This document shows, piece after piece, positions 1-64,000 of a stretch of DNA of 64,000 bases. Source of the stretch: Desulfosarcinaceae bacterium (GTDB lineage Bacteria > Desulfobacterota > Desulfobacteria > Desulfobacterales > Desulfosarcinaceae). The notes under the pieces were generated by a model. It ran no database searches, was not told where the DNA came from, and saw nothing but the letters and a program-made list of their open reading frames with translations. The position numbers were made by a program, and so were the translations under genes. The stretch spans positions 1 through 64,000 of the forward strand of contig JASJCL010000032.1 in the NCBI GenBank assembly GCA_030066015.1, written 5' to 3'. Position 1 is the first letter of the stretch. Every line of letters starts with the position of its first letter.

Positions 1-374
1 ACACGCTTCTCGAAAACCGGGTCGGTGAGGAGTCTGAATCCGTCGATGTTGATCATCAGGGAGCTGTGCCCCAGCCAGGTGGCCCGCAACTGGTTGTCGC
101 CCCTGTGATTGAAATGCGCCAGCTCCACGGGGCGTGAAGGGAGCTCGCTTTTCGGTGTGCGGCTGTTCTGGGTGAAGAGAAATGACCAGGTGGTGGCTAC
201 GGTGTCGGAAATGGACATAATGGGTCGACCTCCTCTTAGCTGCGTGACGCGCTGGTGGCCCTTGTCGGCGATCAATGCGCTTTCCCTGGATGCCCAGGCA
301 CCGGAACGGATGCAGTGGGTGAGCAGCAGGGCGCAGACGACACTGACCAGGATAAGGGGGATGATGGTTTTCAT
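1..374 (-). CDS. Membrane-anchored metallo-beta-lactamase-fold hydrolase (N-terminal part)
   Basis: This gene runs off the left edge of the window; only about 124 N-terminal residues are present. From the start at 374 the protein opens with a hydrophobic segment (about residues 3-19) that should act as a signal or membrane anchor. A WLGHSS motif and the phrase LLTDPVF follow; both are typical of the UlaG / NAPE-PLD-like branch of the metallo-beta-lactamase fold. The usual HxHxDH metal motif would lie beyond the edge. An internal ATG at 218 has a good GAGGAGG ribosome site, so a shorter cytoplasmic form is possible. It lies downstream of the TetR gene on the same strand with an operator-like site just ahead, so repression by that TetR is likely. 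The substrate is unknown. Confidence 0.75.
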   Translation of the reverse strand, partial: MKTIIPLILVSVVCALLLTHCIRSGAWASRESALIADKGHQRVTQLRGGRPIMSISDTVATTWSFLFTQNSRTPKSELPSRPVELAHFNHRGDNQLRATWLGHSSLMINIDGFRLLTDPVFEKR

Positions 375-396
375 TTTGGGCGCTCTTTGGCGATAT

Positions 397-416
397 ATAA
401 GTGAATGATCATTTAT
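397..416 (-). promoter_or_regulatory. Putative TetR operator, copy 1
   Basis: The site reads ATAAGTGAATGATCATTTAT on the plus strand and contains the perfect palindrome AATGATCATT. It matches the site at 1033-1052 (read on the other strand) at 17 of 20 positions. It lies about 23 bases upstream of the beta-lactamase-fold gene start at 374, so it is well placed to repress that gene. Confidence 0.6.
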
Positions 417-449
417 GGTTAGGATAAAATTTTTTCGTCTTGGGATGAT

Positions 450-1022
450 CTACAGCTTAATGGCGTCCCACGCCATGGTGAAGGCATCCTCGATGTTCTT
501 GTCCGTCATCTCGAACCCCTGACAAAGACGCGGATTGGCCAATACCATGACCGGGTGCCAGATGAAGACCTTCAGAATGTCCCGATCGACATCCTTGATG
601 ATCTTCTCGGCGATCCCTCGCTGGATCACCTGGGCGAGTGGCTCGAAAAAGCGCTCCAGCCTGGCATGGTCCACCTGGTCCGTGTAGGGAGAATTGCTGA
701 ATTGTTCCATATATCGAAAATAATCCAGGTGGTTGGAAATATGTTCGAAAAGATTGCGCCACACGATTTGCAGGGTGTCGCGGATGGGTCGGCCCTCGTC
801 GAAGTCCCGCAGAACCACCTGGCTCAGCTCTCGCTTGATCTCCACGTAGGTGGATACCAGGAGGGCCTCCTTGTTCTCGTAGTAGACATAGAGGGTTGCC
901 GGAGAGACCTTGGCCTCCTTGGCGATCTTCGAGACGCTGCTGGCGGCGAAGCCGATCTCGTTGACCAGTTTGACCGTGGCGCCGAAGAGGGCCGCAATCT
1001 TGTCGTCATCCTTGGTTCTCAT
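450..1022 (-). CDS. TetR/AcrR family transcriptional regulator
   Basis: This is a 190-residue protein of typical TetR size. The N-terminal helix-turn-helix covers about residues 8-54, with the family pattern of a variable helix, a VSKIAKEAKVS recognition region and the TLYVYYENKEALL stretch. The C-terminal ligand domain is divergent and contains an FIWHP segment. The ATG at 1022 is directly preceded by an operator-like repeat, so autoregulation is likely. The metallo-beta-lactamase-fold gene follows on the same strand, 75 bases downstream, behind a second copy of the site. The ligand cannot be told from sequence. Confidence 0.88.
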   Translation of the reverse strand: MRTKDDDKIAALFGATVKLVNEIGFAASSVSKIAKEAKVSPATLYVYYENKEALLVSTYVEIKRELSQVVLRDFDEGRPIRDTLQIVWRNLFEHISNHLDYFRYMEQFSNSPYTDQVDHARLERFFEPLAQVIQRGIAEKIIKDVDRDILKVFIWHPVMVLANPRLCQGFEMTDKNIEDAFTMAWDAIKL

Positions 1023-1032
1023 GGTGGCTAAA

Positions 1033-1052
1033 ATAAACGTTCATTCATTTAT
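1033..1052 (-). promoter_or_regulatory. Putative TetR operator, copy 2 (autoregulatory)
   Basis: On the minus strand the site reads ATAAATGAATGAACGTTTAT. It sits 11-30 bases upstream of the tetR start codon and matches the site at 397-416 at 17 of 20 positions. Two near-identical sites, one in front of tetR and one in front of its neighbour, are what a local TetR regulon should look like. Binding is inferred. Confidence 0.6.
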
Positions 1053-1160
1053 AGTCAAGCGATTTTTTCACCTTCGCGCGGCTGCCGGCCGCTTGATTTT
1101 GGGCCCGGCAGTTATAGTTTTTTACCAAACCGCTTGAACGCTTACTTTCTGTGAGGTGGC

Positions 1161-1637
1161 ATGAAGGTCTTCCGAAACCTTGGGGTTGCAGCCGCGATGA
1201 TCTGCATCTTGTCTATCGGGGGCACCACGGCGGCCCTCGGAGCCGCTATCGTCGCCGTGGACCGGCATCTCGTGCGGTATGCCTCGGGAGTGGTCTACGA
1301 TACGGAATCCGGACTCGAGTGGTACGCGGGACCGGATCGGGGGATGAGCTGGCTGGAGGCCAGCCGCTGGGTGACGGCCCTTGGCATTGCCGGGGGCGGA
1401 TGGCGGATGCCGACCCGTCGTGAGGTGAAAACCCTCCACTACATCGGTGACGGGATCAACAACATGACCCACCTGCTCTACTCGACCGGGTACTGGATCT
1501 GGGCCGGGCGGGAGCCTTCATCCGCATCCCGCTGGATCTTCAGTTACAGCTACGGGGGAGAGGGCTGGCACGGCGAGGCACCGCCCGACGGCGGTCGTGC
1601 GCTGGCGGTTCGCCCCCGGAGGGGGCCCCATCCCTGA
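1161..1637 (+). CDS. Exported DUF1566 (Lcl C-terminal-like) domain protein
   Basis: This is a 158-residue protein with a signal peptide (a hydrophobic run at about residues 8-28 ending in small residues). The body has the DUF1566 signature: TESGLEWYAG, then WLEASRWVTALG, then GWRMPTRREVKTL, then a Trp/Tyr-rich segment ending in an AVRP-like stretch. In known members this is a sugar-binding-like C-type-lectin-related fold of unclear role in secreted or surface proteins. The protein is small and holds just one copy of the domain. It is convergent with the lipoprotein gene that ends six bases away. Confidence 0.7.
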   Translation: MKVFRNLGVAAAMICILSIGGTTAALGAAIVAVDRHLVRYASGVVYDTESGLEWYAGPDRGMSWLEASRWVTALGIAGGGWRMPTRREVKTLHYIGDGINNMTHLLYSTGYWIWAGREPSSASRWIFSYSYGGEGWHGEAPPDGGRALAVRPRRGPHP

Positions 1638-1642
1638 AGGGA

Positions 1643-2650
1643 TCACAACCGCCATCCCCAGAATTCCAGGAACGACTCGAAATGCCACATGTTGGAGGCG
1701 TCCCGGTTCCACGGCTTGAGGCTGGTGTAGAAGGGATTGTCGGTTTCGGCCGGATCGGCGTAGGCTTTGTCGGTGCCGACGAAAAGGTCGAGACTGGCCC
1801 AGCTGAGGAGCAGGGTTTCCCAGAACTTCACCGAGCCTTTGACATGACCCTTGAGGAACCCCTCCTTGTGATAGAGGCTCGTGGTGCGGCCGTTGAGGGG
1901 AAGGCGCTCCAGTTCCGCCACCGGAACCAGTGCCGTGGGCCGCAGATCGTAGCCGTCGCCCGCTGTCGGCACCCCGTCGGCGACGACCCGCAGATCCATG
2001 ACCCGGTGCACCTCGGGCCGCAGGGACACCAGGAGGCGGGGGCTCTCCATTCCGCTCAGATCCAGGCGGGCGGGCAGTCTCTCACCATACTTCTTGAGAA
2101 CCCCCTCCGGCCAGTTGTCGGGGTAGTGCGCTTCCGGCAGGTGGGAGGTGGGCGTGAAGGCCATATAGCAGCCGCAGGTGTGTACGGTGGTGAAGAGGAC
2201 CGGACGCTCGGCCGCATCCAGGGTCACCACCACCATGAGCCCCACGTTGCGGCCGGCGGTCAGATTGAAGGGCAGCAGGTTGAAGGGAATGGCGGCAAAG
2301 TGGATGCGGTAGATGAGGTTGGTGTAGCTGCCCCGAGCGGTGGTGAACTGTCGCACCTGGGTGTAGATGGTGGGCTTGTCGGGGTCGATGGTGATCCTCT
2401 CCCGACCGTAGTTGTCGTAGCCGGCGGTGGGCGTGCCGATGCGGTTGTAGGGCTTCTCGCTGCCGTGGGCGACGAAAAGGGGCGCGTGGCGCCACAAGAC
2501 CTCATCGCCGCCCGCTTCCGTCCGAGGCGTGTAGAGGGCCAGGCGCTCCTCCTCCGGCAGGGGCCAGTGGTGGGCGCAGCCGGTCATAAGCGCCATGGCC
2601 AGCAGTAGGACGAGGAGGAACCATAAGGATTTCGGGTGTCGGTTGGGCAT
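1643..2650 (-). CDS. Lipoprotein of unknown function
   Basis: The start at 2650 is chosen because it has a strong AGGAGG ribosome site eight bases upstream and begins a clean lipoprotein signal; a longer in-frame version would begin inside untranslated spacer. The protein is 335 residues. Residues 9-24 are hydrophobic and end in the lipobox LMTGC (Cys25), so it should be anchored to a membrane from the periplasm. The mature part has no domain I recognise; it holds a HTCGCYMAF segment and a Trp/Phe-rich tail. It is the last gene on the strand after lipA, 38 bases downstream, and may be read through from the glycine-cleavage operon. Confidence 0.72.
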   Translation of the reverse strand: MPNRHPKSLWFLLVLLLAMALMTGCAHHWPLPEEERLALYTPRTEAGGDEVLWRHAPLFVAHGSEKPYNRIGTPTAGYDNYGRERITIDPDKPTIYTQVRQFTTARGSYTNLIYRIHFAAIPFNLLPFNLTAGRNVGLMVVVTLDAAERPVLFTTVHTCGCYMAFTPTSHLPEAHYPDNWPEGVLKKYGERLPARLDLSGMESPRLLVSLRPEVHRVMDLRVVADGVPTAGDGYDLRPTALVPVAELERLPLNGRTTSLYHKEGFLKGHVKGSVKFWETLLLSWASLDLFVGTDKAYADPAETDNPFYTSLKPWNRDASNMWHFESFLEFWGWRL

Positions 2651-2688
2651 CACTTCCTCCTTTTCGCTTCGGTATGGTTCCGCGGGGC

Positions 2689-3615
2689 CTAATCCGGCGC
2701 TGGGGGTGGGTGACATCCCGCCGTCCGATTGGCATCGGGCGCCATCTGCTCGAACACCTCGCGGGCGTGGTAGGAACTGCGAACGAAGGGGCCGCTGGCC
2801 ACCTGGTCGAAACCCAGCGCTTCGGCGTGGGCGCCGAGCTCCGCGAACGTTTCGGGCGGAACGTAGCGTGCCACGGGCAGGTGCGCTTTGGTGGGCTGCA
2901 AGTACTGGCCCAGGGTGAGGATCCGGCAGCCGGTGGCGTGGATGTCGGCAATGGTGGCCTCTATTTCATCACGGGTCTCTCCCAGCCCGAGCATGAGTCC
3001 CGACTTGGCCGGGATGCCGGCGGGATGCCGCGCCACACGCGTCAGCAGGGTCAGGGAACGCTGGTAGCTCGCCTGGGGCCGCACGCTGGCGTAGAGACGG
3101 GGAACGGTCTCCACATTGTGGTTGAGAACCTGCGGTTTGGCGGCGATCACCGTTTCCAGCGCCTGGGCATCTCCCTGGAGATCGGGGATGAGCACCTCCA
3201 CCTTGACGCCCGCTATCGCTTGATGCAACGCCGCGATGGTGGCGGCGAAGTGGGCGGCGCCGCCATCGGGCAGATCGTCCCGGGTCACCGAGGTCACCAC
3301 CACATAGCGCAGCCCCAAGGCGGCCGCTGCCGCGGCGACCCGCTCCGGTTCCTCCGGGTCGAGGGGGGCCTGGGGGCCGAAGTCGACGTTACAAAAACGG
3401 CAGTTGCGGGTGCAGCGATCCCCCATAATGAGGAAAGTGGCCGTGCGGCTGGAGAAGCACTCGAACTGATTGGGGCAGGCGGCCTCCTGGCAGACGGTGT
3501 GGAGCCGACCTTGGCGAATCAGACCGCGCACCCGCTCATACTCCGGGCCGCTGGGCAGCTTGCGCCTGAGCCAGCGGGGTTTGCGGGACCTTTTCTCTGT
3601 GGTCGTGGATGTCAT
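2689..3615 (-). CDS. lipA: Lipoyl synthase
   Basis: LipA is a radical-SAM enzyme that inserts two sulfur atoms into the octanoyl group carried on lipoyl domains such as GcvH. The 308-residue protein shows both iron-sulfur motifs: Cys42, Cys47 and Cys53 for the auxiliary cluster (CxxxxCPNxxxC) and Cys68, Cys72 and Cys75 for the radical-SAM cluster (CxxxCxxC). The conserved RSSYHA near the C-terminus supplies the serine ligand. It lies downstream of gcvPB on the same strand with a 230-base gap that holds two strong hairpins. No octanoyl transferase (lipB/lipM) was found in the window, so that step must be encoded elsewhere. Confidence 0.96.
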   Translation of the reverse strand: MTSTTTEKRSRKPRWLRRKLPSGPEYERVRGLIRQGRLHTVCQEAACPNQFECFSSRTATFLIMGDRCTRNCRFCNVDFGPQAPLDPEEPERVAAAAAALGLRYVVVTSVTRDDLPDGGAAHFAATIAALHQAIAGVKVEVLIPDLQGDAQALETVIAAKPQVLNHNVETVPRLYASVRPQASYQRSLTLLTRVARHPAGIPAKSGLMLGLGETRDEIEATIADIHATGCRILTLGQYLQPTKAHLPVARYVPPETFAELGAHAEALGFDQVASGPFVRSSYHAREVFEQMAPDANRTAGCHPPPAPD

Positions 3616-3723
3616 GGCGACCTTTCGTTGGCGGGCAATGTAGCGCTAAACGTAAGCGTGTTTACGGAAAAGTCGAGCGTCCCCACCGCAGCTGGCAATC
3701 GTGGCGTCCTTTCTGCGGGGAGG

Positions 3724-3754
3724 CCGCTGCGTCCGCTTCGGTTGGACGCAGCGG
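3724..3754. other. Strong hairpin between gcvPB and lipA (inner)
   Basis: A perfect 11-base inverted repeat (CCGCTGCGTCC / GGACGCAGCGG) encloses a nine-base loop. There is no T-run on either side, so it is not a standard terminator. It lies in the gcvPB-lipA gap and would be part of a gcv-lipA transcript. Confidence 0.7.
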
Positions 3755-3777
3755 TGATTTACCGAATCCACCAACAG

Positions 3778-3813
3778 CTTGCCCCCGATGCAGCGGTTCG
3801 CACCGGGGGCAAG
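3778..3813. other. Strong hairpin between gcvPB and lipA (outer)
   Basis: A perfect 10-base inverted repeat (CTTGCCCCCG / CGGGGGCAAG) has a 16-base loop and lies 32 bases after the gcvPB stop codon. It lacks a clear T-tract in the direction of transcription. It could be a factor-dependent terminator, an RNA-processing site or an end-protecting structure that lowers lipA relative to gcv expression. Confidence 0.65.
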
Positions 3814-3845
3814 TTGTTCATGTCGTCAACTGATCTACAGTTACA

Positions 3846-5324
3846 CTAGCCGCATAGACACGGTTTGCGTGCGGCCAGGGTCTCGTCCAGGCGGCCCAGC
3901 TTGGGGTTGCGGGGCGCCTGGTGGAGCAGGTCGGGATGCTCCCGCGCCTCCTCGGCGATGGCCCGCATCGCCGCGATAAAGCGGTCCAGGGTCTCCTTGT
4001 TCTCCGATTCAGTGGGTTCGATCATGATGGCACCGTGGACCACCAGGGGGAAGTAGACCGTTGGTGGATGGAAGCCGTAGTCCATGAGGCGTTTGGCCAT
4101 ATCCAGGGTGGCCACCTTGTGCTGCTCCTGATACTTGTCGGTGAAGACGCACTCGTGCATACAGACGCGGTCGAAGGGCAGGTGGAAGACCTCCTTGAGG
4201 CTCTCCTTGATGTAGTTGGCGTTGAGCACGGCCAGCTGGCTGGCCTTCTTGAGAAAGGGCCCCATGCTGAGGACGTAGCTGTACGCCCGCACCAGAACGC
4301 CGAAGTTGCCGTAGAAGGCATGGACTTTGCCAACGCTCTGGGGATAGTCCTCGTCCCACCGGTAGGTGTCGCCCTCTTTGACCACCCGCGGCACGGGCAG
4401 GAAGGGACGCAGGGCCTCGGTGACGCATACCGGCCCGGCGCCGGGACCGCCGCCGCCGTGGGGCGTAGAGAAGGTCTTGTGCAGGTTGAGGTGCAGAACG
4501 TCCACGCCGACGTCGGCCATGTTGACGATGCCCATGACGGCATTCATGTTGGCCCCGTCGCCGTAGATGAGGCCGCCCTTGGCATGGATCACCTCGGCCA
4601 CCTCCTTGATGTTGTTTTCGAAGAGGCCCAAGGTATTGGGGTTGGTGATCATGATCCCGGCGGTGTCCTCGTCCATGAGCTCGTCCACCATCTCCGGGGT
4701 GAGGATGCCGTCCTCACCCGAGGCCAGGGGAATCGACTTGAAGCCGCACAGGGCGGCGCTGGCCGGGTTTGTGCCATGGGCGGTGTCGGGAATGAGGACC
4801 TTGTGGCGCGGCTTGCCTTGGGCCTTGTGGTAGGCGGCGAAGATCAACATGCCGGTCAGTTCGCCGTGGGAGCCCGCCGCTGGCTGCAGGCTGATGGCCG
4901 GCAGTCCGGTTACCTCGGCCAGGTAGCGCTCCAGGTCGTAGAGCAGTTTGAGGGCTCCCTGGCTGAGGCTTTCGGGCAGCAGGGGATGGGATCCGGCGAA
5001 GCCGGGCAGGGCCGCCTGACGCTCATTGATCTTGGGGTTGTACTTCATGGTGCAGGAGCCCAGGGGGTACATGTTGCTGTCGACCCCGAAATTCCACTGG
5101 GAGAGGCGTGTAAAGTGGCGCACCACGTCCAGTTCGCTGAGGTTGGGCCAGTCGGGGCCGTCGCCCACAAGTTCGCTGTCCAAGGGACTCATCAACACGT
5201 CGCTCTCCGGAACGCTCATGCCGCAGCGTCCTTCGGCGCCCTGCTCCCAGAGGAGGGGTTCGTTGAAGATCAGACCGGTGGTGCCGGTGGGCATCCAGGT
5301 GGTTTCTGAGGATGTGTGGCTCAT
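3846..5324 (-). CDS. gcvPB: Glycine dehydrogenase (decarboxylating) subunit 2
   Basis: This is the C-terminal half of the split P-protein of the glycine cleavage system, the PLP enzyme that decarboxylates glycine and passes the aminomethyl group to lipoylated GcvH. At 492 residues it has the usual length for the separate subunit. The PLP lysine is Lys283 in HLNLHKTFSTPHGGGGPG. TAHGTNPASA, YGDGANMNA and a MIEPTESE segment are family hallmarks. The ATG overlaps the gcvPA stop codon in an ATGA junction, so the two subunits are translationally coupled and presumably made in equal amounts. Confidence 0.96.
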   Translation of the reverse strand: MSHTSSETTWMPTGTTGLIFNEPLLWEQGAEGRCGMSVPESDVLMSPLDSELVGDGPDWPNLSELDVVRHFTRLSQWNFGVDSNMYPLGSCTMKYNPKINERQAALPGFAGSHPLLPESLSQGALKLLYDLERYLAEVTGLPAISLQPAAGSHGELTGMLIFAAYHKAQGKPRHKVLIPDTAHGTNPASAALCGFKSIPLASGEDGILTPEMVDELMDEDTAGIMITNPNTLGLFENNIKEVAEVIHAKGGLIYGDGANMNAVMGIVNMADVGVDVLHLNLHKTFSTPHGGGGPGAGPVCVTEALRPFLPVPRVVKEGDTYRWDEDYPQSVGKVHAFYGNFGVLVRAYSYVLSMGPFLKKASQLAVLNANYIKESLKEVFHLPFDRVCMHECVFTDKYQEQHKVATLDMAKRLMDYGFHPPTVYFPLVVHGAIMIEPTESENKETLDRFIAAMRAIAEEAREHPDLLHQAPRNPKLGRLDETLAARKPCLCG

Positions 5325-6655
5325 GCGCTCACCTCCTTGACGAGAAGATCCATGTCGCTCTTCGAGGCCGTCTCCGTGGCGCAGAAGAGGTAGTGGTCGG
5401 CCAGCTCTGGGTAGTAGGACGCGATGGGCAGACCGGCGACGATCCGTTTTTCCAGAAGGGCGTCCCGCCTCGCGGCGAAGCCCGCCGGCGCCTTGACCAC
5501 GAACTCGTTGAAGCTGGCGGCGGCGAAGGGCACTTCGAAGCCGGCGCCTTTCAAACCGGCCTTGAGGTACTCGGCCTTGTCGTGGTTGAGCTGCGCCAGA
5601 CCGCGGACGCAGGTGCCTCCTAGGGCGGCCATGTACATCACCGAGGCGGTGGCGCAGAGGCCCTGGTTGCTGCAGATATTGCTGGTGGCCCGCTCGCGGC
5701 GGATGTGCTGCTCGCGGGTGGAGAGGGTCAGCACGAAGCCCGACTTGCCGTCCACGTCCACGGTTTTGCCCACCAGACGACCGGGCATGTTGCGGACATA
5801 TTTCTGTTTCGCGGAGAACATCCCCAAGCCCGGTCCGCCGAAGCTGCGCGGAATTCCGAAGCTCTGGCCCTCGCCGCAGGCGATGTCGGCCCCCTGACTA
5901 CCGGGATTCTTCAGCAGTCCGTAGGCCAGCGGTTCACTGAAGCCGACCACGAAGAGGGTTTTCTTGTCGCTGTGGATGGTCTCTCCGATCTGCTTCAGAT
6001 CCTCGATGCAACCGAAGAAGTTGGGTGACTGCACCGCCACCCCGGCGATCTCCGACAAATCGCCCACAGCGGAGAGGTCGGTGCGTCCGTCAGCACCGAA
6101 GGGCAACTCTACCACCTCGAAGTCGGTGGGGGCGAAATAGGTGGCCACCACCTGGCGGTAGAGCGGATGGATCGCCTTGGAGACGACCACTTTCTTGCGC
6201 TTGGTGACCCGGATGCTCATGAGCAGTGCTTCCGCCAATGCTGAAGCGCCATCGTACATGGAGGCGTTGGTGACATCCATGCCCAGCAGACGGGTGACCA
6301 GGGTTTGATACTCGTAGATGGTCTGCAGGGTGCCCTGACTGATCTCCGGCTGATAGGGCGTGTAGGCGGTGAATATCTCCGAGCGCAGCAGCAGTTGCCG
6401 GCTGATTTCGGGGATGAAGTGGTCGTAGCTGCCCGCACCGATGTAGACCTTGTAGCGCGGTGCGGCGCCCATGGTATCGGCCAAGCCGTCCATGTGGGTA
6501 TTGAGGTCCCACTCGGTGAGGGGAGCGGGCAGGTCCAATTCGCCCTCTCGGCGACAGTTCGCGGGAATATCTTCGAACAGCTGATCGATACTCTCCGCGC
6601 CGACCAACGCCAACATCTGGGCGATGTCTTCACTTGTGTGCGGCAGATAGCGCAT
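5321..6655 (-). CDS. gcvPA: Glycine dehydrogenase (decarboxylating) subunit 1
   Basis: This is the N-terminal half of the split glycine decarboxylase. I start it at 6655 (MRYLPHTSEDI), which has an AAAGGA ribosome site and matches the family N-terminus; an upstream in-frame ATG adds eight unlikely residues. The 444-residue protein has the family sequence YTPYQPEISQGTLQ and the MYDGASALAEA segment. Subunit 1 has no PLP lysine, consistent with the split enzyme being a heterotetramer in which subunit 2 carries the cofactor. It is preceded by a repeat-containing spacer of 164 bases after gcvH. Confidence 0.95.
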   Translation of the reverse strand: MRYLPHTSEDIAQMLALVGAESIDQLFEDIPANCRREGELDLPAPLTEWDLNTHMDGLADTMGAAPRYKVYIGAGSYDHFIPEISRQLLLRSEIFTAYTPYQPEISQGTLQTIYEYQTLVTRLLGMDVTNASMYDGASALAEALLMSIRVTKRKKVVVSKAIHPLYRQVVATYFAPTDFEVVELPFGADGRTDLSAVGDLSEIAGVAVQSPNFFGCIEDLKQIGETIHSDKKTLFVVGFSEPLAYGLLKNPGSQGADIACGEGQSFGIPRSFGGPGLGMFSAKQKYVRNMPGRLVGKTVDVDGKSGFVLTLSTREQHIRRERATSNICSNQGLCATASVMYMAALGGTCVRGLAQLNHDKAEYLKAGLKGAGFEVPFAAASFNEFVVKAPAGFAARRDALLEKRIVAGLPIASYYPELADHYLFCATETASKSDMDLLVKEVSA

Positions 6656-6724
6656 CGTTCTATCCTTTCTTGCTTGCAACCGAGGCGTCGCTTTCAGGAA
6701 CAGCGGCGCCTACCCGATGGCGAT

Positions 6725-6783
6725 GGCCCCATGCCAACAGCTTGGGCCCCATGCCGGCGGCTTGGGCCCCATGCCAACGGGCA
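6725..6783. repeat. 20-base tandem repeat, about three copies, in the gcvH-gcvPA spacer
   Basis: Three copies of a unit close to GGGCCCCATGCCAACAGCTT follow each other at 6725-6743, 6744-6763 and 6764-6783. The middle copy has GGCGG in place of AACAG and the last copy diverges at its end. The array lies inside the gcv operon between two genes on the same strand, so it will be transcribed. No gene is encoded by it. Confidence 0.8.
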
Positions 6784-6795
6784 GTAGCTGCCCGT
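6777..6795. other. Perfect hairpin at the edge of the repeat
   Basis: ACGGGCAG and CTGCCCGT form an eight-base perfect stem around a three-base TAG loop. It begins in the last repeat copy. There is no T-run. In the gcv message it lies 25 bases after the gcvH stop codon and may protect the 3' end of the gcvH portion. Confidence 0.6.
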
Positions 6796-6819
6796 CGCCC
6801 TGAACACTGGGAATATGGG

Positions 6820-7218
6820 CTAGCCTTCCAGTGACGCCAGATAGGCACTCTTATCCATCAGTGCCTCGAACTCGGCCATATCGGCGATCTTGATCTTTAC
6901 CATCCAGCCGCCGCCGTACGGGGCGCTGTTGACCTGTTCGGGCGCGTCCTCCAATTCGGCGTTGATCTCCACAATCTCGCCGCCCAGGGGCATGTAGAGT
7001 TCCGAGACCGCTTTGACCGACTCCACCGAGCCGAACTCTTCACCCTTGTCGAAAGTACTGCCTGTCTCGGGCAGTTCCACGAAGACGATGTCGCCCAGCT
7101 GGTCCTGGGCGTAGTCGCTGATGCCGATGGTGGCCACATCGCCGTCAAGTTTGGCCCACTCATGGTCGTCGGTGTACTTCACATCTTCGGGCAGGTTCAG
7201 TTCATTGATCTCTTTCAT
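6820..7218 (-). CDS. gcvH: Glycine cleavage system H protein
   Basis: GcvH is the mobile lipoyl carrier that shuttles the aminomethyl intermediate between the P, T and L proteins. The 132-residue length is normal. The lipoylation site is Lys69 in FGSVESVKAVSELYMP, and the flanking GDIVFVELPETG and NSAPYGGGWMVKI are typical. It lies 61 bases after gcvT on the same strand. LipA, encoded further down the operon, would act on it. Confidence 0.97.
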   Translation of the reverse strand: MKEINELNLPEDVKYTDDHEWAKLDGDVATIGISDYAQDQLGDIVFVELPETGSTFDKGEEFGSVESVKAVSELYMPLGGEIVEINAELEDAPEQVNSAPYGGGWMVKIKIADMAEFEALMDKSAYLASLEG

Positions 7219-7279
7219 CCTCGTCCTCCTTGGGTGGGGTTCTGCTGCGATGATTAACGCGGGCAGAACAATGAATGGG

Positions 7280-8557
7280 TCACGCGCCGGTCCACATCTG
7301 CCCCATGGGTTTGCGGGCGGTGCGATCCGGGCGAATATCGGTGGTGATGGTGACCTGTATCTTGCGGCGGGCGTCTCGCAGCTCGATGGTCTCGCCCACT
7401 GGCAGCGGTTGGTTGACCTGGACGAAACCGCAGCTCAGGCCGCGGGGTTTGAAATCGGCCGGCTGATGCGGGCTGGCGATGCTCACGATCTCGCCGCCGG
7501 ACCAGCCGATCCCCATGTCGGTGGCACAGGTGAGGATGGCGCCGATGCGATTTCCCTGGCCGTCGTAAACCCCGGAGGCGTCGTCGCCGCTGGCGACCTT
7601 GCGCAGATCCTTGCCAACAAAAGCCAGCGTGTGGGGCGCGTCCGTGGCGTTGAGCAGGGCCTCGCTGCCGACAAAGCGTTTGCTGAAGCCGCCGTCGTCG
7701 TCATAGGGGAGGGCAAAGGGCCAGGGATGATTCACGAAGGGCCACGGCCCGATGTCCTGGTGGGAGAGGGGCAGCACGGCGCCTGCCCGCAGGCTGTCGC
7801 GGGCGGCCAGGCCGCAAGGCAGCAGACCGGCCGCACCGCCCACCTCGAGCACCATCTTCCAGAGCGTTTCGATTTGACCCGTGCCGATGAAGATTTCGAA
7901 GCCGAACTCCCCCGTATAGCCGGTGCGCGAGAGGAGCAGGGGCGTCCCGTTGGTCAGGGTCACCGCTTTCGCCTGGGCGACACTCGGGTCGAAGTGCCCC
8001 TTGAAGGAGAAGTAGGGCAGCCGGTCGAAAACGGTCTCCGGCGATGCCAGCAGCTGGGCCAGGATGTTGGCCGCCTGGGGTCCCTGGATATCCATCTTGG
8101 CAACCCGGTCGGTAAGGTCCGCCACCGCGGCGTTGCGACCCGCCAAATGCCCCTCGAGGTGTTCGGCGATCTGGGCACCCATACCGGCGTTGACCACAAT
8201 GAAGAAATCGTCCGCGCTGACCTGGAAGACGATGGCGTCGTCGATCACATGGCCCGCTGCGTTGAGAAAGGCGCCGTAAACACAGCGGCCGTCGGCCAGG
8301 GGCATTTTCCGGGGTCCGATACAGGCTGCCAAATCATTGGTGAAGCAGTGCTGCAACAGGGCGACGGCGTCTGGGCCGCTCACGGTCACGGCCGCCATGT
8401 GGCTGGTATCGAAAATGCCCGCGCCGGTGAGGACGGCCAGGTGTTCGTTTTTCACCGAGGAGTACCAGAGGGGCATTTCGTAGCCGCCGAAGTCGGCCAT
8501 GTTGGCTCCACGGGCGACATGCCAGCCGTGTAAGGGGGTTTTTTTAGGGGCAGTCAT
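7280..8557 (-). CDS. gcvT: Aminomethyltransferase (glycine cleavage T protein)
   Basis: GcvT takes the methylene group from aminomethyl-GcvH, releases ammonia and forms 5,10-methylene-tetrahydrofolate. The 425-residue protein is somewhat longer than the roughly 365 residues of E. coli GcvT. It starts with the family sequence TPLHGWHVARGANMADFGGYEMPLWY and has the GIFDTSHMAAVTVSG segment and a LLLSRTGYTGEFGFEIF motif in the folate-binding domain. The ATG at 8557 has an AGGAGG ribosome site. It follows the Lrp-type regulator by 152 bases and heads gcvT-gcvH-gcvPA-gcvPB. I saw no glycine riboswitch in that gap. Confidence 0.95.
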   Translation of the reverse strand: MTAPKKTPLHGWHVARGANMADFGGYEMPLWYSSVKNEHLAVLTGAGIFDTSHMAAVTVSGPDAVALLQHCFTNDLAACIGPRKMPLADGRCVYGAFLNAAGHVIDDAIVFQVSADDFFIVVNAGMGAQIAEHLEGHLAGRNAAVADLTDRVAKMDIQGPQAANILAQLLASPETVFDRLPYFSFKGHFDPSVAQAKAVTLTNGTPLLLSRTGYTGEFGFEIFIGTGQIETLWKMVLEVGGAAGLLPCGLAARDSLRAGAVLPLSHQDIGPWPFVNHPWPFALPYDDDGGFSKRFVGSEALLNATDAPHTLAFVGKDLRKVASGDDASGVYDGQGNRIGAILTCATDMGIGWSGGEIVSIASPHQPADFKPRGLSCGFVQVNQPLPVGETIELRDARRKIQVTITTDIRPDRTARKPMGQMWTGA

Positions 8558-8709
8558 TGGTTGGGCCCTCCTGTTTTGGGTTGAGGCTTCTCGTGCCAGG
8601 CGCTGCCAGCGGGATGCCGTGGTTTGTCGACCAACGGGCTTGCTGGGTCGGCACGCTGAGGGTGCGCGGCGGCAGCGGTTTAGCCGAAAACGTATGGAGA
8701 CCAGGGCCC

Positions 8710-9153
8710 CTACAGCAGGTAGGGAGCTCGCAAGTTGTACCCCTTATAGACGACGAAGGTTTCCACGGCCTGGATTCCGTCGATGCGGGAGACCTCATCA
8801 TTGTAAAACTCCAGCAGACCGAAGCCCTCCTTGAGCAGCACCTGCAGCATGAGGTCGAAGCGCCCCGTGACCACCGATACCGAGACGATGCCCCGCAGGT
8901 TGACAAACTCCTTGCCCTTTTGCACCAGGTTCATGGTGTTGAGCTTCACCCCGATGAAGACCATGGTGTGGCCGGGGAGCCCTTCGGGATCGACCATGCC
9001 GATGATGTTGAGGATCCCCTCCTCTTTCAGGCGATTGACCCGGGCGCGAACGGTGTTCTCGGCCAGTGCCAGATCGTCGGCGATCTCCTTGTAGGATTTG
9101 CGGCCGTCCTTCAGGTGGCGTAAAATGGCGATGGTGGTCGCATCGATCTTCAT
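8710..9153 (-). CDS. Lrp/AsnC family transcriptional regulator, probably of glycine cleavage
   Basis: This 147-residue protein has an AsnC-type winged helix at about residues 5-55 (SYKEIADDLALAENTVRARVNRLKEEGIL) and a C-terminal RAM (amino-acid sensing) domain. It is the first gene of the strand that carries the gcv genes and is divergent from dihydrolipoyl dehydrogenase. The location suggests that it senses an amino acid, perhaps glycine, and controls both directions from the AT-rich region 9154-9461; this is inference from context and from E. coli, where Lrp activates gcv. Confidence 0.88.
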   Translation of the reverse strand: MKIDATTIAILRHLKDGRKSYKEIADDLALAENTVRARVNRLKEEGILNIIGMVDPEGLPGHTMVFIGVKLNTMNLVQKGKEFVNLRGIVSVSVVTGRFDLMLQVLLKEGFGLLEFYNDEVSRIDGIQAVETFVVYKGYNLRAPYLL

Positions 9154-9346
9154 GTCAGCGCTGTTCTGTTCGTGGCGTTCGGGTGGCGGGTTGCGCGTCG
9201 GCCTTCCGGAACGGGTAAGCGCGGCGGCACAATGATATGAAGGCCCTTTATCTCATCGCTGCACTCCCCTTATTTGCCTATAGAGGACAATACTGATTCT
9301 GTCAAATATTTTTAGGTAACTTCAAAAAAAAGTTCCTTTTCTGAAC

Positions 9347-9373
9347 GATCAGTCAATAATATTTTGACCGATC
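9347..9373. promoter_or_regulatory. Candidate operator (imperfect palindrome)
   Basis: GATCAGTCAA and TTGACCGATC are inverted repeats matching at 9 of 10 positions with a seven-base AT-only centre. The 27-base length and AT-rich middle fit Lrp/AsnC family sites in general. It is the best operator candidate in the divergent region. Binding by the adjacent regulator is inferred. Confidence 0.45.
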
Positions 9374-9418
9374 TCCGATAACATAAAAATTACATTGATG
9401 TGATCGGAGGATTGCGTT

Positions 9419-9439
9419 ATGGGAAACCTAGATCCTTAA
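9419..9439 (+). CDS. Possible six-codon upstream ORF in the lpdA leader
   Basis: ATG GGA AAC CTA GAT CCT TAA follows a consensus GGAGG ribosome site with an eight-base spacer and ends 22 bases before the lpdA start. It would encode MGNLDP. The strong ribosome site is the sole evidence; it could equally be a chance arrangement or a translation-coupling device. Confidence 0.3.
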   Translation: MGNLDP

Positions 9440-9461
9440 TCTTACGTGGGGAGGGGGGCGT

Positions 9462-10901
9462 ATGACATCCAAGATTGCCATTCTCGGTGGGGGACCCGGT
9501 GGATACGTGGCCGCAGTGAGGGCCGCCCAGCGCGGGGCCGCAGTGACCTTGATCGAAAAAGAACGCGTCGGAGGGACCTGTCTCAACTGGGGCTGCATTC
9601 CCTCGAAGATCATGAAGACCACGGCTGAACTGATCAGCCACATGCGCCAGGCCAAGGCCTATGGCATCAGCGGAGCGGGTGAAGTGGCCGCCGACATGGT
9701 GGCGCTCATGGCGCGCAAGGAGAAGATCCTGCAGACCCAGGCCAAGGGGATCGAAGGGCTGCTGGCCCATCACAAGATCAATTTAATCATGGGCGAAGGC
9801 CGCATCAGCGCTCCCGGCGAGCTGCAGGTGGCAAGGGCCGAAGGGGGCTCGGAGACAGTGGCTTGGGACAAGCTCATCATCGCCACCGGCACGATTCCGC
9901 TGAACATCCCGGCCTTCCCCTTCGATGGCGAGCGCATTCTCTCCAGCAACGACGCCCTCTGCTTGACCGCAGTACCGTCCTCCATCGTGATCGTGGGCGG
10001 CGGCGTTATCGGCTGCGAGTTTGCCTCTATTTTGGCCGCCATGGGCAGCCGCGTGACGGTGGTCGAGGCCCTGGATCGGCTCCTGCCACTGCCCTCGGTG
10101 GACGCGGCTTGCTCCAAGCACCTCCAGCGAGAGATGAAAAAGCGCAAAATTGCCTTCATGGTAAAGCGCACTGTGGAGCGGGTCGAAAAACGGGGCGACG
10201 ACCTCGCTGTAACGGTCGGCCCCTCACCCTTCGTGGACGCCGAACGCCTGACCCCGAAAGAGCGCGAACCCCTGGAGATCGCGGCAGAGAAGGTCCTCGT
10301 CTGTATCGGTCGCTCTCCCCTGAGTGGCGCGATTGGCCTTGAGAAGATTGGCGTGGCCTGCGACGAACGTGGCTGGATCGTCGCCGATGCGGGTCTGCGG
10401 ACCAACGTTTCCGGGGTATACGCCATCGGCGATATTCTGGGACCGGAACGGGTGATGCTGGCCCACGTGGCCTCGGCCGAAGGCCTGGTGGCCGCCGAGA
10501 ACGCCACCGGCGGCGATGCGAAGATGGACTATCGGGCCGTGCCAGGGGCCATCTTCACCATCCCCGAGGTGGGCAATGTGGGGCTCACCGAGGCCCAGGC
10601 GCGTGAAGCCGGCATGGATGTGCGCGCAGACAGCGTCCTGCTGCGCACCCTGGGCAAGGCCCAGGCGATGGGCGAATTGGCCGGCGAGGCCAAGCTCGTT
10701 TCCGAACGGGGGAGCGGACGAATCCTCGGGGTCCATATCGTGGGCGCCCACGCCACCGACCTCATCGCCGAGGGGGGGCTGGCGGTCCACAACGGGCTCA
10801 CCGTGGATCAGGTCGCCGACACCATCCACGCCCATCCCACCCTGGGAGAGGCGATGCTGGAGGTGAGCCTCAAGGCCATGGACATGGCCCTGCACGGTTA
10901 G
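9462..10901 (+). CDS. lpdA: Dihydrolipoyl dehydrogenase (L protein)
   Basis: This flavoprotein reoxidises dihydrolipoyl groups with NAD+. The 479-residue protein begins with the FAD dinucleotide-binding GGGPGGY motif and has the redox disulfide GTCLNWGCIPSK (Cys40 and Cys45), a second nucleotide-binding VIVGGGVIGCEFAS motif, and the C-terminal IHAHPTLGEA active-site histidine segment. It is divergent from the gcv operon, so the L protein for glycine cleavage is encoded right beside T, H and P. The ATG has a GGGGAGG ribosome site. The same enzyme could also serve 2-oxoacid dehydrogenases. Confidence 0.95.
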   Translation: MTSKIAILGGGPGGYVAAVRAAQRGAAVTLIEKERVGGTCLNWGCIPSKIMKTTAELISHMRQAKAYGISGAGEVAADMVALMARKEKILQTQAKGIEGLLAHHKINLIMGEGRISAPGELQVARAEGGSETVAWDKLIIATGTIPLNIPAFPFDGERILSSNDALCLTAVPSSIVIVGGGVIGCEFASILAAMGSRVTVVEALDRLLPLPSVDAACSKHLQREMKKRKIAFMVKRTVERVEKRGDDLAVTVGPSPFVDAERLTPKEREPLEIAAEKVLVCIGRSPLSGAIGLEKIGVACDERGWIVADAGLRTNVSGVYAIGDILGPERVMLAHVASAEGLVAAENATGGDAKMDYRAVPGAIFTIPEVGNVGLTEAQAREAGMDVRADSVLLRTLGKAQAMGELAGEAKLVSERGSGRILGVHIVGAHATDLIAEGGLAVHNGLTVDQVADTIHAHPTLGEAMLEVSLKAMDMALHG

Positions 10902-10946
10902 GCTTTCGCCAAATCGGAACGCGCCGGAGCCCATTCACATCTGGAC

Positions 10947-10959
10947 GATTCGACGAATC
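10947..10959. other. Short perfect palindrome upstream of the trp leader promoter
   Basis: GATTCG-A-CGAATC is a perfect 13-base palindrome ending 13 bases before the -35 box of the trpB2 leader promoter. It could be a repressor or activator site, or chance. It does not resemble the E. coli TrpR operator. Confidence 0.3.
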
Positions 10960-10972
10960 AACGATTTGATCC

Positions 10973-11001
10973 TTGACACCCATGCGCCACTCGCTTAAAA
11001 A
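10973..11001 (+). promoter_or_regulatory. Promoter of the trp attenuator and trpB2
   Basis: A consensus -35 box TTGACA (10973-10978) is followed after 17 bases by TAAAAA (10996-11001). Transcription should start near 11008, which would make the leader peptide nearly leaderless if it starts at the ATG at 11009. Confidence 0.6.
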
Positions 11002-11002
11002 A

Positions 11003-11095
11003 ATGGCTATGGAGCCTTCAGCCCTGCATACCACTTGTCTCTTCACCAACGGCAACTGGTGGTGGTGCCACGGGGCGGAGGTGCACCGCTGGTAA
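11003..11095 (+). CDS. trpL: trp leader peptide (attenuator peptide)
   Basis: A short frame of up to 30 codons runs from ATG at 11003 (or ATG at 11009) to TAA at 11093-11095. It contains three consecutive Trp codons at 11057-11065 and a fourth Trp codon directly before the stop. Tryptophan is the rarest amino acid, so WWW in a short ORF directly ahead of a tryptophan synthase gene is a textbook attenuation signal. The start is uncertain: no strong ribosome site precedes either ATG, and a CTG at 11024 lies nine bases after a GGAG. The ribosome stalled on the Trp codons would leave 11073-11083 free for the antiterminator. Confidence 0.85.
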   Translation: MAMEPSALHTTCLFTNGNWWWCHGAEVHRW

Positions 11096-11127
11096 CGCCA
11101 GCCTGAAGGAAGCCACCTCGAAAGCCC
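11073..11127 (+). promoter_or_regulatory. Antiterminator pairing of the trp attenuator
   Basis: GGGC (11073-11076) and GAGGTG (11078-11083) can pair with CACCTC (11114-11119) and GCCC (11124-11127). The right arm takes up bases needed for the 5' side of the terminator (11121-11131), so the two structures exclude each other. A small hairpin GCTGG/CCAGC (11088-11092 / 11098-11102) fits inside. A ribosome that reaches the stop codon at 11093 would cover the left arm and so favour termination. The pairing was read by eye; no folding energy was computed. Confidence 0.65.
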
Positions 11128-11154
11128 GCTGTCGACACGCAGCGGGCTTTTTTT
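11121..11154 (+). terminator. Attenuator terminator upstream of trpB2
   Basis: AAAGCCCGCTG (11121-11131) and CAGCGGGCTTT (11140-11150) form a perfect 11-base stem with an eight-base loop, followed by an uninterrupted T-run through 11154. It lies between the leader peptide and trpB2 on the same strand, where a terminator makes sense only as a regulatory element. Confidence 0.9.
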
Positions 11155-11200
11155 GGTTAACGGCCCCGCGAGTACGTGAATTGGAAAAGGAGGAACGCCC

Positions 11201-12577
11201 ATGGCCCCCAAGTGTATTCTGCTGCCCCGTGACGAGATGCCGCGCCAATGGTACAATGTGCTGGCCGACATCAAATTGAACCCTCCCCTCGGCCCCGACG
11301 GCAACCCGGTTTCGCCGGATATGCTGGCCCCAGTATTCCCCATGAACCTCATCGAACAAGAGGTCAGCCAGGAGCGCTGGATCGACATCCCCGAGCCGGT
11401 GCTGGACGTTCTCAGCATCTGGCGCCCCAGCCCCCTGATCCGCGCCGACCGTTTCGAGAAGGCCTTGGGCACGCCGGCCAAGATCTACTACAAGCATGAA
11501 GGGGTCAGCCCTCCTGGGAGCCACAAACCCAATACCGCCGTGCCGCAGGCTTACTACAACAAAGAGTTCGGCATCGAGAATATGACCACCGAGACCGGCG
11601 CCGGCCAGTGGGGCAGCGCCCTCAGCTTTGCCTGTTCCCAGTTTGGACTGAACTGCAAGGTTTACATGGTCCGGGTGAGCTTCGACCAGAAACCGTATCG
11701 CAAGGCGATGATGGAGACCTGGGGCGGCCAGTGCGTGGCCAGTCCCAGCGAGGAGACCAAGGCCGGCCGCGATGCCCTGGCCAAGGATCCCAACACGCCG
11801 GGCAGCCTGGGAATCGCCATCAGCGAGGCGATTGAAGCCGCCGTCTCCGACGAAAGCGGCAAAACGCGGTATAGTTTGGGGAGCGTGCTCAACCACGTCA
11901 TGCTTCACCAGACCATCATCGGCCTGGAGGCCAGGCAACAATTCGCCATGATCGACGCCTATCCAGACGTCGTCATCGGTTGCGCCGGCGGCGGCAGCAA
12001 CTTTGCCGGTCTGGCCTTCCCCTTTGTGAGCGACAAGATCAACGGCAAGGAGATCGCCATTTACCCGGTGGAACCGGCCGCCTGTCCCACCATGACCAGG
12101 GCCCCCTTCGTCTATGACCACGGCGACACCGCCGGCTACACGCCCCTGCTGCCCATGCACAGCCTGGGGCACAACTTCGTACCGCCTCCCATCCACGCCG
12201 GCGGGCTGCGCTACCATGGCATGGCGCCCACCGTGAGCCAACTGGTGGACGAGGGGCTTCTCACGCCCAAGGCAGTTACCCAGACCCAGGCCTACAAGGC
12301 CGGTCTGCTGTGGGCCCGCACGGAGGGATTCATCCCGGCCCCGGAAACCACCAACGCCCTGGCGGCCGTGGTGGAGGAGGCCAACCGCGCCAAGGAAGAG
12401 GGCAAGGAAAAAATTATCGTGGCCAATTTCAGCGGCCACGGCCTGCTCGACCTGGGCGCTTACGAGCGCTTCCTCTCTGGCGAGATCAATGACGTGGTCT
12501 TCGAAGACACCATTATCGAGGACGCCAACGCTCTCTTCGCCGAGTACCCGAAACCCGCAAGCCTCAAGAGCGTTTAA
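11201..12577 (+). CDS. trpB: Tryptophan synthase beta chain, TrpB2 type
   Basis: This 458-residue PLP enzyme joins indole and serine to make tryptophan. It is longer than classical TrpB (about 400 residues) and starts with the TrpB2-type N-terminus ([18 protein letters not shown]). The PLP lysine is Lys109 in [20 protein letters not shown] gives the conserved catalytic glutamate, and [11 protein letters not shown] the phosphate-binding loop. No trpA lies beside it, typical for TrpB2, which is thought to use free indole or act as a second TrpB. The strong AAAGGAGG ribosome site fixes the start. The upstream attenuator predicts induction under tryptophan shortage. Confidence 0.95.
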
Positions 12578-12579
12578 GC

Positions 12580-12843
12580 ATGCGGCCTGACGATCGTGAG
12601 CGACGCTGTCCCCGCATCGGCGGTCCCGTGAGCTTCGCTTACTGCCGCCGCAGTGGCGAGGGAGACGGCTATTGTTTCAAGGTGCTGGACTGCTGGTGGG
12701 AGATCTTCGATGTGGAGCGGCACCTCCGTGAAACCCTATCGGAGGTGCAGCTGGCGGCATTGGCGGCCAAGCGCCCCAAGCCCAAGGTCACCAGCCTCGT
12801 GGAGATGATTGCCGCCGCGCAACAGCGCTGTAAGCGTGACTGA
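12580..12843 (+). CDS. Small Cys-rich protein coupled to trpB2
   Basis: This 87-residue protein starts two bases after the trpB2 stop codon, so it is probably co-transcribed and translationally coupled. Four cysteines (Cys10, Cys22, Cys32, Cys38) are arranged as CPRxG...YCR...YC...DCWW and could bind zinc or an iron-sulfur cluster. The C-terminal half looks helical and basic. I do not recognise a characterised family. The position behind an attenuated trpB2 gives it the same tryptophan-dependent control. Confidence 0.7.
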   Translation: MRPDDRERRCPRIGGPVSFAYCRRSGEGDGYCFKVLDCWWEIFDVERHLRETLSEVQLAALAAKRPKPKVTSLVEMIAAAQQRCKRD

Positions 12844-12877
12844 GCAGCGATCCTCCCGCTGATAAGAGATTGCCGAA

Positions 12878-12919
12878 AAAGGGGCGGCACCCCCACCATT
12901 TGCGGGGTGTCGCCCCTTT
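12878..12919. terminator. Bidirectional terminator between the trpB2 unit and alr
   Basis: AAAGGGGCGGCACCCC (12878-12893) and GGGGTGTCGCCCCTTT (12904-12919) pair over 16 positions with one mismatch. The stem begins with A's and ends with T's, so it can stop transcription from both sides. It lies between the convergent genes ending at 12843 (+) and 12996 (-). Confidence 0.85.
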
Positions 12920-12995
12920 GTTGGTATGCCCAAGATGGTCGGGGACGGCTTTCGGCGATGGCGTTCAACAACGCAGTGTCGCCCCACGCCCATAT

Positions 12996-14144
12996 CTAAG
13001 GTCCGCTGTATATTCTGTTAACTCTTGCGGTCAGAGATGCCACCACCTCGTAGTTGATGGTACCGAGCCAGGCGGCAACTTCATCGGCAGTGATCTCGGC
13101 CGTCCCCTGACGCCCAATCACCACCGCCTCATCGCCAATGGCCACCCCCGGCACCTCGGTCACGTCCACCATGGTGAGATCCATGCAGACCCGTCCCACG
13201 ATGGGCACCCGCCGTCCACCCACCAGCATCATGCCCCGGTTGGAGAGTCCCCGGCTGTAGCCGTCGGCATAGCCGATGGGAATCGTGGCGATGGTGGATT
13301 CGCGCTGGGCCCGCCAGGTGCAGCCATAGCTGATGGGGGTGCCGGTCGGCACCGCTTTAACATGGATGATACGCGCCTTGAGGCTCAGGGCGGGCTTGAG
13401 CTCGATGGCCTCCCGGTCCACTTCGTCGGAGGGGTAGAGGCCGTAGAGGGAGATCCCCGCACGCACCATATCCAGGTGGCTCTCCGGCAGGTCGATTATG
13501 GCCCCGCTGTTGGCCATGTGACGGAGGGGAGGGCGCAGACCGTCGGTCTCCAGGGCCGCCGCGCAGGCTTGGAACTGCTGGAACTGGTGCTTGGCGAATC
13601 GCTTGTCCCGGCTGTCGGCCGTGGCGAAGTGGGAGAAAAGGCCCTTGAGGTGCAGATGGGGCAGCTGGGACAGTGCTTTGGCCAGTGCCACACAATCAGC
13701 AGTGGCCACGCTGTCCGGACAGGGGATTCCCAGACGGCCCATGCCGGTGTCCACCTTGAGATGCACGGCCAGCGCCGCTGTGTGACCATCCAGTGCGGCT
13801 GCCATTTGACGCGCGCTGTCGAGATCGTAGACGCATTGCTCCAGCTGGTGATGGGCCAGTTCCGCCGCCATCTCCGGTGGGCTGTAACCGAAGATGAGAA
13901 TGGGGGCCGCGATGCCGGCCTTCCGCAGCGCGATCCCCTCCCCTGGCCGCGCCACCCCCAGATAACCGGCACCGCTGGCCAATGCCGTGCGGGCCACCGC
14001 GGCCGCGCCATGGCCGTAGGCGTTGGCCTTGACCGCCACCAGGAGCATGGTGTCTCGGGGAAGTAGACCTTTGAGGGCCGCGCAGTTGTGGGCGACGGCG
14101 CCGAGATCGATCTCGGCCCGGAGCAGGTGGGGGAGGACAGGCAT
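12996..14144 (-). CDS. alr: Alanine racemase
   Basis: Alr interconverts L- and D-alanine for peptidoglycan synthesis. The 382-residue protein has the PLP lysine Lys39 in AVKANAYGHG and the second catalytic residue Tyr273 in TPISYGCTW. VDTGMGRLG, GLFSHFATAD and RVCMDLTMVDVT are family hallmarks. It is a single gene, convergent with the trpB2 unit and ending at the shared terminator. Confidence 0.96.
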   Translation of the reverse strand: MPVLPHLLRAEIDLGAVAHNCAALKGLLPRDTMLLVAVKANAYGHGAAAVARTALASGAGYLGVARPGEGIALRKAGIAAPILIFGYSPPEMAAELAHHQLEQCVYDLDSARQMAAALDGHTAALAVHLKVDTGMGRLGIPCPDSVATADCVALAKALSQLPHLHLKGLFSHFATADSRDKRFAKHQFQQFQACAAALETDGLRPPLRHMANSGAIIDLPESHLDMVRAGISLYGLYPSDEVDREAIELKPALSLKARIIHVKAVPTGTPISYGCTWRAQRESTIATIPIGYADGYSRGLSNRGMMLVGGRRVPIVGRVCMDLTMVDVTEVPGVAIGDEAVVIGRQGTAEITADEVAAWLGTINYEVVASLTARVNRIYSGP

Positions 14145-14389
14145 GCGGGCTCCTTCTATCTCCTTTGGTTATCGTCGGTGACCGTTCGGGCGGTGCGGCA
14201 CTGTGAACGCCCCTTCGCGGCAGCTTCCGGCGGAGGAATGCGGCGCTTGCCTCTTCCAACGCCCGCCGGGAACTATACCATCGCCCAGGAAAAAAGAAAG
14301 CCAAGCGCTATCCCCATCGTGGCGATTCCCTGGTATAAGGGCCGCAGACAACCAGACGTTAACCCGCCCAACCCCATGGAGGCGGCTCA

Positions 14390-15502
14390 ATGGCACGCTG
14401 GCTCATGCTGGATATCGGCGCCGGTACCCTGGACCTTCTGGTGGTGGACGGCGATGACGGGCAAAGCTACAAGGCGGTGGTCAAATCCCCCATCCGCACG
14501 GTGGCCGAGACCATTGCGGCCACCCATGGCCCCCTGGCCGTCACCGGCGGCGAGATGGGCGGCGGGCGGGTGACGGCGCTGCTCAAGGAGCGGGCCGCTT
14601 CCCAGAAGGTGGTGATCGGTGAGAGCGCCGCGGCCACCCTCCACCACGATCCCGATCGGGTGGCCGGCTGGGGGCTAGAGATCGTCTCCGACTCGGACGC
14701 CCGACTCGCCGCCCAGGAGAAGGGAATGGGCCAGATCCACCTGGCCGATGTGGACCCCCGACGGATCGCATCCCTCGTGACCGCCCTGGGCGTGCCCTTT
14801 GAATTCGAGGCGGTGGCGGTCTGCGCCCAGGATCACGGGGTAGCGCCGGTCGGTGTCTCCCACCTGGAGTATCGCCACAACCTCTTCGCCGAGGCCCTCA
14901 CCCGCACCCCCCTGCCCCACACCCTGCTCTTTCGCAGCGACGAGGTGCCGGGCAGTTTCAATCGGCTCGCCACCATCGCGGCCTCGGCGGCCGAACTGCC
15001 GACCGATTCGGTCTACGTCATGGACAGCGGCATGGCCGCGATTACGGGAGCCGCCATCGATCCGCACGCTTCCCGGTCCGCAGACGGTTTCGTGGTGCTC
15101 GATATCGCCACTTCCCACACCGTGGGCGCTGCCTTGAAGGGGGAGGAGGTCCTGGGGATATTCGAATACCACACCCACGACGTGACCGCCGCCATTCTGG
15201 ACGACCTGCTGGCGGGATTGATGGCCGGCACGCTCTCCCACGCCGCGGTACTGGCCCAGGGCGGCCATGGAGCCTTCGTTCGACGCGCGGTGACACCGCA
15301 GGCCCGAGGCTCGCGGTCACGGGACCCCAAGGCCCAGTGCCCAATAATTGCCACTGGTCCCAAGCGCCGCCTTGCGCGGGATTCCCGCTACGCCCTGGTC
15401 TGGGGTGCACCCTGGGGGGACAACATGATGACGGGAACCGTGGGGCTCTACACATCTCTGGCCCGTCGCCGGAAGGAGGACCCGGCAGGGCGGGTCCTCT
15501 GA
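14390..15502 (+). CDS. DUF1786 family ASKHA-fold-like protein
   Basis: This 370-residue protein begins with MLDIGAGTLDLLV, a phosphate-1-type loop like that of sugar kinase/Hsp70/actin fold proteins, and has a second loop FVVLDIATSHTVGAAL. Such proteins are grouped as DUF1786 and are often annotated as 'pyruvate formate-lyase activating enzyme-like', a label without support here since there are no radical-SAM cysteines. A nucleotide-dependent role is plausible but unproven. It is convergent with purC (18 bases apart). Confidence 0.72.
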   Translation: MARWLMLDIGAGTLDLLVVDGDDGQSYKAVVKSPIRTVAETIAATHGPLAVTGGEMGGGRVTALLKERAASQKVVIGESAAATLHHDPDRVAGWGLEIVSDSDARLAAQEKGMGQIHLADVDPRRIASLVTALGVPFEFEAVAVCAQDHGVAPVGVSHLEYRHNLFAEALTRTPLPHTLLFRSDEVPGSFNRLATIAASAAELPTDSVYVMDSGMAAITGAAIDPHASRSADGFVVLDIATSHTVGAALKGEEVLGIFEYHTHDVTAAILDDLLAGLMAGTLSHAAVLAQGGHGAFVRRAVTPQARGSRSRDPKAQCPIIATGPKRRLARDSRYALVWGAPWGDNMMTGTVGLYTSLARRRKEDPAGRVL

Positions 15503-15519
15503 CGCGGGATCGACACGGA

Positions 15520-16563
15520 TTAGCGCAGCTGCTGCAGACCCTTGTCGATGTCGGCCTTGACCCGTTCTGCCGGCGGGCGCAGGTCGGGTATAAAGGCTTT
15601 GCCCGTCAGCTTCTGGTAGGTCTCGATGTAGCGGCAGCCGATCTGGAGGCGTTCATCGTCGGTGTAGGGCTGCCCCGGGGTGCCGATGTCGCGGCCGAAT
15701 TGTTTGGAGTAGGAGGTGGGGCTTTCGCCGGCCGCCATCTTGGCCTCATAGTCCTCGGCCACCCAGAAGCGCGACGAGTCGGGGGTGAGGACCTCGTCGA
15801 TGGTGACGATGGTCCCGTCCTGGGTGCGGCCCAGCTCGAACTTGGTGTCGGGGATGAAGATCCCTTTGGTGTTGAAATGACGGCGGCCCAAGGCATAGGC
15901 CGTCCCCGTCATATAGAGAATCTGTCCGTAGGTGGTGGGATCCACCACGCCGCGGCGATAGAGTTCGCCCGGGCTGACGCTCTCGTCGTGGGCGCCTTCA
16001 TCCGATTCCTTGGTGGAGGGGGTGTCCATCATATAGGGCAGGGGGCCGTTGGCCACCAGGCCTTCGGGCAGCAGATGGCCGCAGAATTCGCGTTTGCCGA
16101 GTTCCACGTAGTGGTAGTAGAGGGAGGTCTCGGTGGAGGACTTGCACATGTGCATGCGCCACACCATCTCGAACATGAACGGCTCGCAGTTCTCGGCGAT
16201 CACGACGGCTGAGTTGGCCGGGGCGTAGCGTTGGGCGTTGGGCAGCACCTCGCGGGTGATCTCCAGCATGGTGTTGGAGATGTCAGTGAGGATCTGGCCC
16301 CGGAAGGGGATAGCGCCGCGCACCATGTCATGGGTGGAGATCTGATCGGTGGCCACGATCACCCGCAGCGGGATGCCGTCCTTGGACATCAAGTCGCTGC
16401 CGGTGAAATTGGCCCTCACCTTGCCCTGGTAGTAGTCGGCCCCCTGGAGCGCCGGCAGGTCACCACTCTCCACCAGCGCCGCCATGCCCGCGCTGTCCAG
16501 GGCCTTGTCCAGGTTCTCTTCAACCAGCTTGGCGATATCCGCTTGAGCGAGTAATGCTCCCAT
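15520..16563 (-). CDS. purC: Phosphoribosylaminoimidazole-succinocarboxamide synthase
   Basis: PurC is the SAICAR synthase of de novo purine synthesis. The start at 16563 (MGALLAQ) follows a GGGGGGAA ribosome site; the longer in-frame version adds 11 unlikely residues. The 347-residue protein is of the longer, eukaryote-like class (about 300 or more residues) rather than the 240-residue E. coli type. YQGKVRANF, IVATDQISTHD and the DTKFELGR and DEVLTPDSSRFW motifs bind the nucleotide substrates. Confidence 0.94.
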   Translation of the reverse strand: MGALLAQADIAKLVEENLDKALDSAGMAALVESGDLPALQGADYYQGKVRANFTGSDLMSKDGIPLRVIVATDQISTHDMVRGAIPFRGQILTDISNTMLEITREVLPNAQRYAPANSAVVIAENCEPFMFEMVWRMHMCKSSTETSLYYHYVELGKREFCGHLLPEGLVANGPLPYMMDTPSTKESDEGAHDESVSPGELYRRGVVDPTTYGQILYMTGTAYALGRRHFNTKGIFIPDTKFELGRTQDGTIVTIDEVLTPDSSRFWVAEDYEAKMAAGESPTSYSKQFGRDIGTPGQPYTDDERLQIGCRYIETYQKLTGKAFIPDLRPPAERVKADIDKGLQQLR

Positions 16564-16664
16564 GTATTCCCCCCCATGATGTCGATGACCTTGCATTGCC
16601 GAGATGACGGCATCCTCTGTTGAGCAGCCTCAATAGCACGACCCACGGGGTGGAACAAGCCGCT

Positions 16665-17561
16665 TCAGCGCCCAGTGGTCAGGCCGAAAAAATCGGCAGC
16701 ATTGCGGTGAAGCACCTTTTCCAGGTCGGTTCTGGACACGTCCACCATCCGCAGCTGTTTCAACTCCCGGTCCCAGGCGAACGGAATATTGGGAAAATCG
16801 GACCCGTACATGACGCGGTCGATGCGGTAGCGGGCGAGGTCCACCTTTTCCGACATGGGAAAATAGTCCGTGAGGGCCATGGTGGTGTCCAACCATAGGT
16901 TGTCGTGGCGTTCGATCATCTCCCGGTAGGCGCTGATCTCGCCGAAACCCAAATGGGGGACGCAGATTTTCAGGTTGGGATAGCGTTCCAGCACCGGTTC
17001 CAACCGGGTGGCCTTGCAGATCTCGTAAGGATCGCAGGGATAGGCCGCGCTCTTGGGCTCCGTTCCGAAGTGGATCACCATGGGTTTGTCGCGATGCTGA
17101 CAGAGATCGAAGATCTCCGCCATCGCCGGCGCGCCGATCTCGAAGCATTGCACATGGGCGTGCAGTTTGACGCCGCCGAGGCCCAGATCGAAGGCGTCTT
17201 TTAAGATCTCCACAGCCCCCGCCTCTCCAGGAAATACCGTGGCCATCCCGGTCACCCGTCCCCTGTGGGGTTGGCATTTGGCCGCCATGTACTGGTTGAG
17301 GCCGCGGGCGATGCCGGGTTTGTGGGCGTACTGGAGGGCCACCACATGTCGAACGCCGTGGCCCAGCAGGAAGCTGAACACCTCGCTGGTGGACAGCACA
17401 TAGCGGTTGCGCCAGGCGTGTGCGGCGAACCAGCGCCGCACGGCGTCGAAGATGCCGCCGGGAAAGACGTGCACATGGGCGTCGATGACGGTGGGCAAGT
17501 CGGATGGAATCGCCGCGCCTTCGGGGCCGTCGTCCATGGGAAGATTGGGGGTCAGCATCAC
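16665..17561 (-). CDS. Amidohydrolase family protein (ACMSD-like, Amidohydro_2)
   Basis: This 298-residue metal-dependent hydrolase or decarboxylase has the first metal motif HVH (His29, His31 in VIDAHVHVF), a lysine-containing GGVKLHAHVQ strand, VIHFGTE, VPHLGFGE and the final YGSDFPN with the catalytic aspartate. This order is typical of the amidohydrolase_2 group (ACMSD, resorcylate decarboxylase, 4-oxalomesaconate hydratase and similar). The substrate is not evident. It follows purC's start region by about 100 bases on the same strand. Confidence 0.8.
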   Translation of the reverse strand: MMLTPNLPMDDGPEGAAIPSDLPTVIDAHVHVFPGGIFDAVRRWFAAHAWRNRYVLSTSEVFSFLLGHGVRHVVALQYAHKPGIARGLNQYMAAKCQPHRGRVTGMATVFPGEAGAVEILKDAFDLGLGGVKLHAHVQCFEIGAPAMAEIFDLCQHRDKPMVIHFGTEPKSAAYPCDPYEICKATRLEPVLERYPNLKICVPHLGFGEISAYREMIERHDNLWLDTTMALTDYFPMSEKVDLARYRIDRVMYGSDFPNIPFAWDRELKQLRMVDVSRTDLEKVLHRNAADFFGLTTGR

Positions 17562-17787
17562 TCCATCCCTTTCGGTGGACAGCCGGAAAAGCGCCGGTCA
17601 CCTTGGCGGATTTTCGACCATCGGGCTTGACGATTCTAGCCATCGCCCCTTACGCTGTTGGCTAGTGGTGTCAATGCGGGCAATACAGGGCACCATCACC
17701 AAACCACAGGGTCCCCCATATCGTCAACGGCCGGGTGTGGCGACCCGGCGGTACCGGTTGCGTGGGCCGCCATGACACTCTGACGCC

Positions 17788-18639
17788 ATGCGGATAAACA
17801 TCATACCCGTGATCCTCGTCACCGGCCTGATTCTGGTGGCCAGCGGCCCTGCCGGCGGCGAACCGCTTGTCTGGTATCAGGCCGATTTTCCGCCCTACGT
17901 CATCCTGGCGGGCCCTGACAAAGCGCTGGGCATCGACAATCAGATCATGGCCTATATGATCGAGCGGCTACCGGGCTACGAGCACCAATTTCGAGTGGCC
18001 AGCTACTCCCGCATCTTGAACGATTTCAAGCGGCAGAAGCCGGGCGTCACCACTCCCCTTTTCCGCACGCCGGAGCGGGAAGAATACGTTCATTACAGCG
18101 ACATCTCCAGCTACCTGGTACTGCCCAATGGTTTCATATATCAAAAGGATGATCTCGCCCGGTATGCGCCCTATCTCCTGGCGGACGGCGCCATCGATCT
18201 GGATGCACTGTGCCAATCGGGTAAATTCAACATCGGCATCTCCGCGGGCCGCAGCTACTTTGGCATCATCGATGCGATGATCCGAAACTACAAAACCGCC
18301 GGCGTTTTTCAGGAACGCACCGGCAGCGATCAATTGGGGACCCTCAAAATGGTGCGGATCAAGCGCTACGATGCCGCTTTCGGGTTTCCGGTCGAAATCA
18401 AATATGGCGGACTTGAACGGGACCTGCGCTTCCTGCGCGTCTCCGGCATGGTGCCCTTTATCCCGGTGTTCTTTGGAACGCCCAAAAACCAATGGGGCAT
18501 CTCCTTGATGGGCAAGTTCAACGCCATTTTGCGCCAGGAGGGCGTCCTGGAGCGATTCGCCCAGTTCTACAGCGCCTGGCTGGATGAAGAGACCCGGCCT
18601 TTCTACGATCAGCTCCGCCACACCTATTATGGCAAGTAG
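17788..18639 (+). CDS. Periplasmic solute-binding protein, family 3 type, orphan
   Basis: This 283-residue protein has an N-terminal signal peptide (residues 1-24) and a fold like that of family 3 solute-binding proteins: WYQADFPPYV at the start, GVTTPLFRTPEREEYVHYSD in the first lobe and a FGTPKNQWGISLMGKFNAILRQEG tail. No permease or ATPase gene is adjacent. Proteins of this size standing alone are common and may be sensors rather than transporters. The ligand is unknown. Confidence 0.7.
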   Translation: MRINIIPVILVTGLILVASGPAGGEPLVWYQADFPPYVILAGPDKALGIDNQIMAYMIERLPGYEHQFRVASYSRILNDFKRQKPGVTTPLFRTPEREEYVHYSDISSYLVLPNGFIYQKDDLARYAPYLLADGAIDLDALCQSGKFNIGISAGRSYFGIIDAMIRNYKTAGVFQERTGSDQLGTLKMVRIKRYDAAFGFPVEIKYGGLERDLRFLRVSGMVPFIPVFFGTPKNQWGISLMGKFNAILRQEGVLERFAQFYSAWLDEETRPFYDQLRHTYYGK

Positions 18640-18738
18640 ATCCGCTCCGCCAACCCCGCCCCTTCAGACGGTGACCCTCTAAGCGGCCACGCCGATCCAT
18701 ATTTAGGGCGGCCCGGAGGATTGGTACGCCAGGCGCCA

Positions 18739-18769
18739 ACAATTTTTTGGTTGACCCACAAAAAATTGT
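18739..18769. promoter_or_regulatory. Candidate operator: perfect 11-base inverted repeat before the PAS regulator
   Basis: ACAATTTTTTG (18739-18749) and CAAAAAATTGT (18759-18769) are perfect inverted repeats with a nine-base spacer that itself contains TTGACC. It ends 15 bases before the regulator start codon. The T/A runs lie inside the arms and no T-run follows, so it is unlikely to be a terminator of the upstream gene. Confidence 0.6.
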
Positions 18770-18784
18770 AAATTAGACGAACGT

Positions 18785-19429
18785 ATGGACCTGAACCAAC
18801 TCGAAACGCTGCGGCGGATGGCCTCGGGAATCGTGGGTGTTTTTGGCGAACGCTGTGAGGTGGTGATTCACGACTTCAGCGATCTCGCCCGTTCCGTCGT
18901 GCATATCGAGGGCGATGTCACCCATCGTTCGGTGGGGGCACCCGTCACCAGCACAATGAAGCGGATGCTGGACGAGTTCGGCGATCGGGTGCCCGACAAA
19001 GTCGCCTACAAGATCACCACCGAAGATGGCAAAGTGCTGCGCTGCGCTTCGATTTTTCTGCGCGACCAGCAGGGCCGCCTGACGGGCTGCCTCTCCATCA
19101 ACTTCAATATCAGCGATTTCATGTTCTTCGCCCAGGCCTTTGCCGATTTTACCAGCCTGCCCGGTGACAACGGCGGCAGCGGCGGTGCAACGCGGGTGGA
19201 TTTTTCCCAGAAGCCGGAACGTTCCATGGAGACCATCGTCGACGACACGGTGACCCGCCGGGGCAAACCGCCCGCCATGATGGACCGGGCCGATCGGACG
19301 GAGATCGTCCGACGCCTGGAGTCGGCCGGGGTGTTCATGGTCAAGGGATCGGTCAACTATTTGGCCCGGGTCTTGGGGGTCTCACCCTACACGGTCTATA
19401 GCTATCTGAAAGAGGTCCGCAGCGCGTGA
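18785..19429 (+). CDS. YheO-like PAS domain transcriptional regulator
   Basis: This 214-residue protein has an N-terminal YheO-type PAS domain (about residues 5-115, with the hallmark [34 protein letters not shown] region) and a C-terminal helix-turn-helix of the HTH_22 type (about 165-212, ending [23 protein letters not shown]). It heads the purine-degradation type cluster and its stop codon lies 48 bases before ygeY, so it is the probable local regulator. The start has no obvious ribosome site, so translation may be leaderless or weak. Confidence 0.88.
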
Positions 19430-19476
19430 GAGGCGTTTCCCTCAATCCACCTCCAAGTGAAAGCAGAGCGAACGGA

Positions 19477-20697
19477 ATGACCGCAATCGACGTGAAGAAG
19501 ATCAACGCATTGGCCGAGGCCTACCTGCCGGAGATGTCGGCCTTTCTGCGCGACATGATTCGACTGCCCAGTGAGAGCTGTCAGGAAGCGGCCGTGGTCC
19601 GGCGGATCCGGCAGGAGATGGAGACAGTAGGCTTCGATCGGGTGGAGGTCGATCCCATGGGCAACATTTTGGGGTATCTGGGAAGCGGCAGCACCACGAT
19701 CGCCCTGGATGCCCATATCGACACGGTCGGGGTGGGCAATCCGGAGAACTGGACCTTCGATCCGTACGAGGGCTATGAAACCGATACCGAGATCGGCGGG
19801 CGTGGGGCCAGCGATCAAGCGGGCGGAATGGCATCCATGGTCTACGCCGGCAAGATCATCAAGGAGATGGGGCTGGACGGCGACTATACCCTGGTGGTGG
19901 TGGGCAGCGTTCAGGAGGAGGACTGCGACGGTCTCTGTTGGCAGTACATTATCAAAGAGTCGGGGCTCACGCCGACCTTCGTGGTGTCCACGGAGCCGAC
20001 CGACGGTGGCATTTACCGCGGCCAACGCGGACGCATGGAGATCCGTGTGGCCGTCCGGGGCGTCAGCGCCCACGGCTCGGCGCCCGAGCGGGGCGACAAC
20101 GCGATCTTCAAGATGGGCCGTATCCTTGGCGAACTGGAGGCGCTCCATGGCCGGCTGCAGAGCGATCCCTTTCTGGGCAAGGGCTCCCTTACCGTCTCGG
20201 AGATCTTCTTCACCTCCCCCTCCCGCTGCGCGGTGGCCGATGGCTGCACCATCTCCATAGACCGTCGACTCACCGCAGGAGAGGACATGGAGCAGGCAAT
20301 GGCGCAGATTCGGCAACTGCCCGCCGTCAAGGCTGCCGCGGGAGAGGTCACCATGTACCGCTACGAGCGGCCCTCCTACACCGGCCTGGTCTACCCCACG
20401 GACTGCTTTTTTCCCGCCTGGGTGCTCGCAGAGGATCATCCCGTCACCCAGACGGCGGTCCGGACCTACCGGCATCTCTTCGCGGCCGAGCCGCGGGTGG
20501 ACAAGTGGACCTTCTCCACCAACGGCGTCTCCATCATGGGCCGTTTCGGCATCCCCGTCATCGGCTTCGGGCCGGGCAAGGAGGCCCAGGCCCACGCGCC
20601 CGACGAGAGGACCTGGAAAGCCGACCTGGTGCGGTGTGCGGCCTTTTACGCCGCCATGCCCCTCACCTACTTGAACGGACGACAGGCACTGGGATGA
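19477..20697 (+). CDS. ygeY: YgeY family M20 peptidase-like hydrolase
   Basis: The 406-residue protein closely resembles E. coli YgeY, including [45 protein letters not shown] and [21 protein letters not shown]. It is an M20-fold zinc hydrolase with Asp/His/Glu ligands in the DAHIDT and QEED motifs. The start at 19477 aligns with the E. coli N-terminus; a GTG at 19426 overlapping the regulator's stop would add 17 residues. YgeY is part of the anaerobic purine-degradation gene set of gut bacteria and was earlier catalogued as selenium-linked; the exact substrate remains uncertain. Confidence 0.92.
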
Positions 20698-21644
20698 CCC
20701 AACAGCTGGCCTTCATCGCCATCGGCGGCAATAGTCTCATTAGGAGCAAGGCGCTCATGAGCGTTGAAGACCAGCACCGTGCCATCCGGGAGACCATCCA
20801 CCACGTGGCCGATCTCATCGCCCTGGGATATCAGGTGGTCATCTCCCACGGCAACGGTCCCCAAGTGGGCTTCATCCTGTTGCGATCGGAGGTAGCCCGG
20901 CGGGAGACCGGCCTGCACCCCGTCCCATTGGTCAGCGTGGTGGCCGATACCCAGGGCGCCATCGGCTATCAGATCCAGCAGGCATTGGGCAATGCGCTGA
21001 CGGATCGCCAACTGGCGGGCCAGTGCGTGACGGTGGTGACCCAGGTGGTGGTGGACAGGGCCGATCCCGGCTTCGCCCATCCCGCCAAACCCGTGGGTGA
21101 ATTTTACACACCGGACCAGGCGGCGACCATTCGCCGCGACTTTCCCCACTGGCACCTGGCCCCAGACGCCGGCCGCGGTTTTCGTCGCCTGGTGCCGTCA
21201 CCGCGTCCCCTGGCAGTGGTGGAGACCCCTGCCATCCGGACCCTTCTGGCGAATGGCTACCACGTGGTCGCCGCCGGCGGCGGCGGCATCCCAGTGGTGC
21301 AGACCGAGGCCGGGCTGGAGGGCGTCGACGCCGTCGTCGACAAGGATCTGACCGCCAGCTTGCTGGCCCGCGAGGTGGGCGCCGAATTGCTCATCGTCTC
21401 CACGGCGGTGGAGCAGGTGGCCCTCCACTACGGCGGACCGCATGAAGCGGGGATTGGCACCATGACCGTTGCCGAAGCTGAAACCTACATGGCCGCCGGC
21501 CATTTCGCCCCCGGCAGCATGCTGCCCAAGATTCAAGCCGCCGTGGCATTTCTCAAGGCCGGCGGCCGCGAGGTGATCATCACCGCGCCCGCCCACATCC
21601 GCGATGCGGTGGTGGCCGGCAAAGGTACCCACGTGATCCCCTGA
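20694..21644 (+). CDS. arcC: Carbamate kinase
   Basis: This 316-residue amino-acid-kinase-fold enzyme makes ATP from carbamoyl phosphate and ADP. The start at 20694 forms an ATGA overlap with the ygeY stop; upstream sequence in this frame is not coding. [42 protein letters not shown] and [10 protein letters not shown] are family hallmarks, the last being the conserved lysine region. In the cluster it would recover ATP from the carbamoyl phosphate made by a transcarbamoylase, as in arginine and allantoin fermentation. The E. coli ygf/yge region has the parallel yqeA. Confidence 0.94.
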
Positions 21645-21737
21645 CGACCGCGGCAGAAGATCCTCCCACCGGCAGTTGGCTGCAGGGAGGCAGTGGTAGC
21701 GATATCGGAACAACGTCTGGAAAGGAACCGAAAGCGG

Positions 21738-22934
21738 ATGGACACCATCAAGATAAGCGAGATGATCAAGAGCCTGGCCACCTTGGATTACGAAGGGATG
21801 TACCAGACCGATTTTCTGCTCACATGGGAGAAGACGGTGGACGAGGTGATGGCCACCTTTCTGGTCGCCGATATTCTGCGCGGCCTTCGAGAGCGGAACG
21901 TCACCAGCCGCATCTTCGACAGCGGACTGGGGATCTCCATCTTCCGTGACCAGAGTACCCGCACCCGCTTCAGCTTCGCCAGCGCCTGCAATCTCCTGGG
22001 GCTGGCGGTCCAGGATTTCGACGAGGGCAAATCCCAAGTGGCCCATGGCGAGACGGTGCGTGAGACGGCCAACATGGTCTCTTTCATGGCCGACGTCATC
22101 GGCATCCGCGATGATATGTACATCGGCAAGGGCAACGCCTACATGCGCCAGGTGTCGGCGGCGGTGCAGGCGGGCTACCATGAAGGCGTCCTGGAACAGC
22201 GCCCCACCCTGGTCAATCTCCAGTGCGATATTGACCATCCCACTCAGAGCATGGCCGACATGCTTCACTTGATCAGCCATTTCGGCGGGGCAGACCAATT
22301 GGCCGGAAAGAGGCTCGCCATGACCTGGGCTTACAGCCCCTCCTACGGCAAGCCCCTCTCGGTGCCCCAGGGCGTGATCGGATTGATGACACGCTTTGGC
22401 ATGGATGTGGTCCTGGCCCATCCGGAAGGGTACGACGTGATGCCCGAGGTAGCGGCTGTGGCCGAAAGCAACGCCAGCGACAGCGGCGGCCGGTTCACCA
22501 CCACCCATGACATGGCCGAGGCCTTCGAGGGCGCCGATATCGTTTACCCCAAGAGCTGGGCCCCCTTTGCGGCCATGGAGAAACGCACCGACCTTTTCGA
22601 CGAGGGCGACCTCGACGGCATCGCGGCGCTGGAGAAACAGCTGCTCGCCCAAAACGCCGATCACCAAGACTGGACCTGCAGCGAGGCCCTCATGACCGCC
22701 ACCCACGAGGGCAAAGGCCTTTACCTGCACTGTCTGCCGGCCGACATCAGTGGCGTCAGCTGCGAGGCCGGTGAGGTGGCGGCCGTCGTCTTCGATCGCT
22801 ACCGGGTACCCCTCTACAAACAGGCCAGCTACAAGCCCTATATCATCGCCGCCATGATCCTGCTCAGTAAACTGCGCCACCCTGCAGACACACTGGCGGC
22901 CCTTCTGGAGGTGGGCCGGCGGCGAATGGGATAG
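21738..22934 (+). CDS. ygeW: YgeW-type carbamoyltransferase
   Basis: This knotted transcarbamoylase (398 residues from the start at 21738, which aligns with E. coli YgeW) has the carbamoyl-phosphate loop FRDQSTRTRFSFASA and the highly conserved AHGETVRETANM, LQCDIDHPTQSMADM, AMTWAYSPSYGKPLSVPQG and LHCLPADISGVSC. The real acceptor of YgeW is not firmly known; it does not act as an ordinary ornithine or aspartate transcarbamoylase. With the carbamate kinase it would convert a carbamoylated intermediate of purine breakdown into carbamoyl phosphate and then ATP. Confidence 0.94.
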   Translation: MDTIKISEMIKSLATLDYEGMYQTDFLLTWEKTVDEVMATFLVADILRGLRERNVTSRIFDSGLGISIFRDQSTRTRFSFASACNLLGLAVQDFDEGKSQVAHGETVRETANMVSFMADVIGIRDDMYIGKGNAYMRQVSAAVQAGYHEGVLEQRPTLVNLQCDIDHPTQSMADMLHLISHFGGADQLAGKRLAMTWAYSPSYGKPLSVPQGVIGLMTRFGMDVVLAHPEGYDVMPEVAAVAESNASDSGGRFTTTHDMAEAFEGADIVYPKSWAPFAAMEKRTDLFDEGDLDGIAALEKQLLAQNADHQDWTCSEALMTATHEGKGLYLHCLPADISGVSCEAGEVAAVVFDRYRVPLYKQASYKPYIIAAMILLSKLRHPADTLAALLEVGRRRMG

Positions 22935-22961
22935 GGGCTGAATCGATACGGGGATGGGTGC

Positions 22962-25541
22962 ATGCTTGAATTCTCCTTGAATGGCAGTTCAGTGGTGTTT
23001 ACCGGCGATCCCGGGCGTTCCTTGCTCTCCTATCTAAGGACAGAAGCGGGGATCTTTTCGGCCAAGGACGGCTGCTCGGGCCAGGCCACCTGTGGCGCTT
23101 GCCTGGTGGAGGTGGCGGGCCGGCCCGTCCTGGCCTGCGCCACCCCCATGGAGAAGGTGGCCGGTCGGGACGTTGTCACCATCGAAGGCTTCCCCGAGGG
23201 GGTGCGCCGCACCTTGGGGCGCGCCTTCGTGGCGGCGGGCGCCGTCCAATGCGGATTCTGCACGCCGGGGATCCTCACCCGGGCCAAGCTCCTGCTGGAT
23301 TCCCAGCCCAATCCCAGCCGGTCCGAGGTGGCCAAATCCCTCAAATCTCACCTATGCCGCTGCACAGGTTACGTTAAAATCGTCGACGCCATCCTCCTGG
23401 CCGCCGCCGCCCTCCGGAATGGCGACGAGATCGCCTGGGAGACGGGCACCGGCGTTGGCGTGTCCACCCCCAAAGTGGATGCCTACGAAAAGGCGGTGGG
23501 CCGAAGTGCCTTCATCGACGACATGCAGATCGCCGGTATGCTGCACGGGGCGCTCAAATTCAGCGATCATCCCCGGGCCCGGCTGCTGGGCATCGACGCC
23601 GCCGCGGCGGAGCAGATGCCGGGTGTTATCCGCGTTTTCGGCGCGGCAGACATCCCCGGCGCACGCTATCAGGGCATCAAGGTCAAGGACTGGCCCATGT
23701 TTGTGGCCATAGGGGAGGAGACCCGCTGTATCGGGGATGTGATCTGCGGCGTCGTGGCCGAGAGCGATGCCCTGGCGCGGGCGGCGGTCGACGCCATCCG
23801 GGTGACCTACGACATCCTCGAACCTCTTACCGACGTCGCGGCCGCGGCCGATAGCCCGGTGAAGGTCCACCCCGACGGTAACCTCTTGAAGGAGACCGTG
23901 ATTCGCCGGGGCGAACCGGTGACGTCCTTGTTTGCCGCCGCCGCCCATGTTGTGGCGGGCGAGTTCGAAACCCCTTTTGTGGAGCATGCCTTCCTGGAGA
24001 CCGAGACCAGCATCGCCGTACCCGCAGATGTCGACGGGGGGGGGCTGACGGTTTACTCCCAGAATCAGGGCATTTTCGCCGATCGCCGTCAGATCGCCGA
24101 TCTGCTGGCGATACCCGAGAGGTTGATCGACGTGGTGCAGGTGGCCGCCGGCGGCGGCTTCGGCGGTAAGGAGGACCTCACCGTCCAGCACCATGCCGCA
24201 CTTTACAGCCACTGTCTGCAGCGGCCGGTGAAGGTCCATTTGCGTCGGCCCGAATCCCTGCGCATGCATCCCAAGCGCCACCACATGCGGCTGCACTACC
24301 GACTGGCCTGCGATGCCCAGGGGCGCCTGACGGCCCTCGAAGCCCGCATCCTGGGCGACACCGGCGCCTATGCATCGGTGGGCGGCGAGGTGGTGGCCCG
24401 CACCGGGACCCACGCCGCCGGTGCCTATCACCTGCCCAGCGTGGATGTCGTGGCCCGGGCCTACTATACCAACAACCCGCCGGCGGGCGCCTTTCGGGGC
24501 TTCGGCGTCAACCAGGCCACCTTCGCCATGGAGCGCATGGTGGAGGCGCTCTGCGAGGCAGGGGGCTTTGATCCCTGGGACTTCCGCTACGCCAACGCCC
24601 TGGACAAAGGGCGCATGACCACCACCGGCCATGTTCTGGGCGACGGCGTTGGGTTGCGCCAATGTCTGGCGGCGGTCAAACCGGCATACGACCGCACCGC
24701 CTGCACCGGTCTGGCCTGCGCCATCAAGAACTGCGGCATCGGCAACGGGGTGGAAGAGATCAGCGACACCCGCCTCAAGGTCGCCGCGGCCGACCGCATC
24801 CTTCTCTACCACGGATGGACCGAGATGGGGCAGGGGATGCATACCGTTGCCTGTCAGATCCTCTGCGAGGTCCTCGGCCTGGACGCTGCCGTGACGGTCG
24901 ATATCCGCTGCCACACCGCCGCCGAAGCGGTGGGTGGCATGACCACCGCCAGCCGGGGGACCGTTCTGCTGGGCAATAGCGTGATCGCAGCGGCTGAAGG
25001 GCTGAAGGCCGATTTGGCGAACGCTTCCCTGTCGGACTTGGTGGGACGCGAGTACAGCGCCCGCTACCGGGTGGACTGGACCACGGCCCCCGACGCGCCG
25101 GGCGGTGTGGTCAGTCACTTCTCCTATGGCTATGCGGTCCATATGGCCGCTCTCGACTCGGACGGCGCCATCGATACCATCTATGCCGCCCACGATGCCG
25201 GCCGCATTGTCAATCCCCTCCTATTCGAAGGCCAGGTGGAGGGTGGCGTGGTGATGGGGCTGGGCTACGCCACCCGGGAACGCTTTCCCCTCAAGGCGGG
25301 CCGCCTGACATCAGAGAAGCTGGCCGCCCTCAAACTGCCCCGGGTCAAGGACGTTCCCGCCATCGTGGTGATCGGCATCGAATGCCCCGATACCATGGGA
25401 CCCTTCGGGGCCAAAGGGGTGGGAGAGATCGGCACCATCCCGACGGCACCGGCCATCGCCAACGCCTATTGCCGCTATGATGGCCAGCCCCGCAACCGTT
25501 TGCCCCTGGCGCCCGTAAAGCGGGTTCCCAAAAAGGAGTAG
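22962..25541 (+). CDS. Selenium-dependent xanthine dehydrogenase type molybdenum hydroxylase (2Fe-2S + Mo subunit fusion)
   Basis: This 859-residue protein fuses a two-cluster 2Fe-2S domain to the molybdopterin domain. The plant-type cluster uses Cys38, Cys44, Cys47 and Cys59; the second cluster uses Cys97, Cys100, Cys132 and Cys134. The Mo part has AAGGGFGGKED, AFRGFGVNQ, a TEMGQGMHTVACQ segment and the catalytic glutamate in AKGVGEIG. There is no FAD domain in the protein and no FAD subunit gene beside it. The layout matches the family annotated as selenium-dependent xanthine dehydrogenase, where selenium is a labile Mo ligand rather than selenocysteine, so no in-frame TGA is expected. Substrates in the family include xanthine, hypoxanthine or related purines. 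Confidence 0.92.
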   Translation: MLEFSLNGSSVVFTGDPGRSLLSYLRTEAGIFSAKDGCSGQATCGACLVEVAGRPVLACATPMEKVAGRDVVTIEGFPEGVRRTLGRAFVAAGAVQCGFCTPGILTRAKLLLDSQPNPSRSEVAKSLKSHLCRCTGYVKIVDAILLAAAALRNGDEIAWETGTGVGVSTPKVDAYEKAVGRSAFIDDMQIAGMLHGALKFSDHPRARLLGIDAAAAEQMPGVIRVFGAADIPGARYQGIKVKDWPMFVAIGEETRCIGDVICGVVAESDALARAAVDAIRVTYDILEPLTDVAAAADSPVKVHPDGNLLKETVIRRGEPVTSLFAAAAHVVAGEFETPFVEHAFLETETSIAVPADVDGGGLTVYSQNQGIFADRRQIADLLAIPERLIDVVQVAAGGGFGGKEDLTVQHHAALYSHCLQRPVKVHLRRPESLRMHPKRHHMRLHYRLACDAQGRLTALEARILGDTGAYASVGGEVVARTGTHAAGAYHLPSVDVVARAYYTNNPPAGAFRGFGVNQATFAMERMVEALCEAGGFDPWDFRYANALDKGRMTTTGHVLGDGVGLRQCLAAVKPAYDRTACTGLACAIKNCGIGNGVEEISDTRLKVAAADRILLYHGWTEMGQGMHTVACQILCEVLGLDAAVTVDIRCHTAAEAVGGMTTASRGTVLLGNSVIAAAEGLKADLANASLSDLVGREYSARYRVDWTTAPDAPGGVVSHFSYGYAVHMAALDSDGAIDTIYAAHDAGRIVNPLLFEGQVEGGVVMGLGYATRERFPLKAGRLTSEKLAALKLPRVKDVPAIVVIGIECPDTMGPFGAKGVGEIGTIPTAPAIANAYCRYDGQPRNRLPLAPVKRVPKKE

Positions 25542-25545
25542 ACCG

Positions 25546-26823
25546 ATGACGCTCTATCTGAAAGATCCCACCTTTCTCGATTGGCAGACGCTGGCAATGA
25601 CCCGTTCCCACCTGGCCGTTGAAACGGGTGCCGACGGCGCTCTGTCCGTTGTTGAGGCCATACCGGCGGCCGACCAGCTGGATCCCGCCGACCGGATCCT
25701 GGACTGCGCCGGCAAGCTGGTGACCAAAGCCTTCGGCTGCGGGCACCATCACATCTACTCCACTTTGGCGCGGGGCATGCCGGCCCCGGCGCAAACCCCC
25801 ACCAATTTCAGCGAGATTCTGTCCTACATCTGGTGGCATATCGACAAGCGTCTCGACCTGGAGATGATCGAAGCGAGCGCCTTGGCCGCGGCGATCCACT
25901 GCGCCAAGAACGGGGTCACCTTCGTCATCGACCACCACGCCTCGCCTTTCGCCATCGCGGGCTGCCTGACCACGATTGCCGAGGCCTTCGAGCGGGTGGG
26001 CATCGGCCATCTGCTCTGCTACGAGATCTCCGACCGGGACGGCGAAGGGCCACGGGAGGCGGGCTTGTCCGAAACCGACGCCTACCTGGCCGCCGGCAAC
26101 CCGGGGCACGTGGGGTTGCACGCCTCCTTCACCGTGGGAGACGAACTGCTGGCCAGGGCCGTCGACCTGGCCGACCGGCACGCCACCGGCCTCCATCTCC
26201 ATGTGGCCGAAGATATGGCCGACCAGTTGGACGCGGCCGAAAAGTACGGCCGGCGGGTGATCGAGCGCTTTGCCGCCGCCGGCGTCCTCAGCCTGCCCAA
26301 ATCGATTTTGGCGCACTGCATCCATCTCTCCGCCAACGAACGCGACCTTCTCGCCAATTCCGCCCTATGGGTGGTCCAGAACGTCGAGAGCAACCAGAAC
26401 AACAATGTGGGGGTGACCGGTTATGCCGGTCTGAGCGACCGCACCATGCTGGGAACGGACGGCATGCACTCGGACATGCTGCGCAGCGCCAAGGCCGCCT
26501 TCCTGTCGGGCCAGGCCACCGAGGGGATAAGCTTCGACACCCTTTATCGGCGGTTCCGCAATGTCCACCGCTACCTGGAGGCGTTCGGTGCGGGCGGTGA
26601 CGGCGAAAACAACCTGGTGGTCCTAGATTACGACACCCCGACCGAAGTGACGGCCGACAACTTTCTGGGCCATTTTATCTACGGCATCGACGCCCGCCAC
26701 GTGGAGAGCGTCATCGCCCAGGGACGTCTCATTGTCGAACAGCGGCGGGTCACCCAAGTGGATGAGGCCGAGGCCCTCGCGTTTGCCCGGGAGATGGGGC
26801 GGCGGTTGTGGGAGAAGTTGTAG
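25546..26823 (+). CDS. ssnA: SsnA-type aminohydrolase
   Basis: This 425-residue amidohydrolase-fold enzyme has the metal-binding HHH stretch at residues 67-69 (His67 and His69 in the HxH positions), LHLHVAED, an AHCIHLS strand and LGTDGMHSDM with the catalytic aspartate. NVESNQNNNVGV and the IWWHIDKRLD segment match the SsnA family from selenium-linked and purine-degradation clusters. It follows the hydroxylase by four bases and is the last gene of the ygeY-arcC-ygeW-xdh-ssnA operon. The reaction is probably a purine-ring deamination or hydrolysis; the substrate is inferred. Confidence 0.88.
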   Translation: MTLYLKDPTFLDWQTLAMTRSHLAVETGADGALSVVEAIPAADQLDPADRILDCAGKLVTKAFGCGHHHIYSTLARGMPAPAQTPTNFSEILSYIWWHIDKRLDLEMIEASALAAAIHCAKNGVTFVIDHHASPFAIAGCLTTIAEAFERVGIGHLLCYEISDRDGEGPREAGLSETDAYLAAGNPGHVGLHASFTVGDELLARAVDLADRHATGLHLHVAEDMADQLDAAEKYGRRVIERFAAAGVLSLPKSILAHCIHLSANERDLLANSALWVVQNVESNQNNNVGVTGYAGLSDRTMLGTDGMHSDMLRSAKAAFLSGQATEGISFDTLYRRFRNVHRYLEAFGAGGDGENNLVVLDYDTPTEVTADNFLGHFIYGIDARHVESVIAQGRLIVEQRRVTQVDEAEALAFAREMGRRLWEKL

Positions 26824-26962
26824 GTGCAGTTTTTCTTGAACGCGCTCGCTGGCGTTCCGCCCGAGCGGATGCAAGCCGCCAGTCGTTGCGTGGTCGCATC
26901 GGATCAATCTGCGCCGTTGCCGATTTGACGAAGCGACGCTTTACGGCCTTCACCGGCCCCCT

Positions 26963-28633
26963 CTATTGCAGATCCCGCCACAAATTTCGCTGCGGCGGTT
27001 CCAGCAACGACAGATAGGTGTCCGGCTCTCCGGACATGGCGGCGGCCACCACCGACGCGTAGCGCTGTCGGCGCGCTTGGCCAAGCTCGGCCGAGAAGCG
27101 GCAGCCGTTCTCCCAATCGATGAGATAGGGGGCCGGGCGCAGGCGCCGGGGATCGAGATTGAGATCGGCGCAGAAGAGGCGGGCCAGATGGGCGGCCTTG
27201 GTTCCCCGGCCCGTCATGCGGCCGAAGTCGATTCCCCGCGACCTGAGAATGTGGTCCATGATCCCTTCGTCCAGGGTGGCCAGCATGGCGGTGGGGGTGG
27301 TGTAAGGGCTGCGATAGCCGCTGCGGGAAACTTCCAGGCTGAGAACCGAATACCCTTCGCGGAAGTTGGTGTAGTTGACCACCGTATGGCGACCGGCGGT
27401 GACACGGTCCCGGTGGCCGCGCATCTCTGCCAGGCTTGGATAGAAGACCGGCCGGGTCAATTCGATCCCACCGCGCGCCGCCAGGGCTTGGTAGGTGAGC
27501 CCGTAGCTGCCGGTGGGGCTCCAGACGGTCCAAGTGGCGGGCGCTTCGGCCTCGATGCCGTCGAATTGGGCCCCAATCTGATTTGGGGTGTACCAGAAAC
27601 CCTGGACCCATGGGCGCACGATCCTGTCGGTGCGGCGCTGGATGTTGGCCATGCTGCGGGCCATGATTTCGCGCGGATAGTCGCCCGGGGTCTTTTTGCC
27701 CAGAAAACCGCGCGGAAAGTGAGAGGGGTAGAGCATGGGGCAGATCACGTCCAGGTGGGGCGCCATCGCTTCGAGAATCTGCCCGACCCCGAAGTCATCC
27801 GTTTTCCAGGCGGTGAGGCCGAAGATGTCGGCCGAAAGGGTGACGCCGGTGGGCTTCAGCGCGGCGTAGGCCTTTTCAAGGAAGCGGCCGATGCAGGCCG
27901 CTCGCGTCAGACCGGGCTGTATGAGGGGATAGCGGATCATGGCCAGTTCACCATCGCTGGGAAAGCGCACATAGTCGAACTGGACCTCGTCAAATCCCAA
28001 TCCGGCCAGTTCGCTGGCCAGGGTGATATAGTAGTCCCACACCCGCTCATCGTAGGGATTGGCCCAGAAGAGGCCATTTTTGTCCTGCCAACTCTCCAGC
28101 GTCTCCACATGGATGAGTCCCATGGCCGGATGGTGGGCCACCAGGCCATGGTCGGCGAAAAGGTCCAGCTTGGCGATGGTCCAGATGCCCTTGGCCTTGA
28201 GGCGCTTGACGGTATGGATCAAATGACGTGTCTGACGATCGCTGCCGTTGGCGTTGGCCAGGGCGGCGGCAGATCGCCAGCGCAGGCGGCCAAAGGGGTC
28301 TTTCACATGCATGACGACGCCGTTGACGGGCAGCTGATCGGCGTGGTGGAGCAGATCCGCGATGCGGCGGTCGGTCAGGGCCGAAGGGGGCAGATAGATG
28401 GCGCGGATCATCGCGGCGCTTGCCGGTTCGGCTGGGGTGGCTGCGGCGCGCCGATCGGCGGCACCGATGTGGGTCGCCATTGGGCCGGGGAGGGGGCGCA
28501 CCTGTCGGAATACCTCTGGGTGGAGTGGACCGTCCAGCGGCGCGGCGTGGGCCGACGCGGCGACGAGGATGGCGAACAGCGGCAGCAGAAGTACTTCCAG
28601 CCAGCGGTGACGGGCAGGTGACGATGATTGCAC
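26963..28633 (-). CDS. Secreted DUF4015 putative glycoside-hydrolase-like protein
   Basis: The start is taken as GTG at 28633, which follows a GGGAGG ribosome site; a longer frame from a TTG has none. The 556-residue protein has a signal peptide (about residues 11-31) and then a TIM-barrel-like DUF4015 domain (about 75-390) with GVVMHVKDPFGRL, WANPYDERVWDYYITLASELAGLGFDEVQFDYVRFPSDG and DVICPMLYPSHFPRG. The acidic FDEVQFDYVRFP strand is the best active-site candidate. A further roughly 160 residues at the C-terminus contain no domain I recognise. The substrate is unknown. Confidence 0.8.
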   Translation of the reverse strand: MQSSSPARHRWLEVLLLPLFAILVAASAHAAPLDGPLHPEVFRQVRPLPGPMATHIGAADRRAAATPAEPASAAMIRAIYLPPSALTDRRIADLLHHADQLPVNGVVMHVKDPFGRLRWRSAAALANANGSDRQTRHLIHTVKRLKAKGIWTIAKLDLFADHGLVAHHPAMGLIHVETLESWQDKNGLFWANPYDERVWDYYITLASELAGLGFDEVQFDYVRFPSDGELAMIRYPLIQPGLTRAACIGRFLEKAYAALKPTGVTLSADIFGLTAWKTDDFGVGQILEAMAPHLDVICPMLYPSHFPRGFLGKKTPGDYPREIMARSMANIQRRTDRIVRPWVQGFWYTPNQIGAQFDGIEAEAPATWTVWSPTGSYGLTYQALAARGGIELTRPVFYPSLAEMRGHRDRVTAGRHTVVNYTNFREGYSVLSLEVSRSGYRSPYTTPTAMLATLDEGIMDHILRSRGIDFGRMTGRGTKAAHLARLFCADLNLDPRRLRPAPYLIDWENGCRFSAELGQARRQRYASVVAAAMSGEPDTYLSLLEPPQRNLWRDLQ

Positions 28634-28996
28634 GGTGGGGTTTCCTCCCAATAAGAGATTCGGTCCGCTCAAGTAACGTACTGGTCAAGAGGAGCGTCGG
28701 GCGAGGGGCTGACGTCCGAGGGGCGTCAGCATCGGCAAAGGCCCGTTGGGCGTTTGCACGGCAACCATCATACAGGCGTTTGGATTATCAGCCGCCTGAT
28801 GGGGGGTTGCAGGTGCGGGGGGATCGCCAGAGTGCTGTGTGAAGAGAGTATCGGTCGGGCGAAAGGGGACTTAAGAGGACGGGAGAAAAAGAGCGCCACC
28901 CCTGACCCAGCATTGAACCCTGCGCAGCGGCGGTACCGGCATGGCCGCTTGGTCAGGATGGGGCGCACGGCGCAGGTGGGAAGACGGTGGTGGGGA
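28634..28996. other. Intergenic region without a recognisable gene
   Basis: This stretch lies between the DUF4015 gene and mntP, both on the minus strand. It should contain the promoter of the DUF4015 gene. I found no RNA motif, repeat or convincing short gene in it; the frames that cross it have no ribosome site or family resemblance. Confidence 0.5.
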
Positions 28997-29578
28997 TCAG
29001 GTGACCGCGGCGAAGACGCCGTGTTCGACGAGGATGTTGATGCCGATGGCGATGAGCACCACTGCGCCGACCACTTCGGCGTAGCGGCGCAGTCGCCCGA
29101 TGCTGCCGATGGTCTTGCCCAGGTATAACCCGGTGAGGGTGAACAGGCAGGCCACCACGCCGATGATCAACGCCGGTGTCCAGATGGTGACCTGGATCAT
29201 GCTGAGGCTCAGACCCACGGCCAGTGCGTCGATGCTGGTGGCCACCGAGAGCATCACCATGGTCATGCCCCGCGTGGGGTCTTTGAGCTCGCACTCCTCC
29301 GCTTCGCTGCCGAGGGCTTCACGCAGCATGCCCCCGGCCACAAATGAGAGCAGGCCGAAGGCGATCCAGTGATCATAGGCCTCGATGGCCTGGCGCACCG
29401 TCAGGCCGGCCGCCCAGCCGATGATGGGCATCAGGGCTTGGAAGAGGCCGAAGTGCCAGCCCAGGCGGAAGTACTGCCGGAAGCTGACGCAGCGAAGGGT
29501 GACACCGGTGGCCACTGCCACGGCAAAGGCATCCATGGCGAGAGCGACGGCGATGGCGCTGATATTGAGGAGTTGCAC
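28997..29578 (-). CDS. mntP: Manganese efflux pump MntP
   Basis: MntP exports Mn2+ across the inner membrane. I take GTG at 29578 as start because it has an AAAGG ribosome site and gives a 193-residue protein close to the E. coli length of 188; an upstream GTG at 29611 has no ribosome site. Six hydrophobic segments are visible. The acidic motif AMDAFAVAVATGV near the N-terminus and SVATSIDALAVGLS in the second half form the inverted-repeat metal site. No yybP-ykoY manganese riboswitch was seen upstream. Confidence 0.93.
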   Translation of the reverse strand: MQLLNISAIAVALAMDAFAVAVATGVTLRCVSFRQYFRLGWHFGLFQALMPIIGWAAGLTVRQAIEAYDHWIAFGLLSFVAGGMLREALGSEAEECELKDPTRGMTMVMLSVATSIDALAVGLSLSMIQVTIWTPALIIGVVACLFTLTGLYLGKTIGSIGRLRRYAEVVGAVVLIAIGINILVEHGVFAAVT

Positions 29579-29743
29579 TGGTGGAGAGCCTTTCGCATCC
29601 GGTGAGGTCACGTTCGTTAATGATGGGGCGCCGCCGTTGGGCTGTCAAGCCACTTGCCATCGCCACCGGACGGGCCTAGCTTGTGCCAGCGGTCCACACC
29701 CGGCATCATCCCGCCCAACACCAATTCGACGAAGGAGGTCACC

Positions 29744-30016
29744 ATGCGCGATCAATGGGAAGAACGTCTGGCCTGTGCCATCCGTTGCGGCCGTTGCGAG
29801 GCGAAAATGAAGCAGCGCGACCAGCGGATTCTCTCGGTGTACGATCATCAGCCCATCTGCCAGAGCTGTAAAAAGGCCGAGGAGCAGCGCGCGGATTACG
29901 CCGAAGTGGCCAAGCAGACCATCGGCGCCTGCATGGCGGAAACCGAACTGCTCTACAGCGACCCGGGCGGCTACTGCTACCATCACTTTTATCCCTACGA
30001 CTGCACCAAGTCCTGA
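29744..30016 (+). CDS. Small zinc-ribbon-like protein
   Basis: A 90-residue protein with an excellent AGGAGGT ribosome site before ATG 29744. It has two CxxC pairs, RCGRC at about residues 14-18 and ICQSC at about residues 38-42, spaced as in a zinc ribbon. The tail is rich in Tyr and His (GGYCYHHFYPYDC). I do not recognise a characterised family. It is divergent from mntP and convergent with tonB, ten bases apart. Metal binding is inferred from the Cys pairs. Confidence 0.7.
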   Translation: MRDQWEERLACAIRCGRCEAKMKQRDQRILSVYDHQPICQSCKKAEEQRADYAEVAKQTIGACMAETELLYSDPGGYCYHHFYPYDCTKS

Positions 30017-30025
30017 TCTCCCGCT

Positions 30026-30823
30026 TCAGCGCTGCAGTTCAAAACGAATGGGCACCTCCACCCACATGGCCACGGGCGTGTCTCCCCGTCTGCCGGAGGC
30101 GAACCGCCAACCGCGCACGGCCTCCAGGGCGGCCTGGTCCAGGGTTTTGAAACCGCTGGAGCTTTGCACCTTCAGATCAGCCACCTTACCGGCGGGCGTC
30201 ACATGGACCGCCAGGAGGACGGTGCCCTGGTGGCCCCGGCGCCTGGCCGAGCGGGGATAGCGGGGGGGCGGGTTGTCGGCATAGAGGGGGGTGGCCTCCA
30301 CCAGCGGTGCCGCTCGGGGCGGCCCGGGATCCACCACGGCGGCGACACTTTCCGCCGGCGGCGGCGCTGTCTCGTCGGTGGCCGTTTCCACCGTCGCTGC
30401 TGAAGGATGCCGTGCAGGGGCCGCCGCCGGAGGTGTGGCCGTGGTCTGCGCGGGCGCCGGCGGCGGGGTCACCGGCGGGGATGGCGTCGCGGGCGGCTTG
30501 GGTGGCGGCATGGGCCGGTGTGCCTGCGGCACCGCCGACCGCACCTTGCGGGTCGCGTCGGGCGGTTTCAGCGGCGGCGCTGTTTTGGGCCGTGTCTTGG
30601 GGGTGGGTTTGGCTGGCGTGGGCGCTTCCTGCGCCTGGTTTGGAACCGGCTTGGCCGGCGGCTGCACCTCTGGCGCCGCCGGTACGAAGTGGGCCAGATT
30701 GAGATTCACCGGCCGCTGGGCGGCTCTGAGGCGCGGCGGAGCGGCGCTCTCCAGGGGGTGAAGCAGAAAAAAGAGCCCGTGACAGGCCAGGGCGAGCACG
30801 GCGGCCGGCGCCAGACGATTCAT
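30026..30823 (-). CDS. tonB: TonB energy-transducing protein
   Basis: This 265-residue protein has an uncleaved N-terminal membrane helix (about residues 5-20), a long Pro/Ala/Lys-rich periplasm-spanning linker (about 50-165) and a C-terminal TonB domain with YPRSARRRGHQGTVLLAVHVTPAGKVADLKVQSSSGFKTLDQAALEAVRGWRF. The start at 30823 overlaps the exbD stop in an ATGA junction. TonB couples the inner-membrane proton gradient to outer-membrane receptors; here its partner is very likely the BtuB-like receptor further up the same strand. Confidence 0.93.
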   Translation of the reverse strand: MNRLAPAAVLALACHGLFFLLHPLESAAPPRLRAAQRPVNLNLAHFVPAAPEVQPPAKPVPNQAQEAPTPAKPTPKTRPKTAPPLKPPDATRKVRSAVPQAHRPMPPPKPPATPSPPVTPPPAPAQTTATPPAAAPARHPSAATVETATDETAPPPAESVAAVVDPGPPRAAPLVEATPLYADNPPPRYPRSARRRGHQGTVLLAVHVTPAGKVADLKVQSSSGFKTLDQAALEAVRGWRFASGRRGDTPVAMWVEVPIRFELQR

Positions 30824-31251
30824 GGCTGCCCGCCGTTCTCCGGGCTGACCGCCTGCAGCGAGATGCGCGTCGGGCCGGCCAAGCGAATCTGATCCAGGAC
30901 CTCGAAAATCTGCTGATAGGTGACACTGCGGTCGGCGAAGAGCAGCACGCCCATCGCCGCCGCCGGTTTGCCCTCCTGCATCGCCTGTCTCGTGATGCGC
31001 TCCTGCAGGGCCGCCAACGAGACCGGCGATTTGTCGAGGAAGAGCCCGCCGTCGGCTTGGACGGTGACGCTGAGCGTGAGCTGTTTGTCGATTTCGGCCG
31101 CCGATGAGGCGGGCAGATCCACCGGCATGCCGCGGTGCACGGCCATGGAGAGCATGGCGTAGATGAAGAAGACCAGCAGCAGGAAGACAATGTCGATCAG
31201 GGGCAGGATTTCGATCCGCGCCTGGGGGGATGTGGGGCGGCGAATCCTCAT
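30820..31251 (-). CDS. exbD: Biopolymer transport protein ExbD
   Basis: ExbD is the peptidoglycan- and proton-path subunit of the TonB motor. The 143-residue protein has a single N-terminal transmembrane helix with the essential aspartate in ILPLIDIVFLLLVFFIY, followed by a periplasmic domain ending in a VTYQQIFEVLDQIRLAG segment. Its ATG overlaps the exbB stop and its own stop overlaps the tonB start, so exbB-exbD-tonB form a tightly coupled unit. Confidence 0.94.
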   Translation of the reverse strand: MRIRRPTSPQARIEILPLIDIVFLLLVFFIYAMLSMAVHRGMPVDLPASSAAEIDKQLTLSVTVQADGGLFLDKSPVSLAALQERITRQAMQEGKPAAAMGVLLFADRSVTYQQIFEVLDQIRLAGPTRISLQAVSPENGGQP

Positions 31252-31904
31252 GACCGGGCCTGCCCAGTGGACGGGGTGGCGGTGTCCGGCTCGGCACACT
31301 CCGGTGACGACAGCTTCTCGTAGACAATCTCCAGGCTGGTGGCGTATTTCTCGATGGCCAGGGTCGCCTCCTCCACCCGGCTGTTGAAGTAGTTGTAGGG
31401 AAAGACCGTGAGAATGGCGATCCCCAGCCCGGAGGCGGTGGTGATGAGGGCCTGGGCGATGCCGCCGGTGACCAGCTCGGGGTGTTCGATCCCGGCAGCC
31501 CCCAACATCTCGAAGCTGGAGATGATGCCCAGGACGGTCCCGAAGATGCCCAGCAAGGGCGCCACGGTGATCATCGTGTCCATCACCTTCATGTACTGCC
31601 GCATCTTCTTGACCTCGTCGTTGGCGGCCGACTCCATCGCCTTGGCCATGGAGAACTCGCGATGGAGAATGCCGGTCACCAGGATGCGGATGACGTAGTC
31701 GCGGGTGTGGGTGACCTTGTCCCGCACCGCCTCCCACTGGCCGTTCTGGCTCAGCTCCAAGACTTCGTCCAGCAGGCGCTGATCCCGGTCGTAGCTGATG
31801 CGGGCCCAGAAGAAGAAGCGTTCGATGATGATGGTGAGCACGATCACCGAACACGCCAGGAGGGGGTACATCACCGGCCCGCCATTCTGAAAGATTTGCC
31901 ACAT
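31248..31904 (-). CDS. exbB: MotA/TolQ/ExbB proton channel family protein
   Basis: ExbB forms the proton channel with ExbD. The start at 31904 has an AGGAG ribosome site; a longer frame exists but is unsupported. The 218-residue protein has three hydrophobic helices, at about residues 10-30, 105-130 and 150-170, with the conserved TVAPLLGIFGTVLGIISSF and GGIAQALITTASGLGIAI stretches. It follows the BtuF-CbiZ fusion by 38 bases, linking this motor to the B12 uptake genes. Confidence 0.93.
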   Translation of the reverse strand: MWQIFQNGGPVMYPLLACSVIVLTIIIERFFFWARISYDRDQRLLDEVLELSQNGQWEAVRDKVTHTRDYVIRILVTGILHREFSMAKAMESAANDEVKKMRQYMKVMDTMITVAPLLGIFGTVLGIISSFEMLGAAGIEHPELVTGGIAQALITTASGLGIAILTVFPYNYFNSRVEEATLAIEKYATSLEIVYEKLSSPECAEPDTATPSTGQARS

Positions 31905-31942
31905 CGCTGGAACTCCTCGATCTTCTCGGACCATCCCGTCCG

Positions 31943-33886
31943 TCACATGGATCCCGGCGTCTGCAGTTGGGCCAGGATCCCCGTCACCATCGCATCGAGC
32001 GCCAAATTCAAGGCCGCTGCCGTCGCCCCCAGCGACCCACAGAGGGCGCCGCTGCCGCCGGGCAGCGTTCTGCCGGCGATCTCTTCTGCTACCCGACGAC
32101 ACCAGCCCTCGAAGCCGCTGGAGACGCGGGTCAGCCCGCGGCCGGCGGCATCCTCCAGACTCATGGCGGCGGTGAGCAGGTCCGCGACCGCCGGCCGTCG
32201 AAGCTCCCGGCGGATGGCCGCCTGCAGATCGCGGCGGGAGATGCCCTCGGGAAGGGTGCAGGCCGCCGCCAGTGCCGCGATATCGATCCCTCGTTCGGCC
32301 AGCCGCGCTCCCACTGCGCGGTTGGCGGTGATACCGTTCTGCCCGGCGATGGACCGCCGCACCGCCCGGTAGACGGCCGTGGCGATGAGTTCTCCCATCT
32401 TAGTGTGACCGCCGCTGTTGTCAATACGGGTGGCGGCGGCGCTGTTCTGAACCACGATGAGGTTATCCGTTCCCGTTCCGGTGGCGGCGTGCCGCCGGGG
32501 GCTGTAGCTGCTGCGGACATCCAGATCCCAGAGGGCGGCGGTTTTGGCCTCCGTGGCGGTGACCAGGGCGCGGCTCATGGCCCGTTCGCTGAGCCGCATG
32601 CTGGTGAGCAGCAGGATGTTGATGGTGCCCGGCTCGTAATAGTTGCCCCGGTCGCGGGAGAGGCGCATGGCGTTGCTGCGCACGCCGGCGGTTGCCAGGG
32701 CCACGACCCGCATGTCGCGATAGCGGGCCGTTTCCACTGCCAGGTGCGCCAGGTCGGCACCGGTGAAGAGCAGGCTCGTGGAAGCCGCCGATCGCTCGAT
32801 GGCGGGCAGGACCTGCCGATGGAGGCTGTCCAGGCCCCTGTGGGCGTCCAGCCACCAGCAGGGCGGGGCGGCGTAGTGGTTGCCCACCGTCCGGATGCCT
32901 GTCCGAAAGCCTTCCAGGGTGGAGAGCGTTTTCTGGGGCGATTGGAGATCCACCACCAGTGTCTTGGTCAGGAAGTCGTAGCGATAGTGGTGACAAACGC
33001 GGGCGGCGGTGACCATCTCCAGGTCGATGGGCACCCGCCGGGTGCGAATGATGCGCGTGGGGCGGACCTGGTGGCTCGGGTTCGTATACAACTCAGGATG
33101 GGCCCGCGCCGCCAGGGCGTTGACCATGTAGCCGGCCTCGGGGAGACCATGGTTTAGCAGTCGGGCGGGAAAGAAGTATACCCGCCCGCTGCGGACCGCC
33201 GAAAGCCGATCCCAAGGGGGGGCCTTGAGCGCCGCACGGATCTCGCGCCGAGCTTCGCGCGGAGCGAAGATCAGCTGCGGATCGAAGCGCAGAAGCGCCG
33301 CCGAGCGCTCATGCGGGTTGGCGGGCCAGCGCGCCTCCGCTATGGCCCGCCCGCCCGCGCGGGCAATCAGCTCGGCCTGCCAGGAACCCGCAAGCGGTGT
33401 GAGAACGCCATCCATCAGCGACACCCCCAGCATGGCGAGACGCTGGTCGGGTGCCAGCCGAGCGGTTTTTGTCGCCGCCACCGCCAAGTCGCCGCGGATC
33501 TCCTCTTCCAGCCGATGGGCCTGGTCGCTGCGCCCGGTGATGGCGCCCACGCGCGCGATCCACTTAAGGGCATGCGCCGGCGTCCCCGGCAGCAGGGCGA
33601 TCCGGCGATGGAACGGATTGCGCTCGAGCGACCTGGACGGTGGGGTGCGGGGGTCGTAGAAGAGCAGCACCCCGTCACCGGCCACGATCGGCCGTTCGCC
33701 ACCGAGGGCTTGGAGAATTTCGGTGGCCATGGGGGAATGGGAGACGATCCTCCCGGGCGGCGCCGGGAGGGATATGGGGCGGCCGCTGTCGTCCGTAAAA
33801 CGCATCGGATATGACTGGGCCGCCGCCACGGGGACGGCCCAGAGCAGAAAAAGCAGCCAGAGATGGACGGAGCGATGCAGGCGCAT
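31943..33886 (-). CDS. BtuF-like binding domain fused to adenosylcobinamide amidohydrolase (CbiZ)
   Basis: This 647-residue exported protein has a signal peptide (residues 1-23). Residues 24-270 resemble a BtuF/FecB binding lobe (DDSGRPISLPAPPGRIVSHSP, ALKWIARVGAITGRSDQA), but the stretch between the first lobe strand and that helix seems shorter than in typical BtuF. Residues about 290-515 form a CbiZ domain with ATAGVRSNA, GTINILLLTS, TATEAKTAALWDLDV, HAATGTGTDNLIVV and GGHTKMGELIA. CbiZ cleaves the aminopropanol linkage of cobinamides so the lower ligand can be rebuilt. About 130 further residues have no recognised domain. It lies between the beta-propeller lipoprotein and exbB in the B12 island. 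Confidence 0.85.
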   Translation of the reverse strand: MRLHRSVHLWLLFLLWAVPVAAAQSYPMRFTDDSGRPISLPAPPGRIVSHSPMATEILQALGGERPIVAGDGVLLFYDPRTPPSRSLERNPFHRRIALLPGTPAHALKWIARVGAITGRSDQAHRLEEEIRGDLAVAATKTARLAPDQRLAMLGVSLMDGVLTPLAGSWQAELIARAGGRAIAEARWPANPHERSAALLRFDPQLIFAPREARREIRAALKAPPWDRLSAVRSGRVYFFPARLLNHGLPEAGYMVNALAARAHPELYTNPSHQVRPTRIIRTRRVPIDLEMVTAARVCHHYRYDFLTKTLVVDLQSPQKTLSTLEGFRTGIRTVGNHYAAPPCWWLDAHRGLDSLHRQVLPAIERSAASTSLLFTGADLAHLAVETARYRDMRVVALATAGVRSNAMRLSRDRGNYYEPGTINILLLTSMRLSERAMSRALVTATEAKTAALWDLDVRSSYSPRRHAATGTGTDNLIVVQNSAAATRIDNSGGHTKMGELIATAVYRAVRRSIAGQNGITANRAVGARLAERGIDIAALAAACTLPEGISRRDLQAAIRRELRRPAVADLLTAAMSLEDAAGRGLTRVSSGFEGWCRRVAEEIAGRTLPGGSGALCGSLGATAAALNLALDAMVTGILAQLQTPGSM

Positions 33887-33962
33887 GGCATATCGGTGCC
33901 GACGGCGAACGTTGGCAACGCCATCGCCCGCCGCCGGCCGCTGGGTGTTGCGGGTACCCGTT

Positions 33963-35120
33963 TCAGTAGACCAGGATCACGTTGGGCGGCAGTCCCACGT
34001 CAATGGGCGCTGTTGTCACCTCCGTGTGGGTGCTGGTCTCGAAGATGCGCACACCGGGCGCGGTGGGGGTGCGATCGGGCACCAGGAGACGGTCCTGAGC
34101 ATCGATGGCCAGGCTGGGAATGAACCCGGTGACCGCCACCACGTCGGCCGTCTTGGTGCCGGCGGCGACGTCGAAGGCCACCACGCTGTTGTCGCCAAAA
34201 CCGCCGATGACGGCATAGCCAACGGTGTCGTCCACCAGTGCCACCGCCCCCAGGTCCCCCCCCAGGGTGTCCTCGGTGACGAGGAAGCCCTCCGCCTCCC
34301 AGCTAACCGGGTCCACCGTCTCGATACCGCCGTCACTGGTATCGAAATAGGCGCCGGTCTCCGACACGATGATCTTGCCCAGATCGGCATTGTAGTCGAC
34401 AAACTGGGGATTGCGGCCGGTGAGGGTGATGGCGTCCACCGCCGGGGTGGTGTCGTCCACGTCGACGATCTCATGGGTGGTGGTGTCGATCACGACGAGG
34501 AGGGCGTCGTTCTCGACGGCGAAGTTGTTCAGCCGCTGAAGGGCCACAAAGAGATAGTCGTTGACCTTGACCATGGCGGCGGCCTCCACCGCCCCATCGC
34601 TATCACCGGCGGCCATGAAGTCGCTGAGGTCGATTCTCTGCAGGATGGGATCTGTATCGTCGGTGGGGTCCACCACCAGCAGATCGTTGCTGGCGAAGAG
34701 ACACACGTAGGCCTCGGTGTCGCTGTTGAAGGCCAAGGCATAAGGATTGGTGCCGTTGCCCGTGCTGAACTGGTTGATGGCCACGCCGGGATCGCTCTTC
34801 TCCAAGACGGTGATGTTATCCGCCAGAAAGCGGTTGATGATATAGATGCGATCATTGTAATGGGTGCCGGCGTTGTCGCTCTCCACGATCCCGTTTTCGG
34901 TGGGCAGGTCGTTGCTGGCCGTGTCAGTGGTGAGGTCGATGGTGCTGTAGGAACCGCTGGTGAAGTCGGTGGTGATCACGAAGGCCACGTTCTCCGTCGT
35001 CGCCCCGCCGCCGCCGCCGCTGCTGCTGCTGTCGCCGCAACCGCCGAGGATCAAGGTCAATGCTGTGGCGATCGCCAGAATTCCAGTCGAATGGGGCCTC
35101 AACTTCCGTGCTCGTTTCAT
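33963..35120 (-). CDS. Beta-propeller-like lipoprotein in the B12 island
   Basis: The start at 35120 follows an AGGAGAG ribosome site. The 385-residue protein has a lipoprotein signal ending in LGGC (Cys28), then a Ser/Gly linker and repeated strands of the YncE/40-residue YVTN kind such as YALAFNSDTEAYVCLFASNDLLVVDPTD, HYNDRIYIINRFLADNITVLEK and VGYAVIGGFGDNSVVAFDV. A seven-bladed propeller is likely. It sits 61 bases downstream of the BtuB-like receptor under the cobalamin riboswitch, so a role in surface or periplasmic corrinoid handling is suggested. The function is not established. Confidence 0.78.
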   Translation of the reverse strand: MKRARKLRPHSTGILAIATALTLILGGCGDSSSSGGGGGATTENVAFVITTDFTSGSYSTIDLTTDTASNDLPTENGIVESDNAGTHYNDRIYIINRFLADNITVLEKSDPGVAINQFSTGNGTNPYALAFNSDTEAYVCLFASNDLLVVDPTDDTDPILQRIDLSDFMAAGDSDGAVEAAAMVKVNDYLFVALQRLNNFAVENDALLVVIDTTTHEIVDVDDTTPAVDAITLTGRNPQFVDYNADLGKIIVSETGAYFDTSDGGIETVDPVSWEAEGFLVTEDTLGGDLGAVALVDDTVGYAVIGGFGDNSVVAFDVAAGTKTADVVAVTGFIPSLAIDAQDRLLVPDRTPTAPGVRIFETSTHTEVTTAPIDVGLPPNVILVY

Positions 35121-35181
35121 CTCTCCTGTTCTCCTGTCGTTGTTCGTCTCGATGGCGCGAAGGTGGTCGACCCCCAGCGCT

Positions 35182-37224
35182 TCAGAATTTATAGAGTACC
35201 GACGCCAGGTAACTGCGTCCTGGCAGCGGGTAGCCGAGGACGTCGCTGATCTGCTGGTCGGAGATATTCTTCGCCTCCACGGTGAGAGAAAGCCCATCAG
35301 CGGGATAGAGGGTCAGTCCCAGGTTGTGGATGTTACGGCTGTCCACCTCCTCCAGGTTGGCCTGGTCGATATAGTTCTCCGATAGATAGTGGTATTCGTA
35401 GAAGAGTTTGGCCAGCGCGTTAAACGCCTCCACTCGCTGAAACACCGCATGACGCGGCCGGCCGGGGAGCTCGTTGCCCTGCAGGTAGGGGATGTCGCTG
35501 GTGTTTTCGGTGTCCTGGTAGGTGTAGTTGCCCGACAGCCCCAGGTGGGCCCCCAGGTCCAGGGCCCAGCTCAGTTCGAACCCCTGGAGACGGGCGCTGT
35601 CGATATTGATCGCCTGAGCGGTGCGCTGGCTGGTCTGTATCTGAAGGATGATATCGTCCACCGTGCGATGGTAGTAGACCGCTTCCAGATGGAGACCTTC
35701 GATAGGAACGCCGGCCACGTCCAGACGGGGGCGGTGGTAGACCAGGCCAAGGTCGGTATTGACGCTCTCTTCGGGGTCGAGGTCGGGATTTCCGATGACG
35801 CCGCCACGGTCGCCGAAGAGTTCGGAGAAGTTGGGAAAGCGGTAGTAGCGCCCCAGGTTGGCCTTGAACTGCAGCCCTTCGGCCAATTGGATTCGGGCGC
35901 CGATCTGGGGGCTGAGATAGTCTGCGTCGTCCGGTTCGTCGATCGCCTCGCTCTCGAACGGCAGATTGCCGCCGAATTCATGGTGGAGGTAGGTGTAGAG
36001 CAGTTGTGGGGTAAGGACCAAGCGCTCGTCGAACAGATAGATTTCGTCGCTGGCGCCCAGGGCGTAGGTGTCACGCCGTTGGCGATCGCCGTCGGGATTG
36101 ACCGCTGCCAGGGGGTCGTCGGATTCGAAATGCTCCTGCTGGAAGGCGGCCAGAACGCCGATGGTCTGATACTGGCCCCAGTCAATGCTGAGGTAGGTGT
36201 CCACTCCCCAGCCCAATTGGTCGTTGGTGGCGTCCTGCCGGCCGGTGCCGATCTCCCCCTCGAGATCCTCGAAACGGGTCTGCTCCTTGAGGAGATAGAT
36301 CCGCCCTTCGGCCGATAGCCACTCTTCGAACAGCGTGTCACTGCCCAGCCCCGCATGGTAGAGTTGGCGGGTGGTCTCCAGATTGGCCGTGTCGGATTGA
36401 AAACTACCCAGCCCCGGTACGCCTTCGTCCTTGTGGAAATACGCCGCCGACAGATCCGCCGAGGCCGCGGCACCGAGCTCCTGTTCGATGCGGCCCAGGA
36501 GGTTGTAACTGCGGTAGTCGTTGTTCTGCCGGCGCACCGTTTCGTCATCGGCGGTGTTGATGCGGGTGCCGTTGTCGTCGCGGTACTCGAAATCGCCCTG
36601 GGTGCCGCTGACGTCGCCCAGGAGGGTGTAGCCGGTCGCGTTGACGCGGCCGCTCGTGGCGCCGTTAAGGTTGAAGGTGTCGAAGCTGCCGTAGCTGGCG
36701 CCCACTTGGTGGGCGGTGGTGCCGGCGCCTTGCTTGGTGACGAGGTTGATCACGCCGCCGACGGCGCTGGAGCGGAAGCGCAGCGGTGCAACGCCCCGGT
36801 AAACCTCTATCGTCTCGATGCTGCTGAGGGGGATGGTGGCCAGATTGACCACGCCCGATTTGCCGCGGTTGAGGGGTACGCCATCGATGAAAACGGAAAC
36901 CTGCTCGGCGGAGGAGCCGCGGATCGAGGCGGTCGAGTAAGATCCCAAACCGCCGTAGCGGCGCACCGTGATGCCGGCGGTCTTCTCCAGTACTTCGGGC
37001 ACCGAGGTGAGGGTTTCTTCGAAGTCTTCAGCGGGGATGGTGGTGACGAAGGCGGAGGGCGCCTTGGCCTGGGCCTCGTCAGGCGGTTCCTCTTGGGCGG
37101 TGACCACCACAGTATCGAGTCGGGTGGTCTCCTCGGCGAGAACCAGTTGGGGGGCAGCGGGGGATAGGAGGAGAAGAAGGCCGCCAAGGGCAATCGATCG
37201 CAGCGCCATACAGGTCCAGAGCAT
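35182..37224 (-). CDS. btuB: TonB-dependent outer-membrane receptor, BtuB-like
   Basis: This 680-residue receptor has a signal peptide (about residues 1-30), a TonB box (LDTVVVTAQE near residue 38), an N-terminal plug domain (about 55-165 with TAGITVRRYGGLGSYSTASIRGSSAEQVSVFIDGVPLN), and a C-terminal barrel that ends in the aromatic residue F as outer-membrane barrels do. The start at 37224 has a GAGGTG ribosome site. A cobalamin riboswitch and terminator lie directly upstream, so the ligand is very likely vitamin B12 or another corrinoid. Confidence 0.9.
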   Translation of the reverse strand: MLWTCMALRSIALGGLLLLLSPAAPQLVLAEETTRLDTVVVTAQEEPPDEAQAKAPSAFVTTIPAEDFEETLTSVPEVLEKTAGITVRRYGGLGSYSTASIRGSSAEQVSVFIDGVPLNRGKSGVVNLATIPLSSIETIEVYRGVAPLRFRSSAVGGVINLVTKQGAGTTAHQVGASYGSFDTFNLNGATSGRVNATGYTLLGDVSGTQGDFEYRDDNGTRINTADDETVRRQNNDYRSYNLLGRIEQELGAAASADLSAAYFHKDEGVPGLGSFQSDTANLETTRQLYHAGLGSDTLFEEWLSAEGRIYLLKEQTRFEDLEGEIGTGRQDATNDQLGWGVDTYLSIDWGQYQTIGVLAAFQQEHFESDDPLAAVNPDGDRQRRDTYALGASDEIYLFDERLVLTPQLLYTYLHHEFGGNLPFESEAIDEPDDADYLSPQIGARIQLAEGLQFKANLGRYYRFPNFSELFGDRGGVIGNPDLDPEESVNTDLGLVYHRPRLDVAGVPIEGLHLEAVYYHRTVDDIILQIQTSQRTAQAINIDSARLQGFELSWALDLGAHLGLSGNYTYQDTENTSDIPYLQGNELPGRPRHAVFQRVEAFNALAKLFYEYHYLSENYIDQANLEEVDSRNIHNLGLTLYPADGLSLTVEAKNISDQQISDVLGYPLPGRSYLASVLYKF

Positions 37225-37243
37225 CCATCACCTCGCCAGAAGT

Positions 37244-37276
37244 AAAAAACCCGAATCGATAGCGCATCGATCCGGG
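37244..37276 (-). terminator. Intrinsic terminator of the cobalamin riboswitch
   Basis: On the minus strand, CCCGGATCGAT and ATCGATTCGGG form an 11-pair stem (one G-T pair) around a five-base loop and are followed by six T's. The element lies between the riboswitch aptamer and the receptor start codon, so it is the expected expression platform: B12 bound means termination. Confidence 0.85.
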
Positions 37277-37337
37277 AGTCTCCCTGTTTCATCCGTTGGA
37301 TCTGTGGGCGCACCACTCTCCACGAGGCACGCCACAG

Positions 37338-37545
37338 CGAGGCCGGCAGGTTTTCTGACTTCCCGGCAGGGTCGGCGACCTTCCCATTTCTCAGCGAAAC
37401 AGTGGTTTGTGTGTGCCGACTCTGTTCCCAGCGACGCGTGGGTCGCTGGGCCGGGTTACAGCGGCGGGTCCGTCCCCGATTTGCACGGGGTTCCCTCAGC
37501 GGTTCACCCTATCCGTGAAACGCCGCTCCTTACAGGAGCACCTGT
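37338..37545 (-). ncRNA. Cobalamin riboswitch
   Basis: Read on the minus strand this holds the standard cobalamin-riboswitch elements in order: GGGTGAACCGCTGAGGGAA, then GTGCAAATCGGGGACGG, then the B12-box-like CCCGCCGCTGTAACC, a variable stem GCCCAGCGACC...GTCGCTGGG, and the closing CCGGGAAGTCAGAAAACCTG with the GCCGG end. The consensus GCCACTG of the B12 box appears as GCCGCTG. It precedes the BtuB-like receptor and faces the same direction. The exact ends are approximate. Confidence 0.93.
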
Positions 37546-37558
37546 ACCTCGAGAGCCA

Positions 37559-37587
37559 GCTTTAGGGGATGTCACAGGGATTGTCAA
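37559..37587 (-). promoter_or_regulatory. Promoter of the riboswitch-receptor transcript
   Basis: On the minus strand TTGACA (37587-37582) is followed after 17 bases by TAAAGC (37564-37559). Transcription would begin about ten bases before the riboswitch. It lies just after the end of btuD, so the receptor half of the island has its own start even though btuFCD point the same way. Confidence 0.6.
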
Positions 37588-37616
37588 CAAGGAAGGGCCG
37601 CCGCCGGCACACTTTT

Positions 37617-38429
37617 TCAGGAGCGTCCGCTTTTCTCCGGATGGGCGTATTTATCGGGCACCAAGGTGATTCGCGGAAAGCGCCCCAGCGGACTTTCATC
37701 CACCAGAACACGGCAGCCGTAGGTCTCCTCGATGCGGTCGTAGGTGAGGACCTCACCGGGTGGGCCGAGGGCTTGGATGCGGCCGTTCTTCAGCAGCAGC
37801 AGCCGGTCGGCATACATGGCGGCCAGATTGACGTCGTGGGAAACCATCACCACGGTAACGCCCCGCTCCCGCTTGAGGCGTTCCATGAGGTCCATCAGAC
37901 GCGCCTGGTGGGTCAGATCCAGTGCGGCGGTGGGTTCGTCCAGGAGGATGATCTCCGGTTCCTGGCAGATGGCCCGGGCGATGAAGACCCGCTGGCGCTC
38001 GCCGCCGCTGAGGGCGTCCATCTTGCGGTGGGCCAGGTGGCCTACGCCGGTGAAGGCCATGGCGGCCTGGGTCTGGGCGATATCTTCGGGGCCCTCCAGC
38101 CCAAGCAGTCCCATGTGGGGGGTACGACCCATGAGGACCACCTCCCGGACCGTGAAGGGCAGGTCCTCGGTGATGAGCTGGGGGACAAAGGCCAGGCGGC
38201 GGGCCAACGCCCGGCGGGTGTAAACCTCGAGTGGTCGGCCCATGAGATGGATCTCTCCTTGGGGGGCCAGCAGTCCGGCCATCGCCTTGAGCAGAGTGGT
38301 CTTGCCTGAGCCATTGGGGCCGATGATGATGAAGAAATCGCCTGCGGCGATATCGAAGGAGATGCCCTTCAGGACAGGCCGGGTCCTGTAGGCGTGGCTG
38401 AGGCGAACGATCTCCACGGCGGCCGTCAT
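37617..38429 (-). CDS. btuD: Cobalamin ABC transporter ATP-binding protein
   Basis: This 270-residue ATPase powers corrinoid import. Walker A is IGPNGSGKTTLLK, the signature is LSGGERQRVFIARA, Walker B is EIILLDEPTAALD, and the H-loop is VVMVSHDVNLA. The start at 38429 overlaps the permease stop by one base. Sequence alone fits any FecCD/BtuCD-type importer (iron-siderophore, haem or B12); the neighbouring riboswitch, CbiZ domain and receptor make B12 the best reading. Confidence 0.92.
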   Translation of the reverse strand: MTAAVEIVRLSHAYRTRPVLKGISFDIAAGDFFIIIGPNGSGKTTLLKAMAGLLAPQGEIHLMGRPLEVYTRRALARRLAFVPQLITEDLPFTVREVVLMGRTPHMGLLGLEGPEDIAQTQAAMAFTGVGHLAHRKMDALSGGERQRVFIARAICQEPEIILLDEPTAALDLTHQARLMDLMERLKRERGVTVVMVSHDVNLAAMYADRLLLLKNGRIQALGPPGEVLTYDRIEETYGCRVLVDESPLGRFPRITLVPDKYAHPEKSGRS

Positions 38430-39469
38430 TAGCGGTTCGACCGTTTGAGCAGGTAGATGAAGAGGGGCGCGCCGATCATGGCGGTGATGACGCCAACGGG
38501 CATCTCCCCCTGGTCGGAGAGCACCCGGGCGATGAGGTCGCACAGCATCATGTAGGTGCCGCCCCCCAGAACGCAGGCGGGCACCAGGAGGCGGTGGTCG
38601 GATCCCAGGATGAGGCGCAAGAGGTGGGGCATCACCAACCCCACAAAGCCCAGGAGGCCGCACTGGGCCACCGTGGCGCTGATGATGAAGGAGGTCACCA
38701 CCAACAGGATCAAGGTCGCTCGCCGGATGTTGATTCCCAGCACCTGGGCCGTCTCCTTGCCCATGAGGAGCAGGTTCATGACGTGGGCGCTGAGGAAGAC
38801 CACCACGAAACAGGGCAGCAGCATGGCCGTGAGGATGCCCACCTGGTGCATGTCGGCCAGGCTCAGATCGCCCATGAGCCAGAAGATTACGTTGTGCAGG
38901 CGCGCGTCCTGGGTGAGGGAGAGTAAGAAGAGGATCACGGCCGAGCAGAAGGCATTGACCATTACCCCGGCCAGGAGGAGGGAATCTTTCTTCAGCATGC
39001 TCTGTCCGGTGGAGAGGATCAGGACGACCCCCAGGGTGGCCATACTGCCGGCAAATGCGGTGACGCTCACTCCGGGGAAGCGGGAGAGGCCCAGGAGGAT
39101 GCCCAGGATGGCACCGATGGCGCTGCCGCCGGAGATCCCCAGGATATAGGGCTCCGCCAGGGGGTTGCGCAGAATTGCCTGAAAGACCAGGCCGCCCAGG
39201 GAGAGGGCAGCCCCCACCAGGGCGGCGAGAAGGGCCCGCGGTAGGCGGATTTGCCACACGATCGTCTGTCCCACCGTGACGGTTTCTTTGCCGCCGGTGA
39301 GACTGTCCCAGATCGCATCCAGGCTGGACCCGGTGGTGCCGAAGGTCAGGCTGAGGACGAGGGCACCGGCAAGTGTGGCCAGCAGAACACCGGTGGTGAG
39401 CGTTATGCGCCAGGTCAGTTGGCTGCCGACCATTCTGATGGACGTGGCTTGTGGGTCGGGCTGGGTCAC
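38429..39469 (-). CDS. btuC: Cobalamin ABC transporter permease (FecCD family)
   Basis: GTG at 39469 is taken as start because it overlaps the btuF stop in a GTGA junction and follows AAGGGGGA. The 346-residue protein has about ten hydrophobic segments and family motifs such as IRLPRALLAALVGAALSLGGLVFQAILRNPLAEPYILGISGGSAIG and CGLLGFVGLVMPHLLRL. It forms the inner-membrane pore with BtuD. Confidence 0.92.
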   Translation of the reverse strand: MTQPDPQATSIRMVGSQLTWRITLTTGVLLATLAGALVLSLTFGTTGSSLDAIWDSLTGGKETVTVGQTIVWQIRLPRALLAALVGAALSLGGLVFQAILRNPLAEPYILGISGGSAIGAILGILLGLSRFPGVSVTAFAGSMATLGVVLILSTGQSMLKKDSLLLAGVMVNAFCSAVILFLLSLTQDARLHNVIFWLMGDLSLADMHQVGILTAMLLPCFVVVFLSAHVMNLLLMGKETAQVLGINIRRATLILLVVTSFIISATVAQCGLLGFVGLVMPHLLRLILGSDHRLLVPACVLGGGTYMMLCDLIARVLSDQGEMPVGVITAMIGAPLFIYLLKRSNR

Positions 39470-40368
39470 GGATCCCCCTTCGCCGTGCGGGGGTGGATCA
39501 GCTCGGCCAGCTGCTCCAGCCCCTCCACCAGGCGCGGTGAGGCGCGGTCGTAGAGGTCGGAGTTCACCAGGTGGATGCGACCAGTTTGCACAGCCGGCAG
39601 CTGGGTCCAGCGCTGCCACTCCTGTTTGACCTTCTCAAAGGTTTCGAGGCGGGCCATGCTGGTGATGATGACCACTTCAGGCGCCAAGGTGAAGATCTGT
39701 TCCCGGCTGATGCGTGGGTAGGGGACTGAGCCGGCAGTGGCGTTCTCTCCCCCGGCCATTTCGATCAGTTCGTGGATAAAGGTGTCCGTTCCCGGTGCCA
39801 CGATGGGGGAAACCCCGATCTGGAAGAAGACCTTGGGCCGCCGACCGATACCCTGAACACGGCGCTGCACCCGGGCGATACGGGCCGCCATTTCGGTGGT
39901 GATCTCCTCGGCTCGTGGTGCGGCATCCAGGAGGCGGCCGATCTCGGTGATGGTGGCGCCGATGGCGTCGAAATCACGCGGGTCCACCGCATAGACGGGG
40001 ATGTTGAGGGCCTCCATACGCCGTATGACGGCGATGGGATTGCCATCCTTGACGGCGATGCACAGGTCGGGCCTTAAGGCGGCGATCTTCTCCAAGTTGA
40101 GCTGCACGTAGGAGCCGACCTGGGGCAGCCTGCGGGCCTGGGGCGGGTAGTCGCTGTAGCGGGTGACCCCCACCAGCCGGTGCGCTTGGCCCAGGGCGTA
40201 GACGATTTCGGTGATGCTGGGGGCCAGGGCGACCACACGCGCGGGGTCCGGGGGCACCAGGACCGATCGCCCCAGCTGGTCGGTGATGACCGCGGCGCGC
40301 CCTTGGGTCAGCCCCGTCACTCCCAGCAGGCACAGGATCAGTCCCGCTATGGTAGCGCTAAGCTTCAT
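39466..40368 (-). CDS. btuF: Periplasmic cobalamin-binding protein
   Basis: This 300-residue protein has a signal peptide (about residues 1-25) and the class III binding fold: ITDQLGRSVLVPPDPARVVALAPSITEIVYALGQAHRLVGVTRYSDYPPQARRLPQVGSYVQLNLEKIAALRPDLCIA, then a linking helix and FQIGVSPIVAPGTDTFIHELIEMAGGENA. It is the first gene of btuF-btuC-btuD and delivers ligand to the permease. A second BtuF-like lobe is present in the CbiZ fusion, so the island has two binding proteins. Confidence 0.92.
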   Translation of the reverse strand: MKLSATIAGLILCLLGVTGLTQGRAAVITDQLGRSVLVPPDPARVVALAPSITEIVYALGQAHRLVGVTRYSDYPPQARRLPQVGSYVQLNLEKIAALRPDLCIAVKDGNPIAVIRRMEALNIPVYAVDPRDFDAIGATITEIGRLLDAAPRAEEITTEMAARIARVQRRVQGIGRRPKVFFQIGVSPIVAPGTDTFIHELIEMAGGENATAGSVPYPRISREQIFTLAPEVVIITSMARLETFEKVKQEWQRWTQLPAVQTGRIHLVNSDLYDRASPRLVEGLEQLAELIHPRTAKGDP

Positions 40369-40411
40369 ATGTGGTGCGTATCCAGGTGGTTGGCAAAATC
40401 ATCGGCTTCTG

Positions 40412-40439
40412 AGTTATGCAAAAAGGGATGGCGAGTCAA
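40412..40439 (-). promoter_or_regulatory. Candidate promoter of btuFCD
   Basis: On the minus strand TTGACT (40439-40434) and ATAACT (40417-40412) are separated by 16 bases and lie about 45 bases upstream of the btuF start. No riboswitch was seen here, so btuFCD may not be under the same direct B12 control as the receptor unit. Confidence 0.45.
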
Positions 40440-40649
40440 CCGTAACCATCTTCGTGTCGAACGATCGGGTGGCTGTAACCGTGCTATAAGCAATAGTAAT
40501 ATATAGGAATATACTCTTTACTCCACACTTGCACTAATCCATGGCTTGTGCTATGCAACCGCTGGCGTTCCAAACTCAAAATCTGGACTTTGGGCGGGCG
40601 CGCAGGCGCCGCCTCTCGATATAAAATAGCTGAAGGGAGGAAGTGACAC

Positions 40650-41213
40650 GTGGAAACTTACACCGTTAAAGACCTCATGGTCCCTCTCTCCGAGTACGCC
40701 ACCGTCTCGGAAGATGCGACACTCTTCGAAGCCATTCTGGCTTTGGAGAAGGCACAAGAGGAGTTCGACCACACCAAGTACCGCCATCGTGCTATCCTGG
40801 TGTATGACCACAACAACAAGATTATTGGAAAGGTGTCCCAGATCGATGCTTTAAGAGCGCTGGAACCCAAATACGAAGAGATTGGCCGGGGTGCCGGGTT
40901 ACATCGCTATGGTATTTCCAAAAAGTTTATGGAATCCATGCTGGAGAAGTTCGGCCTCTTCGAACAACCGTTCACCGACATCTGCAAAAAGGCAGGAACT
41001 GAGAATGTGAAAAAGTTTATGTCCTCGTTCAGCGAAGGCGAGCACGTGGATATCAACGCTACCATGGATGCCGCCATCCATCAGTTTGTCCTTAGCAATC
41101 AGCAATCCTTACTGGTCACCGAGGGCGGAGAAATCCTGGGAATATTGAGACTGACCGATATGTTCGCCGCCGTCTTTCATACCATGAAAGAATGCGTACT
41201 CAATGGTGAATAG
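40650..41213 (+). CDS. CBS domain protein
   Basis: This 187-residue protein starts with GTG at 40650 behind a GGGAGG ribosome site. It has two CBS motifs: VKDLMVPLSEYATVSEDATLFEAILALEKAQ ... RAILVYDHNNKIIGKVSQIDALRAL and, after a helical insert, HVDINATMDAAIHQFVLSNQQSLLVTEGGEILGILRLTDMF. CBS pairs bind adenosyl compounds and regulate partners. The next gene, 69 bases downstream, is a membrane anion transporter, so it may gate or regulate that transporter. Family knowledge supports ligand binding; the link to the transporter is inferred. Confidence 0.85.
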   Translation: METYTVKDLMVPLSEYATVSEDATLFEAILALEKAQEEFDHTKYRHRAILVYDHNNKIIGKVSQIDALRALEPKYEEIGRGAGLHRYGISKKFMESMLEKFGLFEQPFTDICKKAGTENVKKFMSSFSEGEHVDINATMDAAIHQFVLSNQQSLLVTEGGEILGILRLTDMFAAVFHTMKECVLNGE

Positions 41214-41215
41214 GC

Positions 41216-41229
41216 GTGATCGCGATCAC
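41216..41229. promoter_or_regulatory. CRP/FNR-type palindrome between the CBS gene and the SLC13 gene
   Basis: GTGATCGCGATCAC is a perfect 14-base palindrome with the spacing GTGA-N6-TCAC, identical to the core layout of CRP/FNR family sites. It begins three bases after the CBS stop codon and lies 53 bases upstream of the transporter start. Binding is inferred. Confidence 0.45.
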
Positions 41230-41282
41230 CGAATAATTTCGATTGAGATGCTTGAACTGTATCGTAAATTTAGGAGGTTTGC

Positions 41283-42767
41283 ATGAGCAGCGACACTACT
41301 GATGCGGTCACCAATGAATACAATTGGACAAAACTGATCTTCCTACTGATTGGCGTGGCCCTATTTGTGATTGTTTACTACTCTCCGGCTTGGCCCGACG
41401 CGGTCGATCCCAACGGCAAGCACTTCGCCCTCAGCGTGGTGGGCAAGGGCTCCATTGCCGTATTTCTGCTCGCGGCCACCTGGTGGGTCTTCGAGGTGGT
41501 GCCCATCGGGGTCACCAGTCTGGCCATCGGCGTCCTACAGGTGCTCTTTTTTATCCGACCGGCCAAAGAGGCTTTCCGGGACTTCATGGATCCCAACGTG
41601 CTGTTCATCTTCGGCTCCATCGTGGTGGGCCTGGTATTCACCAAGACCGGCCTGACGCGCCGTATCGCCTACAAGATGCTGGCCATCGTGGGCGAGAAGA
41701 CCAGCATGATCTATCTGGGCTGCTTCATTCTCACATCGGCCCTCACCCACATTATGGCCCACACCGCCGTGGCCGCCACGATCTATCCCCTCCTAGTGGC
41801 CATCTACGCCATGTACGGCGAGGGCGACAAGCCCACCAAGTTCGGCAAGGGCCTCTTCATCGGCATGGCCTACGTGGCCGGCGCCGGCAGCATCGTCACC
41901 CTCCTGGGGGCCGCCCGCGGGGCGGTGGCCCTGGGGTTTTACGGCGAGGTCACCGGCAAGAGCGTGGGCTTCTTCGAACTCTCCTACTACATGTTCCCCA
42001 TCGGCTGGCTGATGACCTTCATCCTGTGGGGCTTCTTCATGGTGGTGATGAAGCCGGAGAAAGACCGGATTCCCGGTCTGCGCGAGAAGGCGGCCAAGCT
42101 CAACGCCGATATGGGCAAGATCACCGGTAAAGAGATCATGGCCGCCGTGATCGTGGGAACGGCCATCCTCGTCCTGGGGGTCAGCGCCGTGCTCAAGGCC
42201 TCCAATCCTGAATTCGTGCCGCCCCACAAAACGGCCGTCCTGCTGATCTCCACCATCCTTTTCTTCATCACCGGCCTGCTGGACATCAACGATCTGGAGG
42301 CGATTCCCTGGAACATCATTCTCCTCTTCGCCGGTGCCATGAGTATCGGCTACTGCCTCTGGCAGACCGGCGCGGCCAACTGGCTGGCCGTCAACTGGCT
42401 GGCCCTGTTCACCGAAGCCACCCCATTCGTATTTATCATGAGCATCGCCTTCTTCGTCATGATCATGACCAACTTCATCATGAATGTGGCCGCCATTGCC
42501 ATCAGTCTGCCGGTGGCCCTCGTCATCGCCCCCTACCTGGGCGTTGCCGGCGAGGTGATTCTCTTCTCCTCGCTGGTCGTGGCCGGCATGCCCTTTCTGC
42601 TCCTCGTGGGGGCGGCGCCCAACGCCATCGCCTATGACTCCGGCCAGTTTACCACCGGTGAATTTTTTCTCTGGGGCATTCCGGCCAGTATTATCTTGAT
42701 GATCGCCACCGGCTTCATGGTATACGTGGTGTGGCCCATCATGGGGATGCCCATTACCACCGGCTAA
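41283..42767 (+). CDS. SLC13/DASS family anion transporter
   Basis: This 494-residue membrane protein has about 11-12 hydrophobic segments and the DASS features ATWWVFEVVPIGVTSLAIGVLQ, NVLFIFGSIVVGLVFTKTGLTRRIAYKML, a Thr/Ala-rich THIMAHTAVAATIYP and a second-half NFIMNVAAIAISLPVAL. The family takes up dicarboxylates, tricarboxylates or sulfate, usually with sodium. The substrate cannot be decided from sequence; sulfate or a C4-dicarboxylate would suit an anaerobe of this kind. It pairs with the CBS gene before it, and a strong terminator follows. Confidence 0.85.
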   Translation: MSSDTTDAVTNEYNWTKLIFLLIGVALFVIVYYSPAWPDAVDPNGKHFALSVVGKGSIAVFLLAATWWVFEVVPIGVTSLAIGVLQVLFFIRPAKEAFRDFMDPNVLFIFGSIVVGLVFTKTGLTRRIAYKMLAIVGEKTSMIYLGCFILTSALTHIMAHTAVAATIYPLLVAIYAMYGEGDKPTKFGKGLFIGMAYVAGAGSIVTLLGAARGAVALGFYGEVTGKSVGFFELSYYMFPIGWLMTFILWGFFMVVMKPEKDRIPGLREKAAKLNADMGKITGKEIMAAVIVGTAILVLGVSAVLKASNPEFVPPHKTAVLLISTILFFITGLLDINDLEAIPWNIILLFAGAMSIGYCLWQTGAANWLAVNWLALFTEATPFVFIMSIAFFVMIMTNFIMNVAAIAISLPVALVIAPYLGVAGEVILFSSLVVAGMPFLLLVGAAPNAIAYDSGQFTTGEFFLWGIPASIILMIATGFMVYVVWPIMGMPITTG

Positions 42768-42823
42768 GCACCTGGAGGAGAACTTTCCGAGAGGATGCCC
42801 CTGCGGCGCAACGACGCAATTGC

Positions 42824-42856
42824 AACGGCCCTTCACACGGAGGGCCGTTTTTTTTT
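42824..42856 (+). terminator. Intrinsic terminator after the SLC13 gene
   Basis: AACGGCCCT (42824-42832) and AGGGCCGTT (42841-42849) form a nine-base perfect stem with an eight-base loop, and a run of nine T's (42848-42856) follows. It lies 57 bases after the transporter stop. Confidence 0.9.
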
Positions 42857-42928
42857 AGCTTGCGCAACGGGTGGGAAGCGGGGATAAGGCAGATACACCC
42901 GAACCGACGGCGGAAGGGAGGGACGACC

Positions 42929-43912
42929 ATGCGAAGGCGATGGGGGCTGGCCATATTGGTGGCCGCACTGGTGGGAGCGCTCCTCCTGGGGGGGTGCGGG
43001 CTGACCCGCTGGGCCATCCACAGATGGGGCGAGCCGCAGTTCATGTCCTACCGCATCGATGCCCGCAACTTGGCGCTCTGCACCACCCCCCGCGATCAAT
43101 TCGCGTTCACTGCCGAGGGTATCGCCGCTGCCCTTGAGCGGGTGGGCGGTTCGGCGGTGGCGGCCCGCCAGCCGCTGATCCTCTTCATCCACGGCCGCGG
43201 CAAGCATCCCGACAAGGCTTACGGTGATCATCCCGAGATCGGCCGCGATATTCTGGCCCAGATGGCGACCGAGTACCGCGCTGCGGTGCTGATGCTCCAC
43301 TGGCCATCCTGGTTGGGCCCCGCCGGCTACCCGTCTCTCAACGCCAGGGAGACCGGCCCCCACCTGGCGCGCCTCTTCGATGCGCTCGCGCGCTACCGCG
43401 CCGGCCGCAACCGCGCCGACCGCCCCAGCCGCATCCACCTGCTCGTCCACAGCATGGGCAATCAGGTACTGGCCAGCTACATGGCGGCCTATGACCATCG
43501 TTTCGGTGAGGGGCCGCCGCTCTTCGACAGCCTCATCCTCAACGCGCCCGATGTGGCCCTCGCCGACCATCGCCATTGGGTGGACGCGATCGATTTTAGC
43601 GACCGCATCTATATTCTCCTCAACAGCGGCCGCGACCAGCTGCTCAAATTGTCCACCTATCTCCTGGGCACCCCCCGTCTGGGGCGTCAGCTGCAGCACG
43701 CCGACGGCCGCAGGGAGCCGCTGGCCGAGAAGGCCGTCTACCTAGACCTCACCGCCATCGGCGTCAACCACGACTACTTCTACGGTCGCGAACGTCCCGC
43801 CGCTCTGGTCGAACTCTACCGGCGCATCTTCAGCGGCAGTGCACCGCCGCTGGAGACCCCGGGCTTGACGCCTGGCGACCTTCCCCGAACCTACCGCCTG
43901 AAAAGAGCCTAG
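42929..43912 (+). CDS. Lipoprotein alpha/beta hydrolase (DUF900-like)
   Basis: The start at 42929 follows a GGGAGGG ribosome site. The 327-residue protein has a lipoprotein signal ending in LGGC (Cys23). The hydrolase fold shows the oxyanion stretch LFIHGRGKHP and the nucleophile elbow HLLVHSMGNQ with serine in the H-S-M-G pattern; a C-terminal NHDYFYG segment supplies a candidate catalytic histidine. It resembles DUF900-type esterases. The substrate is unknown. Confidence 0.78.
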   Translation: MRRRWGLAILVAALVGALLLGGCGLTRWAIHRWGEPQFMSYRIDARNLALCTTPRDQFAFTAEGIAAALERVGGSAVAARQPLILFIHGRGKHPDKAYGDHPEIGRDILAQMATEYRAAVLMLHWPSWLGPAGYPSLNARETGPHLARLFDALARYRAGRNRADRPSRIHLLVHSMGNQVLASYMAAYDHRFGEGPPLFDSLILNAPDVALADHRHWVDAIDFSDRIYILLNSGRDQLLKLSTYLLGTPRLGRQLQHADGRREPLAEKAVYLDLTAIGVNHDYFYGRERPAALVELYRRIFSGSAPPLETPGLTPGDLPRTYRLKRA

Positions 43913-44045
43913 CCATTGACTGAGGGACCATCGCAACCTCGCCACTGGCGCGCAGGGCCAACGAACGCCGGTTGTCGCCGTGACAAAAGCAGCGCCAGGT
44001 TTTCTTAGGCCCGGCACCTGGACGCGGGCGCGGTGGTCGGTTCCG

Positions 44046-44909
44046 CTAGTGCGGCGAATCGAACAGATGCTTGTGGGCGGTCATGAAATCGTCAAAGCGC
44101 AACGGGGGGCGCCCCAGGACGCTCTCCACATCGGGGGTAACGGCCTCGTAGCCGCCCTTGGCGAACCAGCTGAAGATTTCGGCCAGCTTTTCGGCTTCCC
44201 ATTCAGAAAGCCCCGCCTTCAGCAGACCGGCCTGCATCTGTGCGTCGCTGATCGGGTGATAGGTGACCGGTTTGCCGATGGCCTTGGATACCTTTTCCGC
44301 CAGGTCATGGAAGCTCAGCGCCTCGGGGCCGGAGAGCAGATAGGTTTTGCCCGCATGGCCCGCCTCGGTCAGTGCCTTGACGGCCACGGCGGCCACATCG
44401 CGAATATCGATAAAGCTCTGTCGGCTCTCCCCCAGCGAGATATAGATGGCGCCTTCCGCCTGAATGGTGGCAATGGCGCTGAGGATGTTCTGATAAAATG
44501 AGTTGGGCTGCAGCAGCGTGTAGGCGATGCCACTGGCCTTGAGGAGGGCGTCGGTCTGGGCATGTACCCGGATGATCTCGGAGCCGGCCGCCAGGTTGGC
44601 GCCCATGCCGGAGAGTTTGACCACATGCCGGACGCCGGCGCTCTGGGCCGCATCGAGGAGATGGTGCATCCATTGTGCGTTGTCCGGGTGGGCCGGCATG
44701 GCCACATAGATGCGGTCATGGCCGTCGAAGGCCGCCGCCAGCGAGTCCCTGTCCGTGAAATTACCCTCCACCCAAGTGGCGTTGGGAATCTCCGGCGCCT
44801 TGCGACGATCCCTGATCAGGGCGCTGAAGGGTATTTCGGCGGCCGATAGCTGCCGCACCACCTCACTGCCTGTATTGCCGGTGGCACCGGCGATCAATAG
44901 TGTCTCCAT
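44046..44909 (-). CDS. NmrA/atypical short-chain dehydrogenase family NAD(P)H-binding protein
   Basis: This 287-residue protein begins with the nucleotide-binding MLLIAGATGNTGSEVVRQL-like loop (GxxGxxG) and continues with a NmrA-like fold; FDGHDRIYVAMPAH and RHVVKLSGMGAN are typical of the QOR2/SDR-a5 branch. A tyrosine/lysine catalytic pair is not clear, so it may be a redox sensor or a quinone reductase. The next gene on the strand is an aldo/keto reductase about 100 bases away. Confidence 0.82.
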   Translation of the reverse strand: METLLIAGATGNTGSEVVRQLSAAEIPFSALIRDRRKAPEIPNATWVEGNFTDRDSLAAAFDGHDRIYVAMPAHPDNAQWMHHLLDAAQSAGVRHVVKLSGMGANLAAGSEIIRVHAQTDALLKASGIAYTLLQPNSFYQNILSAIATIQAEGAIYISLGESRQSFIDIRDVAAVAVKALTEAGHAGKTYLLSGPEALSFHDLAEKVSKAIGKPVTYHPISDAQMQAGLLKAGLSEWEAEKLAEIFSWFAKGGYEAVTPDVESVLGRPPLRFDDFMTAHKHLFDSPH

Positions 44910-45006
44910 AAGGTCTCCTCGTTGCGCTCAATGAAGAAAAAGTTCGGTATGTCGCGCGCCTGGCAATCCGTGTCGATGGCGTGGCCCCTGTCACAGGCGC
45001 CGAATC

Positions 45007-45990
45007 CTAGACCAAGGTAGCCCCGGCCGTGGACCCAGGCGGCATGAGCCGATCCAACTCGGCCATCGTTTCGCCATCCAAGGCGACGTCGACGGCGACA
45101 GCGTTTTCCGTCAATCGGTCAATGCTGCGCGTTCCGGGGATGGGAACAATGTCCCCCCCCTGGTGCAGCAGCCAGGCGAGGGCCAGTTGGGCCGGTGTGA
45201 GCTCCAGTGTGGCGGCCAGACGCTTGACCGGCGCGAAGCGATCCTGATTGTTCTGCAAGTTCTGGTCGCTGAAGCGGGGGTTGTTGTGGCGAAAGTCTCC
45301 CTCCGGGAGAGATGCCACCGTCCCCGTCAGAAATCCACTGCCCAGGGGGGACCAGGGTACCAGGGCGATGCCCAGCTCCCTGAGGGTGGGCAGCAGGTCG
45401 CTCTCCGCCGCGCGGCGCCACAGTGAATATTCGAACTGAACGGCGCAGATGGGATGGACCGCATGGGCCCGGCGGATCTGGTCGGCGGTGACGTTACTGA
45501 GGCCAAGATGGCGGACCTTGCCGGCGGTGACCGCTTCCGCCATGGCGCCCACCGATTCTTCAATGGCCACATCCGGGTCCGGATAGTGGAGGTACCAGAG
45601 GTCGATGGTGTCCAACCCGAGGCGCTTGAGGCTGTTGTCCACTGCCTGGCGCGCATATGACGGCCTGCCGTTGATGTTCAGCGAAAAGCCCCAGCCGGTC
45701 GGCAGCGCCGTGCCCCTCTGTTCTGACTCGAACACGATCCCGAACTTGGTGGCGACGAAGGCGGTGCCGCGCCGATCACGGATTGCATGTCCCACGAGGA
45801 TCTCATTGTGTCCGTTGCCGTAGGCGTCGGCGCTGTCGATCATGGTGTAGCCCATCTCCAGGGCCGCCTGCAGGGTCGCGACGGCCTGTGGATCCTCGGA
45901 AGCGCCGTAGTAGCCCTCCAACACCATGGCGCCATAGCCCAGGGCGCCCACCAGGGGACCGTCGGTCCCCAATTGTCGCTCTCTCAGCAT
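45007..45990 (-). CDS. Aldo/keto reductase
   Basis: The start at 45990 has an AGGAGG ribosome site. The 327-residue protein has the aldo/keto reductase (beta/alpha)8 barrel tetrad in order: Asp and Tyr in MIDSADAYGNGHNE, Lys in FVATKFG and His in LWYLHYPDPD. The later motifs HLGLSNVTADQI, QFEYSLW and IPGTRSIDRL match the AKR11/12-like bacterial group. It should reduce an aldehyde or ketone with NADPH. A MarR-type regulator lies just upstream on the same strand. Confidence 0.9.
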   Translation of the reverse strand: MLRERQLGTDGPLVGALGYGAMVLEGYYGASEDPQAVATLQAALEMGYTMIDSADAYGNGHNEILVGHAIRDRRGTAFVATKFGIVFESEQRGTALPTGWGFSLNINGRPSYARQAVDNSLKRLGLDTIDLWYLHYPDPDVAIEESVGAMAEAVTAGKVRHLGLSNVTADQIRRAHAVHPICAVQFEYSLWRRAAESDLLPTLRELGIALVPWSPLGSGFLTGTVASLPEGDFRHNNPRFSDQNLQNNQDRFAPVKRLAATLELTPAQLALAWLLHQGGDIVPIPGTRSIDRLTENAVAVDVALDGETMAELDRLMPPGSTAGATLV

Positions 45991-46148
45991 CGCTTGCCTC
46001 CTCTTCTCCATTGTCTGCGGCGCAGGCGTCGCTGACGCCGCTGTTGCGTTGTGCGGGCGGCGGCTATCCGCTGTTCCATCGATGGTGTGCTCCGCAGCGG
46101 CCGCTTACCGCCTCGATGGGGACCGTCCGGCGATATGGCGCAGGCGGG

Positions 46149-46216
46149 TCTCAGCTATTGTCGAGGCGAGGACCTCAGCTATTGCCGAGGCATGGATCTC
46201 AGCTATTGCTGAGGCG
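46149..46216. repeat. 24-base tandem repeat, 2.8 copies, reaching into the marR-type gene
   Basis: The core CTCAGCTATTG occurs at 46150, 46174 and 46198, each followed by a near-identical GAGGC stretch. Period is 24 bases with a few substitutions. The third copy encodes the last residues and the stop codon of the MarR-type protein (RLSNS), so the array is partly inside the coding sequence. Confidence 0.85.
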
Positions 46217-46630
46217 TTCGCTGGCCGTGTCGATCTGGGCCGTTAGCCGGTCACCGGCCTTTTGGCCGAGACGGTCGGAGTAGTTCCGATAAAGCGTTTT
46301 CCAGGCCTTCAGGATGGCATCGTTCAGGGAGATGCCCGCTTCGGTGGGGTAAACCCGGGACAGTTTGCCCTCACTGCGCCGCTCCAGATAGCCTTTGTAG
46401 ACCAAGGTATCGATGAAGCGCGTCACCGTTGAGGGCGCCAGCTGGAGCGCTGCACAGAGATCCTTCTGTCCGATGCCGGGTGCTTCGTTGACCAGCATCA
46501 CCAGGAAGGCGTGCGACGGCGACAGACCGGTGGGCCGAAAGGCTTCCTCCGCCATGCGGGTGATGACCCGCGACAGGGCGTTGGCCGTGAAGTAGAGGCA
46601 ATGGTGGAGGAGTTTTTGACTGTCACTCAT
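46199..46630 (-). CDS. MarR family transcriptional regulator
   Basis: The start at 46630 follows an AAGGATG ribosome site; the longer in-frame start overlaps the promoter. The 143-residue protein has a winged helix at about residues 30-105 (LSPSHAFLVMLVNEAPGIGQKDLCAALQLAPSTVTRFIDTLVYKGYLERRSE). It precedes the aldo/keto reductase by 208 bases on the same strand and may control it and the NmrA-type gene in response to an electrophile or phenolic ligand. The C-terminus coincides with the tandem repeat. Confidence 0.88.
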   Translation of the reverse strand: MSDSQKLLHHCLYFTANALSRVITRMAEEAFRPTGLSPSHAFLVMLVNEAPGIGQKDLCAALQLAPSTVTRFIDTLVYKGYLERRSEGKLSRVYPTEAGISLNDAILKAWKTLYRNYSDRLGQKAGDRLTAQIDTASERLSNS

Positions 46631-46653
46631 GGGCACATCCTTGCTTGCACATA

Positions 46654-46682
46654 CAAATATACCCATCAATGGGCCTTGTCAA
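46654..46682 (-). promoter_or_regulatory. Promoter of the marR-type gene
   Basis: On the minus strand TTGACA (46682-46677) and TATTTG (46659-46654) are 17 bases apart, 24 bases before the start codon at 46630. Transcription would start close to the ribosome site. Confidence 0.55.
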
Positions 46683-47008
46683 CGTCGCACGTCAGATGGG
46701 GCCGGACAGGGCACTTCCCGGTGTGAGAACCGCGAAGATCGCCGGATCCCCGGCAAGCGCTCGGTGGCGGGATGCCGGCGGAACGGGGCCCCCATCATCG
46801 GCAACCCAATGGACTTTCACGGCAATGGGGAATAGGTCCACAAATTGCTTGAAACCATTACGAAACCACACTAAGAAAAAATGCGGCGCCATTGGCGACC
46901 GCCGCCATGCGAGCTCCCTCCCCGACCGAACCGGCGGCCCAGCGCCCTGCGCCACCTGGAGAAACCGGATCTGATGCTCGAACAGCTGCGCCATCATAAG
47001 GAACCGGA
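46683..47008. other. Intergenic region between the marR-type gene and the FGGY kinase
   Basis: The two flanking genes are divergent, so this region should hold the kinase promoter. I see no clear repeat, RNA or short gene. Frames crossing it lack ribosome sites and protein-family resemblance. Confidence 0.45.
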
Positions 47009-48583
47009 ATGACACCCCAGAAGAGACGGTCGGATCTGATCCTGGTCTTCGATGCTGGCACCCAATCGGTCCGGGCCGCTCTCATCGATCCGCATGGGCA
47101 GATTCAGGCCCTGGTCAAGACCCCCATCGATCCCTACCAGTCGCCCCAACCGGGTTGGGCCGAACTGGATCCCGATGCCTATTGGCACCAGCTGTGCCGG
47201 ACCGCACGCGCCCTCCTGGATCTGCCGCACGTCGATGCCGCTCGGATCCGGGGGGTGACCCTCACCACCCAGCGGGCCACCCTGGTGAATCTGGATGCGC
47301 GGGGGTGCCCTTTGCGGCCGGCCATTACTTGGCTCGATCAGCGCCGCATCTCCGAGGATCTACCGCTGCCCTGGCTCCTGCGCACGGCCTTGGCCGTCAG
47401 CGGCAAGCGCGACACGGCGATGGGCGCCATGCGTGATTGCAAGTCCAACTGGATCCGCGAAAAGGAGCCCGACGTCTGGTCTCGCACCGCGAAGCTACTC
47501 TTCCTGTCCGGTTTTCTAACCCATCGCCTGACGGGGAACTTCGTGGATTCGGCGGCCAATATGGTCGGCTATGTGCCCTTCGATTTCCGACGGCATCGCT
47601 GGGCGGGACGCCTGGACCTCAAGTGGAAGTTGTTCCCTATGGAGGATGGCATTCTTCCCGATCTGGTGGCACCGGGCGCCGAACTTGGCACCATCTCCCC
47701 CCAGGCAGCCGCCGAGAGCGGCCTTCCCGACGGGCTGCCGGTTATCGCCGCCGCCACCGACAAGGCCTGCGAGGTGCTGGGCGCCGGCTGCACCTCACCG
47801 GAGACCGCCTGTCTCAGCTACGGCACCACGGCCACCGTCAACACCGCGACCGACCGCTACGTGGAGCTCAAACCGCTGCTGCCGCCCTACCCGGGAGCCA
47901 TCCCCGGCACCTACACCAACGAGGTGATGGTCTACAGAGGGTTCTGGATGGTGAGCTGGTTTCGCAAGGAATTCGGTCTGCGCGAAGAGCAGCTTGCCGT
48001 GGAGCGTCAGGTGACCCCGGAGACCCTCTTCGACGAGCTGGTCGCCAAGGTGCCGCCCGGTTGTCAGGGGCTGATCCTGCAGCCCTATTGGTCGCCAGGT
48101 TTCGACACCGATGCCGACGCCAAGGGGGCCGTCATCGGCTTTGGCGCCGTCCACACCCGGGCCCATCTCTACCGTGCCATCCTGGAGGGATTGGCCTTCG
48201 CCCTCAAAGAGGGTTTGCAGACGCTGGAGCGTCGCAACGCGGTTCCGGTAACCGGCCTGCGGGTCTCCGGCGGCGGTTCCCAGAGCGCCGCCGCCCTGCA
48301 GATTACGTCCGACATCTTCGACCGGCCCGTCCAGCGGCCCCACACGTATGAAACCGCCGCCCTCGGTGCGGCGGTCTGTGCGGCGGTGGGGCTGGGCTTT
48401 CACCATGACTACGCTGCTGCGACGGCGGCCATGACCCGCATTGGCCGAACCTTCACTCCCAACCCCCGTCACCGCGACCTCTACCATGCCTTGTTCGAAC
48501 GGGTCTACCTGAAGATCTACCCCCGACTGGCGCCCATATTTGGTGAGATCCAGCGGATCACCGGCTACCCCGAACAGATCTGA
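47009..48583 (+). CDS. FGGY family carbohydrate kinase
   Basis: This 524-residue ASKHA-fold kinase starts with LVFDAGTQSVRAALID (phosphate loop 1) and has GVTLTTQRATLVNLD, PAITWLDQRR, AAATDKACEVLGAG and the C-terminal LRVSGGGSQSAAALQITSDIFDRPV adenosine-binding motif. FGGY members phosphorylate xylulose, ribulose, glycerol and similar sugars. The sugar is not evident here and no matching isomerase or transporter is adjacent. Confidence 0.88.
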   Translation: MTPQKRRSDLILVFDAGTQSVRAALIDPHGQIQALVKTPIDPYQSPQPGWAELDPDAYWHQLCRTARALLDLPHVDAARIRGVTLTTQRATLVNLDARGCPLRPAITWLDQRRISEDLPLPWLLRTALAVSGKRDTAMGAMRDCKSNWIREKEPDVWSRTAKLLFLSGFLTHRLTGNFVDSAANMVGYVPFDFRRHRWAGRLDLKWKLFPMEDGILPDLVAPGAELGTISPQAAAESGLPDGLPVIAAATDKACEVLGAGCTSPETACLSYGTTATVNTATDRYVELKPLLPPYPGAIPGTYTNEVMVYRGFWMVSWFRKEFGLREEQLAVERQVTPETLFDELVAKVPPGCQGLILQPYWSPGFDTDADAKGAVIGFGAVHTRAHLYRAILEGLAFALKEGLQTLERRNAVPVTGLRVSGGGSQSAAALQITSDIFDRPVQRPHTYETAALGAAVCAAVGLGFHHDYAAATAAMTRIGRTFTPNPRHRDLYHALFERVYLKIYPRLAPIFGEIQRITGYPEQI

Positions 48584-48749
48584 CCGCACCCCGACCGCCT
48601 TTTGACAACCGCCGGCGCCAGCGTGCGCCGACCCCCGCTTGGGCTAGGGGCCGACATCCCGCTTGCCGGTGCCATCCGGGCGTCTTATCTCTTACACAGG
48701 AATCAACCTAATTCGGGGCACGGCAAAAGTGGCCCCGCGGGAGGACCCT

Positions 48750-50069
48750 ATGATCGCGCGACGCCTATTTACGGCCTGTCTGCTGCTGTTGCTATTCAGC
48801 GGATGTGCGGCCTCATCCGGAAGCACCCTGCTGGTCCCCGCGCCGGGGACCCATCGGTTCCCCTACTTCGACACGGAGACGCCGGTCTGGAGCTACAATG
48901 GGCGCATCCCCGGTCCCCTCATCCGGGCCAAGGCCGGAACGACCCTCACCGTAGAGGTGCACAACCAGCTCGCGGAGCCCACCAGCATTCACTGGCACGG
49001 CCTGCGGATCGACAACGCCATGGACGGTGTGCCCGGCGTAACCCAGGATCCCATCCAACCAGGAGACCGCTTCACCTATCGTCTGCGGCTCGAGGAGGCG
49101 GGCACCTACTGGTATCATCCCCATCTCAACACCGGAGAGCAGTTGGAACGCGGCCTCAAGGGGGTGCTTGTCGTCGAGGAGCGCCGCCCACTGCCATGGT
49201 CACAGGATCTGGTCTGGCTGCTCGATGATTGGCGTCTCCAGCGAGACGGCACCATCTTTCCCCACTTCAACACCCACCACGATCTGATGCACGATGGGCG
49301 CTGGGGCAACGTCGTCACCGTCAACGGGCAGGTGGCACCCGAGGTGGTCGTCGCGCCGGGCGAGCGCGTCCGCCTGCGAATGGTCAACGGGGCCAACGCG
49401 CGCATCTTCGCGCCCCAGATCGAGGGTCTCTCCGCCACCGTCATCGCCGTCGACGGGCGGCCGGTCTCCAGGCCGTTCCCCCATGGGCGCTTGCCCCTGT
49501 CACCGGGCAATCGGATCGATCTGGACATCACCATCCCGGCGGATGCAGCAGGCAGCACTTACCGCGTGATCGATCGGGCGACCCGCCGCACCACCGCATT
49601 GGCCGAGATTCGGGTGCGGGCGGCGCCGCCGGTGGCAACACCCGTTTTCGATCCGCCGCTGGCAGCAGGCTTCCTTCCGGCCGCCCGCTTTGCCGATGCA
49701 CCAGTGGTCAAAACCTGGGACTTGGACGCCATTCGCGGGGGCGCTTTCGGGATCGGGTGGTCCATGAACCGGCAGCTCTGGCCCGATGCCGATACCCTGG
49801 CCCTCGAAATTGGCAAACCGGTCAAGATCCAGTTCGTCAATCGCAGCACCCGTCTCCATCCGATGCACATTCACGGCGCTTTCTTTCGGGTGCTGACGGT
49901 GAACGGGGAATCGGCGGTAGAGCCCTTCACGCGGGATACCGTCCTGGTGGGGCCGCGGGAGACCATCGTCGTCGGGCTCGTTCCCGAGCACGGCGGCATC
50001 TGGATGGCCCATTGCCACATCCAGGCCCATGCCGATTCGGGCATGATGACGACGATCACGGTCGAATAG
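48750..50069 (+). CDS. Multicopper oxidase lipoprotein
   Basis: The start at 48750 follows GGGAGGA. The 439-residue protein has a lipoprotein signal with lipobox FSGC (Cys19). Copper ligands are visible: His81 and His83 in HWHGLR, His123 and His125 in WYHPH, then HPMHIHG and HCHIQAH near the C-terminus. These are the four Cu-binding motifs of a laccase/CueO-type enzyme, with the type-1 copper cysteine in HCH. It may oxidise Cu(I), Fe(II), Mn(II) or phenols in the periplasm. An oxygen-dependent enzyme in an otherwise anaerobic-looking gene set suggests defence against oxygen or copper. Confidence 0.92.
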   Translation: MIARRLFTACLLLLLFSGCAASSGSTLLVPAPGTHRFPYFDTETPVWSYNGRIPGPLIRAKAGTTLTVEVHNQLAEPTSIHWHGLRIDNAMDGVPGVTQDPIQPGDRFTYRLRLEEAGTYWYHPHLNTGEQLERGLKGVLVVEERRPLPWSQDLVWLLDDWRLQRDGTIFPHFNTHHDLMHDGRWGNVVTVNGQVAPEVVVAPGERVRLRMVNGANARIFAPQIEGLSATVIAVDGRPVSRPFPHGRLPLSPGNRIDLDITIPADAAGSTYRVIDRATRRTTALAEIRVRAAPPVATPVFDPPLAAGFLPAARFADAPVVKTWDLDAIRGGAFGIGWSMNRQLWPDADTLALEIGKPVKIQFVNRSTRLHPMHIHGAFFRVLTVNGESAVEPFTRDTVLVGPRETIVVGLVPEHGGIWMAHCHIQAHADSGMMTTITVE

Positions 50070-50385
50070 GGCCCCCAAGGTCGTCACAGGCGATCATGGG
50101 GCCCATCCCGTGTCCAGCATTCAGCGCCGCAGCTGAAGCTGGTGACACCACTGGCCCCCTCCTCTGTCGCGCGGATCTATGGCCATGGTTGTCTTCCGAG
50201 ACGTCTTTGAGTATGGTGGCCCTTGCCCCATCCCAAACCGCCCGGCCGTCTGCCCCTTGCGTCAAACGGCATCGGATCCACGGGCGGGACCTCGGACAAC
50301 CCGATGCTGAAGACGCTGCTGCCGCGCCATCCGCCGGTGTCGCACCATCAGCATCCGCCCATAACCCATCAGCAGGAGATTGACG
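50070..50385. other. Intergenic region without a recognisable gene
   Basis: This 316-base stretch separates the multicopper oxidase from the SnoaL-like gene on the same strand. I find no terminator, RNA or short gene with a ribosome site. It presumably carries the promoter of the next gene. Confidence 0.45.
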
Positions 50386-50751
50386 ATGCGTGAAAAAGAG
50401 ATTTTGGCCCTCTTCGACGAATGGAACGGCGCCCTTCAGACCGGCGATCCCCAGACGGTTGCCGCCCTTTATGAATCCAACGGTATTTTACTGCCCACCG
50501 TCTCCAACCAAGTGCGCCACAATCCCGAGGAGGTAGCGGACTACTTCGTACATTTCTGCGCCAAGGGGCCCAATGGCAAGATCGATGAAGCCAACGTGCG
50601 CATCTTTGGCGATCTGGCCATCAACTCGGGTGTGTACACCTTCTCCTTCGCCGATGGATCCAGCGTCCAGGCCCGCTTCACCTTCGTCTACCGGTGGAAT
50701 GGCCAGCGCTGGAAGATTGTGGAGCATCACTCATCCAAGATGCCCGAATAA
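50386..50751 (+). CDS. SnoaL/NTF2-like (SgcJ/EcaC type) small protein
   Basis: The start at 50386 has an AGGAG ribosome site. The 121-residue protein has an NTF2-like fold pattern: ILALFDEWNGALQTGDPQTVAALYESNGILLPTVSNQVR, then a helix with VADYFVHFCAKGP, then FSFADGSSVQARFTFVYRWNGQRWKIVEHHSSKMPE. This tail is typical of the SgcJ/EcaC and CaMKII-association-like group. The family holds enzymes and binding proteins, so function is open. Confidence 0.8.
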   Translation: MREKEILALFDEWNGALQTGDPQTVAALYESNGILLPTVSNQVRHNPEEVADYFVHFCAKGPNGKIDEANVRIFGDLAINSGVYTFSFADGSSVQARFTFVYRWNGQRWKIVEHHSSKMPE

Positions 50752-50984
50752 GCGCTTGCGGCTCTGCCTGGGGGGCTTTGGACTCCCCAGGCGGCGACCG
50801 CCGCTGCCCACTCACCGCCCCCTTCTCCCCAGCCCGCCGAACCCGCCCAACGACCCTTGCAATTAGATGGCCATAGCGGCGCTGAATCAGCGGCGCTGAC
50901 TCAATGGTTGCCAGAGTCCGCGCCACCTGTCGGGTGCCTTTTTTTCAATTCGATGCGGGAAGGTGGGTGAAAGCTGGATGGGAC

Positions 50985-51986
50985 CTATTTGGTCACGTTT
51001 ACGGCCACCGCCAGCGCGCGAACGCGACCCGTCGTCACCGGCAGCGGCCGCCATGCAGTGTCTTCCAGGGGGCGATACCACAGCTTGCCGTTGGAGAGGA
51101 TGGCGAAGAGGCGGTCGCCCGCCTGCTGAAACCGGTCCACCATGTAATCGGGCCAGGGTGCGTCCAGGCCGTCGGCGTCGGCCTGCCAGGTGCGGCCCCC
51201 ATCGCGGGAGATTTCGATCCGGCCGTTGCGGTCGACGCCGTCCGCCGGACCGGCGACGATAAGGGCGGGATCGTCGGGGTGGACCCAGGCGTCCCGGATA
51301 TAGCCGGGATGAATGCGCTTCCAGGCGCCACCGGCATCCTCCGAGCGATAGAGACCGCCCCCGGTGGCGGCGGTCAGCGATCGGGGCGACTGCGGATGAC
51401 GGCGGATGCTGTGGACATCGGGGTGGATCCGGCGCTCCAGGCCACGGGTGAGGTCGGGCTTGCCGTCGCTACCGGATACGAGTTGCCAGGATCGACCCTC
51501 GTCGGTGGTCATCAGCACCCCCCCCACCTCCACGGCGGCGTAGATCGGGGTCTCTGCTCCCGGGCCGGGTGGCAGGGCGAAGCCGCGTACACAGCCCTCC
51601 CGCGGTGAATAGGGCAGATACCAGCCCAGCCGGTCGCGCAGTTCGGCCACGCCAGTTCCCGCCTGCCAGCTGCGGCCCCCGTCAATCGACCAGAAGATGT
51701 CGGCCGGTTCGGTACCGGCCAGGATCAGCGCCGGCCTCTCCGCGGATGCCGCGAGCCAGCGCACGTAGGGGGTGGCCAAGCCTTCGTTGGCCAGCTGCCA
51801 ACTGGTACCGCCATCCGTCGATCGACGGATACCGTCGACAGCACCCACGAGGATGCTCTTCTCTGTCACCACCACACTGGTCAATGCGGTGGAGGCCAGA
51901 TGATGGCCGGTGAGCTGCCAAGTTTCTCCGGCCATGCTGACGATGAACAGACCGATGTGGGTGGCGATATAGAGGGTGGTTGACAC
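50985..51986 (-). CDS. BNR-repeat (sialidase-like propeller) protein
   Basis: This 333-residue protein has repeated BNR/Asp-box motifs of the SxDGGxxW kind: RRSTDGGTSWQL, WSIDGGRSWQA, TTDEGRSWQL, YRSEDAGGAWKR and ISRDGGRTWQA. It should fold as a beta-propeller. The N-terminus has no signal peptide by eye, so a cytoplasmic place is possible. Similar proteins are annotated as photosystem stability factor-like or exo-alpha-sialidase-like; catalytic residues of sialidases are not evident. Confidence 0.8.
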   Translation of the reverse strand: MSTTLYIATHIGLFIVSMAGETWQLTGHHLASTALTSVVVTEKSILVGAVDGIRRSTDGGTSWQLANEGLATPYVRWLAASAERPALILAGTEPADIFWSIDGGRSWQAGTGVAELRDRLGWYLPYSPREGCVRGFALPPGPGAETPIYAAVEVGGVLMTTDEGRSWQLVSGSDGKPDLTRGLERRIHPDVHSIRRHPQSPRSLTAATGGGLYRSEDAGGAWKRIHPGYIRDAWVHPDDPALIVAGPADGVDRNGRIEISRDGGRTWQADADGLDAPWPDYMVDRFQQAGDRLFAILSNGKLWYRPLEDTAWRPLPVTTGRVRALAVAVNVTK

Positions 51987-52384
51987 GACAGACCTCCTCC
52001 TGCGGTTGGTGCAACTGGGTGGTGCCGCAGTGGTTGGCGATCCACGACCGTCAGCCGTTTACCCAATGGTAAGGCGGGATCGGGGGGCGTCAACTTGCGC
52101 CAGCTGCCGCCGCCCAGGCGCAGCGGAGGGGTGATTTGTGGGACGGTGCTTGAACCGCATGGTCTCGGTGAGACCTTCTGGCATGCTTCATCACAAGGCT
52201 CGAAATACGATTCAAGGCGCTGGAATGATATTACAATTTTCACCGCGGCTTGACCCGGGGGAGGGGGCCAGCGTATACTGGAATCATCCGCTGGGGTGCA
52301 ATTGGCCACCTGCCCGATGGGGGGTATCTGCCGTCGGCCTTTGCGCCCAGCGCCTCCTCCGTTGATTCCCCGGGGAGGGTGATG
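51987..52384. other. Intergenic region with the disA promoter
   Basis: This 398-base gap lies between two divergent genes, the BNR-repeat gene (minus strand) and disA (plus strand). Apart from the promoter at 52250-52279 I see no structured element or short gene. Confidence 0.5.
52250..52279 (+). promoter_or_regulatory. Promoter of disA
   Basis: TTGACC (52250-52255) and TATACT (52274-52279) are 18 bases apart and lie about 105 bases upstream of the disA start on the same strand. The leader that results is long enough for further control but no known RNA motif was seen. Confidence 0.6.
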
Positions 52385-53443
52385 ATGATCGCCGCACAGC
52401 TCATACCCAAGATCCAGATGGTGGCGCCCGGCACGCGACTGCGGCGGGCGCTGGACGCCATCGTCATGGCCGAGTTCGGCGCACTGATCGTTTTCCTCGA
52501 CGACATCAAGGCCCAGGAGAACATTCTCCAGGGGGGCTTTTACATCGGCGCCAGCTTCTCGCCAGAGAAGCTTTACGAGTTGGCCAAAATGGACGGCGCC
52601 ATTATTCTAGACGAAAGCGTTTCCCGAATTCTCGCCGCCAACGTCCAATTGGCCCCCGACCCCTCCCTGCCCACCGACGAGACCGGCATGCGCCACCGCG
52701 CGGCGGAGCGGGCGGCCCGTCAAACCGGCAAGTTCGTCCTGACGGTGTCACGACGCCGGCGGGTCATTACGCTCTATCACCGGCACCACAAGCATCAAAT
52801 CAACGAGATCAGCTATCTTCTCACCCGACTCGATCAAACCATCCGAATGGTGGAGCGTTACAAGGCGCTGCTGGATCGCAAGGCCGGCCAATTGGAAGCC
52901 GACGAATTCCTGGACCAGGTTCACCTTGTCCAGGTGACCGAGCTGATCCGGGATGGCCTGATGATCCTGCGCCTTCTCGATGAGGTGGCGCCCTATGTCG
53001 TGGAGTGCGGCGACGAGGGCCGGCTGCCCGCCATGCGGCTAGGCAGCGTCAGTGACGAGGTAATGGAGATGGTTGAACTGCTGGCCAAGGATTATGGCCA
53101 TCCAGAGGATGGGCGACACGTTGGTGCCGAGCGAATCATGGCACTCACGGATGACGACCGCGAGAATCTCAGCCGGATTGCCCGCCGTCTGGGGTGGCCG
53201 ACAGCAGCGGCGGCGGACCTGGAGGATGTCGCCGTCAGCGCCAGAGGCTACCGTCTGCTGGCGCGGGAGGCCAAGATCCCAATGGCCGCCGCCGAGCAGG
53301 TGGTGGCCCGGTTCAAGCATATCACGGGTCTCCGTCGCGCGGATGCCGACGCGCTCATGTCGGTCGAGGGGATTGGCGAGAAGCGGGCCCAATCGATTCT
53401 TGCTGGACTCCTGCGGGTGCGCCAGCGCAGCGGCTTCCAGTAG
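52385..53443 (+). CDS. disA: DNA integrity scanning diadenylate cyclase
   Basis: DisA makes cyclic di-AMP and scans for DNA damage. The start at 52385 follows a GGAGG ribosome site by six bases; adjacent ATG/GTG codons are alternatives. The 352-residue protein has the DGA motif at residues 70-72 (KMDGAIILDE) and the GxRHR motif at 101-105 of the catalytic domain, a central linker, and C-terminal helix-hairpin-helix segments (ALMSVEGIGEKRAQSILAG). No c-di-AMP phosphodiesterase gene is adjacent. Confidence 0.93.
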   Translation: MIAAQLIPKIQMVAPGTRLRRALDAIVMAEFGALIVFLDDIKAQENILQGGFYIGASFSPEKLYELAKMDGAIILDESVSRILAANVQLAPDPSLPTDETGMRHRAAERAARQTGKFVLTVSRRRRVITLYHRHHKHQINEISYLLTRLDQTIRMVERYKALLDRKAGQLEADEFLDQVHLVQVTELIRDGLMILRLLDEVAPYVVECGDEGRLPAMRLGSVSDEVMEMVELLAKDYGHPEDGRHVGAERIMALTDDDRENLSRIARRLGWPTAAAADLEDVAVSARGYRLLAREAKIPMAAAEQVVARFKHITGLRRADADALMSVEGIGEKRAQSILAGLLRVRQRSGFQ

Positions 53444-53720
53444 ACGCGCCGCCCGGTCCTGCACCAGCTGGTCGGATTGACGCGGCGAATCTGGGCCTTA
53501 ACCTCTGGTTGGTTCAAGGATCCAGTGCCGATTATTGGACGCGACCGCTCGTCGACGGCCGGAAGCCCGTGACCGCCATCGGTGTCTGAAGCGTGCGCAA
53601 TCGATCGCCGGAAACACGGTCATCCGTCCAATCAAGCTTTCTCCTGCGCATCGCTCTCTCCCGCCGCTGATGCTTGCCCCAAGCGTTGTGTCGGACGCCG
53701 TCGATATAGAGGAGCATCAC

Positions 53721-55166
53721 ATGTTGGATTGCAAGCGCATCTCTCCAAGATCCAAACGGTATGGTCTTTATTGGCTGTGCATCGCTGGGATCATCGCCGG
53801 CCTGACCGGGCTGTCGTTTTCGGCAGACGGCACGGAATCGTCGGCCGGGGCAGTGGCCCTGGTGGTGCAGATCCGCGGCCCCATCGGTCCCGCCACGGCC
53901 GATTTTGTGTCCAAAGCCATTGGCACCGCCCAATCGCGCTCGGCCGCCCTCGTCGTATTGACCATGGACACGCCCGGCGGCCTATCCGACAGCATGCGGG
54001 ACATCATCCACAGCATCCTGGAAGCGCCGCTGCCGGTGGTCGGTTACGTATTTCCCTCCGGCTCCCGGGCGGCAAGTGCCGGCACCTATATTCTGTATGC
54101 TTGCCACATCGCCGCCATGGCACCGGGCACCAATCTGGGCGCCGCCACCCCCATTCAGATTGGCGGTGGTCTACCGCTGCCCGGGCAAAATGAGCGGCCC
54201 TCGGACGAAAGCCAGGAGCCGTCCGACCAAGGCAAAACGCGCCGCGATGCCCTGACGGCCAAGATCGTCAACGATGCCGCCGCCTATATCCGCAGCCTGG
54301 CCCAGATGCGGGGGCGCAATGCCGAGTGGGCCGAACGCTCTGTCCGTGAAGGGGTCAGCTTGGCGGTCGCGGACGCCTTGGCGGAAAGCGTCATCGATCT
54401 GGTGGCCGCCGACATCGCCGATCTCCTGCGCCAGCTCGATGGTCGCCAGGTGACAGTGGCTGGCAGCACCCGCACGCTGAAAACGGATGAGTTGCGGGTG
54501 GAGACCATCGAGCCCGATTGGCGCAACCGGCTGCTGAGCGTCCTGACCAACCCCAACATCGCCTTCCTCCTGATTCTGGCCGGGATCTACGGCCTGTTTT
54601 TCGAATTTGCCAATCCCGGCACCATCGGTCCGGGCGTCGTGGGCGTGATATGTCTCATGCTGGGCTTCTATGCCCTCAATCTCCTGCCCATCAATTACGC
54701 CGGCCTGGGCCTCCTCATTCTGGCCATCGCCTTGATGGCCGCCGAAGCCTTCAGCCCCTCCTTCGGCGTTCTGGGCACGGGGGGAATCATCGCCTTCGTG
54801 CTTTCCGCCACCATGCTGATTGACAGCGGCATACCCGGATTTTCCATCTCGTGGCCCGTCATCTTGACCACTGCGGCCATGAGTGCCGGGTTGCTGATCT
54901 TTCTGCTGGGCTATGTCTGGCGGGCGCAACGGCGGCCAGTCACCACCGGTGGCCGGGCCTGGATCGGCAAGGCGGCCGTTGTGTTAGAATGGTCGGCGGA
55001 GAGCGGCAGCGGCTATGTGCGCTGCGGCGGCGAACGCTGGAGAGCCGCGGGACCGGCAGACCTTACCCCCGACGAGGGGGTCTTCGTGCACGGTCGCAGC
55101 GGCCTGAGATTGGACGTCGGGCGAACCGCCCCCAAGGCAAAAGGAGACCGTCATGCCGACCATTAG
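53721..55166 (+). CDS. NfeD-type membrane-bound ClpP-class serine protease
   Basis: The start at 53721 has an AGGAG ribosome site. The 481-residue protein has a signal or membrane helix (about residues 15-35), then a ClpP-like protease domain with the nucleophile Ser119 in [10 protein letters not shown] and the base Lys181 in ALTAKIVND, then four to six membrane helices and a C-terminal NfeD OB-fold ([30 protein letters not shown]). It overlaps the slipin gene. In other bacteria this protease cuts the slipin C-terminus. Confidence 0.92.
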
Positions 55167-55944
55167 CCTTTACCTCACCATCGCCATCATGGTGATCGGG
55201 TTTTTGTACCTCGCCATCCGCGTTTTGCGTGAATACGAACGGGCCACCATCTTCACCCTGGGGCGGTTTTCGGGTGTCAAGGGGCCGGGGCTGATCATCC
55301 TTATCCCGCTGGTTCAACAGATGGTACGCGTGGACCTGAGAACCGTGGTGGAGGATGTCCCCAGTCAGGACGTCATCTCGCGGGACAATGTCTCCGTGAA
55401 GGTCAATGCCGTCATCTACTACCGGGTGGTGGATGCCGAGCGCGCCATCAACCAGGTGGAAAATTTCCGCGGTGCCACCAGCCAGCTGGCCCAGACCACC
55501 CTCCGCTCGGTGCTGGGCAAGCACGAACTGGACGAGATGTTGGCCGAGCGGGACAAGCTCAACCGGGATATCCAGGAGATTCTGGACGAGCAGACCGATG
55601 AGTGGGGCATCAAGGTCAGCAACGTGGAGATCAAACACGTGGACATCAACGAGAGCATGGTGCGCGCCATCGCCCGCCAGGCGGAGGCGGAGCGCAACCG
55701 GCGGGCCAAGGTCATCAATGCCACCGGCGAGGAGCAGGCCGCGGACAAACTGGTTGCCGCCGCCGAGAAGATGGCGACGCAGAGCCAATCGATGCAGCTG
55801 CGCTATCTATCGACCCTCTATGATGTCAGTCAGGGCAGAGGATCGGTCATCGTCTTCCCCTTTCCCTTGGAGGTCGTCAAACTGCTCGAACGGATGACCA
55901 CGGGCGCCTCCGATGCGGGTGTGGCCACCGAAGGCGACTCGTGA
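55153..55944 (+). CDS. Slipin (stomatin/SPFH family)
   Basis: This 263-residue protein has an N-terminal membrane helix (about residues 4-22) and an SPFH domain with [65 protein letters not shown] and a helical tail ending in ALL-like coiled coil plus [17 protein letters not shown]. The start at 55153 has an AAGGAGA ribosome site and overlaps the protease gene by 14 bases. The pair is thought to act in membrane microdomains and protein quality control. Confidence 0.92.
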
Positions 55945-56225
55945 AAGGGGCCCCAAGCGGTAGATCCGCTATGGTCGCTATCGGCCATTCAAGATGCCAG
56001 TCGGGCCGACCCATGGCCCACCCCCTTCCTCTCAATCGGATAAGGCCCCCGGCATTGACGCATTGTCAGCAGGCGTTATTTGTGGTTAGGTAGAGGCTGC
56101 CGGTGGCGACGACCGATCCAACGCCTGCCGGTGCGCATCGGCGCGGCCCACGCCAACCCGCCCGCCCCGCCGAGCGCCGTCCCCGACTGCCCGCTGCGTG
56201 AACGCGAACCGCATCAAGAGGGCAC

Positions 56226-57434
56226 ATGCGATACCGATTGCTGATTGGACACCGTCCCGTCGACACCACCCAGAGGACCCCTCGGCCCCAGACCATCGGG
56301 ACCCTGCTGCTCGCAGCGGTCCTCACGCTCCTCATCCCGCTCCCGCCGGTAAACGCCCAATCCCAGGCGCAGATCTCCGCCGAACCGGTGCGCATCGTGG
56401 CCATCTTCTCCCAGACCGGGATTGCCGCCACCCACAACGAACCCCTCATTCCCATGGTCCAATTGGCCGTGGAGGAGATCAACCGCGCCGGCGGCGTGCT
56501 CGGGCGGCCGATTCAACTCATCCTGCTGGACAATCAGAGCACCCCCATCGGCGCCCGTCTCGCCGCAGAGAAGGCCATCCGCTTGAAAGCCACGGCGGTG
56601 GTGGGCGCCCATTGGAGTTCCCATTCGCTCGCCATGGCGCCCGTCCTCCAGGCGGCCAGCATTCCCATGATCAGCCCCGGATCGACCAATCCCGACGTGA
56701 CCCGCATCGGTAATTTTATCTTCCGGGCCTGCTTTGTGGACTCTTTTCAAGGGGTCGCCATGGCGACCTTCGCTACCCAAGATTTGAAGGCCCGGACAGC
56801 GGTCGTGGTGCAAAATATTGACGAGGCCTACAGCGTGATGTTGGCCGAGTTCTTCAAGAAAGCCTTCATCGACAGCGGTGGGCGGGTGCTGCTCGAGGAG
56901 GGCTATCGCGGCAAGGCGATCGATTTTTCGCGCATCATCAAGAAGATCCAGCGTGAGCCGCCGGATGTGGTCTACCTGCCCGGTTATACGCGCGACAGCG
57001 GCCTGTTCATCAAGCAGGCCATCCAGTTGAAGCTGAAGAGTACCTTTCTGGGGGGCGATGCCTGGGATGAGATCGAGCAGATCGCCGGCGATGCCATCAA
57101 CGGCAGTTTCCAGTCGGCCCCCTGGCACCCCCAGGCCCCCTTCCCGAGAAGCATCTACCTGCAGAATCTCTTCCGCCGCAAGTTCATGCGGGATATCGAC
57201 AACGTCAGCGCGCCCCTGGCCTTCGATGCCGTCATGCTGCTGGTCGACGCCATGAAGCGGGCCGATAGCCTGCAGGGGGAGGATATCCGTTTGGCATTGT
57301 CCCAGACCGTCAACTATCAGGGGGCCACCGGCATCTTCAGTTTTGACGATTACGGCGATCCGCGGAACAAGGATGTGATCATCATTCAATTCCGGAAAGG
57401 CCGCCGGCTTTTTCATAAAACCATTCGACCGTGA
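56226..57434 (+). CDS. LivK-like periplasmic binding protein, copy 1
   Basis: This 402-residue protein has an N-terminal signal (hydrophobic run at about residues 26-42) and a type I periplasmic-binding fold (Peripla_BP_6): VRIVAIFSQTGIAATHNEP, VEEINRAGGVLGRPIQLILLDNQSTPIGARLAAEKAI, VVGAHWSSHSLAMAPVLQAASIPMISPGSTNP. It is similar to the next gene over its whole length. No permease or ATPase gene is adjacent, while a histidine kinase follows, so ligand sensing is likely. The ligand, perhaps a branched-chain amino acid or aromatic compound, is unknown. Confidence 0.88.
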   Translation: MRYRLLIGHRPVDTTQRTPRPQTIGTLLLAAVLTLLIPLPPVNAQSQAQISAEPVRIVAIFSQTGIAATHNEPLIPMVQLAVEEINRAGGVLGRPIQLILLDNQSTPIGARLAAEKAIRLKATAVVGAHWSSHSLAMAPVLQAASIPMISPGSTNPDVTRIGNFIFRACFVDSFQGVAMATFATQDLKARTAVVVQNIDEAYSVMLAEFFKKAFIDSGGRVLLEEGYRGKAIDFSRIIKKIQREPPDVVYLPGYTRDSGLFIKQAIQLKLKSTFLGGDAWDEIEQIAGDAINGSFQSAPWHPQAPFPRSIYLQNLFRRKFMRDIDNVSAPLAFDAVMLLVDAMKRADSLQGEDIRLALSQTVNYQGATGIFSFDDYGDPRNKDVIIIQFRKGRRLFHKTIRP

Positions 57435-57454
57435 TGGTGAAGCGGGGAGTAGAT

Positions 57455-58612
57455 ATGGGGATGAAGTCCATTCCAGTCCGTATAGTCGCCGTGGGGACGG
57501 CGCTTTGGGGTCTCCTGCTGGTCGCCCTCGCCGCATCTCCGGCGGCGGTGATGGCGCACTCCCACGATGGTATCCACATCGCCGCCATCTTCTCCCTGAC
57601 CGGACACGCCGCCAACGCCAACCGCACCTCGCTGGTGGGAACCCGCATCGCCGTTGACGAGATCAACGCCGCCGGGGGCCTTCTGGGGCAGCGGGTCAAT
57701 CTCATTGTGCTGGACAACATGAGCACCCCCATCGGCTCCAGCATGGCGGCCAACCAGGCCGTTGCGGCCGGTGTCGCCTTCATTGTCGGTGCTGCCTGGA
57801 GTTCCCACTCCCTGAGTATTGCCGAGGTGGCGCAGCGCAATCGGATACCGATGATCTCCAATATCTCCTCCTCCCCCAAGCTTACCCGCATCGGCGACTA
57901 TATTTTCAGGGTCTGCTTCACCGATAATTTCCAGGGGCGTATCATGGCCGAGTTCGCCCGTTATGAACTCGGGGCCCGCAAGGCGATCCTTTTTGTCGAT
58001 TTGACCAGCGACTACAGCCTCCAATTATCGGCCATCTTTCGGCAGCACTTCGAAGGCATCGGGGGCGAGGTCATCAGTGAGATCGAGTACAAAGCCCGCC
58101 AGGACAGCTACGAGAAGCAGATCCAACTGGCCACCACCCAGGCGGCAGATGTGGTCTTCATCGCCGGACACGATGAAAGCGGCATCATCGCCAATCATCT
58201 GCAGATGGCCGGCATCCAGGCGATTTTCATCGGTGGCGATGGCTGGTCCGATCCAAGTTTCTTTGAGTTGGGCGGCAATCAGCTTACCAAGGCCTACTAC
58301 TGCTCCCATTGGTCGGCCGCGTCCGAAAACCCGCAATCGCAGGCCTTCGCCCGCCGCCATGGCGGTAAGAAAGACTTCGGTGTGGCCTCGGCGCTCGCCT
58401 ACGACGCCGTCATGATTGCGGCGGCCGCCATCGAAAAGGCCGGATCCACCGCCCCGGAGGATATTCGCACGGCGTTGGCCGGCATCCAGGAGCACAACGG
58501 CATCACCGGGGCCATCTCCTTCGACGGCAACGGTGATCCATTTAAATGTGCCGTTATCATGGAGATTGAGGACGGCGCCGCCCGCTATCTCAAAACCCTC
58601 TGCCCCCGGTGA
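57455..58612 (+). CDS. LivK-like periplasmic binding protein, copy 2
   Basis: The start at 57455 has a GGGGAG ribosome site. The 385-residue protein has a signal peptide (to about residue 34) and the same fold as its upstream neighbour, with IHIAAIFSLTGHAANANRTSL, DEINAAGGLLGQRVNLIVLDNMSTPIGSSMAANQAV and IVGAAWSSHSLSIAEVAQRNRIPMISNISSSPKLTRIGDYIFRVCFTDNFQG. The two genes are clear tandem duplicates. It lies 20 bases after the first and 73 bases before the kinase gene. Confidence 0.88.
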   Translation: MGMKSIPVRIVAVGTALWGLLLVALAASPAAVMAHSHDGIHIAAIFSLTGHAANANRTSLVGTRIAVDEINAAGGLLGQRVNLIVLDNMSTPIGSSMAANQAVAAGVAFIVGAAWSSHSLSIAEVAQRNRIPMISNISSSPKLTRIGDYIFRVCFTDNFQGRIMAEFARYELGARKAILFVDLTSDYSLQLSAIFRQHFEGIGGEVISEIEYKARQDSYEKQIQLATTQAADVVFIAGHDESGIIANHLQMAGIQAIFIGGDGWSDPSFFELGGNQLTKAYYCSHWSAASENPQSQAFARRHGGKKDFGVASALAYDAVMIAAAAIEKAGSTAPEDIRTALAGIQEHNGITGAISFDGNGDPFKCAVIMEIEDGAARYLKTLCPR

Positions 58613-58685
58613 GCGCAGACGATGCCGATCGCTGAGCCGATTCACCGGCTGCTTGACTTGGCCTGGAGGGGCGGAAAGGGGGCCG

Positions 58686-61298
58686 ATGCGCTATAAAAGC
58701 CTTCCGCTTCGCATCAATATCGCCATCATCTCCACCGCCCTGGTGATCGTCGTCCTGTTCGGCATGTTTCTCTATCCGCTGGAGCACCGTCGCGCCGACG
58801 TACAGGTCCAGCGCATCAATTTGCTTCTGGACACCATTTTCAGACAGAAACTCAACGATCTCGCCAACGAATTGTTTGCTCGGCAGGAGCGGGCCCTAAG
58901 GGCGTCGCTGGACGAGATCGTCAACGTCGACGACGTGCTCGGCGCGGCGATCTATCTGCCGGACGGCGGCCAGTTCATGTCCAACCATCCGTTGGCCGCC
59001 CGCATCGATCCCAGACCGCAGCGGCTGGCAACGGCACCCGGCAGTATCTTCGAACGGCTCTCTGGTGAGGACGCCTCGGTGGGCGTCTACCTGAACCGCA
59101 TCGAAGTGATCGGCCAGATCATCGGCTATATCGCCATCTACTACGATTTCACCGACCTTGACCGGGAGATCTGGCAATCGGTGGCCATCTTCAGCGGCCT
59201 CCTGGCCACGACTGTACTGCTCATGGGAGTACTGCTCAACCGGTTTCTATTCCGTTCCGTGATTCAGCCGGTCTCCCTCCTGCGAAACGCCATGCGCCGC
59301 GTGGAGGAGGGCGGGCTTGGCGAAACGGTCGCCCTGCCTAGAACGGATGAAATCGGTGATATGGGGGCGGCCTTCAACGATATGTCTGTTCGGCTGCGGC
59401 AGGTGCACAACGCGCTCATGGACGCCGAAGAGAAATATCGCTCCATTTTTGAAAACGCTATCGAGGGCATTTTTCAGTGCACGCCGGGCCAGGGGCGGTT
59501 TTTAACCGTTAACAGTGCCCTCAGCGCCATGCTGGGTTACCAGAGCGGCCAAGAATTGATGGGCGCCATCACCGACATCAGCAGCCAGCTCTTTCTCAAC
59601 CGGTCGGACGCCATTCGCTTCGAAACCGAGCTGCAGGCCGCCGACCGGACGGTTGGCTTCGAGACCGCCTTGTGCTGTTTAGACGGCAGCACCATCACCG
59701 TTTCCATTTCGGCCCGTCGGGTAAAGGATGACGCCGGTGCGGTCCAGTACGTCGAGGGCTCGGTGGAGGACATCACCGAACGCCGGCAGCGCGAGGAGGC
59801 GGAGCGCAAACAGGAAGCCGCCGAGGCCGCTAGTCGCGCCAAAAGCGAATTCCTCGCCTACATGAGTCATGAGATTCGAACCCCCATCAATGCGATCCTG
59901 GGATTCGCCGACGTCATGGAGGCCGCCGAGAAGGACCCCCGCAAAAAGCACTATATCCAGGTGATCAAGAGCAGCGGGGCCAGCCTGCTGCAGCTGATCA
60001 ACGACATCCTGGACCTCTCCAAGATCGAAGCCGGACGCATGGAGATCCAGGCAACGCCGGTAAACCTGGCCCTGCTCTTTCGAGAGCTGGACAACATCTT
60101 CTCCGCGGGTGCGCTCGCCAAAGGGCTCGACCTCTCCCTGATCGTTTCCCATGCGTTTCCGTCAAGACTGCTGCTGGACAAGGTGCGGATGCGCCAAGTG
60201 CTCTTCAACCTGATCGGCAATGCCGTCAAATACACGCCGAATGGCGGTGTGCGGGTATCGGCGGCCGCCGAGCGATCGGCGGCCGAGCGCTGCTGGGACC
60301 TGACCATCACGGTGGCGGACACCGGCATCGGCATCGATCCCGAGGCTCATGAAGAGGTGTTTCAATCCTTTCGTCAGCACCGCACCATGACCACCCCCCA
60401 GGCTGAAGGCACGGGATTGGGACTGCCCATCTCGAAGAATCTGGTGGAGATGATGGGGGGGCAGATCGCCCTGCAGAGCCAAACGGGGGAGGGCAGCGTG
60501 TTTACCATTACCCTGCCCCAGGTGCCCGAGCCGGAATCCGCGCGTCAGGAAGCTTCGCCGGAGGCGGCCGACCGGGACGAATCCCAGCGGATAGCGTTCG
60601 AACCGGCGACCGTGCTGCTGGCCGACGATCTCGAGATCAACCGCCAGCTCATCATCGAGGCCTTGCGGCACTCGCCGCTGGCCATCTCCGAGGCGACCAA
60701 TGGTCGCGAAGCGCTCAACCTGGCGCGGGAGACGCGTCCGGACATCATTCTGATGGATATCCGGATGCCGGAGATGGATGGTCACACCGCCATCGCCCAC
60801 ATTCAACAGGAACCGGAGCTGGCCGCCGTTCCCGTCATCGCGCTGACCGCCTCGGGGATGAAAGAGGACATCGCGCAAATTCAACGATCCGGCTTTGACG
60901 ATTATCTGATTCGGCCCTTCAACCGGGAACAGCTCCTGGCCATCTTGATGCGCCATCTGCCCTGCAGCCGTGTGGGCCATGAACACCGTCCGCATCCCGG
61001 CCGAGGGATCGAATGGCCGCCGCCAATCTATCTAAGCGCCTGGAAATGCCCAGTGGCGGCCGCACGCCAGCTGAAGGGCGCATTGAAGGAGCGCTGGCAG
61101 GAGACCCAGCGCAAGCAAAAGATCCCCGACATCCGCGATTTCGGCGCGGCGCTGGCCGATCTGGGGCGGGATGTCGATGCGCCGGCGCTGGAGGCCTATG
61201 GGACCGATCTGTGTCGCCACGCCGACAACTTCCAGATCGATCAGATTAAACACATGCTGGGCTGCTACGAGAAGATGCTGGAGATGATGGACGGGTAG
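58686..61298 (+). CDS. Hybrid histidine kinase with periplasmic sensor
   Basis: The start at 58686 has an AAAGGGGG ribosome site. The 870-residue protein has a membrane helix at about residues 9-30, a periplasmic sensor to about 165, a second helix (166-188), HAMP (189-242), PAS (248-365), a HisKA dimer with the phosphoacceptor His395 in YMSHEIRTPIN, an ATPase domain (500-612 with DTGIGID and GTGLGLPISKNLVEMMGG), a receiver with phosphoacceptor Asp691 (IILMDIRMPEMDGH), and a C-terminal helical segment of about 100 residues lacking the normal HPt histidine motif. It follows two binding proteins and precedes a response regulator. Confidence 0.92.
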   Translation: MRYKSLPLRINIAIISTALVIVVLFGMFLYPLEHRRADVQVQRINLLLDTIFRQKLNDLANELFARQERALRASLDEIVNVDDVLGAAIYLPDGGQFMSNHPLAARIDPRPQRLATAPGSIFERLSGEDASVGVYLNRIEVIGQIIGYIAIYYDFTDLDREIWQSVAIFSGLLATTVLLMGVLLNRFLFRSVIQPVSLLRNAMRRVEEGGLGETVALPRTDEIGDMGAAFNDMSVRLRQVHNALMDAEEKYRSIFENAIEGIFQCTPGQGRFLTVNSALSAMLGYQSGQELMGAITDISSQLFLNRSDAIRFETELQAADRTVGFETALCCLDGSTITVSISARRVKDDAGAVQYVEGSVEDITERRQREEAERKQEAAEAASRAKSEFLAYMSHEIRTPINAILGFADVMEAAEKDPRKKHYIQVIKSSGASLLQLINDILDLSKIEAGRMEIQATPVNLALLFRELDNIFSAGALAKGLDLSLIVSHAFPSRLLLDKVRMRQVLFNLIGNAVKYTPNGGVRVSAAAERSAAERCWDLTITVADTGIGIDPEAHEEVFQSFRQHRTMTTPQAEGTGLGLPISKNLVEMMGGQIALQSQTGEGSVFTITLPQVPEPESARQEASPEAADRDESQRIAFEPATVLLADDLEINRQLIIEALRHSPLAISEATNGREALNLARETRPDIILMDIRMPEMDGHTAIAHIQQEPELAAVPVIALTASGMKEDIAQIQRSGFDDYLIRPFNREQLLAILMRHLPCSRVGHEHRPHPGRGIEWPPPIYLSAWKCPVAAARQLKGALKERWQETQRKQKIPDIRDFGAALADLGRDVDAPALEAYGTDLCRHADNFQIDQIKHMLGCYEKMLEMMDG

Positions 61299-61374
61299 GT
61301 CGTGGTCGATGGCGTGGTAGGCCCCTGTTGTACGACGCCGGACCACGCCAACGGACCTAAGTTATGGGGGCGGC

Positions 61375-62019
61375 ATGGAGTATAATCTACTGATTGTCGA
61401 TGATATTTCAGAAAATATCCAGGTGCTCGGGCATGCCCTTGCCAAAGAGCACTATTCTGTCTCCTTTGCCACGGATGGCCACCAGGCGCTGGACATGATT
61501 GCCGAAAGCGCGTTCGACTTGATCTTGTTGGACATTATGATGCCCGTGATGGATGGCTACGAGGTGTGCCGACGGCTAAAGGCGATGCCCGCCAAAAGTG
61601 AGATCCCCGTGATCTTCCTGACCGCCAGAACGGAGTCCGTCGATATCGTCAAAGGCTTTGAGGTGGGGGCAGTGGATTACGTTACCAAGCCATTCAACGC
61701 CCATGAACTGTTGGCCCGCGTTCGGACCCATCTTGAATTGACCCGGGCCCGGAAGATGATCGACCGGCGTAATCGCCAGCTGGCCCGGCAAAATACGGAG
61801 CTGGAAACGATCAACACCGAACTCAAGCGGGCCCTGGAGAGGATCAAGACCCTCGAAGGTATTCTCCCCATCTGCTCTTATTGCAACAAAATCAGGGATG
61901 AGGCAGGGAATTGGAAGCAGCTGGAATCCTATATCAGCTCGCACTCCGAGGCCGAATTCAGCCACGGCATCTGTCCCGCCTGTATCCAGCGCCACCACCC
62001 CGACCTGGCGATCGATTGA
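61375..62019 (+). CDS. Response regulator with C-terminal Cys-pair module
   Basis: This 214-residue protein has a receiver domain (about residues 3-120) with the acidic pair Asp9-Asp10, phosphoacceptor Asp53 in LILLDIMMPVMDGY and Lys105 in VTKPFN. A coiled-coil linker (about 123-160) leads to ILPICSYCNKIRDEAGNWKQLESYISSHSEAEFSHGICPACIQ, with two CxxC pairs (Cys167/Cys170 and Cys200/Cys203) that could bind zinc. The module recurs after receiver and PAS domains in many Desulfobacterota and other bacteria but has no assigned function that I know. It has no DNA-binding domain, so it may act on protein partners. Confidence 0.87.
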   Translation: MEYNLLIVDDISENIQVLGHALAKEHYSVSFATDGHQALDMIAESAFDLILLDIMMPVMDGYEVCRRLKAMPAKSEIPVIFLTARTESVDIVKGFEVGAVDYVTKPFNAHELLARVRTHLELTRARKMIDRRNRQLARQNTELETINTELKRALERIKTLEGILPICSYCNKIRDEAGNWKQLESYISSHSEAEFSHGICPACIQRHHPDLAID

Positions 62020-62025
62020 GCCCCC

Positions 62026-62490
62026 TTAGCGGTGGGCGCTGAGCCCCCTTTGATGCTTGCGTTTGTCCTTACGGTGCTTCTTGCCGGGCGGATATTTGCG
62101 TCGGTGCTCGTCGTGATGCTCATACGGTTTATCTGTGGACAACTCGATGGAGACATAGGTGGTGGACAGCTGGATGTGGCCCGGCAGTGAGGCGCCCACA
62201 CGCCAGCCACGACCCTCCAGGTAAAAGTAGAGGCGCCGTTCGGTGTCATAGTAGGTCCGCTCATTGGGATAATAGCGATAGGAATGCTTTGCCCTGTAGC
62301 CATGGGCCGGTGCATGGGCGGGCGGCCCGGATTTGTGGGATTTTACCCTCTCTTCCTGGGCTGGGGGCTCCTGCGGATCACCCCAACCCACGGTCACATG
62401 CCCCCCGTTCGGAGCCGCGCAGGCCATTAGGATGAGGGCCGTGGGTACCATCGAGACCACCATTCGGAACAGATTTCGCTGTTGACGCAT
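62026..62490 (-). CDS. Small lipoprotein with a basic His/Lys/Arg-rich tail
   Basis: This 154-residue protein has a lipoprotein signal with lipobox LMAC (Cys24). The middle holds a Tyr-rich GYRAKHSYRYYPNERTYYDTERRLYFYLEGRGWRVGASLP segment, seen in small outer-membrane or periplasmic proteins with a repeat like YYPxxxVYYDxxRxxYFY. The tail is rich in Lys, Arg and His (GKKHRKDKRKH). It is convergent with the response regulator, six bases apart. I do not recognise a function. Confidence 0.72.
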   Translation of the reverse strand: MRQQRNLFRMVVSMVPTALILMACAAPNGGHVTVGWGDPQEPPAQEERVKSHKSGPPAHAPAHGYRAKHSYRYYPNERTYYDTERRLYFYLEGRGWRVGASLPGHIQLSTTYVSIELSTDKPYEHHDEHRRKYPPGKKHRKDKRKHQRGLSAHR

Positions 62491-63022
62491 GTTATCTCCT
62501 ACTTCGCGTTATTTCGGCTTCAACAGCTATATCGGCCACGCCAGCCCTTCCTCAAATGAGAGCGACGTCACCCGCAGGCGTCGACCCGATGGACAGGCTA
62601 CCTATCGGAGGGGAGCGCTTTGGTGGATCTGCAAGTTGTGCGGTCAGCCACACGCGGACAATGGGAAGGCAGAATGCCGCCGAGCGGCCCTGGTGGCGCT
62701 GAGACGCGCCGACCCATTTCCGGTGCAATATTCGGAAGGAATTGTAAGGATAGGTGCTAATGCCACTCCTAAGTTTCCGGGTTAGGTGTGATGGTGGTCT
62801 CAGCGATGGTAGGGGTGGCTCCTATGGGTTTGATTGGATGTGGTTGGCACTTACCATCAGAACCGGTTACCTTCATGTTAAAAGCGATGTATCAGATCTG
62901 ATCTAAACGATCCCATCCAAAAACTTCAGGGTTATGACGAGAACTGAGGCCAATATGAGAACCAACCTTGCACGGCCTTCACGAAAAAACGCCATTTACA
63001 AGGCGTCTGCTCAACGCCTTGG
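62491..63022. other. Intergenic region at the compositional boundary
   Basis: This 532-base stretch passes from the GC-rich backbone to AT-richer sequence. A short frame at 62489-62785 contains a CxxC-like stretch but lacks a ribosome site and family resemblance, so I do not annotate it. No RNA element was recognised. Confidence 0.5.
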
Positions 63023-63526
63023 TCATCCATTATTAAAATCTCGCAAGTAGATAATGAAATCTAGGTCCCCCGGTGAATGGCCGTATCTGCTCAATATATC
63101 GGCAACCTCGCTACGATGATGCGTGCCGTGATTAATCAAATGCAATATTGAATGCCATAAGGTATTTTTAAACACCGAGCCGTTCGTTGTCTTGTATGTA
63201 ATTGATCTATTTAAATCACTTCTATTCAAAGTGCCTATAAATTCTCTCATTTTAGACTGTTCATCAACAAGCCGTAACATTAGTGACGCTGGCGTTTTGA
63301 AAAGATTCTCATCAATAAAATGATCGGGTGATATACCTTCCTGGCACCTCAGACGCCAAATCCATTCAGCACTCAATATATGGACGATTGTCCCGCGAAG
63401 GCTTCCGTGACTGTATTCTGTTTGCGAGGTAAATTGATTTGCACTTAATTTTGCCGTTGATTTCATTATTTGTTCAGTTGCCCAACAATTGTAATTAAAT
63501 AAGGTTATTATATCATTTATTTCCAT
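63023..63526 (-). CDS. DinB family protein
   Basis: This 167-residue protein has the DinB/YfiT four-helix bundle pattern: LFNYNCWATEQIMKSTAKL, a HILSAEWIWRLRC helix with a metal-binding histidine, and LWHSILHLINHGTHHRSEVADILSRYG with the HGTHHR motif that supplies the other two metal histidines. The family includes thiol-transferases and damage-inducible proteins. Codon use is strikingly AT-rich compared with the rest of the window, which suggests recent acquisition. Confidence 0.85.
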   Translation of the reverse strand: MEINDIITLFNYNCWATEQIMKSTAKLSANQFTSQTEYSHGSLRGTIVHILSAEWIWRLRCQEGISPDHFIDENLFKTPASLMLRLVDEQSKMREFIGTLNRSDLNRSITYKTTNGSVFKNTLWHSILHLINHGTHHRSEVADILSRYGHSPGDLDFIIYLRDFNNG

Positions 63527-63728
63527 TATTTATCCCGGATCCTGCATCTTAAGTTCAATAGCAACCAAATTTGCAGTTGAAGCGGTGTTTCTTACGGACA
63601 CAATTCTCTTATGGCTGAGCTTAACCTCTGGCTGATGATTTTTAGGGACTTGCAACCAAAAAAAGGACGTGTTTCGGTGACTTCAGGTCGCACCTCATCA
63701 GCTAAAAGTTTGTTTTCTGAAAATCATT
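63527..63728. other. AT-rich spacer between dinB and the transposase fragment
   Basis: The 202 bases here have no recognisable gene. The likely right end of the insertion element lies somewhere in 63650-63728, but I could not identify a terminal inverted repeat since the other end is outside the window. Confidence 0.4.
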
Positions 63729-64000
63729 CTACTGCAATGCCGCCATGGCCTGGTAAAAGACAAATCGCATGGGATGATCCCGTTTGATTTTGACCCAAAG
63801 CCTGCGGCTGCTTCGCACCACATTGGCTGGCAAGTGCAGCAGGAGCAGTCCGATCCGTTTGATGCGAGCGGTGCGAAGCGCTTTAGGCAGCGCAAAGCGG
63901 CGGATGCAATTGAGAAGATTATAGGCGATCAGGCCCGTGATAAACAGGGCGTCGTTGGCCCAAAAATCCCGTGTGCGGATAGCTGTGGCGGCAAAATCGT
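63729..64000 (-). mobile_element. Transposase, C-terminal fragment (IS1380/IS4-like DDE family)
   Basis: A frame on the minus strand enters from the right edge and ends at TAG 63731-63729. Its 90 visible residues contain the stretches NDALFITGLIAYNLLNCIRR, LRTARIKRIGLLLLHLPANVV and RSSRRLWVKIKRDHPMRF. These resemble the C-terminal end of DDE transposases of the IS1380 or group-1 IS4 kind, which have an 'AYNLLN' helix followed by basic residues. The rest of the element, including the catalytic residues, is outside the window, so its intactness is unknown. Confidence 0.7.

Follow-up and report, generated by a model that had tools for sequence, protein, structure and literature searches.

The window analyzed here is a 64,000 nucleotide stretch of a Desulfosarcinaceae bacterium (assembly GCA_030066015.1, contig JASJCL010000032.1, positions 1 to 64,000 of the forward strand). 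Between its lpd gene, which ends at 10901, and the ATG of trpB2 lie a promoter, a short leader ORF that contains a run of tryptophan codons and an intrinsic terminator, and trpB2 itself is followed by a small Cys-rich gene (Table 1). Further upstream (5321-9153) the translations indicate gcvP-, gcvH- and gcvT-like glycine cleavage genes and an Lrp/AsnC-like regulator, beside lpd. In relatives, lpd was not found adjoining trpB2, and in many of the close ones we read a nusB-like gene directly 5' of trpB2. The leader matches no Rfam model, Trp_leader included, at gathering or permissive thresholds; within the window Rfam identifies a single element, a cobalamin riboswitch at 37328-37543 on the reverse strand.

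Table 1. Features of the trpB2 locus, in window positions.
Feature	Position	Strand	Remarks
sigma-70-type promoter	10973-11001	+	TTGACA 10973-10978, 17 nt spacer, TAAAAA 10996-11001
leader ORF, MEPSALHTTCLFTNGNWWWCHGAEVHRW then stop	11009-11095	+	28 codons; probably leaderless
three-Trp-codon regulatory run, TGGTGGTGG	11057-11065	+	read from sequence
fourth Trp codon, TGG	11090-11092	+	immediately 5' of stop TAA 11093-11095
antiterminator 5' strand, CGGGGCGGAGGTG	11071-11083	+	predicted pairing with 11114-11128 on stall at Trp codon 1
antiterminator 3' strand	11114-11128	+	predicted; overlaps terminator foot
intrinsic terminator	11121-11155	+	hairpin 11121-11150, 12 pairs, -20.6 kcal/mol, then U tract
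trpB2, TrpB-like PLP enzyme (TIGR01415 / NF009057)	11201-12577	+	ATG 11201 behind AAGGAGG
small unnamed gene	12580-12843	+	87 aa, four invariant Cys, DCWW motif; conserved trpB2 partner

The first-pass annotation of this DNA had described a consensus-like promoter, three consecutive Trp codons with a fourth before the stop, and an intrinsic terminator, and all three can be read directly from the sequence. The -10 element is a poor one (4/6 match to TATAAT) and the transcription start is a predicted one; a perfect TTGACA is also found 5' of the other trpB2 leaders inspected in Desulfobacterales. The leader start, which the first-pass annotation had not specified, is most likely ATG 11009, 7 nt past the -10 and at or beside the predicted transcription start, while the alternative in-frame ATG at 11003 would sit upstream of that start. 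Since eight other trpB2 leaders (L069, L106, L018, L024, L027, L010, L042 and L025) have their ATG 8-11 nt past the best-scoring predicted -10, it is likely that many trpB2 leader ORFs, including the one in the window, are leaderless or nearly so. In L311 the ATG was judged by eye to be similarly close to the -10.

Of 200 dinucleotide shuffles, 199 fold less well than the whole leader (z -2.8), and the terminator begins 28 nt past the leader stop, out of reach of a ribosome positioned there. The first-pass annotation had also proposed an antiterminator, formed by pairing of 11073-11083 with 11114-11127, that competes with the 5' arm of the terminator. In our stall model, where the ribosome reaches 14 nt downstream as counted from the first A-site base, antiterminating folds do arise for a stall at Trp codon 1 or 2. 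They are weaker than had been proposed, as the stable helix GAGGTG/CACCTC (11078-11083 with 11114-11119) lies just 5' of the terminator and, with a stall at Trp codon 1, only about 4 pairs (11071-11076 with 11124-11128) occupy terminator-arm bases. A stall at codon 2 gives a different fold that captures 7-9 of these bases, and the fold predicted for codon 3 captures none. In the ensemble, 4.2/13 terminator-arm bases are pre-paired at Trp1 and 7.2/13 at Trp2, and no more than about one with the ribosome at Trp3, at Trp4 or at the stop (1.3/13 in the last case); E. coli trpL, treated in the same way as a control, gives 5.0/9 when stalled vs 0.3 at the stop. Against shuffled spacers the leaders L163, L173, L119 and L069 pass (0-5/200), as does E. 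coli trpL (3/200). The window antiterminator, weak by itself, is plausible rather than proven because 29/200 shuffled spacers do equally well, which is not significant alone.

The decisive evidence for the proposed attenuation of trpB2 is comparative, namely its recurrence and its enrichment over controls. By scanning for ORFs of 8-45 codons that contain a run of three identical residues and are followed by a terminator, we found a WWW leader with a terminator upstream of 7/139 distinct trpB2 genes in Desulfobacterales (L001, which is the window, L041, L163, L119, L106, L069 and L173). The type strain Desulfatibacillum alkenivorans DSM 16219 (L062/L119) shares the arrangement. The combination was found in 0/1930 control regions of 500 nt, taken from the window and the same loci, and in none of ten shuffled sets; Fisher's test gives p of about 5e-9 for 7/139 vs 0/1930, with controls that are mostly coding. 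Runs of other residues occur 0-3 times each, and Trp is the commonest run among trpB2 leaders. The L041 leader (WWWW) is doubtful because its sole start codon is CTG, with no ATG, GTG or TTG. The single-Trp leaders L010, L042 and L025 and the spaced-Trp leaders L018, L024 and L027, though right-looking, were left out of the strict count because they do not reach significance against shuffles, and L195 (WW), an ambiguous case, was put aside. A broader search for TGGTGG was uninformative (227 matches vs 193 in the reversed control).

Elsewhere in the phylum Desulfobacterota, outside Desulfobacterales, 16 of 48 trpB2 loci carry a WWW leader and terminator, in a sample that was drawn via the small Cys-rich gene and is hence non-random; the count includes one f84 case with a different terminator geometry, and the loci fall in families f135, f102, f82, f154, f138, f92, f124 and f84. 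Altogether, a Trp leader with a terminator on trpB2 recurs in at least 13 families. The Trp-codon run that was to be looked for upstream of related trpB2 genes is therefore present in part of them, and the majority of close relatives from the same family have no Trp leader at all. Because of this absence the switch appears patchy within the order, and it seems to be common elsewhere in the phylum. On the TrpB2 tree the Trp-leader trait needs at least 6 changes for the strict set or 8 for the wide set, with gains and losses indistinguishable, which points to a switch that was gained or lost repeatedly. In seven leaders of f102 and f135, of the form WWWxxxxxVCP-stop, the terminating helices are paired in 95% of cells, and 0/500 shuffles reach their covariation score; the antiterminating helices, which exclude the terminating ones, are paired in 99% of cells (33-55% when slid). 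Both alternative structures thus appear to be conserved in this seven-sequence set. In the f84 leaders L315, L313, L309 and L310 the terminator starts about 10 nt past the stop or overlaps it, and with this geometry the terminator would be unable to form while a ribosome occupies the stop, the reverse of the classical logic.

The same genome contains an intact trpEGDCFBA operon (contig C70), which has its own leader, MSRLQTPAAMHIHTGRFWWWQANL followed by a stop, and terminators. WW-containing leaders are located upstream of 23/30 trpE genes in Desulfobacterales, and therefore the trp operon is as a rule attenuated in the order. The pattern TGGTGGTGG-N65-95-TTTTT has eight matches in the genome, where those of trpE and trpB2 are the two convincing attenuators. 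Among the other matches to a WWW leader with terminator, L233 was rejected as antisense within a gene and L231 as lying inside an 875-aa ORF, and the remaining four pattern matches, judged from sequence alone, read like coding sequence. Directly 5' of the trp operon attenuator (L113:1004-6108) there is a cluster encoding a CoA ligase and a 2-hydroxyacyl-CoA / benzoyl-CoA-type dehydratase with its activase. The suggestion that TrpB2 is a tryptophan-shortage enzyme gains support from this genome, because its trp operon carries a WWW attenuator of its own.

The TrpB2 protein of the window scores above the curated cut-offs of TIGR01415 (613 vs 519 bits) and NF009057 (694 vs 366 bits). Its GSHK motif, with the PLP lysine, and its ETGAGQWG motif, with the catalytic glutamate, are intact, as they are in 137/137 TrpB2 sequences. 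Downstream of trpB2, 88/101 loci carry a homologue of the small gene, and across the phylum the two are linked in 27/30 loci; the small gene is present in 89/95 genomes with trpB2 vs 3/21 without it (p about 3e-13). All of 60 sequences compared share four cysteines (Cys10, Cys22, Cys32 and Cys38) and the DCWW motif. Pfam and NCBIfam have no family for the protein, with stray single-member matches only, and PDB sequence and fold searches gave no match, the top results being noise; AlphaFold models it with fair confidence (pLDDT 87, pTM 0.66). Judged by the conserved adjacency, TrpB2 has a genuine, unnamed partner in the small Cys-rich gene.

Based on these data we propose that the unit of trpB2 and the small Cys-rich gene is, very probably, controlled by ribosome-mediated transcription attenuation that senses charged tRNA-Trp, which would most likely place trpB2 in the tryptophan-starvation regulon. 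When tryptophan is ample, the ribosome would translate the leader to the stop at 11093 and mask about 11078-11106, including the antiterminator 5' strand, and the terminator at 11121-11155 would then end transcription before trpB2. When tryptophan is scarce, we infer a ribosome stall at Trp codon 1 or 2. Pairing of 11114-11128 with the RNA from about 11071 onward would then occupy the terminator foot, and RNA polymerase would continue into trpB2. TrpB2 could then convert indole, free or salvaged, to tryptophan, in coordination with the trpEGDCFBA operon and its separate attenuator; here it is indole as the substrate that we infer.

One question that should be asked is whether the leader is a spurious Trp-rich ORF of chance origin in a GC-rich sequence, and the terminator behind it belongs to the upstream gene. 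The codon run TGGTGGTGG is indeed frequent, with 568 sites in the genome, the window antiterminator does not stand out from its shuffled spacers, and in the interval between lpd and trpB2 no terminator other than that at 11121-11155 was found. Yet a promoter is present between lpd and the leader, and the combination is missing from the control regions, which are mostly coding, and returns in family after family, which makes a chance origin very improbable. Another option is an arrest similar to that of TnaC, in which free tryptophan in excess would halt translation at the leader's end and trpB2 would be switched on when tryptophan is plentiful. Several trpB2 leaders do end with Pro-stop, and the f84 geometry is such that a stop-positioned ribosome could act in this way. 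However, the window leader ends HRW-stop, without Pro, and its terminator lies beyond a ribosome at that position; base pairing accounts for the Pro-stop nucleotides in the f102/f135 set, and the biosynthetic trp operon has the same WWW design. In TnaC the Trp-to-Pro spacing is 12 residues, and this spacing is not seen. We therefore regard an arrest of this type as very improbable, and attenuation by charged tRNA-Trp as the preferred reading.

Even if the attenuation is correct, TrpB2 may have a role other than indole salvage, for instance as a reserve beta subunit serving the trp operon, or in a reaction of serine or O-phosphoserine. The genome of the window encodes both trpA and trpB1, the neighbors of trpB2 include the glycine-cleavage-like and lipoamide dehydrogenase genes, and a serine deaminase role was proposed for TrpB2 in a paper that also reports poor activity (PMC1854888). 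On the other hand, eight genomes (G003, G032, G036, G057, G085, G089, G090 and G093), five of them at least 95% complete, keep trpB2 with no detectable trpE, trpA, trpB1 or trpC (IGPS). It is possible that these are indole-dependent tryptophan users. In two of the eight, G090 (L041) and G003 (L042), trpB2 is preceded by a Trp-codon leader and terminator, with the doubtful start codon of L041 and the single Trp codon of L042. In addition, TrpB2 is termed indole-scavenging in a Geobacter genome paper (PMC2700814), and the TrpB2 of T. kodakarensis is reported, in a title cited in PMC11085991, to have a role in tryptophan synthesis and indole salvage. In our opinion a role outside salvage is rather unlikely, and salvage of indole, which the first-pass annotation had offered as a perhaps, is plausible and is supported indirectly because of these eight genomes.

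A more tentative idea is that trpB2 and the four-Cys protein form a tryptophan-starvation module, in which the small protein might be a dedicated partner (for instance a metal- or redox-binding activator in place of TrpA, or a regulator) and attenuation may have been acquired several times independently. The conserved unnamed gene that travels with trpB2 is the obvious candidate for a partner protein. The presence of a tryptophan-starvation switch in many families, together with the trpB2-only genomes, argues that TrpB2, whose physiological role is unsettled in the literature consulted, is a working enzyme of tryptophan supply, and makes this idea directly testable.

Attenuation by tryptophan had been taken by the first-pass annotation to be known for whole trp operons, and this part has to be qualified, as smaller targets are known: S. 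meliloti trpE(G), Streptomyces trpS and C. diphtheriae trpB2A. Its extension to a stand-alone trpB2 is supported by the recurrence and by the conserved alternative structures described above. A literature search for such attenuation yielded just the actinobacterial trpB2A, and no report was found of a Trp attenuator on TrpB2_o or of the small partner gene. In Actinobacteria, Trp attenuators were predicted for Corynebacterium and Streptomyces trp, for trpS2 and for C. diphtheriae trpB2A (PMC1262725), and as in the window the targets include split trp loci and single genes. However, the C. diphtheriae 'trpB2' is probably a second trpB1-type gene, because it is located in a trpBA pair, unlike the stand-alone COG1350 / TIGR01415 type of the window. 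The window gene resembles the stand-alone TrpB paralogue TrpB2_o (COG1350; PMC1854888), which likewise lies away from a trp operon that carries a trpB1 of its own. With Sinorhizobium meliloti trpL the window shares Trp attenuation of only a part of the pathway, although there the target is trpE(G) and the organism is alphaproteobacterial; the S. meliloti trpL ORF starts at the first transcript nucleotide (PMC7298713), a precedent for a leaderless leader. The likeness to E. coli trpL includes the Trp-codon leader, a stop codon from which a ribosome would mask the predicted antiterminator strand, the terminator before the structural gene and the logic that emerges from the stall calculation, whereas the window leader is probably leaderless, has a weaker antiterminator and no Rfam model match, and its target is a stand-alone trpB2 with a small gene instead of trpEDCBA. 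The mechanism is thus of a known kind, and what is new is the stand-alone trpB2 as its target, its wide and patchy spread, and the unnamed partner.
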